From: Nitrospirota bacterium
Lineage (GTDB): Bacteria > Nitrospirota > Leptospirillia > Leptospirillales > Leptospirillaceae
DNA: 36,984 bases
Assembly (NCBI GenBank): GCA_021827365.1
Contig: JAKAWK010000008.1
Coordinates: 1-36,984, forward strand
Direction of reading: 5' to 3'
The first letter of the stretch is position 1. The number at the start of each line of letters is the position of its first letter. The notes under the pieces are model-generated. The model saw nothing but the letters and a program-made list of their open reading frames with translations. It had not been told where the DNA came from and did no database searches. Position numbers and translations under genes: made by a program. Shown one piece after another: positions 1 to 36,984 of this stretch.

Positions 1-2
1 AG

Positions 3-1505
3 TTCGCCTTCGGGGTGGAGATGCGCCACGAGGCGGACCAGTTCCTCTCTGCGGCCGAGCCCTCGGAAAAAAATCAGTGGGCGCACGTCCGGGAGCTCGT
101 GGCCATTCGCCGGGAGATGTCGGCCGTCCTTGCCATCCGCCACAATGTGACCCGCGTCGATCTCCTCTCCCGCCAGACGGGCCTTCCCCACATCGTCTCG
201 ACCTCGGGGATACCGATGTCGCCCGGGGAGAGGGCGGCCCACGATGCCGTCGCCCTGGGAGGGCGACCCTGGGTCTCCGTCCGGGAACGCTCCGGCGGGG
301 ATGCCATCTACGTGGTGGTGCCCTTCATGCACAGGAACCGGCTCATGGGATCTGTCGGGGTCCGCCTCTCCTACTATGAGGTCAACGCCCTAGTCAGGCA
401 GGAAAAGGAACGGATGGCCTTCATCCTTCTCGCGGGGTTCCTCCTCCTGATGGGCGGTCTGAGCTTCGTCCTTGGGCGATGGCTGATCGATCCGATCCGG
501 AGCCTGGAACGCTCCATGAGAGCCGTGGGCGAAGGAAACCTGACCGGGGAGTTCGGGACTTCGGGATCCTCCGAGGTTCAGCGGACAGGGGATTCCTTCA
601 ACAGGATGGTGGAGATGCTCCGGGAAAGGACTCGGGAGAAGGAGTCCCTTCTTGACGAGGTCAAGCGTCTGAACGAGGGTCTTCAGGACAGGATCCTGGA
701 GAAGACCCGGGAGCTCCGGGACAAGAACCAGGCCCTGGCCCAGACCAACGAGGCCATGTATTTCCTTCAGAGGCGCCTGTCGGAGCTCGAACGCAGGGCG
801 GCGATCGGGGAGGGGATGGCGGTTGTGGCCCACGAACTCGGAAATCCTCTCCACTCCATCGCAGGCCACCTCGAGCTGCTTTTGGAAGAGCCCGACCTTC
901 CTCCCCGGGTCGCCGGACCCCTGCGTATTGTCTCGGGCCAGACGGAACGGATGATCAAGGTCATCAAAAAGCTCCTCTCCCTCTCCCGCCGATCGGAAAA
1001 TCCCCGGGACAGGGTCATGATCGAGCCCCTTCTCCGGGACATCGTGAGCCTGGTGGAGCCGAGGCTCCGCTCGACCGGGGCGGAGATATCCCTGGAGACG
1101 GAGTCCGCCGGACCCCCTCTCTGGGTCAGGGGGGATGCGGACGCCCTGCAGAGTCTCTTTCTGAACCTTCTGGAAAATGCCATGGATGCCGCGGGGGCCG
1201 GGGGCCGGATTCTTGTCCGGGCGGACTGGGCGGACCAGAGGGTCCGGATCCGGGTCCGGGATTCCGGGCCCGGCATTCCCCCGGCCTTGAGGTCCCGCGT
1301 CTTCGACCCATTCTTTACGACAAAGCCGTCCGGAACGGGGCTGGGACTGGCGGTTTGCAAGAAGATCGCCGAGGATCTCGGGGGAGCGATCCATCTCGGC
1401 CCGGGGCCGGGGGGAGATGTGGTCGTCCTTTTCCCGGGGGAGGAGGCGGAAGGGGGAGTCTCGCCTGTGTCCGTCCCCGGACAGGAAGCCTCTTCACGCA
1501 CTTGA
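3..1505 (+). CDS. Sensor histidine kinase (HAMP + HisKA + HATPase_c), 5' truncated by window edge
   Basis: Reading frame open to window start; TM segment, HAMP-like region, H-box 'VVAHELGNPLHSIAGHLELL', N/G boxes 'NLLENAMDAAG', 'DSGPGIPP', 'FFTTKPSGTGLGLAVCKKI'. Confidence 0.93.
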   Translation, partial: FAFGVEMRHEADQFLSAAEPSEKNQWAHVRELVAIRREMSAVLAIRHNVTRVDLLSRQTGLPHIVSTSGIPMSPGERAAHDAVALGGRPWVSVRERSGGDAIYVVVPFMHRNRLMGSVGVRLSYYEVNALVRQEKERMAFILLAGFLLLMGGLSFVLGRWLIDPIRSLERSMRAVGEGNLTGEFGTSGSSEVQRTGDSFNRMVEMLRERTREKESLLDEVKRLNEGLQDRILEKTRELRDKNQALAQTNEAMYFLQRRLSELERRAAIGEGMAVVAHELGNPLHSIAGHLELLLEEPDLPPRVAGPLRIVSGQTERMIKVIKKLLSLSRRSENPRDRVMIEPLLRDIVSLVEPRLRSTGAEISLETESAGPPLWVRGDADALQSLFLNLLENAMDAAGAGGRILVRADWADQRVRIRVRDSGPGIPPALRSRVFDPFFTTKPSGTGLGLAVCKKIAEDLGGAIHLGPGPGGDVVVLFPGEEAEGGVSPVSVPGQEASSRT

Positions 1506-1535
1506 ACAGCCATCCTCTTTTTGGTAGTGTTGGCT

Positions 1536-1961
1536 ATGTACTCGAGCAGAAAAAAAAGTTCAAATATCCATCTGGTCTCCGGAAACGAGGGGGCCGGAAG
1601 GTCGATCCTGGTCGTCGAGGACGATGCCGTCGCGCTTGACCTTCTGGCAGAAATCCTTCGCCGGAACCAATTCCGGGTGTGGGTGGCCTCCTCCGTCGAC
1701 ATGGCGATCGGCCTTCTTGAAAAAACGGCTGTCGATCTCGTCCTCTCGGATTTGCGGATGCCCGACCGGGATGGAATGGATCTTCTCAGACATATCAGGG
1801 AAAACAATTCCGATCTTCCCGTTGTCCTCCTGTCGGCCTTCGGAGATGAGCATCTCTGGGTGGAAGCCCTGTCTGCCGGGGCCGTCGATCTCATTCCGAA
1901 ACCGTTCAAAAAACAGGAAATCATCGATGTCATCAACCGGACCTTGTCCGGCCGCGGATAA
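1536..1961 (+). CDS. Response regulator receiver-domain protein (CheY-like, no output domain)
   Basis: 'ILVVEDDAVALDLL', 'DLVLSDLRMPDRDGMDLL', 'PKPF' receiver motifs; ATG at 1536 preferred over the TTG at 1521. Confidence 0.9.
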   Translation: MYSSRKKSSNIHLVSGNEGAGRSILVVEDDAVALDLLAEILRRNQFRVWVASSVDMAIGLLEKTAVDLVLSDLRMPDRDGMDLLRHIRENNSDLPVVLLSAFGDEHLWVEALSAGAVDLIPKPFKKQEIIDVINRTLSGRG

Positions 1962-2009
1962 CTCTGCCGCCTAAAACGATAACCGTGTTTCCGAGGGGTG
2001 GTCCTGATC

Positions 2010-3518
2010 ATGAGTGAACAAGTGAAGATTTTTTCCGGCAAAAGACTTCTGGCCTTAGGCGTGCTTTGGGCAGGGCTGTTCGTGGGAGTTCCGGCAATGC
2101 CGGGACCGGCTCTGGCGGCCCCGGCCTCCGGCGGGGACCCCGTGGTTTCGGAGAAGGATGTCGCGGCCGGGCTTGCGCTCCAGAAAAGCTTTGAAGCTGT
2201 CTCCCGGGCCGTCCTTCCGGCGGTTGTGAACATCTCCACGACTTCACTCGTCTCGACTGCTCCTCACCTGCCCCCCATGTTCGACGATCCTTTCTTCAAG
2301 CGCTTCTTCGGGAACCCCTTCGGTCCCGGGGGAGGGCAGTCTCCCCAGAAGCACGTGGAGCGGAGTCTCGGATCGGGATTCATCATCAGTGCCGACGGAA
2401 CTATCGTGACCAACAACCATGTCGTCAAGAACGCCACGAAGGTCACCGTCCTGCTTAGCAACAAGAAATCCTACCAGGCCAAGGTGATCGGAACCGATCC
2501 GATGACCGACATCGCCGTGATCAAGATCAATGCCCGGTCTCCCCTTCCGGTGGTCACCTGGGGAGACTCCAAGAATGTGGATGTGGGGACGATCGTCCTG
2601 GCGATGGGATCACCTTTCGGACTGACCCAGTCGGTCACCATGGGAATTGTGTCCGCCCTCAAGCGGAGCAACATGGGAATCGAGCAGTACGAAAACTTCA
2701 TCCAGACCGATGCGGCCATCAACCCGGGAAACTCCGGGGGACCCCTGGTCAACCTGATGGGAGAGGTCGTGGGGATGAACACCGCCATCTACACCACCAA
2801 CGGCGGCTATGAAGGGATCGGGTTCGCCATTCCCGTGACGATGGTCCGGCAGGTGGTTCAGGATCTGATCTCGAAGGGCAAGGTCGTTCGCGGATGGCTC
2901 GGGATCTCGATCCAGAACGTGACCCCGGTCATTGCCAAACAGTTCGGCTTAAAGAAAAACTCCGGCGTTCTGGTGAGCGATGTCCTTCCGGGTAGCCCCG
3001 CCGAGTCAGCCCGTCTCAAGCGGGGGGATGTCATCACCGCCTTGAACGGCATGGCCGTGGAGGACGCCAATGATCTCCGGATGCATGTGGCCCGGATCCC
3101 TCCCGGAAAGATCGCGAGGCTGACGGTCGTCCGCTCCGGCCAATCCCGGAACATCGACGTGAAGGTCGGCGAACTTCCCAAGAAGCTCGCGATGAACAGC
3201 CGCCGCAGGGAAGAGGGCGCGGGGAACTTCAAGAATGTCCTGAAGGGCCTTCGCATCCTGGACCTAAACGGCGAGATCCGGCAACAGCTCGGACTCTCCT
3301 CCCGGATCCACGGGGTCGTGATCCAGGCCGTCCAGCCCGGCTCTGCGGTCGAGGCGGCCGGACTCAGGCGGGGGGACATTATCGTGGAAATCGACAGAAA
3401 GACCGTCCGGTCGGTCTCGGACTTCGTCCGGATTGCCCGGCGGATTCCCCCGGATGCGGAAGTGCTCCTGACCATCCTTCACGATGGACGGCACAGCTAT
3501 GTCTCCGTCTCCCCCTAG
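2010..3518 (+). CDS. HtrA/DegP-family periplasmic serine protease with two PDZ domains
   Basis: Signal-like N terminus; catalytic 'TNNHVV', 'DIAVIKI', 'GNSGGPL'; two PDZ-like regions. Confidence 0.95.
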   Translation: MSEQVKIFSGKRLLALGVLWAGLFVGVPAMPGPALAAPASGGDPVVSEKDVAAGLALQKSFEAVSRAVLPAVVNISTTSLVSTAPHLPPMFDDPFFKRFFGNPFGPGGGQSPQKHVERSLGSGFIISADGTIVTNNHVVKNATKVTVLLSNKKSYQAKVIGTDPMTDIAVIKINARSPLPVVTWGDSKNVDVGTIVLAMGSPFGLTQSVTMGIVSALKRSNMGIEQYENFIQTDAAINPGNSGGPLVNLMGEVVGMNTAIYTTNGGYEGIGFAIPVTMVRQVVQDLISKGKVVRGWLGISIQNVTPVIAKQFGLKKNSGVLVSDVLPGSPAESARLKRGDVITALNGMAVEDANDLRMHVARIPPGKIARLTVVRSGQSRNIDVKVGELPKKLAMNSRRREEGAGNFKNVLKGLRILDLNGEIRQQLGLSSRIHGVVIQAVQPGSAVEAAGLRRGDIIVEIDRKTVRSVSDFVRIARRIPPDAEVLLTILHDGRHSYVSVSP

Positions 3519-4056
3519 GGAAGAGACGCTCCGCCCCTCCCCTCCTCCCTCTCCGGGAAAGGGGAGGCCCCCGGTTTCGGTCATGGGAGTCGATCCCGGA
3601 CTTGCGCGGACCGGATGGGCCGTGGTCACGGGAGACTCCTTCCAGAAGCTGACATTCCGGGGAGGGGGGACGATCAAGACCTTTCCGGGGGAGGCCCTGT
3701 CTGATCGCATCGGGGCGATCTGCGACGCCCTGGAAACCCAGATCCGGGACCATTCCGTCTCGGCCCTCTGCCTCGAAGACCATTTTTCCCGGCGAAATGC
3801 CCCGGGAGTCGGCCATATCCTGGGGCCGGTCATCGGGGCGGTGGCCTATCTCGCCTATCGCCACCGACTGTCCTTTCTTGCCATTCCGCCAAGAGAGCTG
3901 AAACACCGGGTCACGGGAACAGGGGGATCCTCCAAGGAAGACCTGATCCGCGCCCTGTCCTTCTGGTTCGGGCCGGATCTCAAGGTGGGCACGACCCACG
4001 AGGGCGACGCCCTGGGCCTCGCCTTCCTGGGGTTCGGGAGGCTCGGACATCCGTGA
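3499..4056 (+). CDS. ruvC: Crossover junction endodeoxyribonuclease RuvC
   Basis: 'MGVDPGLARTGWAVV', 'LCLEDHFSRRNA', C-terminal 'THEGDALGLAF'; precedes ruvA and ruvB; start uncertain (3484, 3499 or 3583). Confidence 0.92.
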   Translation: MSPSPPREETLRPSPPPSPGKGRPPVSVMGVDPGLARTGWAVVTGDSFQKLTFRGGGTIKTFPGEALSDRIGAICDALETQIRDHSVSALCLEDHFSRRNAPGVGHILGPVIGAVAYLAYRHRLSFLAIPPRELKHRVTGTGGSSKEDLIRALSFWFGPDLKVGTTHEGDALGLAFLGFGRLGHP

Positions 4057-4691
4057 TTGCCCGTCTGTGGGGATCCGTCGAGGAATCCGGGACAGAATCC
4101 GTCATCATAAGGGCCGGATCGGTGGGATACAGGGTCCTTCTCTCTCCCTATTCCCTCGCCCATCTTTCGGGCTCTTCGGGGCCCGTCTCGCTCCGGACCG
4201 TCCTTCTCTGGAGCGAACACCAGGAATCGCCCCTCCTGGTCGGCTTTGTCGATGCGGCGGAAGAGGAGCTGTTCCATGAAATCCGGCGGATCGGGGGCCT
4301 CGGGGCGACGAAGGCGATCCGGATGATATCGGTCTCTCCCCAGGAAATCTGGCAGTCCATCGCCGCGGGAGATGTCTCAAGGCTAAAAAAGCTCAAGGGG
4401 GTGGGGGAGACGACGGCCCGAAAGCTCGTCTCCGAGCTTCGGGATCGTCTTCCGCCTTCGCTCCTGGCCTCCTCCAAGGACACCCTGGCCCAGCCTTCGG
4501 CAATCCCTCCGGGGGCTTCTATCCCGAATCCCGCGGGCCCGGCCGATTCGGTTTTTGAAATTCTGACCCGGCAGTTCGGCCACTCGTCCGCGGAGGCAGA
4601 AAAGATGATCCGGCGGGCCTTGGCCCGAAACCCTGCCGTCAAATCGGTGGAGGAGCTCTTCGATGAAGTCTACAGGCATGGAGTGGACTGA
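4053..4691 (+). CDS. ruvA: Holliday junction branch migration protein RuvA
   Basis: '[30 protein letters not shown]', HhH '[23 protein letters not shown]'; GTGA overlap with ruvC. Confidence 0.94.
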
Positions 4692-5715
4692 TCCAACGGC
4701 CGGTCCCATGGACCTGCCGGATCTTCCCTCCCCCGAATTCCCTGACACCTCCCCGGCAATCCGTCCGCGCTCCTTCGACGAATACATCGGCCAGGAGGCG
4801 GTGCTATCCGGCCTCAAGATCAGCATCGAGGCCGCTCTTCTTCGGGAGGAGTGCCTGGACCACATTCTCCTCCACGGTCCTCCGGGTCTCGGAAAAACCA
4901 CGCTGGCGGGGCTGATTGCCGGGGCCATGGGGGTTCCCTTCCTGACGACCTCCGGCCCTGTCCTCGAGAAGGGCGGAGATCTTGTGGGAATCCTCTCCCG
5001 CCTCTCTCCCAAGACGGTGCTCTTCATCGACGAAATTCACCGTCTTCCCCGGCCCGTCGAGGAAATCCTCTACGGCGCGATGGAGGACTTTGCCATCGAT
5101 GTGATCTTCGACCGGGGTCCCTCCGCCAGGACCTTCCGGCATGTCCTTCCCCCCTTCACCCTGGTGGGCGCCACGACCCGGGCCGGCCTCCTGTCGGCCC
5201 CGCTCCGGGACCGGTTCGGGATTTTCCAGGACCTCGATTTCTACAGGCCGGACGAACTGGTCAAGATTCTCATCCGGTCCGCGGGGGTCCTGGGATTTTC
5301 CGTTCCCGAAGAGGCGGCCATGGAAATCGGCTGCCGGTCCCGGGGAACCCCCCGGATCGCGAACCGGCTCCTCCGCAGGGTCAGGGACTATGCCCAGGTC
5401 AAGTCCAATGGAACGGTCACGCGATCCCTGGTTCTGGAGGCCCTGAAGGTGGAGGGGATCGATGATCTGGGGCTGAACCGGGTCGACCGGAAGGTCCTTC
5501 ATACCATCGGAACGGTCTATAACGGGGGACCTGTGGGCGTGGAGGCTTTGGCTGCGACCCTGCAGATCGAGGTGGACACGATCATCGATGTGGTCGAGCC
5601 GTATCTTCTCAAGGAAGGGCTGATCGCCCGGACCCCCGCCGGACGGAGGCTGACCGAGTATGGCCAGAAACGCATCTCCGGGTCGGGCCTCTTTCTGGAT
5701 TCTCCGGAATCCTAG
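4663..5715 (+). CDS. ruvB: Holliday junction branch migration ATPase RuvB
   Basis: '[25 protein letters not shown]', Walker A '[12 protein letters not shown]', 'DEIHRL', '[19 protein letters not shown]'; start 4663 or 4678. Confidence 0.97.
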
Positions 5716-5733
5716 ATCTCCGGACGATCCTGG

Positions 5734-6417
5734 CTAGGAGCTGTGGGGCATCTTGAAATTGTAGGTGATTCCCAGAAGAACCGGAAGGGTCCACATGACG
5801 CTCGAGGAGACGTCGGTGTGGGTCTGGGGGTCGTTGGCGGAGATGGGGCCCTGAATCATCGTGGGTAGGACCTCTCCGTAAAGCGAAAAGGTGGAGTTGA
5901 TCGGAACCAGAAGCCCGGCTCCCAGGTCGGCGGTAAAAGAGACCGACCCCACATTTCCCTGGTTGGCGGGAAGGCTGTTGAAGGAGGGACCCAGGTCGAT
6001 GGCCAGGTAGGGGATGACGGGCTCCAGGCTGACCCGGGGGTCGAAGAGTGGAAAGGTGGCTCCGACCGTGAGCGGAAGCGCCGAAAATCCATGGAAGCCC
6101 AAGCTGGGCGCAAACGAGGAGTACCCCACGGAAAAGCGGAGCCCCAGGTGGGAGGCGAGCTGGGAACTCCACCTTAAGTGAAAGTCGATTCCGGTGTTTT
6201 CAAGCTGACTCATCTGGGTGGCGGGGACGGGCGTTCCGTCGATCAGGCCGTTAATGCTTCCGGACAGGATGGGATCCACCCCGCCGTCGAAGGAGAGGCT
6301 CTGCCAGGCGAACTCTCCCGCCGCCCGGGCCGGGAGGGCGGGGAGAAAGACAAGAGAGAAACCGCACAGAAGGAGACCCGCCAGGACAGGGAGGCGTTTT
6401 TTCGGAATATGTGTCAT
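5734..6417 (-). CDS. Outer-membrane beta-barrel-like protein (hypothetical)
   Basis: Signal peptide 'MTHIPKKRLPVLAGLLLCGFSLVFLPALPARAA' then alternating amphipathic strands, terminal aromatic-rich strand. Confidence 0.75.
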   Translation of the reverse strand: MTHIPKKRLPVLAGLLLCGFSLVFLPALPARAAGEFAWQSLSFDGGVDPILSGSINGLIDGTPVPATQMSQLENTGIDFHLRWSSQLASHLGLRFSVGYSSFAPSLGFHGFSALPLTVGATFPLFDPRVSLEPVIPYLAIDLGPSFNSLPANQGNVGSVSFTADLGAGLLVPINSTFSLYGEVLPTMIQGPISANDPQTHTDVSSSVMWTLPVLLGITYNFKMPHSS

Positions 6418-6479
6418 AGGCCCATTCTCGCCGGGTGGCAGGGCAAAGTCAAACATGGGAACGGAAATCGAGGTGAGGG

Positions 6480-7301
6480 GTGAATTTCGGAAATCTGATC
6501 TGGCTTTTTTTTATTCTCCTGATGATTCAGCCGATCATGTCGCGGCGCATGCTCGAGTTTGCCCGGGCCCAGGCCTTGAGAAACCTCGAACGCTCCCGGG
6601 GAACGCGGGCCATTGCCTTAGTCCACAGGCAGGAGACGATGAATCTTCTGGGCTTCCCCATTCTCCGCTTCATCAACGTCGAGGATTCGGAGGAGATCCT
6701 GCGGGCCATCAAGATGACCGATCCCGAGACGCCCATCGACCTGATCATCCATTCTCCCGGGGGCCTTGTCCTGGCATCCATGCAGATTGCCCACGCACTG
6801 GCCAACCGGAAGGCTCCCGTCACTGTTTTCGTACCCCATTTCGCCATGAGCGGGGGAACCCTGATCGCCCTCTCAGCATCCCGGATCGTGATGGACGAGA
6901 ATGCGGTTCTGGGGCCGGTCGATCCCCAGATCGGGGAGTTCCCGGCCGCCTCCATCCTCCGCGTTCTCGAACGAAAGAGCCATGACGAAATCGACGACAA
7001 GACCATGATCATGGCCGACGTGGCCGAGAAGGCCATCCGCCAGCTCTCCGACGGCGTGACCGACCTTCTCTCGAAACGCATGGAGGCCGGGAAGGCGAGA
7101 AGTCTGGCCAATCTTCTGGCCACCGGCCACTTTACCCACGACTATCCCCTCACGGTGGAAGAGCTCCGGAAGTTCGAGATTCCCATCTCGACCGAAGTTC
7201 CCGAGGAAATCTATCTCTTCATGAGGCTCTTCCCCCAGCCCAAGCAGATAACGCCCTCCGTCAGCTACCTTCCGACCCTCCCCCGCCACTCCCGGTCCTG
7301 A
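6480..7301 (+). CDS. SDH-type (ClpP/SppA-fold) membrane-anchored serine protease
   Basis: N-terminal TM; 'IDLIIHSPGGLVLASMQIAHAL', 'FVPHFAMSGGTLIALSASRIVMDENAVLGPVDPQIG'. Confidence 0.88.
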   Translation: MNFGNLIWLFFILLMIQPIMSRRMLEFARAQALRNLERSRGTRAIALVHRQETMNLLGFPILRFINVEDSEEILRAIKMTDPETPIDLIIHSPGGLVLASMQIAHALANRKAPVTVFVPHFAMSGGTLIALSASRIVMDENAVLGPVDPQIGEFPAASILRVLERKSHDEIDDKTMIMADVAEKAIRQLSDGVTDLLSKRMEAGKARSLANLLATGHFTHDYPLTVEELRKFEIPISTEVPEEIYLFMRLFPQPKQITPSVSYLPTLPRHSRS

Positions 7302-7322
7302 CCGGCGGGTGGCCGGTTTTTC
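7301..7322 (+). terminator. Rho-independent terminator candidate
   Basis: ACCGGC-GGGTG-GCCGGT followed by TTTT directly after the SDH protease stop. Confidence 0.6.
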
Positions 7323-7339
7323 GGGCTTTCGGGCTCTGG

Positions 7340-7345
7340 TATAAT
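7340..7345 (+). promoter_or_regulatory. -10 element TATAAT upstream of ABM monooxygenase
   Basis: Perfect TATAAT 38 bp upstream of ATG at 7383; -35 weak. Confidence 0.45.
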
Positions 7346-7382
7346 GGGTTCATGGACAAGGACCCTCAAGAAAGGACGCAAG

Positions 7383-7691
7383 ATGATTGTTGTTGCCAAC
7401 AGGATCCGGGTAACCCCGGGCCACGAAAAGGACTTCGAGGAACGCTTCAGAAACCGCAAGGGAATGATTGACGGTTTTCCGGGATTCATCCGGAATCTCA
7501 TCCTCCGTCCTGTCGATTCCGAGTATTACTCCGTCATGACCTTCTGGGAGTCCATGGAAGCCTTCGAATCCTGGACGCACTCCGACTCCTTCCGCCAGGC
7601 CCACTCCCAGAGGCCGCCCAAGGAGATGTTTTCCGGTCCCAATGTCCTGGAAATCCACGAGGTCATCATGGATACCGGCCAGAATGTCTAA
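7383..7691 (+). CDS. Antibiotic biosynthesis monooxygenase (ABM)/IsdG-like domain protein
   Basis: 'MIVVANRIRVTPGHEKDFEERFRNRKGMIDGFPGFIRN...YYSVMTFWESMEAFESWTHSDSFRQAH'. Confidence 0.85.
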   Translation: MIVVANRIRVTPGHEKDFEERFRNRKGMIDGFPGFIRNLILRPVDSEYYSVMTFWESMEAFESWTHSDSFRQAHSQRPPKEMFSGPNVLEIHEVIMDTGQNV

Positions 7692-8718
7692 GGGGGTCCT
7701 GTTGCTCTCGGGGGGACTCGACTCCTCCCTGTCGGGGCTGATCCTCAGAGAGATGGGCGTCCCCCTGGTGGCCCTCCATCTCGAAAGCCCCTTCGGTTGC
7801 GACTCCATGGCGGACCGGATGGCCGCCGAGATAGGAATTCCGCTTGTGAAACGCCCCAAGGGAGAGGCCTTCCTCGATCTTCTGGCCCATCCGAAATACG
7901 GGTACGGAAGCGCCATGAATCCCTGCATCGACTGCCGCATCCACATGTTTGCCCTGGGAAGGGCCTTCATGGAGGAGGTGGGGGCCTCCTTCCTCGTGAC
8001 GGGCGAGGTGCTGGGGCAGCGCCCCATGTCCCAGAAAAAACGCTCCATCGAGGCCATCGACGCCGATTCCGGGATGGAAGGGCGCGTGCTGCGCCCCCTG
8101 TCGGCCAAACTTCTTCCCGAGACCGATCCCGAGAGGGACGGCACCGTGGACAGGAGAAGGCTCTTCGGCTGGGCGGGCCGCTCGAGGAAGCCCCAGCTCG
8201 CCCTGGCTCGCCGACTGGGCCTTTCGGTCATTCCCTCCCCCGCCGGAGGATGCCTTCTGACGGATTCCCACTTCCAGGAACGGGTCGGCGACTTTGTCGC
8301 CGTCGACTGGACCGGGGATCCGGGAAAGGGAGCGGACAGGGCTCCGGCCGCCTCCATGCTCCGGTACGGGAAGCATTTCCGGTTCGAGGAAGGGGAGTGG
8401 GTCATCGTGGGCCGGGACCAGACGGACAACCGGAACCTGGAGACCCATATCCGGAAGGCCGGAGTCGCCTTCCGGCCCGAGGGTTTCGACGGTCCCCTGG
8501 TCTGCATCCTGACCCGGCAGGAGGAGATCTCTCCCCGGATGGGAGAGCTGGCCACGGGAGCCCTGCACGCCTTCGGGGGAGACAAGGTCCCCGACGGCCC
8601 CCTGACCGTGACGGTCCTGAGCGGATCCGGAGAGCGTCCCCTGACCCTTCCCCCCCTCTCTCCGGAACGCTCCCATCTCAAGGAGAAGGAGACATGGATT
8701 CCCCGATGGCGACGATGA
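7684..8718 (+). CDS. PP-loop thiouridylase-like protein (MnmA/ThiI-type N-domain) with NFACT-R-like C-domain
   Basis: 'GVLLLSGGLDSSLSGLILREMGV' PP-loop; 'NPCIDCRIHMF', 'VTGEVLGQRPMSQ'; C-term 'WVIVGRDQTDNRNLETHI'. Confidence 0.8.
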   Translation: MSKGVLLLSGGLDSSLSGLILREMGVPLVALHLESPFGCDSMADRMAAEIGIPLVKRPKGEAFLDLLAHPKYGYGSAMNPCIDCRIHMFALGRAFMEEVGASFLVTGEVLGQRPMSQKKRSIEAIDADSGMEGRVLRPLSAKLLPETDPERDGTVDRRRLFGWAGRSRKPQLALARRLGLSVIPSPAGGCLLTDSHFQERVGDFVAVDWTGDPGKGADRAPAASMLRYGKHFRFEEGEWVIVGRDQTDNRNLETHIRKAGVAFRPEGFDGPLVCILTRQEEISPRMGELATGALHAFGGDKVPDGPLTVTVLSGSGERPLTLPPLSPERSHLKEKETWIPRWRR

Positions 8719-9611
8719 ACCTTCTTCATGCCGACCACTCCCGGCTCTTTACCCTCTCCGGCCGTCCCTTCCGGGCCGTTTACCCCGTCCTGTCGCGGCG
8801 GGCGGGGGGGCTCTCGATCGGAATCAACCTGAACTTCGACAAGGGGTGCAACTTCGACTGCATCTACTGCCAGGTCGACCGGACGGGACCCCTTCTTCCG
8901 GAGGGAGAGCTTCCGGCCCCAGAGCTCGTGATGGAGGAGATCGCCGCCCTTTTCGAGGCGTTGGATTCCGGCCGCTTCTATCAGGAGACGCCCTTCGGGG
9001 ACCTGCCCCCAGAGCTTCGGCAGGTGAAGGACATCGCCTTTTCCGGAGACGGGGAGCCGACCCTGGCCCCGTCCTTCCGGGAGGTCTCCCGGGCCGTCCG
9101 GGAATTTGTCGCAAGGCGGCCCTGGCCAGGGAACGCTCCGCCCCCCCTGCGCCTCATCACGAACGGGAGCGGACTTTTTGCCGGGGAAAGCCGAAGGCAA
9201 ACAGCAAAAACCTTTCTCGAAGACGGGCCGGGGGAGATCTGGCTCAAGCTTGATGCGGCGGATCCGGCCCACTTCGCCTTCATCAACCGCTCCCGGATCC
9301 CCTTTGACCGGATGATGCAGGGGCTCGACCTTGTGGTGTCCGATCTTCCCGTCACGATCCAGACCATGGTCCTGGACTTTGGTCAGGAGGGGGATCCGGA
9401 GGCCATGCCTGCGGACCGGACTCTCTGGGATCCCCTCCTGAAAAAAGTGGCGGGCTGGGCCGCAGAGGGGAGGGCGATCCGGGCCTGGCACCTCTACAGC
9501 GTCGCCCGCCCTCCCGCCCTCGAGGGCGTCCGGAAGGTTCCGGCGGAGCGTCTCGAGGCCTGGGCCCGGGAGGCCGCCTTCCTTCCCTTTCCGGTCCTCG
9601 TCTTCCCGTGA
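8694..9611 (+). CDS. Radical SAM protein
   Basis: 'GCNFDCIYCQVDRTG' CxxxCxxC cluster motif, 'IAFSGDGEPTLAP'; 7797-8693 of the ORF is an alternate frame of the PP-loop gene. Confidence 0.9.
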   Translation: MDSPMATMNLLHADHSRLFTLSGRPFRAVYPVLSRRAGGLSIGINLNFDKGCNFDCIYCQVDRTGPLLPEGELPAPELVMEEIAALFEALDSGRFYQETPFGDLPPELRQVKDIAFSGDGEPTLAPSFREVSRAVREFVARRPWPGNAPPPLRLITNGSGLFAGESRRQTAKTFLEDGPGEIWLKLDAADPAHFAFINRSRIPFDRMMQGLDLVVSDLPVTIQTMVLDFGQEGDPEAMPADRTLWDPLLKKVAGWAAEGRAIRAWHLYSVARPPALEGVRKVPAERLEAWAREAAFLPFPVLVFP

Positions 9612-10555
9612 GCGCACCGCTTGCGGAGTATTTCGTGGGCTACGCCGGCCTTGCCCACGACAGCGGTCCGGACCACCCCGAATCTCCGGCCCGGCTCTCT
9701 GCCCTTCTTCCGGTCCTCGAATCCCGGGTCGAAGGGGGGAAGGCCCGCTTTCTCGAGGTGAGCCCCGAGCCGGACCTTGGGATCTTCCGGGAGAGCCATA
9801 ATCCAGAGTACATCGACTTTCTCGAGTCGCTCGCCCCGACCGGTCCCCCGGTCGATCTTGACGGGGATACCCGGGTCGCCCACGCCACGGTCCGGGCCTT
9901 GAAGGAGATCGCCGGGGTCCTGCTCGACCTGTCGAAGACAGGGTCCGGGGTGGCTCGCCGTATCTTCTGCGCGGTGCGTCCTCCTGGCCACCATGCCCAT
10001 TTTTACGGGGGGATGGGATTCTGCGCGGTCAACCATCTGGCCACCCTGGCTGTGGCGAGGGCCCGGGCCAATCCGGCGGAAAGGATCCTTGTCCTCGATT
10101 TCGATGTCCACCACGGAAACGGAACCTTCGATATCCTGACACGGCTTCTTTCCCCGGACCAGTTTCTCTTCGTCAGCACCCACCGCTACCCGTTCTATCC
10201 CGGGACGGGCTCCGGGCGGGAAAACCGGGAGGGGCCCGGGGGATCGGGCATCCTCGATCTTCCGCTTCCGGCGGGAACCGACGACGAAGACTACCGGTTC
10301 GTGCTCGAAGAGAAGATCCTGCCGCGCTGGGACCGATTCTCCCCCGGGACGGTTCTTGTCAGCGCCGGCTTTGACGCGCATATCGCCGATCCGCTGGGAG
10401 ACATGGCCCTTTCGGAAAAGACCTACCGCCGTATCGGAGAGGCGCTGGCCGAACGGGAGCGGGGGCTTACGGCCTGTTTTCTCGAGGGAGGGTACAGTCT
10501 GCCGGCGCTGGCCCAGTCGGCCGACGCCTTTCTCTGTGGATGGGATCGGGAGTAG
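9608..10555 (+). CDS. Histone deacetylase / AcuC-family amidohydrolase
   Basis: 'HPESPARL', 'AVRPPGHHAHFYGGMGFCAVNHLA', 'VLDFDVHHGNGTFDI', 'VLVSAGFDAHIADPLGDM', 'LEGGYSL'. Confidence 0.94.
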   Translation: MSAPLAEYFVGYAGLAHDSGPDHPESPARLSALLPVLESRVEGGKARFLEVSPEPDLGIFRESHNPEYIDFLESLAPTGPPVDLDGDTRVAHATVRALKEIAGVLLDLSKTGSGVARRIFCAVRPPGHHAHFYGGMGFCAVNHLATLAVARARANPAERILVLDFDVHHGNGTFDILTRLLSPDQFLFVSTHRYPFYPGTGSGRENREGPGGSGILDLPLPAGTDDEDYRFVLEEKILPRWDRFSPGTVLVSAGFDAHIADPLGDMALSEKTYRRIGEALAERERGLTACFLEGGYSLPALAQSADAFLCGWDRE

Positions 10556-10617
10556 AATGGGTCATCTCCGGGACGGATCCCGTTCCGGAAGGCAGGGACA
10601 AGGGAAGCGAGGAAGGT

Positions 10618-11058
10618 GTGGAGAATCCGTTCGAAGAGATCAAGCGAGGGGTGGAGGCCCTGATTTACAAGGTTTCCATTCTTCCCATGGAGACGGAAGA
10701 CGGCGGCCGGGAATGGCGGTTCGCCCCGGGAGAGGGGGAGGAACGGGAGATGGCCCGGATCCTGTCCCTCTTTGACGACTGGGAGGAGGGAGAACGGGAG
10801 AGGCTCCTCCAGGGCCTTCCCGAGAGACGCCAGGAGATCACCGAAATCCTGAGGATCGTCCGGGCCAAGATCACGCTGAACCGGACGAACCGCCACTTCA
10901 TGGGCTACCTTAGGGAGGGAGCCCCTCCCTCGGCGGGCCGGGACTTCTACCTGACCACCTTCATGCGCACCGTGGACCACCTCCAGGGAATCTGGCAGGA
11001 CGTTCTCCGGCAAGACGCTCCCAAGCCCGCCCCGTCTCTTTTGCCGGAAGGACAGTGA
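10618..11058 (+). CDS. Hypothetical protein, co-directional with the HDAC-family gene
   Basis: ORF 10540-11058; GTG at 10618 with GAGGAAGG upstream gives 'MENPFEEIKRGVEALIYK'; overlaps next gene. Confidence 0.6.
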   Translation: MENPFEEIKRGVEALIYKVSILPMETEDGGREWRFAPGEGEEREMARILSLFDDWEEGERERLLQGLPERRQEITEILRIVRAKITLNRTNRHFMGYLREGAPPSAGRDFYLTTFMRTVDHLQGIWQDVLRQDAPKPAPSLLPEGQ

Positions 11059-11462
11059 CGATGGAAAAGACAGCCCAGCCCGGGCGTTGCGACTCCTGTT
11101 GCCGCGTGAGTCCGGTCCTTTACAAGATCTCGATGGGACATGATTTCTTTGACCGGGCGTACGATCGTCTGTCGGCGGTGGACGACCAGGCCCCGCGCTG
11201 GTACTGCGAGGAGTGCTCCCGGGAAAAGGACTTCCAGAAGGATGTCAGGAGCATCCGGGAGGAGTTCCTTCGCCTCAGGGCGGGAGAAGCCTCCCTTCTC
11301 GCGGACTCGCTCACCTTCCAGAGGGCAAGGCGGAGGATCCAGGAGATCGACCACCAGGTCAAGAAGGGCCGGAGCCCTCATGTGATTCTTTCGCCCCGGG
11401 ATGTGGCCCTTCTGCTCATGGATCTCGAGGCGTGGGAAGAGGAACACGGAGCTCTGGAATAG
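11055..11462 (+). CDS. Hypothetical protein with two CxxC pairs (possible zinc ribbon)
   Basis: 'CDSCCRVSPV...WYCEECSREKDF'; charged helical C-terminal half; 4-nt overlap with upstream gene. Confidence 0.65.
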   Translation: MTMEKTAQPGRCDSCCRVSPVLYKISMGHDFFDRAYDRLSAVDDQAPRWYCEECSREKDFQKDVRSIREEFLRLRAGEASLLADSLTFQRARRRIQEIDHQVKKGRSPHVILSPRDVALLLMDLEAWEEEHGALE

Positions 11463-11493
11463 GTTCCTGACAACATAAAAGAGAGGAGCGGCA

Positions 11494-12540
11494 TTGGTCC
11501 GGAAGGGAACGGCAGGAAGAACGAAGGGTCACGAACGGGAGAGCCGGCTGGCCCTCGAAGACTTCGTGGAACGGGCTCCGGATTTCTCGAAGGAGGAACG
11601 CACGGCCATTCTCGAGATCCTTTTGGCCATTTCCGAGGGGGGCCGGGATCTCGCCCGGCGCCTAGCCCTCGGCCCCCTTCACGGGCTTACGGGAAGTTCG
11701 GGGCAGGTCAATGTCCAGGGGGAGGAGGTCCAGGCCTTCGACGAGATTGCCCAGGAGATCTTTTCCGGCCATCTGGGGGCTTCCGGACGGGTCTCCCTCC
11801 TCGTCTCGGAAGAGCGGGAGCATCCCGAAGTCTTTCCCTGCCTGGCCGAATCCCTCTATGTGGCGATGGATCCCCTCGACGGCTCCTCGAACCTCGCTGT
11901 CTCCGGCCCCGTGGGATCGATCTTCGCCCTGTACCGGGGGTCGGGCCCGCGGGGGGAGGATTCCGCCCGGGACTTCCTTCGCTCCACCCGGGAGGTGGTC
12001 TGTGCCGTCTACGTCCTCTACAGCGTCTCCACCCTTCTGGTGGTGGCCTTCCGGGATGAGGTGAGGATGTATGCCCTGGATCCCTCCTCCGGGGATTTCC
12101 TTTCCCTTCCGGGCCCGGTCCGCTTCCCCGACGGCGGAGGCCAGATCGTGAGCATCAACACGGGAAACTACACCCGTTGGGAGCCGGGGGTCCGCCGCTA
12201 TGTCGATACCCTCCATGGCCGCTCTGCCTGGAGCGCGCGTTACGTGGGGGCCCTGGTGATGGACTTCCACCGGAACCTCCTGAAGGGAGGCATCTATCTC
12301 TACCCCGGAGATCTTCCCAAAGAGGGGGCCGGCCATCCCGAAGGCAAGCTCCGGCTCCTCTTCGAGGCGATCCCGATGGCCTTCATCGCCCGGGCCGCCG
12401 GGGGGCTTGCGACCAACGGCCATCGGCCGATCCTCGAGATTCCCGCCACCCACATCCACCAGCGGGTCGCCCTGGTCGTCGGATCCCGCGAACTGGTCAC
12501 GGAGTACAGTCGTCTCTCCGGAGCCCCGGAGCCGGTCTAG
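11494..12540 (+). CDS. fbp: Fructose-1,6-bisphosphatase class I
   Basis: 'VAMDPLDGSSNLAVSGPVGSIFALYRG', 'GALVMDFHRNLLKGGIYLYPGD', 'RAAGGLATNGHRPIL'; TTG start. Confidence 0.93.
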   Translation: MVRKGTAGRTKGHERESRLALEDFVERAPDFSKEERTAILEILLAISEGGRDLARRLALGPLHGLTGSSGQVNVQGEEVQAFDEIAQEIFSGHLGASGRVSLLVSEEREHPEVFPCLAESLYVAMDPLDGSSNLAVSGPVGSIFALYRGSGPRGEDSARDFLRSTREVVCAVYVLYSVSTLLVVAFRDEVRMYALDPSSGDFLSLPGPVRFPDGGGQIVSINTGNYTRWEPGVRRYVDTLHGRSAWSARYVGALVMDFHRNLLKGGIYLYPGDLPKEGAGHPEGKLRLLFEAIPMAFIARAAGGLATNGHRPILEIPATHIHQRVALVVGSRELVTEYSRLSGAPEPV

Positions 12541-12616
12541 GAGACCGGGGTCCCCATGTCCGGGGGCCTGTCCCTGTCAAACGATCCGGACCGTCTTTCT
12601 TCCCTGGCGGAGTCTG

Positions 12617-14107
12617 TCAGGAGAGGGGAAGTCGGATCGCCAGAAGACGGGGCCGGGTCATTTCCTCCATCGCATAGCGGACTCCCTCGAATCCGGAGCC
12701 CGATTCCTTGATGCCCCCGTAAGGCCAATGGTCGAGGCGGAATGTCGGGATCTCGTTTATGAGGACCCCCCCGGCCTCGATCTTCCGGGCCCATCCGACC
12801 GCCCGGTCGATTGAGCGGCTGAAAATGCCGGCCTGGATGCCGTAGCGGGACCGGTTGATCCGGTCGATCGCCTCCTCGGGATGGTCGAAGGGAGTGAGGG
12901 TCGCCACCGGGCCGAAGACCTCCTCCTGCTCGATCGGCCAATCGCCCTCCGTTCCGGTCAGAAGGGTGGGGTAGAGGAGGGAGCCCTCCTGCCTTAGGGG
13001 AAGGAGGAGTCGTCCCCCCATGGCGACGGCCTCCTCGATCTTCGTGCGCACCGCATCGGCATGGCTTAACCGGATGAGAGGACCCATCAGGGTCCGGGGG
13101 GAGGACGGATCCCCGATTCGCCCCTCCCGTTCGAGATCCCGGATCTTTTGAGAAAGCCCCTCCCCGATCCGCTCGTACAGGGACCGGTGGACAAGAATCC
13201 GCTGGATCGAGATGCAGACCTGCCCGGAATAGGCGAAGGCTCCGGTCACGAGCCGGTCGAGGAGTTCCGGCGTCTCTCCGTCGGAAGCGACCATGACGGC
13301 GGCCGTTCCTCCGAGCTCGAGCAGAACTTTTTTCCTCGGAACGCGGTCCTTGATGCTCCAGCCGACTGTGGCCGATCCCGTGAAGGAAATGACGGGAAGG
13401 GCCGGGTGGCGGATCAGCCGCTCGGTGTCAGAAAGATCGCAGGGGAGGACCGAAAGGGCCTCGGGGGGAAGGCCCGCCTCGAGGAGAAGGGCTCCGAGGC
13501 CGATGGCCGTCGTCATCCCCAGCGGGGCGGGCTTCACGATCAGGGCGCTTCCTGCCGCGATCGCCGGGGCCACCTTGTGGGCGAGAAGGTTCAGGGGGAA
13601 GTTGTAGGGGGTGATCGCCAGGACCGGGCCTGCGGAGATCCGGTCCACCAGGCCGATTATTCCTGTCCCCTGGGGAACCGTTTCTCCGGGCTCCTGCTCG
13701 AATCCGAAGGTTGGGGCTTGGGAGGCCGCGACCCGGAAGGTCGTGATGGCCCGGTCGACCTCGGCAAGCGACGCCGACACGGGTTTCCCCACCTCGGCGG
13801 TCACAAGGCCGGAAAAGAGGGTGCGGTGGCGTTCGAGGAGGACGGCCGTATTTTCGAGGATCTCCCGGCGCCTGTGGCGGGGGAGGGAGGAGAGGATCTC
13901 CTGGCCCCGGGCAAGGGAGGAGGCGGCCCGGAGAACCTCCCGGGTTCCCGGTCTTGCCACGGTCCAGGAGGGCCGGTCCTTGGGAAAGCCCGAAAGCCGT
14001 GTGGTAAAGGAGGAGAGCTGGTGGGGGGGAAGGCCGTCGCTTTTGTCCATCCACTCTCCCGAGACCAGGAAGGGGATGGGGGAGCGGGTGAGGATCTCGT
14101 CGATCAT
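12617..14107 (-). CDS. NAD(P)-dependent aldehyde dehydrogenase
   Basis: 'AITPYNFPLNLLAHKVAPAIAAGSALIVKPAP', 'ISFTGSATVGWSIKD', 'LELGGTAAVMVASD', 'FAYSGQVCISIQRILVH', 'QEEVFGPVATLTPF'; start trimmed to MIDEIL. Confidence 0.94.
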   Translation of the reverse strand: MIDEILTRSPIPFLVSGEWMDKSDGLPPHQLSSFTTRLSGFPKDRPSWTVARPGTREVLRAASSLARGQEILSSLPRHRRREILENTAVLLERHRTLFSGLVTAEVGKPVSASLAEVDRAITTFRVAASQAPTFGFEQEPGETVPQGTGIIGLVDRISAGPVLAITPYNFPLNLLAHKVAPAIAAGSALIVKPAPLGMTTAIGLGALLLEAGLPPEALSVLPCDLSDTERLIRHPALPVISFTGSATVGWSIKDRVPRKKVLLELGGTAAVMVASDGETPELLDRLVTGAFAYSGQVCISIQRILVHRSLYERIGEGLSQKIRDLEREGRIGDPSSPRTLMGPLIRLSHADAVRTKIEEAVAMGGRLLLPLRQEGSLLYPTLLTGTEGDWPIEQEEVFGPVATLTPFDHPEEAIDRINRSRYGIQAGIFSRSIDRAVGWARKIEAGGVLINEIPTFRLDHWPYGGIKESGSGFEGVRYAMEEMTRPRLLAIRLPLS

Positions 14108-14398
14108 GGGCCGGTCCTTTCCGTGGGGTCGGAGCTCCTGCGCGTTGCCCGGACAGTCATTAGGGGATTTCCGAAGACCTAAGGATAGCATGGCGGCAAG
14201 GTTCGCCAAAAGGCCTGGGGAGAGCGGAAAGAAAATCTTTGGGGGGACAGGATCCTTGCAGCGGAAGACCATGAACGGGAGATCGGTCGCGTTCAGAATG
14301 TCGGGAAAAATACGAAAAAGAATCGCAAAAAGACAGGGCCTTCCGTCCGGAGATCTGTCCGACCCGGACGGAAGACCGTAAGGCCCCCGGGGCCGGTT

Positions 14399-14530
14399 CT
14401 AGAGGTTCTGGCCCTTGTGTCCGGTCTGGGAGTCCTTCTTTCCCATCAGGTAGGAGAGAGTGCCCGTGACGAGGAAAAAGAGGGCGATGACTCCGACGAT
14501 CATGGCCGGATTGGCGGAAGGTCCCAACAT
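14399..14530 (-). CDS. 43-aa single-TM small protein
   Basis: Reverse-complement ORF MLGPSANPAMIVGVIALFFLVTGTLSYLMGKKDSQTGHKGQNL*, below the length cutoff of the ORF track. Confidence 0.65.
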   Translation of the reverse strand: MLGPSANPAMIVGVIALFFLVTGTLSYLMGKKDSQTGHKGQNL

Positions 14531-14729
14531 GGTGTCTGTCCTTTCTCTGGAATTTTTTGCCCGGATTTCATCCTTCATTCCGGGATCAGGTTCCAGGATA
14601 GGCGCGCTGGCATCGCCTGTTCAACTCAAGTATTTATTATTAAAGAAATAATCATTCCATTCCCGGGATTTCCCGACACCCCGGAGCCCGGGGGCCGGCC
14701 GGGGACCCCATTTTGTGAGAGGAGGAGGC

Positions 14730-15794
14730 ATGGCCCGTCTCTTTGATCCATGGACAGTCCGGAAGGTGACCGCCCGGAACAGAATCTGCGTCTCTCCCAT
14801 GTGTCAGTATGCGACTCCGGACGGGACGGCCGGCCCCTGGCACATGGTTCACCTGGGAAGCCGGGCCGTAGGCGGGGCCGGAATCGTCTTTGTCGAGGCC
14901 ACCGCTGTCTCTCCGGAGGGACGGATCACCCCCATGGATCTGGGAATCTGGAACGAGACCCAGGCCCAGGCCCTGGCCCCGATCGTTGCCTTCATGGAGG
15001 ATCAGGGGGCGGTTCCGGCCATCCAGATTGCCCATGCGGGACGAAAGGCCTCGACGGCTCCTCCCTTCGAGGGGGGAGGAGGACTGGGGCCGGACAGGGG
15101 AGGATGGACGACCCTGGGCCCCAGCCCCGTCCCCTTCGGGAGGCTGGCTCCCCCCCGGTCCATGGAATCCTCCGATCTCGACCGGGTCAGGGAGGAGTTT
15201 TGCCAGGGGGCCCTCCGGGCGCTTTCGGCAGGTTTCAAGGTTCTTGAGATCCACATGGCCCATGGGTATCTTTTGCACACCTTCCTCTCCCCCCTCGCGA
15301 ACCATCGGACGGACATTTACGGGGGAAGCCTCCCGAACCGGATGAGGTTTCCCCTGGAGGTGGCGCGGGCGGTCCGGAAGGTGTGGCCGGAGAGTTATCC
15401 CCTCTGGGTCCGGATTTCCGGGACCGACTGGGTGGAAGGGGGTTTTGATCCGGACCAGTCGGTGGTCCTGGCCAAAGCCCTGTCCCGGGAGGGGGTCGAT
15501 GTGATCGACTGCTCTTCGGGAGGCCTGGTTCCCGAGGCCCGCATTCCCGTGGGGCCGGGCTATCAGACGCCGATTGCGGCAAGGATCAGGCAAGAGGCCG
15601 GGATGCCGACGGTCACGGTGGGGATGATCACCGACCCGGTCCAGGCCGAACATGTCCTGGTCACCGGGCAGGCCGACGGGGTGAGCCTGGCCCGGGAGAT
15701 GCTCCGGGACCCTTACTGGCCCCTTCATGCCGCCAGGCGCCTGGGCCAGGAGATCCCCTGGCCGGTCCGCTACGAGCGGGCGAGCCACGGGTAG
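14730..15794 (+). CDS. NADH:flavin oxidoreductase / Old Yellow Enzyme (YqjM-like)
   Basis: 'RNRICVSPMCQYATPDG', 'IQIAHAGRKAS', 'EIHMAHGYLLHTFLSPLANHRTD.YGGSLPNRMRF', 'WVRISGTDW'; GAGGAGG SD before ATG 14730. Confidence 0.95.
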   Translation: MARLFDPWTVRKVTARNRICVSPMCQYATPDGTAGPWHMVHLGSRAVGGAGIVFVEATAVSPEGRITPMDLGIWNETQAQALAPIVAFMEDQGAVPAIQIAHAGRKASTAPPFEGGGGLGPDRGGWTTLGPSPVPFGRLAPPRSMESSDLDRVREEFCQGALRALSAGFKVLEIHMAHGYLLHTFLSPLANHRTDIYGGSLPNRMRFPLEVARAVRKVWPESYPLWVRISGTDWVEGGFDPDQSVVLAKALSREGVDVIDCSSGGLVPEARIPVGPGYQTPIAARIRQEAGMPTVTVGMITDPVQAEHVLVTGQADGVSLAREMLRDPYWPLHAARRLGQEIPWPVRYERASHG

Positions 15795-15841
15795 GATCCG
15801 AAAGGGGACTCAAGCAGTTTTCTTGAAATCTAGCGAAATCT

Positions 15842-15874
15842 TGTTCAACCTCTCCAAAATGGAGAGGTTGAACA
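15842..15874 (+). repeat. 14-bp-arm inverted repeat spanning tnpA start codon
   Basis: TGTTCAACCTCTCC-AAAAT-GGAGAGGTTGAACA; ATG is 15859-15861. Confidence 0.9.
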
Positions 15875-16450
15875 GCATAGGCGAAGCATCGAAAGCGTTG
15901 GGTGTGTCCATCACCACACTGCGACGCCGGGAAGCGGAAGGCAGGCTGGTTGCCCTGCATACGGCGGGGGGCCAATGGCGCTATGATTTGGCGAAATTGC
16001 GTCCAGAGTGGCTCCGTGCATGGATACCGCAAACCGCCGCACGATGGCCAGCGCCCGCGTTTCCAGCCACGACCGGAAGGAGGACCTGGAACGGCAAAAA
16101 CAGGTGCTGGAACTTTTTTATGCGCGGCAAGGCTGGACCTTCGAAGTTGTCGCCGGCCCTGGTTCAGGGGTGAACTCTCACAAGAAGGGCCTGAAACGGC
16201 TCCTGGGAGCCATCATCGGCGTGGCGCCTGGGCATCACCCACAAGGACCGGCTGTTGTGCTTTGGGGCGGAACGGGTTTTCGCCATCTGCGAGCCGAAAA
16301 AGGTCGAGGTCGTCATCCTCAACCAAGGCAGGGACACGACTTTTGAGGAAGATTTGGCCAAGGAGGTTCTGGAGATTATCACGGTGTTTAGCGCCAGGCT
16401 TTCGGAAGCCGTTCGCGAAAGAACCAGAAACTGGGCTCCCCTATAGAGCG
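15859..16450 (+). pseudogene. IS607-family serine recombinase TnpA, multiply frameshifted
   Basis: Pieces in different frames: 'MERLNSIGEASKALGVSITTLRRREAEGRLVALHTAGGQWRYDLAKL', 'ARVSSHDRKEDLERQKQVLELFYARQGW', 'VNSHKKGLKRLLGAIIG', 'THKDRLLCFGAERVFAICEPKKVEVVILNQGRDTTFEEDLAKEVLEIITVFSARL', then '(Y)GSRSRKNQKLG' in another frame. Confidence 0.88.
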
Positions 16451-16454
16451 TGGC

Positions 16455-16669
16455 CACCTCCCCCCCATGGGGGACCTTGAGCTCGTGAACCTTCGGGTCC
16501 GGAAAGATCCCGGATAGGCCTTCTAAAGCCTGACTTCACAAACGGACAAGCAAGGAGTGATGAATCCATGCTCGGATGCCAGCTGAGACAGGATTTTCTC
16601 TTCTTGAAGAAGTTCAAGAACGACCTTCGGCTTGAACTCAGGTGAGCAGTGTTTTCGAACGGTTTTCAT
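16455..16669 (-). pseudogene. IS3-family transposase OrfA remnant
   Basis: 'MKTVRKHCSPEFKPKVVLELLQEEKILSQLASEHG' continuing after a frameshift and stop as 'SQALEGLSGIFPD'. Confidence 0.75.
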
Positions 16670-16903
16670 TGTGCTTAGGACCCCCCTGTTTTTGTCTGGA
16701 TTCCTGGGTCCATCATCGTTCCCGTTGCCCATTCTTCAGGATTTCCTGCAATCGATCCTCTCCCTGTCGACCCTTCGCGTGCATGACAGGATCCCTGCCG
16801 CAACCCGTCGATTCCCGGGACTTTGGCTCCCGTGTGCCTTTCCCCTAAATTTCGTCACCCACCGAATGGCTTCCAAAGAGAGTGGCTGTGGTGATGAATC
16901 GCG

Positions 16904-18991
16904 TCAATAACGTGCATCCGACGGTTTTTTTCCGTGAGGCCAATCCTTGATCTTATCTGGGAAATCCGGCCGAGGCATATGGGTAAAGTAAGCCGATACA
17001 TCGACAGCTTCCTGATCCGTCAGCCCACCCTGTCCCAGCGGTGTGTCCATGGAGTGGGAGATGGGCATGTTGTTCCTGACGAAGGCAGCGGCGGTATAGG
17101 TTTTGGCGATTCCCGCTCCGATATTGAAGGAGTGTGGTCCCCATAACGGAGGAAATATATAGGAACCGTGAGCATCCAGAAGACCTTCTCCGTGGGTTCC
17201 GTGACACGATGCGCAGTCCTGGCGGTAAATTTTCTTTCCATTCCCAAGGTCGGGCACAAGTCTCTTGCTGATCCCTCCGATCCCCCGCCCGGGAATGGTA
17301 TCGTGGCGATGAAAGCCCTCGTTCATCCAGTTCATATAAGCCACCATGGCGAGCATTGCTTTCGAGTGTTTGTCGAGAGCGGCTCCATTCATTGAGCGGA
17401 GGAAGCAGCCATTGATTCTGTCGGCCAGATCGATCACCTTCCCCGCCCGGGATGAATAGGAGGGAAACTGGGAGGCAAGGCCGGCAAAGGGAGAGGCATA
17501 GGCCATGGTTCCCGCATCGAGGTGGCAGCTTGAACAGGTAAGCTCATCCCCCACATTTTTTGGAAGAAGAGTCTTCGTCTCGATCATCAGACGCATTCCG
17601 TAAAGGATATCCTCCCGATGAGGATCTTTGAGGATCCCCGCGAGGCGAGGGGCAGCGTAGGATCCTGCGGAAGGAGGACGGGGAGTGATTTCAGAACGGA
17701 TCCTCCCGATCTGCTCGGGGGTGACCATCGAGGCATGATTTCCCCACGCTGTACGGATGAATGTGACGATCTGGGCCAGCTCCTCATCCGTCAACCTTCC
17801 GTAGTTCGGCATGGCGAAGGCCTTCGGATACTTCGCGGTCACCGCGGAGCGTGAGCCGGAGAGAATGACATGGACGACCGAGAGCGGATTGCTCGAAAGG
17901 ATGGACGGATTTTCCGCCAGGGAGGGGAAAAGGTTGGGCACACCCTTTCCGTCGAGCTGGTGACAGGAGGCGCAGAACTGGACATAGCCGAGCCCTCCCG
18001 GTGTCGTGAAGAGGGCGGCAGGGGATGTTTTCTGGGCGGGTGTTGTGGTTTCCTGTGTCCCGCCGGGAGAAGATCCGGGATTCATGACGAGCGACTTCAG
18101 ATAGACATCCATCGCGTGAAGGTCGCTGTCCGTGTATTTCTGTGTGCTGAAATGATCGACCTCGGCCATGATCCCGAATGCCGCGATCTGTCCATTCCGC
18201 CCGGTCTTCAGGAAGGTTTCGATCCCTTTGATCGATTGGGGATTCCTGAGGCTTGGGGCATACCACGAATCGATGGTGGCCCCGCTCAAATACTCCCGTC
18301 CATTCGGGCCTCTTTCGTCCATGGCCTTCTCCTGCAATCCGAATCCGCGAGGAGTGTGGCAAGAGCCGCAGTGGCCTAGTCCCTGAATGATATAGGCCCC
18401 TCGATTCCAGACGGCGGATTTGGAAGGATCCGGGCGATAAGGTCTGTCATCGAGAAATAGCCATTTCCACATGGACAGCCCCAGTCGAATATTGAAGGGC
18501 CAATGGATCCGGTTTTCTCTGTTCTCCTGATATATGGGCCTGACCCCATAAATCAGATAGGAATACAGCGCATACAGATCCTGATCCGTGATTTTTGCAT
18601 AGGAGGGATAAGGCATGGCCGGAAAGAGATTATTCCCCTTCCGGTCGATTCCGTCGCGCATGACCCGGATGAACTGGGCCAAGGAGTAGCCCCCTATCCC
18701 GGTATCGCGATCGGGCGTGATGTTTGTCGAATAGAGGATGCCGAAAGGGGTATTCATGGGAACTCCCCCGGCCAGGGGCTTCCCGCCGCGGGCCGTATGG
18801 CAGGCAAAACAGTCGCCCATATGGGCCAGATATTCTCCTTGCCGGATCGTGGCGGCATCGGGCGGCGGAGGGCTTGTGCCAGCCGATGCAGGGGCCGTCT
18901 GAAGGATGAATCCGAATACGGCTCCCATCAGACCAAGGAGAAGAGGGAGACGAAGCCAGGGACCTTTGGAGAACAGACCAATTGTACGCAT
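16904..18991 (-). CDS. Pentaheme c-type cytochrome: AdhB-like triheme module fused to TsdA-like thiosulfate dehydrogenase module
   Basis: Five CxxCH motifs (residues C61, C208, C340, C486, C593); N-part 'GEYLAHMGDCFACHTARGGKPLAGGVPMNTPFG.LYSTNITPD'; C-part 'LTCSSCHLDAGT', 'RINGCFLRSMNG', 'GKKIYRQDCASCHG..GEG', 'PPLWGPHSFNIGAGI'; signal peptide. Confidence 0.92.
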   Translation of the reverse strand: MRTIGLFSKGPWLRLPLLLGLMGAVFGFILQTAPASAGTSPPPPDAATIRQGEYLAHMGDCFACHTARGGKPLAGGVPMNTPFGILYSTNITPDRDTGIGGYSLAQFIRVMRDGIDRKGNNLFPAMPYPSYAKITDQDLYALYSYLIYGVRPIYQENRENRIHWPFNIRLGLSMWKWLFLDDRPYRPDPSKSAVWNRGAYIIQGLGHCGSCHTPRGFGLQEKAMDERGPNGREYLSGATIDSWYAPSLRNPQSIKGIETFLKTGRNGQIAAFGIMAEVDHFSTQKYTDSDLHAMDVYLKSLVMNPGSSPGGTQETTTPAQKTSPAALFTTPGGLGYVQFCASCHQLDGKGVPNLFPSLAENPSILSSNPLSVVHVILSGSRSAVTAKYPKAFAMPNYGRLTDEELAQIVTFIRTAWGNHASMVTPEQIGRIRSEITPRPPSAGSYAAPRLAGILKDPHREDILYGMRLMIETKTLLPKNVGDELTCSSCHLDAGTMAYASPFAGLASQFPSYSSRAGKVIDLADRINGCFLRSMNGAALDKHSKAMLAMVAYMNWMNEGFHRHDTIPGRGIGGISKRLVPDLGNGKKIYRQDCASCHGTHGEGLLDAHGSYIFPPLWGPHSFNIGAGIAKTYTAAAFVRNNMPISHSMDTPLGQGGLTDQEAVDVSAYFTHMPRPDFPDKIKDWPHGKKPSDARY

Positions 18992-19238
18992 CGTGTTTTC
19001 CCCATTCAGGATGAGGCAATGATAAGGATCTAAGGTTCCTGGTCCGGTTTCCCGATCAGAGAGAGAACCCGGGGCTCGGGATCTTAGGAGCCCCGTTATT
19101 CAGGACCCCCTGTCGGTCAATCCTCTCGGAGGCGCTGCTCTCAGTCCGATGTCCCATCAGACAAGGGGGAAAACCGGTGACGGGAAAAGAAGAGGGCCTG
19201 AATAGGTTCCTGTGCGCGGATGGTACAGCAATCCGTTT

Positions 19239-20228
19239 CTACTTCAGGTTCTTCCTTGTGACTGGTTTGAATCCGTAGTGCTCGAACACATGGAGTGCCT
19301 CAGGCGACTTGAGAAAGGAGAGCCATCGTTTGGCCCACGCCACATGGCGGCTTCCCCGGATGAGTGCGGCGGCGTAAATGGCCCGGACATTCTGACTGTC
19401 TGGAATCGAGACTTCTTCAATGGGGTGGCCTTCCTCCTTCTGAAAGACGGCCTCGGATCTCCATGTGACTCCGGCATCTGCCTTCTTCCGCATCAAGACC
19501 ATCGGGCTTTGGCGATGGTGAATCCGGGTCAGAACGGTTTCTCCGTTTTTGACCTTGTCGACATAGACGGACTGAACGAGGCTCTTTCCGCCCGCCCTGA
19601 ACAGCGCCCCCTTGATCTGGCGGGCGACTCCTTCCCATGCGGGATTGGGCATCACCAGCCGGACCCCCGGTTTTCCGAGGTCTGCCAGACCCTTGATGCC
19701 GGCAGGATTGCCTTTGGGGACCATGATTGTCAGATCATTGGTGGCATACGCCACGGGTTTTCCGACGAGAAGATTGCGGCCCACCAGGCTCCGGACCTTT
19801 CTGAGCCCCGCGGCATAGACGTCACCGGGGATGGTCATGGTGGCGTTCCCGATCGTCAGACGTCCCTTCTTTGCGATCTGTTTTGCCAGAAGTCCGGGAG
19901 GAAGGGTCTCATAAAAAATTTTCCCCCGGATCTGGGGATATTTTTTTTCAAAGGCGTTGACGAGAGGAGCCATGGCAAAAAAGTAGTTTCCCCCGACGTA
20001 GAGGACAAGGCGGGGATGGGTGAGGTTCCCGTGGAGATCCGGAAGGTTGTCGACATCCGGCACTGTGACGTCAACCCCCTTGTCCACCGAGGGGTTGTTC
20101 CGTCCATGGCTCCAGGGGGGATAGATCTCCGATCCGGCCGCAAGGGCCTCGGGCGGAGAAAGGGGCACTCCATGGAAGAACACCATCAAGCTTGCGAGAA
20201 AAGCGGAAGCGAGTCGTGCGTTTTTCAT
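19239..20228 (-). CDS. Periplasmic ABC-type substrate-binding protein (ModA/type-II-like), no cognate transporter nearby
   Basis: Signal peptide 'MKNARLASAFLASLMVFFHGVPLSPPEALAA'; 'LVLYVGGNYFFAMAPLVNAFEKKYPQIRGKIFYETLPPG', 'ATNDLTIMVPKGNPAGIKGLADLGKPGVRLVMPNPAWEGVARQI'. Confidence 0.85.
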   Translation of the reverse strand: MKNARLASAFLASLMVFFHGVPLSPPEALAAGSEIYPPWSHGRNNPSVDKGVDVTVPDVDNLPDLHGNLTHPRLVLYVGGNYFFAMAPLVNAFEKKYPQIRGKIFYETLPPGLLAKQIAKKGRLTIGNATMTIPGDVYAAGLRKVRSLVGRNLLVGKPVAYATNDLTIMVPKGNPAGIKGLADLGKPGVRLVMPNPAWEGVARQIKGALFRAGGKSLVQSVYVDKVKNGETVLTRIHHRQSPMVLMRKKADAGVTWRSEAVFQKEEGHPIEEVSIPDSQNVRAIYAAALIRGSRHVAWAKRWLSFLKSPEALHVFEHYGFKPVTRKNLK

Positions 20229-20309
20229 ATCTTCTCCCATTATTCTCTTGGCAATCCAACTTTGTCTGATATGACTTCCCGGCATTGGTCAGGAATAGGT
20301 GAACGGGAC

Positions 20310-21113
20310 TCAGGAATGGGCATACTGGTACCCCGCCTCGGCCAGAAGGGGAAGTGTCCCCACAATGCCGGGTGTCAGCACGACACCGGGAATCAGGTGA
20401 TTGGTCAATTCGGCCGCAATCTCTCCATGGGTCTTGTGGTCGGGATTGATTCCGCCTTTTTTCAGCGCCCCGGAAAGCTCCCAGATCATGTTGTGACAGG
20501 CCAGAAAAACCACTCCCCGCGCCTGGAGAACCGGGATGTTATTGTCCTCGGGGGAGAGAACTCCGTGGGGATCGTTCAGGGAGGACAGGGGCTTTGACGA
20601 GGCGGGGGAAAGACGGACCAGAGGGTTGGTTTTGGATTTGACTTCCGCTTTTTCGTAAAGACGGTATTTCTCCCACATCTTGTCGTCAAACAAGGCCAGG
20701 TGGGCTGTTCCATGGGTGGCTGAAAGAACCAGGGCATCTTTTTTGCCAAAGCTGTAAACCTGGGCATTTAGGGAATTTCTCATGAGGTTGAGCCAGGGAG
20801 AGCCGAAGACGGTGTTGTCCCAGACTTGTTTCGGCTTTCCGTGGTAATGGAGAAGAAGGGCAATGGCCTCATGATCCCATTCGTCCCGATGGAGGCTGAT
20901 CATCGTAAGGTTTCGATAGTCGCGGCGTTTTTTCACTTTGGCCAGGGCAGAAAGGAGCGCGTGGAGTTGGTGATCCCCTCGGGGTTCCAGATCGAGGTGT
21001 TCCGACGCCGATGCCAGGGGGAGCTTTCCATTTCCAAGGGCCAGCCCCAGTCCGGCCGTTCCCATCATGGCCACCATTCCCATCATTTCCCGGCGTGACA
21101 TAGATCGACTCAT
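20310..21113 (-). CDS. Tat-signal protein with DsrE-like fold
   Basis: 'MSRSMSRREMMGMVAMMGTAGLGLALG' Tat-type leader; C-term 'ARGVVFLACHNMIWELSGAL...HLIPGVVLTPGIVGTLPLLAEAGYQYA' resembles DsrE-family C termini. Confidence 0.72.
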   Translation of the reverse strand: MSRSMSRREMMGMVAMMGTAGLGLALGNGKLPLASASEHLDLEPRGDHQLHALLSALAKVKKRRDYRNLTMISLHRDEWDHEAIALLLHYHGKPKQVWDNTVFGSPWLNLMRNSLNAQVYSFGKKDALVLSATHGTAHLALFDDKMWEKYRLYEKAEVKSKTNPLVRLSPASSKPLSSLNDPHGVLSPEDNNIPVLQARGVVFLACHNMIWELSGALKKGGINPDHKTHGEIAAELTNHLIPGVVLTPGIVGTLPLLAEAGYQYAHS

Positions 21114-21560
21114 CGGTCTCCTCCTTATTAGATCATGGGTTTTGATTAAAGCGGGACAAAGTCTGCGGAGTGAGTCCGCTTCCCCCCACTCACAGGCATC
21201 CCGGACTCCTTTCGGAGTTTCCGAGATCCCTCACGATGAGAGAGAATAAGAGCCGCCCCCGCATGCTGAGACTGCTCTCATCCCGACATTCTTTCGAATT
21301 CCTGACAGGATGTTCCCTCGCTGGCTGGAATGCATACGGGAGGAGAAGGAGGAAGCCATACGCCGGACCATCCGGGAGCCACCTGCCGGGTGAACGACGG
21401 AAGGATCTGGCCATTCCTTTTCCCGAATCCATTTCGAACACAAGAATACAGGATTCGGATTCGCTGTTACATATAATAAATTCTTATTAAGATAATAATT
21501 CTCTTGAGGAAAAGTGTGCGGGTGTGCGTAGAAGACGTCCGCTGAGAAGAAGCTGTTGGG

Positions 21561-21902
21561 TTGGGGCAGGAAAAGGGGCCCATGACGGGAAGGCGTGGGG
21601 GTTTGGTGATGGTCGCCGACCGCCGGTTCCTGTCGCGCAAGGCCTGTTCGGCTTGTGGGGCAATCCGGAAAGAACTGCGATTGGCGATTCGCCAGCGGAC
21701 GTGCCCGGATTGTGGAACCGTCCGTGACCGGGACGTGAATGCCGCCAAGAATCTCTTGGCATTTGGTCTGGCCACCCTAAACGGCTCCAAGGCAAGTTCT
21801 GCCGAATATGAAGCCTGTGGAGAGGAAGGCTCTGGCCGTCGTCGCAAGAGGCCGGTGAAACCGGCCTCCGTGAAGCAGGAAGTCAGCTTTGAACCGGCTT
21901 AG
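21561..21902 (+). pseudogene. TnpB (IS200/IS605/IS607 accessory RNA-guided nuclease family) C-terminal remnant
   Basis: 'FLSRKACSACGAIRKELRLAIRQRTCPDCGTVRDRDVNAAKNLLAFGLA...EACGEEGSGRRRKRPVKPASVKQE'; N-terminal nuclease portion absent. Confidence 0.9.
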
Positions 21903-22019
21903 GCAGGTTCGAGCAGGTCTGATAGAACGGGACGGGGCTTTTAGATCCATGGTATAGTAGGGCGCGCGGGGAGATCCGGAACCCTCCCCCTCGACGGACC
22001 CGAACACGGGAGAGACCCA

Positions 22020-23258
22020 TTGCAGGTGACAGTCCGGCTGTTGTTTTCCATCCTCAGGCAGCGGTTCGGGAAGGCCCTTCTGGCCTCGGTCGTTCTCCCG
22101 GCCAGCCTCTCCTCCCCGTCCCCCCACGGGCCGGGAAAACTTTTCGTGTCCTCCCTTTCGCTCCCCCCCGGGGCCCAGGTGGCCTCCGACTCCGATTTCG
22201 GGCGGGGCCCGTCGGGAGGGTACTACTTCTATTCCCCCTCCGGGGAAAACCGCCTCTATAGGCTCTCCGTCACCCATCCGATGGGAGCCCGGGATCTCTG
22301 GCGGGAGACCTGGACATCGGTTGCGCTCCCCTCATTCCCCGGCTTCAGGGTTCGCTCCGCCGCGATCGGGGAAGGGCACCTTTTCCTGGGCGGAGGACGA
22401 AGGGGAGGGGGGGCCGTCGTCCGCTCCTTCCAGATCGGCCGGGTGGAAGAGGGCGGGAGGGAGCGGATGGTCCTGAGAGGACAGGTGGATTATTTTCCCG
22501 AGGCGGCGGACGTGGCGATCCGGACACTCTTCCTTGACAGGAAGGCGGGGATCCTCTGGCTTGCCTACGACAGCGGAAGGGTCGAAACGGGGAGGCCCTT
22601 CCTCTTCCTCCATGACAGAATCCTCTGGGCCGATCCCGCCGGCTACATTCCCCTTCCCCGGGAGACCTCCCTTTCCTCCGGTCCGCCTCCCCTTCTGGTT
22701 CCCCGGGCCACACGGCCCTCCGGTCTCCCCTGTTTTTCCTGCCGCTTCTACCTGACCCAAAGGACGGTCTCCCCCCGGGGAGAGATCCGGAATATTCCGG
22801 CCCGGGCTCCCGAGAGGGTGGGAAGCGCGATGGGAATCCTTCCGGCGGGGTCGGGAATGGGCTTCTTTGAGGGTCGCCGTTCCCACATCTGCCGGATTCC
22901 GGAAGGGGGACGCAGTGCGGAACTCACCTCCTGTCACCGCATCACAGGACCTGTCCGTCCGGTCTCAGCCTCCTGGTGGGGGAACAGGCTGGCCTACCTT
23001 TTCCCTCCGGGAGGAATTGACAAGGGAGTGGGGGACCGGTGGGTCGTGGCGACCATCAATCCCGCCCGGATCTTCTCCTCCGTCGAAAAGCTTTCTCCGG
23101 GGGAGCCCTTCGACTTCGTCCGCCTGCTCCGGGAAAGGGGAACGATGCTGCCGCTTCCCGCCGGAGCCCATCCGAAGCTTGGGACGATCTCCGAGGACGG
23201 CAAGGATCTGGTCCTCTTCGGGGCGACCCATCTCTACCGGATTTCCCCGGCCTCGTAA
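22020..23258 (+). CDS. Hypothetical, probably exported protein
   Basis: 412-aa ORF, signal-like N terminus; start TTG 22020 or GTG 22026; no recognised family. Confidence 0.65.
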   Translation: MQVTVRLLFSILRQRFGKALLASVVLPASLSSPSPHGPGKLFVSSLSLPPGAQVASDSDFGRGPSGGYYFYSPSGENRLYRLSVTHPMGARDLWRETWTSVALPSFPGFRVRSAAIGEGHLFLGGGRRGGGAVVRSFQIGRVEEGGRERMVLRGQVDYFPEAADVAIRTLFLDRKAGILWLAYDSGRVETGRPFLFLHDRILWADPAGYIPLPRETSLSSGPPPLLVPRATRPSGLPCFSCRFYLTQRTVSPRGEIRNIPARAPERVGSAMGILPAGSGMGFFEGRRSHICRIPEGGRSAELTSCHRITGPVRPVSASWWGNRLAYLFPPGGIDKGVGDRWVVATINPARIFSSVEKLSPGEPFDFVRLLRERGTMLPLPAGAHPKLGTISEDGKDLVLFGATHLYRISPAS

Positions 23259-24192
23259 AAGCCCCCGGTACCGCGATATATTTCTGGAACAAGGACGGGT
23301 GCTGACCAGGGAGGATCATGCCGCGGAGGTTGTTCTATGGCAGAGCCGGTCAAGAAAGGCCTCGAAGCGGCCGGAGAGCGATGATGGCGTGGTCTCCCCC
23401 TTGAGACCCGGGCCTGCCGCTACCCTTCAACCGGGCACCGACAAGGCTCTTTGACCCTGCCTCGACCCGGTCAGGGGAGCTACGGAAGCCACGGGTCCTG
23501 AAGCTTTGACGTCCATGCATTCCCGGTCGCTCTTAACGTTGGCGGTACAAGGACAAGCCTCGGGGAAAGGCTTTTGGTGGCGGAAAGGGGAGCCATCAGG
23601 ACGTCGGAACGGCCCTCCTTGATGATCGGTAGAGGGTTGTACTCGTATTTTCGATCCTATCGGGGAGGCGTCAAAAGGCAACGCCATGCCGGTCCAGATA
23701 ACGAGAAGACCCGCCTCTTGTCTCCGCGGCTCTTGGAGATCTTGCCAGAGCCAACGGATGACCCAAATTGCCCCGAAACTGGTCTCGGCCGCGGAATCCT
23801 TGAGAGGCCTCAAAAATGGCGGTCTTTCCGGAATCTTTCCCGGAAAATACGGGTAAAGGGGGATTTTTGTCTTTTTAGTCCCGTTTTCGTTTTCCGCCTT
23901 CTTTAGAGTCTTCCTGAAAATAATAAACGCTTCACTCACACCCATCAGCCCGCCGGGGGGAAGGCAAAGTTTTCATGAAGGAAAAGTCCCTCCCATCGTT
24001 TGCAAAGTGGAGCGATTGTGGATACAATCAAGGTCATTTTCCGAATTCGACAGTTTGTGATCTTGTTTTCCTTTCCAGAGAAAGGCTTTCCGCTCCTCTC
24101 TGGTCTGTCTTTCCCTGTTCTTTGCAGGTGGCGGAGGCCTTCCGCCTTTGTTGGGCATTTTCATAAAAACATCTCGGATCCGGAGGGTTTGC

Positions 24193-25248
24193 ATGGGAAA
24201 ATATGGAAATGGAAAAGGGGCCCGGACAACGTGGGGCGGGAAGATTCGCAATCGGATTCTGTCCGGACTTATGGCCTGTGCCATGGCCGCAGGGATTTTT
24301 GGGGCGGGACTTTCCCTTGGAGGAGTTCCCGTGGCCGGGGCTGCCGATCGCTGGCAATTTGCGGACTCTCTCGGAGTCGGCAATCCCTTTGACGGGGTCG
24401 ACTTCATCAGCGCGAACGAAGGCTGGGTCTCCGGGGCCTCCGGCGTCATCATCCACACCACCGACGGCGGGAAGACCTGGATTCCTCTCAATACCGGAAC
24501 GACCCACTGGATCCATTCGGTGGACTTCGTCGATCAGAAGCACGGCTGGGCCGCCGGAAACAACGGTCTCATCCTCGCGACCGACGACGGGGGAAAAAGC
24601 TGGTCGACCCAGGAGACAGGCATTCCGTTCGACCTCTATTCCGTGACCTTCTCTGACCGGCAAAACGGCTGGGCATCAGGGTTTGCCGGAACCCTCCTTC
24701 ACACGACGGACGGAGGCGCCCATTGGGCGAAGGTCTCGACCGACACTGCCCAGTGGATCATGCGGGTGACCTTCCTCAAGGGCGACCCGAGCCACGGTTG
24801 GGCCGTCGGACAGGAGGGCCTGGTCCTCTCGACGACAGATGGCGGCAACACCTGGAAGAAGCAGAACAATTCTGTGCGCAAGGATCTTTACGGAGTCAGC
24901 TTTATCGACCAGAACCGCGGATGGGTGGTCGGAACGCACGGGATCATCGAATACACCTCAAACGGCGGCCAGAGCTGGGTCATCCAGAATGGTCCGGGCC
25001 GCGGACCTCTGACCTGGAGCGTGGCCGGCATGGAGCGCGAGTCCAATGACCTGCACACCGTGGTCTTCCTCAACGACAAGGTGGGCTATGTCACGGGGGT
25101 TCTCGGGATCTTCATGAAGACGGTCGATGGCGGCAACAACTGGACCCTCATCAAGAGCGGCACAAAACTGGATCTTTACGGGATGACATTTCCGGATCCC
25201 TCCCACGGGTGGGTGGTCGGCGTCGGAGGCATGATCCTTCATTCCTGA
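24193..25248 (+). CDS. YCF48/HCF136-like (BNR-type beta-propeller) exported protein
   Basis: Signal peptide; repeats '..EGWVSGASGVIIHTTDGGKTW', 'HGWAAGNNGLILATDDGGKSW', 'GWASGFAGTLLHTTDGGAHW', 'GWAVGQEGLVLSTTDGGNTW'. Confidence 0.93.
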   Translation: MGKYGNGKGARTTWGGKIRNRILSGLMACAMAAGIFGAGLSLGGVPVAGAADRWQFADSLGVGNPFDGVDFISANEGWVSGASGVIIHTTDGGKTWIPLNTGTTHWIHSVDFVDQKHGWAAGNNGLILATDDGGKSWSTQETGIPFDLYSVTFSDRQNGWASGFAGTLLHTTDGGAHWAKVSTDTAQWIMRVTFLKGDPSHGWAVGQEGLVLSTTDGGNTWKKQNNSVRKDLYGVSFIDQNRGWVVGTHGIIEYTSNGGQSWVIQNGPGRGPLTWSVAGMERESNDLHTVVFLNDKVGYVTGVLGIFMKTVDGGNNWTLIKSGTKLDLYGMTFPDPSHGWVVGVGGMILHS

Positions 25249-25319
25249 TTATGAAACGTCTTACCCAAAGCCGGGGGGAGGTCCGCCTCCCCTTTGGCCC
25301 ATGACCTGAGGCCTGCCCT

Positions 25320-25964
25320 ATGATCAGTTATATTCCCCTCACATTCTTTGGCATTATCGCGGCGGTGGGACTCGCCTTTTTTGTTCACGGCTTCGTCAAT
25401 CGCCAGAAAATATTTGCCGCCTTCACCGACCTCGCCTCCCGTCTTTCGGGGGCGGCAGGACGTTCGGCCATCTGGGCCTACCCGTACCTTTCCGGGACCT
25501 ATGAGGGGCGTCCGGTGAAGATCTTTTTCCATACGGCGGAAAACCACACCGTCAGCGTCTTGAATCTCGTCGTGGAGCTGGGAGTCGGAACACCCGACAG
25601 GGTGCTGCTCCTCCAGAAGGACGGTTTCCGGGATCCGAAGCCGGAACAGAAGGCCAAGCTCGAGGAAGAGGTCGGACCGGTTGTTCCGGTCACCGGGATA
25701 CCCTTCGATGTCCGCTCTCCGGAGCCCGGGCGGGCGGTGGCTCTCCTGCGATCCCCCGAACTGGCCCGGGAGATTTCTGCCCTGACCCCCTACAACCAGA
25801 TTCTTCTGTGGGACGGCTCCCTGATCGCGAGCAAGCAGTTCGAAGGGGTGGCTGAAACTCTTCCCGACGCCATGTTGTCAACCCTGACCCGCATCCTCTC
25901 CCTCGCCCGACGCTTCGAGGATCTTCATCCGGGGGCGGAAAAGATCGGGGCGCAGACCGCCTGA
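25320..25964 (+). CDS. Hypothetical single-TM membrane protein
   Basis: N-terminal TM 'LTFFGIIAAVGLAFFVHGFV'; ATGA overlap with next gene. Confidence 0.75.
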   Translation: MISYIPLTFFGIIAAVGLAFFVHGFVNRQKIFAAFTDLASRLSGAAGRSAIWAYPYLSGTYEGRPVKIFFHTAENHTVSVLNLVVELGVGTPDRVLLLQKDGFRDPKPEQKAKLEEEVGPVVPVTGIPFDVRSPEPGRAVALLRSPELAREISALTPYNQILLWDGSLIASKQFEGVAETLPDAMLSTLTRILSLARRFEDLHPGAEKIGAQTA

Positions 25965-26320
25965 TGGAGGCTGGTTCGGTGCCGCGTGTGGTCATGCTCC
26001 TTATGAAAAGCCCAGAATGGACGCCCTATGCGACGGTCGTCCGTCTGGCCCGTTCCTTCGTTACGGCCGGGGCCCATCTGACGGTCTTTGTGATGGACGA
26101 CGCGATCCTTGGCCTTGTTCCGGTTCACGGAAGGGGCCCGGACTCCTATCCTCTCTTCCCCGTGCTTCTGGCGGGGGGCGAAATTGCCGTGTGCCAGTCC
26201 ACGGCGGAAATCCGGGGACTGGGGCCAGGAACTCTCCCCGCGAAGGTCCGTTTTGAAACCCAGGTCCAGCTGGGCCAGCTTGCCGGATCCGCCGACCTCT
26301 TTCTTCCCTTTACGACGTAG
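25964..26320 (+). CDS. DsrE/TusD-like sulfur-relay family protein
   Basis: 'VVMLLMKSPEWTPYATVVRLARSFVTAGAHLTVFVMDDAILGL', 'GGEIAVCQSTAEIRGL' candidate sulfur-acceptor Cys. Confidence 0.68.
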   Translation: MEAGSVPRVVMLLMKSPEWTPYATVVRLARSFVTAGAHLTVFVMDDAILGLVPVHGRGPDSYPLFPVLLAGGEIAVCQSTAEIRGLGPGTLPAKVRFETQVQLGQLAGSADLFLPFTT

Positions 26321-26334
26321 GGTCGTTGGCCACG

Positions 26335-26709
26335 ATGGGAAAGCACAAAAATGTCGTCTTCCTCCTGGAGTCCTCTCCCACCGCCCACCTCCGGTTCTTC
26401 GAGGGTCTCCGGATGGCCCTGGGGTTTTCTGTCTCCCACCGTCCCGTGACCCTCCTGCTCATGGGTGAGGGGGTCCGTATCCTTCTTCCGATCTCGCCCC
26501 GGCTCCTGGGCCTTCCCCCGGAGATCGTCGAGGTGATTCCCCTTCTCAAGGAGCTCGGGGTCCATGTCATGGCCCTGGATTCGGATCTCGACTACTTTTT
26601 TCTGGACCGTCCCGTTCCGGACTTCGTTGTACCGGTCGGCAAGGAGAGAATCGCGGAGCTGGTCTCGTCGGCCGACATCGTCATTCCCTTTTTAAGGAAG
26701 GCGGAATAG
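26335..26709 (+). CDS. DsrF/TusC-like sulfur-relay family protein
   Basis: 'KNVVFLLESSPTAHLRFFEGLRMALGFSVSHRPVTLLLMGEGVRIL' , 'LKELGVHVMALDSDL'. Confidence 0.65.
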   Translation: MGKHKNVVFLLESSPTAHLRFFEGLRMALGFSVSHRPVTLLLMGEGVRILLPISPRLLGLPPEIVEVIPLLKELGVHVMALDSDLDYFFLDRPVPDFVVPVGKERIAELVSSADIVIPFLRKAE

Positions 26710-26711
26710 CC

Positions 26712-26978
26712 GTGGGACACGAATCCGGGAACCTCTCCGGCCTTGTCCTCCTGGTCGGCACCTTTCCCCTTTCGCCGATCGTGGAAGGTCTCATGAAGTC
26801 CTCTCCGACGGTCATATTTTACGGGGAAGCCGTGAACTACCCCTGGTCCGGAGAGGCGAATCATTTCTATCTTCTTTTGGATGTGGAGGGCCGTGGACGC
26901 TCACCCTTTTCCCAATGTCTGACGGATGAGCAATGCGTGACGCTCCTTCTCTCCGCCCGGAAGGTCCTGACCTTTTGA
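26712..26978 (+). CDS. DsrH/TusB-like small protein
   Basis: 'HFYLLLDVEGRGRSPFSQCLTDEQCVTLLLSARKVLTF' resembles TusB C-terminal pattern (Y.L..D...RG ... V.L....K.L.W); position after DsrE/F-like genes. Confidence 0.55.
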   Translation: MGHESGNLSGLVLLVGTFPLSPIVEGLMKSSPTVIFYGEAVNYPWSGEANHFYLLLDVEGRGRSPFSQCLTDEQCVTLLLSARKVLTF

Positions 26979-27856
26979 CGGCCTCCCCGGGGCGGCGCCT
27001 CCCGTCGGGAGCCTTTCGCCGCCTCGCGGGCCTGATCGGGGGCTCCGGCAAAGGGATTCCCTCCGGGGCCCTCGTGGCCTTTTTCATCCTGTCGGCGCTC
27101 TTTCTGTGGGCTCTCCTGCCCCAGCGCCTCACCGGGATCGACCCTCTCTCCCAGCATGCCCGGCTCGTCCTTTCTCCTCCGCTGACCCCCGGACATTTTC
27201 TGGGATGCGACTTCCTGGGACGGGATCTCTGGTCCCGGCTCGTGACGGGAAGCCTCGTCTCGCTCACGGTTGGAGTCTCGGTGGGGATACTGTCGACCGT
27301 TCTCGGCTGCCTCTGGGGAATCGTCTCGGGATTCCTGGGCCATCCCTGGGATCCGGTGATGATGCGGACGCTCGAGATCTGGTACGCCCTTCCCGAGATC
27401 CTCATCGCCACGATCCTCATGCTGGTCCTGGGCCACGGACTTCTGGCCGTCATCGTGGCGCTCTCCATCGGAGGATGGATGGGAGTGGCGCGGGTCCTCC
27501 GCTCGGAGACGCTGCGCCTTAAGGACGCGGTCTTCATGGATGCGGCGAGAGCCTCGGGGGTGGGGCCGGTCCGCCTCGTCCTCCGGCATTTTCTCCCCAA
27601 TGTCCTGCCGGTCATCCTCGTCATGTTCCTCTTCCGGATTCCCGGAGGAATCCTGGGGGAGTCGACCCTGTCCTTCCTGGGCCTGGGGCTGGCCCCGCCG
27701 GTCGCAAGCTGGGGGGTTCTCGTGAACGAAGGCTGGAAGGCCCTTCCCGTCTCGGCCTTCATGCTGATCTGGCCCGCGGGGTTCATTGTTCTCTCCCTGG
27801 TGAGTTTCCAGGTCCTGGCGGACCGCCTCGCGCGCCACATCGGAGTCTCCCGGTGA
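26933..27856 (+). CDS. ABC transporter permease, OppC/DppC-like
   Basis: 'LGCDFLGRDLWSRLVTGSLVSLTVGV', 'DAARASGVGPVRLVLRHFLPNVLPVILV', 'ESTLSFLGLGLAPPVASWGVLVNEG'. Confidence 0.92.
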   Translation: MRDAPSLRPEGPDLLTASPGRRLPSGAFRRLAGLIGGSGKGIPSGALVAFFILSALFLWALLPQRLTGIDPLSQHARLVLSPPLTPGHFLGCDFLGRDLWSRLVTGSLVSLTVGVSVGILSTVLGCLWGIVSGFLGHPWDPVMMRTLEIWYALPEILIATILMLVLGHGLLAVIVALSIGGWMGVARVLRSETLRLKDAVFMDAARASGVGPVRLVLRHFLPNVLPVILVMFLFRIPGGILGESTLSFLGLGLAPPVASWGVLVNEGWKALPVSAFMLIWPAGFIVLSLVSFQVLADRLARHIGVSR

Positions 27857-28764
27857 TCCGGATCGTAAGACGTCTTTTTTCGTCGCTTCTCCTTCTCTGG
27901 GCCGTCTATACCCTCACCTTTCTCCTGACGCGGTTTGCTCCCGGGAACCCCTTTTCCGAAGGCCGCCACCTCCCCCCCGATGTCATGGCAAACCTCCTTG
28001 CCACCTACCATCTCGACCGACCCCTGTGGGAGCAGTACCTCCTCACGCTGGGCCAGATGCTCTCCGGGGACTTCGGGACCTCCTACAAGGCGACAGGGAT
28101 CCCCGTCTCGGAGATCCTCTCCCAGACGCTTCCGGTCTCACTCACCCTGGGGATCCTGGCCTTTGTTGTCTCCCTTTTCCTGGGGCTAGCCACAGGCCTC
28201 CTGATAGGAATCGGGCCCCCCCTCCTCTCCCGACTGCTCCGCTATGGGACGACCCTTCTGGTCGGACTGCCCTCCTTCTTGCTCGCGGCGGTCCTGATCG
28301 ATGTCGTGGCCCTTCATGCCGGACTTCTCCCTGCCGCTCTCTGGGAGGGATGGCGGTCGGCCGTCCTTCCTGTTTTGGCCCTCGCCATCGCTCCCGCCGG
28401 CTATCTTGCCAGGGTCTTCGCGGCCTCGATGGAGGAGACGCTGGACAGTCCCTTCTACCGGACCTCCCTGGCAAACGGGATCCTGGGACGCCGGCGGATC
28501 CTCTTCCACCTGATCCTGCCCTCCCTAAATGCCGTCCTGTCTCTGCTGGGCCCCCTGGCCGCGGCCTTCCTGACCGGGTCCTTTGTCGTGGAGACGGTCT
28601 TTGCCATTCCGGGGATGGGGCGTGTCTTCGTCCTGTCGGTCATGAACAGGGACTACCCCCTGATCATGGGAACGACGCTCGTCTATACGGTCTTTCTGAC
28701 GGTAGCCATTCTGGTGGGGGATCTCCTCCAGGAGGGGGCGGATCCCCGGGTGCGGTCTCTCTAG
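27853..28764 (+). CDS. ABC transporter permease, OppB/DppB-like
   Basis: 'MIRIVRRLFSSLLLLWAVYTLTFLLTRFAPGNPF', 'YHLDRPLWEQYL', 'GDFGTSYKATGIPVSEIL', 'ETVFAIPGMGRVFVLSVMNRDYPLIMGTTL'. Confidence 0.92.
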   Translation: MIRIVRRLFSSLLLLWAVYTLTFLLTRFAPGNPFSEGRHLPPDVMANLLATYHLDRPLWEQYLLTLGQMLSGDFGTSYKATGIPVSEILSQTLPVSLTLGILAFVVSLFLGLATGLLIGIGPPLLSRLLRYGTTLLVGLPSFLLAAVLIDVVALHAGLLPAALWEGWRSAVLPVLALAIAPAGYLARVFAASMEETLDSPFYRTSLANGILGRRRILFHLILPSLNAVLSLLGPLAAAFLTGSFVVETVFAIPGMGRVFVLSVMNRDYPLIMGTTLVYTVFLTVAILVGDLLQEGADPRVRSL

Positions 28765-28780
28765 GAAGGGAAGTCAGAGT

Positions 28781-29758
28781 TCAGGCGGGAGAGGAGAACC
28801 ACTCCATGGAGGCGGTCTTGCGGACGAGAGCGATCACCTGCTTGTCCATGCCCCTCTCTTCGCAGTGGGCGAGGACCTTTTTGAGGATGTCCCCGAAGAT
28901 CTCTTCCGTCGGGTTGTGATAGGACTCGATCTCGGAAAGGACCTCCGTGAAGACCTCGAGGAGGGCCCGGGCCCGGGCCTCGCTTTTCGCGGTGTTTTCC
29001 GCGAGGGGAGAGTAGTGCATGAGATTTGTGTGAAAGGCCTTTTTCCTGCGGGACAGGTGGGGTAGGGGCTCGTCGGGCAAAGCCTCAGGCCTTGTGTTCC
29101 GGGGCAGGTCGTGCATCAGGACCCAGAACCGGACGATTTCCTGGACGTCCTCGTCGAGTTTCAGCTTCCTGGCGAGCTTTGCGGCAAGCTCGGAGGCGGA
29201 TTTCCGGATGCCCTCCGGTTCATGCCGGGTCCGCTCGAGAAAGGCCGAGAGCTCGAGGAGGTCATCGGCCGAAAGCGTCAGGACGACGGCGACCATCGCC
29301 GGAAGCGAGAGGGACCGGTCGCGGAAGGTGGAGATGGAAAAGATGGTCCGGCCGGAGGATCGGGCGGCCATGTTGGAAATGATGGCGGTGCTGATGAGGT
29401 CATCTGCCCGGTAGACCCCTTCGTCGATGGCGCTGATGCCGATCTGGAGGGATTTCAGGACTCCGTCGGGCGGAACAAGGTCGTGCGCCAGGCGGTCGGC
29501 CAGGATCAGGGCACCCTCGATGGGGGTTTCCGGAAGGAGAAGATAGGAGCGGGTCTCGGTATCTTCGGCGACCACGTCCGTATTCCGGAGGTGCTTCCGG
29601 AGGATGTCGTGGAACCGGGTCCCCGCCGCGAGAAGGGACGGAGTGTTCGAGTACTCGGCCGTGATGGCGAGAAGGGACAGGGGCCGATGGTACCTGAGGG
29701 CCCGGAGCAACTCCTGCTGGATTGATCCCTGATTGTGCGGGGGAAGGCTTTTTTTCAT
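28781..29758 (-). CDS. Protein with degenerate GGDEF-like domain
   Basis: 'RALRYHRPLSLLAITAEYSN...GTRFHDILRKHLRNTDVVAEDTETRSYLLLPETPIEGALILADRLAHDL...LQIGISA' aligns by eye to GGDEF fold but lacks the GG[D/E]EF motif. Confidence 0.68.
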   Translation of the reverse strand: MKKSLPPHNQGSIQQELLRALRYHRPLSLLAITAEYSNTPSLLAAGTRFHDILRKHLRNTDVVAEDTETRSYLLLPETPIEGALILADRLAHDLVPPDGVLKSLQIGISAIDEGVYRADDLISTAIISNMAARSSGRTIFSISTFRDRSLSLPAMVAVVLTLSADDLLELSAFLERTRHEPEGIRKSASELAAKLARKLKLDEDVQEIVRFWVLMHDLPRNTRPEALPDEPLPHLSRRKKAFHTNLMHYSPLAENTAKSEARARALLEVFTEVLSEIESYHNPTEEIFGDILKKVLAHCEERGMDKQVIALVRKTASMEWFSSPA

Positions 29759-29861
29759 CGGCTCCCGTTCTCCTGTCCTTGTGTGAGTGCGACACCGCGG
29801 ATTTTTCTGTGAGCATAACACAAAACAACCGAAGTTTCACAAGTTCCGGAGCTTTTGAAAA

Positions 29862-31652
29862 TTATTTTAGCAGGGCCTGATAGTTGCGGAGTGTCTCACC
29901 CACAAGGGAATCCATGCCCTGGACGGTCCGGGAGGAGACGCCCATCTGGGAGCGAATCTCCTCGGAGAGGCCCGAGAGCTTTTCCAGGGATTTCTCGATG
30001 GTGGCAAAGGCCAGCTTCGTCTCCTCCGTGCGCTCCTTGGTGGTGACCACGGCCTCTCCGAGCTCGGTCAGGAGTGCGGAATTTTTTCGCGTCTCCTCGA
30101 CCGTCGAATGGATGATGGTTCCGATGTCCCCGACAGAGCGTGAGGTCTGGTCGGCAAGCTTTCTCACCTCGTCGGCCACGACGGCGAAGCCCCGGCCCTG
30201 TTCCCCCGCCCGGGCGGCCTCGATTGCGGCATTTAAAGCCAGGAGATTGATCTGTTCGGCGATGCGGCTGATGGCCTCGGTGATCTGCTGGATTTCGGTC
30301 GACTTGGCATTCATGGATTCCGTGGCCGAACGCAGGGTGGACATGAGGGAGGTCTGGTTGTCGACGGTCCGGGAGAGATTGGAGACGATGTTTCCGCCCC
30401 GCTCGATTTCGGTGTTGATTCCCTCGAACTCCCGGGAGATGATGTCGAGGCGTCCGGTGATGGTGGTAACCGATTCGGAGATCCGGGACATGGAGTCGGT
30501 CAGGTGGGTCCCGCTCGATTCGGCCGTTTCGATTCCCTTGTTCAGGTTCTGCTCCCGGGTCACGTCGGAGAAGACGGTGACATAGGCCTGGGGGTGACCC
30601 TCTTCGTCGGAGAGGCTGAAGGACTGGGAGAAGAGGAAGCGGTTTCCGATGGGGATCACGGCATTCGTCCGGACCTGGTCCTGGCCGATGGCGCGAATGT
30701 CCTTCCGGATCGTATCGGGATCCCGGTGGAACTGGTGGATCGACAAGCCCACAAGATCCTCCGGAAGGGATCGCCCTGTTAATTTCTCAAGGTCGGGGCG
30801 CATGGCCCGGTAGAGGTTCTGCATGGTATCGTTGGCGTAGAGGATCCGGTTTCCCTCGCTCCCTGTGCCCATGTCGGTCTCGGCGATGGCGAGCCCCAGA
30901 CCCGGAAGCCGGTTCAGGGTGGTGAAGACCATCTTGAGGACCGAGCGGATGGTCGTGCTGACGGAGAGGATCTCCTGGTAGGGGCTTTCGATCTTCTGGT
31001 CGGTCAGCCGGAAGTGGAGCGCCATGTTCGCCTGTTCGGCCAGAAGCTGGAGGGGCGCCAGGAGTCCGGTCCGGACATTTCGGGCAAGCCGCACAGTCAT
31101 GATCGAAGAGAGGATCGCAAGGAGCAGGATGATCAGGCTGTTTCCGATCACGATCCTCCGGATGCGGGCGGACTCCTCGGCATACTGGAGGGTTTCCCGG
31201 TCCAGGGCCTTCTTGGCGACCGTCTGGTCGAGGAGGCTCACCAGGTTCTGGACGCTGGCAAATCCCTGCTTCTCGACCCTCTTGGAAGAGGTATGGAAGA
31301 GAAGCGTCGAGAGGGCCCGCATCTGGATCAGGTACATTCCGACCTCTTTGCGCTCCGCCGGCGACACACCCCGGAGATCCTTGATGTCTTTGGCCAGCTT
31401 GTTGCTCGTGGCGAGAAAGTCACGGTAGAGGGAGGGGTCGGCTTTCAGGTAGAAGGAGCCCGCGTCGGACTGGAGGCGGAGGAGGGAGTTCCGGACATTT
31501 CCCACCTCGGAGAGCTCCCGGGAGGCCATGGAGAGCTTGGTGAGGCTCGCGACGACAAGGACGAGGCCGGCCACCGTGACCACGGCCACGAGAACGGCAA
31601 TGACGACGTTGGCCCGGGTCCGAAACTGTTTTCCTTCTTGCTGGCTTGCCAT
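29862..31652 (-). CDS. Methyl-accepting chemotaxis protein with PAS-like domain
   Basis: TM segments; hairpin '[44 protein letters not shown]'. Confidence 0.95.
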
Positions 31653-31949
31653 GACGGGGTTTCTCCTTCGGAATGAGGGTCGGTATGGCCGGATGACGAC
31701 CGGATCGCGGGGTTTCCTGCGTTTTTTCTTTTATAAGTCCAAGCCTTCGCAGGACAAGTTAACAAAAAGAGCCAAAAAACAATTTTTAATATTATTACCG
31801 TTTATTTAATAAATCAATGAAGTGGCCGAAATGGGTGCTGTCGACGGTCACAAGGTCTTTTCGGAGATCCGGCCGGATTTCTTGAGGTCGCCCCGGATCG
31901 GCTTCCACCATCTCCCGGAAGGGAAAAATCCAGAAAGGAAGGGGGTTCC

Positions 31950-33155
31950 ATGGCCAAAGAGCCTGGGAGTGAGGACTTGGGATTTGAAACACGGGCGGTC
32001 CACGGCGGCGAAGAGGGGAAGGATCCCTGGCGGGCGCTCACGCCCCCGATCTACATGACCTCGACCTACACCTTCCCCTCCATGGAGACGGTGGACCGGG
32101 TCACCGGAGGGAAGGAGGAGGGATTCGTCTATTCCCGCGCCGGAAATCCCACGGTGCGCGAGTTCGAACGGACGATAGCCGGCCTCGAGGGAGGGGAGGA
32201 GGGGGTCGCCTTCTCCTCGGGGATGGGGGCCATTTCGGCCGTCCTCCTGTCCTGGGCCAAAAAGGGGACCCCCTTTCTCTTCTCGCGCCACCTTTACAGC
32301 GGCACCCGGCATTTCATCGAGTCGATGCTGATCCCCCTGGGAGCCACCGTCCGGTTCGTCAGCTTCCCGGAGGGCTCTCCGGCTTCAGGGGACCTTGAGG
32401 AGGCCCTTCGCGAAGGGGCGGCGGGACTCTTTCTGGAGACCCCCTCCAATCCCATCCTCGAGATCGTGGATCTTTCCGCAACCGCCGCCCTGTGCCGGAG
32501 ATACGGGGTTCCCCTGGCGGTCGACAACACCTTCCCCTCGCCGGCCCTCCAGAACCCGCTCCTCCTGGGAGCCGACCTTGTGATTCACAGCGCGACCAAG
32601 TATCTGGGAGGCCATGGCGATCTTCTGGGAGGCGTGGCCGTAGGAGACCGGCAGACGATCCAAAGCCTCCGGTCGGTCGAGGCTCCGCTTCTGGGGGCCA
32701 CCCTGTCGCCCATGAACGCCTGGCTCATCCTCCGGGGCATCAAGACCCTTGCGCTCCGAATGGAGGCCCACTCCCAGAGGGCCTCTCTTTTGGCCCGGCT
32801 CCTCGCCGGCCACCGCTCGGTCGTCCGCGTCCACTATCCGGGCCTTCCGGAGCACCCGGGACACGGGATCGGACTCCGGCAGATGAAAGGAACGGGCGGG
32901 ATGCTCGCAATCCAGTTCGCCTCCTTTGAGGCGGCGCGGCGCTTCATGGACCGCCTCCGGATCATCAGGATCGGAGTGAGCCTGGGGGATCCCGCCTCCT
33001 TAGTCGAGCATCCCGCCTCGATGAGCCATAGGGGGTGGAGTCGGGAGGTCCGTCAGTCGATGGGGATCGAAGAGGGACTGGTCAGGATGTCCGTGGGCCT
33101 TGAAAGTCCTGATGATCTGGTCCGGGATGTGGAGGGGGCCCTCGCCGGTCTCTGA
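31950..33155 (+). CDS. Cys/Met metabolism PLP-dependent trans-sulfuration enzyme
   Basis: 'ETRAVHGG', 'YSRAGNPTVREFERTIAGLEGGE', 'VDNTFPSPALQNPLLLGADLVIHSATKYLGGHGDLLGG', 'RMSVGLESPDDLVRDVEGAL'. Confidence 0.94.
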   Translation: MAKEPGSEDLGFETRAVHGGEEGKDPWRALTPPIYMTSTYTFPSMETVDRVTGGKEEGFVYSRAGNPTVREFERTIAGLEGGEEGVAFSSGMGAISAVLLSWAKKGTPFLFSRHLYSGTRHFIESMLIPLGATVRFVSFPEGSPASGDLEEALREGAAGLFLETPSNPILEIVDLSATAALCRRYGVPLAVDNTFPSPALQNPLLLGADLVIHSATKYLGGHGDLLGGVAVGDRQTIQSLRSVEAPLLGATLSPMNAWLILRGIKTLALRMEAHSQRASLLARLLAGHRSVVRVHYPGLPEHPGHGIGLRQMKGTGGMLAIQFASFEAARRFMDRLRIIRIGVSLGDPASLVEHPASMSHRGWSREVRQSMGIEEGLVRMSVGLESPDDLVRDVEGALAGL

Positions 33156-33377
33156 GGGTCCGGAAAAAGGGGTGGGGTTGGGGCCTTTGTCCGGAAAAGG
33201 ACAAGACTCCATAGGGCATGACCGAAGAGAGATATTCGTCGTGCCCCGGGTCAGAGGCCGAATTTTTTCCGGTATTTCTTCTTCCATGATTCGACCCCCC
33301 GAAATTGGAAGGATTCATCGGGAAAGGTCAGAGTCTTGGCCAAATGGGCCGGCCAATCCGGAAGGGCCGGTGTCTGG

Positions 33378-33397
33378 GAGATATTTTTTAATATCTC
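33378..33397. repeat. Perfect 8-bp inverted repeat with TTTT loop
   Basis: GAGATATT-TTTT-AATATCTC. Confidence 0.85.
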
Positions 33398-33902
33398 TGA
33401 CCACCGGGTGGTTCAAAGGATTGTAGTGATGAGAAGGCATTCTGGGTCGTACGGCCATCCGGCCGAAGTTCCGTCTCTCCCGGCTTAGATCCCTCAAAAG
33501 ACCATTTTCGCCGGACCTCCGGAAGATCCGGCCGGATTTTTTATAAAATCCCAGGATCCTGTAGGGCGTGACTGAAAGTTTAGCCGGAGGGGAGGAGATT
33601 CCGGGGGTTCCTCTCCGACACCGGGCTGTTTCGTCCAAAGAAAGATCCCGCTCCTATGAAGGCCTCTTTTCGACGCTTCCCTCATTAAGAAAATCGAGAC
33701 ACTCGCATCGGGCTCTCTCTTCGGCCTCATATCGGGGAATAGAAAGAGTGGGTGGATTGTAATCCTTTTACCGTCTCTGGATTCTTTTGATAGTGCTAAA
33801 AGGAGGTCAACAATGGGATCTGACGTTTTCCCAATCCTCTCCTGAGCGTTAGGGGAAAGGGAGGAAAGGCAGGTTACCCGGACCAGGGGCGGAAGGGGGA
33901 TT

Positions 33903-33938
33903 CTGTCAAGGAGACTGACAGTTGTCATCATTTATGAC
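33903..33938. promoter_or_regulatory. Tandem dyads, candidate activator (bEBP) binding sites
   Basis: CTGTCA-N7-TGACAG (33903-33921) and GTCAT-N5-ATGAC (33924-33938). Confidence 0.5.
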
Positions 33939-34004
33939 GGGGAAAAGTGTAAAAATTTTTTGATATTTGTGTGAAATATGCGGCCCTTCCTTGTTTTTGT
34001 AAGC

Positions 34005-34020
34005 TTGCACAGAATTTGCT
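34005..34020 (+). promoter_or_regulatory. Sigma-54 (-24/-12) promoter candidate
   Basis: TTGCAC-AGAAT-TTGCT versus consensus TGGCAC-N5-TTGCW; 55 bp upstream of ATG 34076. Confidence 0.65.
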
Positions 34021-34075
34021 CGTAAATAGTTTGATGGTTCTGAGATTTACAATAACGATTTGGGGGGAGGGGACA

Positions 34076-34906
34076 ATGGCAATTTCAGGACGGTGTGTCA
34101 TGTGGGCAACCCTGACCGGTTTTCTGATCTTTTTGTTGTTTTCAGGCAGGCCTCAGGAGGCCCTGGCAAATTATTATGAAGTGACAGCATCCGGTACCTG
34201 GTCGACCTTTTCACAAGATACCGCATCAGTATTTAGCAGTAACGGAGGTAATAACGGAAATTGGGAATTTTCCTTCGACTTGCCGGCCAGTTTGACTTTA
34301 AGCAGCCAGACAAACTCCTTGTCGACTTCATCAGGTCTTGTGTTCTCATATCCGGGATTGACGACCTACCAGGCGCAAAACTTTCAGTTAAACAACCTGG
34401 CTTCCACTCAGGATGCCTTTGTCAATCAATCCGGATCCCATTCAGGGACCTTTGGATCGTTTGGAAGCGGAACCTTTTATTACAGCGGGGGAATCACCTT
34501 TGGAACAGGCTCAACCATTTCCGGGGGAGTCTCTGGATTCTCCGACAATGGGTTTTTGTTTGAAACCTGTCTTAGCGGATGCCAAACTGAACCCTCACTA
34601 TACGGCCCCGACGGGTTTTTTGTCTCGGTACCAGGAACGAATGGAATCTTGCTCTCCTCCAGCACTGATACGACCGGGAATTCCTTAAATCTGTTTTCAG
34701 GGAATATTGATTTGAACTTGGATGGGGGCGCCGGGATTGGATCGGGAACAATGAGTATTACGGAATTTTCGGGCCAGATTCCGGGAACGGGGCAAGGAAC
34801 CCTGGCCGCCACCCCCGAACCCGCCTCCTGGCTTCTGTTCGGAACCGGGATGCTCCTGATGGGAGGTGTGGCCGTCCGCAGGAGAGAGCGTCTGAATCGG
34901 ATCTGA
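34076..34906 (+). CDS. PEP-CTERM sorting-domain exported protein
   Basis: Signal peptide 'MWATLTGFLIFLLFSGRPQEALA'; Ser/Thr/Gly-rich body; C-terminal 'TPEPASWLLFGTGMLLMGGVAVRRRERLNRI'. Confidence 0.92.
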   Translation: MAISGRCVMWATLTGFLIFLLFSGRPQEALANYYEVTASGTWSTFSQDTASVFSSNGGNNGNWEFSFDLPASLTLSSQTNSLSTSSGLVFSYPGLTTYQAQNFQLNNLASTQDAFVNQSGSHSGTFGSFGSGTFYYSGGITFGTGSTISGGVSGFSDNGFLFETCLSGCQTEPSLYGPDGFFVSVPGTNGILLSSSTDTTGNSLNLFSGNIDLNLDGGAGIGSGTMSITEFSGQIPGTGQGTLAATPEPASWLLFGTGMLLMGGVAVRRRERLNRI

Positions 34907-34937
34907 CTTTTAAAATCCTTCTTCTTTCTTTTCATCA

Positions 34938-34968
34938 AGGGCTCCCTGGTGTTCAGGGGGCCTTTTTT
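34938..34968 (+). terminator. Rho-independent terminator after PEP-CTERM gene
   Basis: AGGGCTCCCTG-gtgtt-CAGGGGGCC-TTTTTT. Confidence 0.75.
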
Positions 34969-34987
34969 ATCCAAAAGCGCCGTAAAA

Positions 34988-35102
34988 CCCCGTTCTTCAG
35001 GATGGGGTCTGGCAGTGTTTTGGGAAAATCACAACACGCTTTCGCCCTTCTCCTTAAGGGCGGGAATATCTTTCCTGATAGCGGGAATTTTTGAAAAATT
35101 CC
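34988..35102. repeat. Three consecutive hairpins, possible IS200/IS605-type end remnant
   Basis: CCCCGTTC-TTCA-GGATGGGG (34988-35007); CGCCCTT-N6-AAGGGCG (35043-35062); GGAATTTTT-G-AAAAATTCC (35084-35102). Confidence 0.55.
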
Positions 35103-35199
35103 TGGCCCTATCTTACGCCCCCTATAGATTGCCCTGACCTCCGGGAAAGAAGGAAGAAGGAGGCGATCTTTTTTTGCACCTCCATCCTCCAGACCGTCC

Positions 35200-35674
35200 C
35201 TTAGGATCTCCCCGGGCAGGAATCCAGCGGATACACTCCCTCAACCGGAAGATCCAGCGTATCGTGGACCAGCTGGTAGGCTTTCGTTTCTGGTTCGGGA
35301 GGGACTCCTTGAGCGCTTTGAGGGTTCTTCGAAGTTCTTCCTCCGCCAGGGCATAAACCAGAAGAGCTAGGCCCATGATCAGGGTGAGCGCCATGATCCT
35401 CCGCTCGGTCTTTAAAAAAAGGCATCTGCGAAGAGCAGGGGGTCCCTGAAGAACCGGAACCCCGTCTCGACCGACATCCCCCGGGACAGTCCTGCGCGAT
35501 CAGTTGGGATGCCGGAAGCGCCTCCTCGTTCAGGACATTCGTGGCGACGACAAAGAACCCTTTTCGGGAGAGTCGTTGGTCGATCGCCTCCCGCCTCCGT
35601 CTCTTCCTCGAAAGATCCCGCGATCCTGTACCCCACTCCGAATCGGTTCCCCCCCCCGCCATCCTGCCGGACAA
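35200..35674 (-). pseudogene. IS1634/IS4-like DDE transposase C-terminal remnant, frameshifted
   Basis: 'RLSRKGFFVVATNVLNEEALPASQLIAQD', 'VETGFRFFRDPLLFADAFF', 'MALTLIMGLALLVYALAEEELRRTLKALKESLPNQKRKPTSWSTIRWIF' in different minus frames. Confidence 0.82.
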
Positions 35675-35692
35675 GAGGCTTTGGGCTGGCGG

Positions 35693-36139
35693 TCAAAGCG
35701 TGTGACCCGAAAGGCCGAGCCCCAGGTGGAAGACGAGCCGTTCTCCCAAAAGGGCGGTTCCCAGAAGAAGAAGCATCAGGGCGATGTCGAATCCCGCCCA
35801 GAACCTCCGGAGCCCGGGGCGCCGGGGGGAGGCTCCTCCGAGAACGCGCGCGGTGGAGAGCCCCAGGAAAACAACGCCTATCTTTCCGTGGAGGCTTCCC
35901 AGAAAGATTTCCTGTCCGCCGTTCTGCAGGACCCTGTCATGGGCCAGGGCGATCCAGCCTGTCGCCACTCCCAGAAGAACAAGCCCCAGCCACCCCTCAA
36001 GGACCCCTCCAAAAGTGAGGTCGTCTCCTCCCCTGGACTCCGGAGAGCGGAGAAGACGCCTGATGTCCCACAGAATCACCAGGAGCCCAAGGCCGACCAC
36101 GAAGTGAATGAGGGCTGGATGGAGGTGGGACCAGGCCAT
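35693..36139 (-). CDS. DUF2231-like multi-TM membrane protein
   Basis: 'MAWSHLHPALIHFVVGLGLLVILWDIRRLL', 'GWIALAHDRVL', 'LHGKIGVVFLGLSTARVL'. Confidence 0.72.
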   Translation of the reverse strand: MAWSHLHPALIHFVVGLGLLVILWDIRRLLRSPESRGGDDLTFGGVLEGWLGLVLLGVATGWIALAHDRVLQNGGQEIFLGSLHGKIGVVFLGLSTARVLGGASPRRPGLRRFWAGFDIALMLLLLGTALLGERLVFHLGLGLSGHTL

Positions 36140-36299
36140 GGGCGAATTCCTTCCAAAGAGTTCGAAAACGAGGGATCCCGACACCGGGACGTGCCCCTTC
36201 TATCCCCCGGGTCATGTCATCGATGATGGGGAGAAAACGTCCGGACAAGGAGCATCCTTCAAAACGTCCGGGGTCTCCCGGAGTCGTTCCGGAGGAGGG

Positions 36300-36350
36300 A
36301 TTGTCCGACAATGGACAATGGGTGTGGTCGCTATATGGACAAAATTGTCC
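36300..36350. promoter_or_regulatory. Two GGACAA/TTGTCC-type dyads, candidate regulator operator
   Basis: ATTGTCC-N6-GGACAAT (36300-36319) and GGACAA-AA-TTGTCC (36337-36350). Confidence 0.5.
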
Positions 36351-36416
36351 GCATCAATCGTTCTCCCGATCCGGCCAAAATCTTGTAAATATTTAATATT
36401 TATTGGTTTTATATTC

Positions 36417-36432
36417 TGGCATGTTTCTTGAA
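36417..36432 (+). promoter_or_regulatory. Weak sigma-54-like promoter
   Basis: TGGCAT-GTTTC-TTGAA; -24 GG conserved, -12 GC replaced by GA. Confidence 0.3.
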
Positions 36433-36698
36433 TAAGGAGGGGTATCGTCTCCGTCCCTCCCCTGCCGGGAAAAAGACGGGTTCGGATGATGCCCTCCGGA
36501 ACAGAGCTGTTCCAGACAGGATCCATTTCTCGCTGCCGAGATCTTATCCAGTTTTTCGATGCGCCCGATTAGGCCGTCGGTTCTCTTTTCCAATCCAACA
36601 GACATGCCGGACATCCGGCCTTAATTCCGGACCTTTCGCTCATTGTACCCAAGGGTCCGGGTTTTCACTATATCTTAATCTTAACCGAAGGAGTTCCG

Positions 36699-36984
36699 AT
36701 GACGAAAAACCGTCGATCCACGCGAGGACGCCGCTTTGCCCTGGCTCTGGCATTCCTTCTCGCAGCCCAGGAAATTACTGTGGCGACGACCGGCCAGGCC
36801 TGGGCCGACTCGCAGACACCGGCGGCCACGGCCCCGGTCCCAACGACCGCTCCGGCGACTCCGGCTCCTGCGGCCGCCCCGGCTCCCCCGTCGGATCTGG
36901 TGGTGCCCGCCATGAACATCCATCTCAAGGGCTTCGTGGATGTCTACGCCCAGTACAATCCGACCTCGGCGGGAACCACCGACT
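36699..36984 (+). CDS. Porin-like outer-membrane protein, 3' truncated by window end
   Basis: 'MTKNRRSTRGRRFALALAFLLAAQEITVATTGQAWA' signal peptide, Ala/Pro/Thr linker, 'IHLKGFVDVYAQYNPTSAG' barrel start; GAAGGAG SD. Confidence 0.7.
   Translation, partial: MTKNRRSTRGRRFALALAFLLAAQEITVATTGQAWADSQTPAATAPVPTTAPATPAPAAAPAPPSDLVVPAMNIHLKGFVDVYAQYNPTSAGTTD

Follow-up and report, generated by a model that had tools for sequence, protein, structure and literature searches.

TsdA enzymes, which act on thiosulfate and tetrathionate, work in both directions. AdhB-type subunits are cytochromes that hand electrons to ubiquinone in membrane-bound alcohol and fructose dehydrogenases, and they carry a C-terminal extension that serves as a membrane anchor. 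Among the described TsdA systems, that of A. vinosum (4v2k, 4wqc) is a stand-alone diheme enzyme with Lys-Met at heme 2. The C. jejuni enzyme (CjTsdA), with Asn-Met at heme 2 and bidirectional chemistry, is also without a fused relay and functions in vivo as a tetrathionate reductase (PMC5146829). In M. purpuratum TsdBA (MpTsdBA; 5lo9), a cytochrome relay, the diheme TsdB, comes first and TsdA second within a single chain.

The 36,984-nucleotide stretch of Nitrospirota DNA that we analysed (the window) encodes a protein with the layout of MpTsdBA, a relay followed by a homologous TsdA domain in one chain, but its front part is a triheme AdhB-type cytochrome that does not align with TsdB. The C-terminal part shares with A. 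vinosum TsdA the CxxCH pair, the active-site Cys and the heme-2 Met, at about 40% identity, whereas its Asn-Met at heme 2 is that of CjTsdA. The N-terminal part has the three CxxCH domains of AdhB-type subunits (8gy2, 7w2j), to which it is 34-41% identical in structural alignment; in PQQ or flavin dehydrogenases these form a subunit of their own, whereas in the fusion TsdA appears in place of the C-terminal extension. Here the thiosulfate/tetrathionate chemistry and the three-heme relay to which it is directly wired share one chain.

The fusion gene (16904..18991, minus strand; ATG at 18991, stop at 16904) is a single uninterrupted ORF of 695 aa with five CxxCH motifs, just as an earlier note on this DNA, which named no strand, had described it. 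Its hydrophobic N-terminal segment (residues 1-38, 18878..18991, minus strand, as are all features of this gene) looks like a cleavable signal peptide, with a plausible cleavage site between ASA and G, and evolves fast compared with the AdhB and TsdA domains. The AdhB-type triheme cytochrome domain (residues 41-434, 17690..18871) contains heme sites 1 to 3, at residue 61 (CFACH, 18797..18811), residue 208 (CGSCH, 18356..18370) and residue 340 (CASCH, 17960..17974). A linker (residues 435-445, 17657..17689), which by alignments and spacing lies in the position of the AdhB C-terminal extension, leads into the TsdA thiosulfate dehydrogenase domain (residues 446-695, 16907..17656). There, heme site 4 at residue 486 (CSSCH, 17522..17536) aligns with TsdA heme 1, the active-site heme, and heme site 5 at residue 593 (CASCH, 17201..17215) with TsdA heme 2.

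Both domains were recovered by independent means. In phmmer searches against solved structures, residues 41-462 matched AdhB-type subunits (8gy2_B, E = 8e-97; also 8hdd_B and 7w2j_C), with a tail past about residue 434 that aligns poorly; residues 446-686 matched TsdA (4wqc, E = 3e-53; also 4v2k and 5lo9). Pfam returned cytochrome c domains and the SoxA/TsdA family PF21342, at 54.5 bits against a cut-off of 27. An AlphaFold model of moderate confidence (pLDDT 69, pTM 0.70), which supports both domains and is too coarse for heme distances, retrieved 8gy2_B, 8jej_C and TsdA entries from the PDB by Foldseek, with a TM score of 0.75-0.78 on the target for the AdhB-type part. Pfam, phmmer and Foldseek therefore bear out the division into an N-terminal AdhB-type triheme part and a C-terminal TsdA diheme part made in the earlier note; the domain scan that it had called for assigns the C-terminus to the TsdA family (PF21342 and the TsdA structures), and the model that it had called for confirms both the AdhB-type and the TsdA fold. 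A TsdB-type front domain was ruled out: the front is triheme and AdhB-like, and in phmmer 5lo9 aligns to the fusion over its TsdA part only.

Across 86 fusions the spacing from the end of the AdhB part to the start of TsdA is nearly constant, at 33-38 residues, and no hydrophobic segment was found at the junction. Because the spacing is so uniform and the junction is not hydrophobic, the C-terminal membrane extension of AdhB appears to have been replaced. In some fusions the N-terminal segment is hydrophobic but shows no obvious cleavage site, and to judge from these sequences some proteobacterial fusions may keep this segment as a membrane anchor.

Cys529 (codon 17405..17407), predicted to ligate the active-site heme axially, lies within RINGCFLRSMNG and aligns to the cysteine that A. 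vinosum TsdA has in RIGDCFERSLNG, which agrees with its earlier reading as a His/Cys-type ligand. Met642 (codon 17066..17068), predicted to coordinate TsdA heme 2 axially, aligns to the heme-2 Met of A. vinosum TsdA and is preceded by Asn, not Lys. In 37 aligned fusions, Cys529 and Met642 are invariant, as are the five heme motifs and Met126, Met275 and Met394, the last three being candidate ligands of the AdhB-type hemes. Where TsdA domains have RVNGC (heme 1) or NMVM (heme 2) variants, the Cys and the Met are still kept.

We infer the activity, direction and electron acceptor of the fusion as follows. The protein is probably an exported five-heme thiosulfate dehydrogenase of the S4-intermediate pathway that delivers electrons to a periplasmic cytochrome c and a terminal oxidase. 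At the His/Cys-ligated heme (Cys529), its TsdA domain would couple two thiosulfates to form tetrathionate, and the electrons would pass from this active-site heme to the His/Met heme 2, from heme 2 into the fused AdhB-type triheme relay, which would occupy the place that TsdB has in TsdBA, and from the relay to periplasmic cytochrome c and the terminal oxidase.

Two genes, A and B, lie upstream of the fusion on the same strand, in the order A-B-fusion. Gene A (20310..21113, minus strand) encodes a TAT-signal protein with a conserved Cys206 (CHN). Neither Pfam, at its cut-off, nor the PDB yielded a match for it, and an AlphaFold model built from five sequences (pLDDT 39) is uninformative for its fold; that A is a DsrE-like carrier is a suspicion. 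Homologues of A are annotated as 'transcriptional initiation protein Tat' and are found mostly alongside sulfur-oxidation genes. Gene B (19239..20285, minus strand) encodes a periplasmic binding protein of the SBP_bac_11 family (Pfam E = 2e-49), sulfate/molybdate-binding-like, with a weak resemblance to sulfate-binding proteins. No ABC transporter adjoins B, which is partnered with A across phyla.

Three related genomes (G003, G006 and G010) keep the order A-B-fusion, as does a single proteobacterial MAG (L035); G015 has the fusion without A-B alongside. At locus L023, A and B adjoin a tetraheme TsdBA-type gene; in Bradyrhizobium, Methylobacterium and Paraburkholderia, tsdB- and tsdA-like genes adjoin A and/or B, and in Gluconobacter DoxDA does so. 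Komagataeibacter has B together with tsdB, tsdA and cbb3-type oxidase genes, and Methylobacterium has A-B together with tsdBA and oxidase genes. From these neighbours, with the one exception of Methylocella, where A without B adjoins a DsbA-like gene, it follows that A-B travels with thiosulfate-to-tetrathionate systems. The association suggests roles for A and B in the thiosulfate/tetrathionate pathway and makes the pair a new lead on periplasmic thiosulfate or tetrathionate handling.

Pyrite breakdown in acid mine systems runs via thiosulfate. The host genome encodes cytochrome 579, above the curated cut-off, and is Leptospirillum-like on that basis, cytochrome 579 being the iron-oxidation cytochrome of Leptospirillum (PMC9592645). 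It also encodes a tetrathionate hydrolase (C33:23656-25173; L139 820-2340) that matches 6l8a, the At. ferrooxidans TTH, with E = 1e-162, and that is present at no less than 75% identity in 10 of the genus's 14 genomes, among them every one of the four that carry the fusion. Two gene pairs, each a diheme TsdB-like gene with a tsdA, were found on C71 (L114 7591-9206) and C115 (L115 625-2131), both on the minus strand; in this draft assembly both pairs and the hydrolase lie on contigs other than that of the fusion. As the draft is 87% complete, gene absences are provisional, and within it neither SoxB nor DoxD was detected. A thiosulfate-to-tetrathionate enzyme together with tetrathionate hydrolase makes up the S4-intermediate gene set (PMC10859504), and the host, as read from its genes, has this set in the form of the fusion, the two tsdB-tsdA pairs and the hydrolase. 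The acidophilic, iron-oxidising group to which the host belongs is not known to use this pathway. The three TsdA-type enzymes would make tetrathionate from thiosulfate, and tetrathionate hydrolase would then cleave it.

L. ferriphilum and L. ferrooxidans are entered as sulfur-negative in a published table (PMC11035876); contrary to it, sulfur could serve as an electron source for a Leptospirillum-like host that has both the fusion and tetrathionate hydrolase. More tentatively, a widespread but uncharacterised enzyme class, in which an AdhB-type triheme module replaces TsdB, might together with A and B as undescribed periplasmic partners give the Leptospirillum family, listed as oxidising iron and not sulfur, a working S4-intermediate thiosulfate pathway.

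The alternative that stands closest to this proposal differs from it in the acceptor alone: the fusion would be a thiosulfate:quinone oxidoreductase whose AdhB-type domain passes electrons to membrane quinone, the wire to the quinone pool raised in the earlier note. The AdhB-type subunits of membrane-bound alcohol and fructose dehydrogenases are established reductants of ubiquinone, the three AdhB-type heme motifs are conserved in the fusion together with Met126, Met275 and Met394, and those fusions whose N-terminal hydrophobic segment lacks an obvious cleavage site are possibly membrane-anchored. Against this, TsdA stands where AdhB has its C-terminal anchor extension, the junction lacks a hydrophobic stretch, and the thiosulfate/tetrathionate couple at +198 mV (PMC5146829) makes electron transfer to ubiquinone slightly uphill at neutral pH; in an acid periplasm, we infer, the same transfer would be favourable. 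Because the clusters that share A and B place tsdBA beside terminal oxidase genes, cytochrome c and oxygen are at least as likely an acceptor as quinone, and we regard the quinone route as possible though rather unlikely.

If the enzyme instead ran in reverse, as CjTsdA does in C. jejuni, quinol or cytochrome c would feed the AdhB-type domain and, through it, a tetrathionate-reducing TsdA. Eleven proteobacterial loci encode, close to the fusion, a TtrS-like sensor kinase with a PhnD-type binding domain, usually accompanied by a TtrR-like regulator. Such TtrSR-like neighbours fit reduction, yet the TtrRS system of V. parahaemolyticus, which senses tetrathionate, switches on a tsdBA that oxidises thiosulfate (PMC11293645), and no TtrSR lies beside the fusion in the window. 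The Asn before the heme-2 Met, as in CjTsdA, would also suit a reductase; however, CjTsdA, which is reductive, and MpTsdBA, which is oxidative, both have Asn-Met, and because it occurs in enzymes of opposite bias the heme-2 residues cannot settle direction, so that this criterion was abandoned. Since the host genome further carries tetrathionate hydrolase and additional TsdBA copies, and the A and B neighbours in other genomes accompany oxidases and DoxDA, we consider a reductase unlikely, and slightly less likely than the quinone route.

It is far less probable still that the AdhB half belongs with some other dehydrogenase, for alcohols or sugars, and that the TsdA half is incidental. The front domain does resemble the cytochrome subunits of alcohol, glucose and fructose dehydrogenases, and we class it as AdhB-like only. 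However, no large subunit of such a type adjoins the fusion gene, the TsdA ligands are invariant and both halves are equally constrained. Neither the GMC C-terminal domain (GMC_oxred_C) nor gluconate dehydrogenase subunit 3 (Gluconate_2-dh3) was found in the 87% complete host genome, which disfavours a GMC or gluconate dehydrogenase as the partner. The genome encodes two PQQ_2 proteins, one of which is the tetrathionate hydrolase; neither adjoins the fusion.

A sequencing or assembly error that joined two separate genes, a worry voiced in the earlier note and one to which the separate adjacent adhB-like and tsdA genes of Paracoccus versutus might lend colour, can be dismissed, since four related genomes carry the fusion at 82-90% identity, 78 of the 80 best homologous loci show it as well, the linker length is nearly constant, and dN/dS between the relatives and the window gene is about 0.09-0.15 in both halves, indicating purifying selection on each. 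The 78 full fusions are those among the best 80 of 407 relatives retrieved with the TsdA part from bacterial and archaeal genomes; three of the 80 loci (L029-L031) probably belong to the relatives G010, G006 and G003 themselves. The earlier note knew of no described enzyme with this domain order; the idea that the order is unusual or unique did not hold up against so widespread a family. Its carriers are mainly Proteobacteria and include Pseudomonas, Burkholderiales, Rhizobiales, Rhodobacterales, Zoogloea and Gallionella, with Paraburkholderia, Rhodopseudomonas, Xanthobacter, Azospira and Methylobacter also among the best 80. Full-length homologues of 50-54% identity are plasmid-borne in Burkholderia, Cupriavidus metallidurans, Rhizobium, Thioclava and Ideonella. 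Our search of the openly licensed literature found no published description of an AdhB-TsdA fusion, an architecture that is widespread yet apparently undescribed. Databases annotate the fusion homologues as 'c-type cytochrome' only, and with that label thiosulfate oxidation may be missed in many species.

In a quick tree of TsdA sequences, the fusion domains and the TsdA of Paracoccus versutus form a clade (99% SH-aLRT), with the unfused Paracoccus sequence beside the fused ones; the fusions of the Leptospirillum family make up one branch (100%) that groups with proteobacterial MAGs (91). The topology suggests a single origin of the fusion and a transfer between phyla, although a quick tree with long branches is no proof of it. 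In three proteobacterial MAGs (L035, L037 and L040), the fused TsdA has GCM in place of GCF after the active-site Cys, and AKNVMP in place of xxNMP at heme 2. At loci L042, L045, L052, L063 and L099, the proteobacterial fusion is followed, about 0.8-1 kb downstream, by a second TsdA-like diheme gene.

Elsewhere in the window, all on the plus strand, are genes for a histone deacetylase-family protein (9608-10555), a YCF48-like (PSII_BNR) protein (24148-25248), a DsrE-like protein for which PF02635 scored just above cut-off (25964-26320) and a PEP-CTERM protein (33971-34906).
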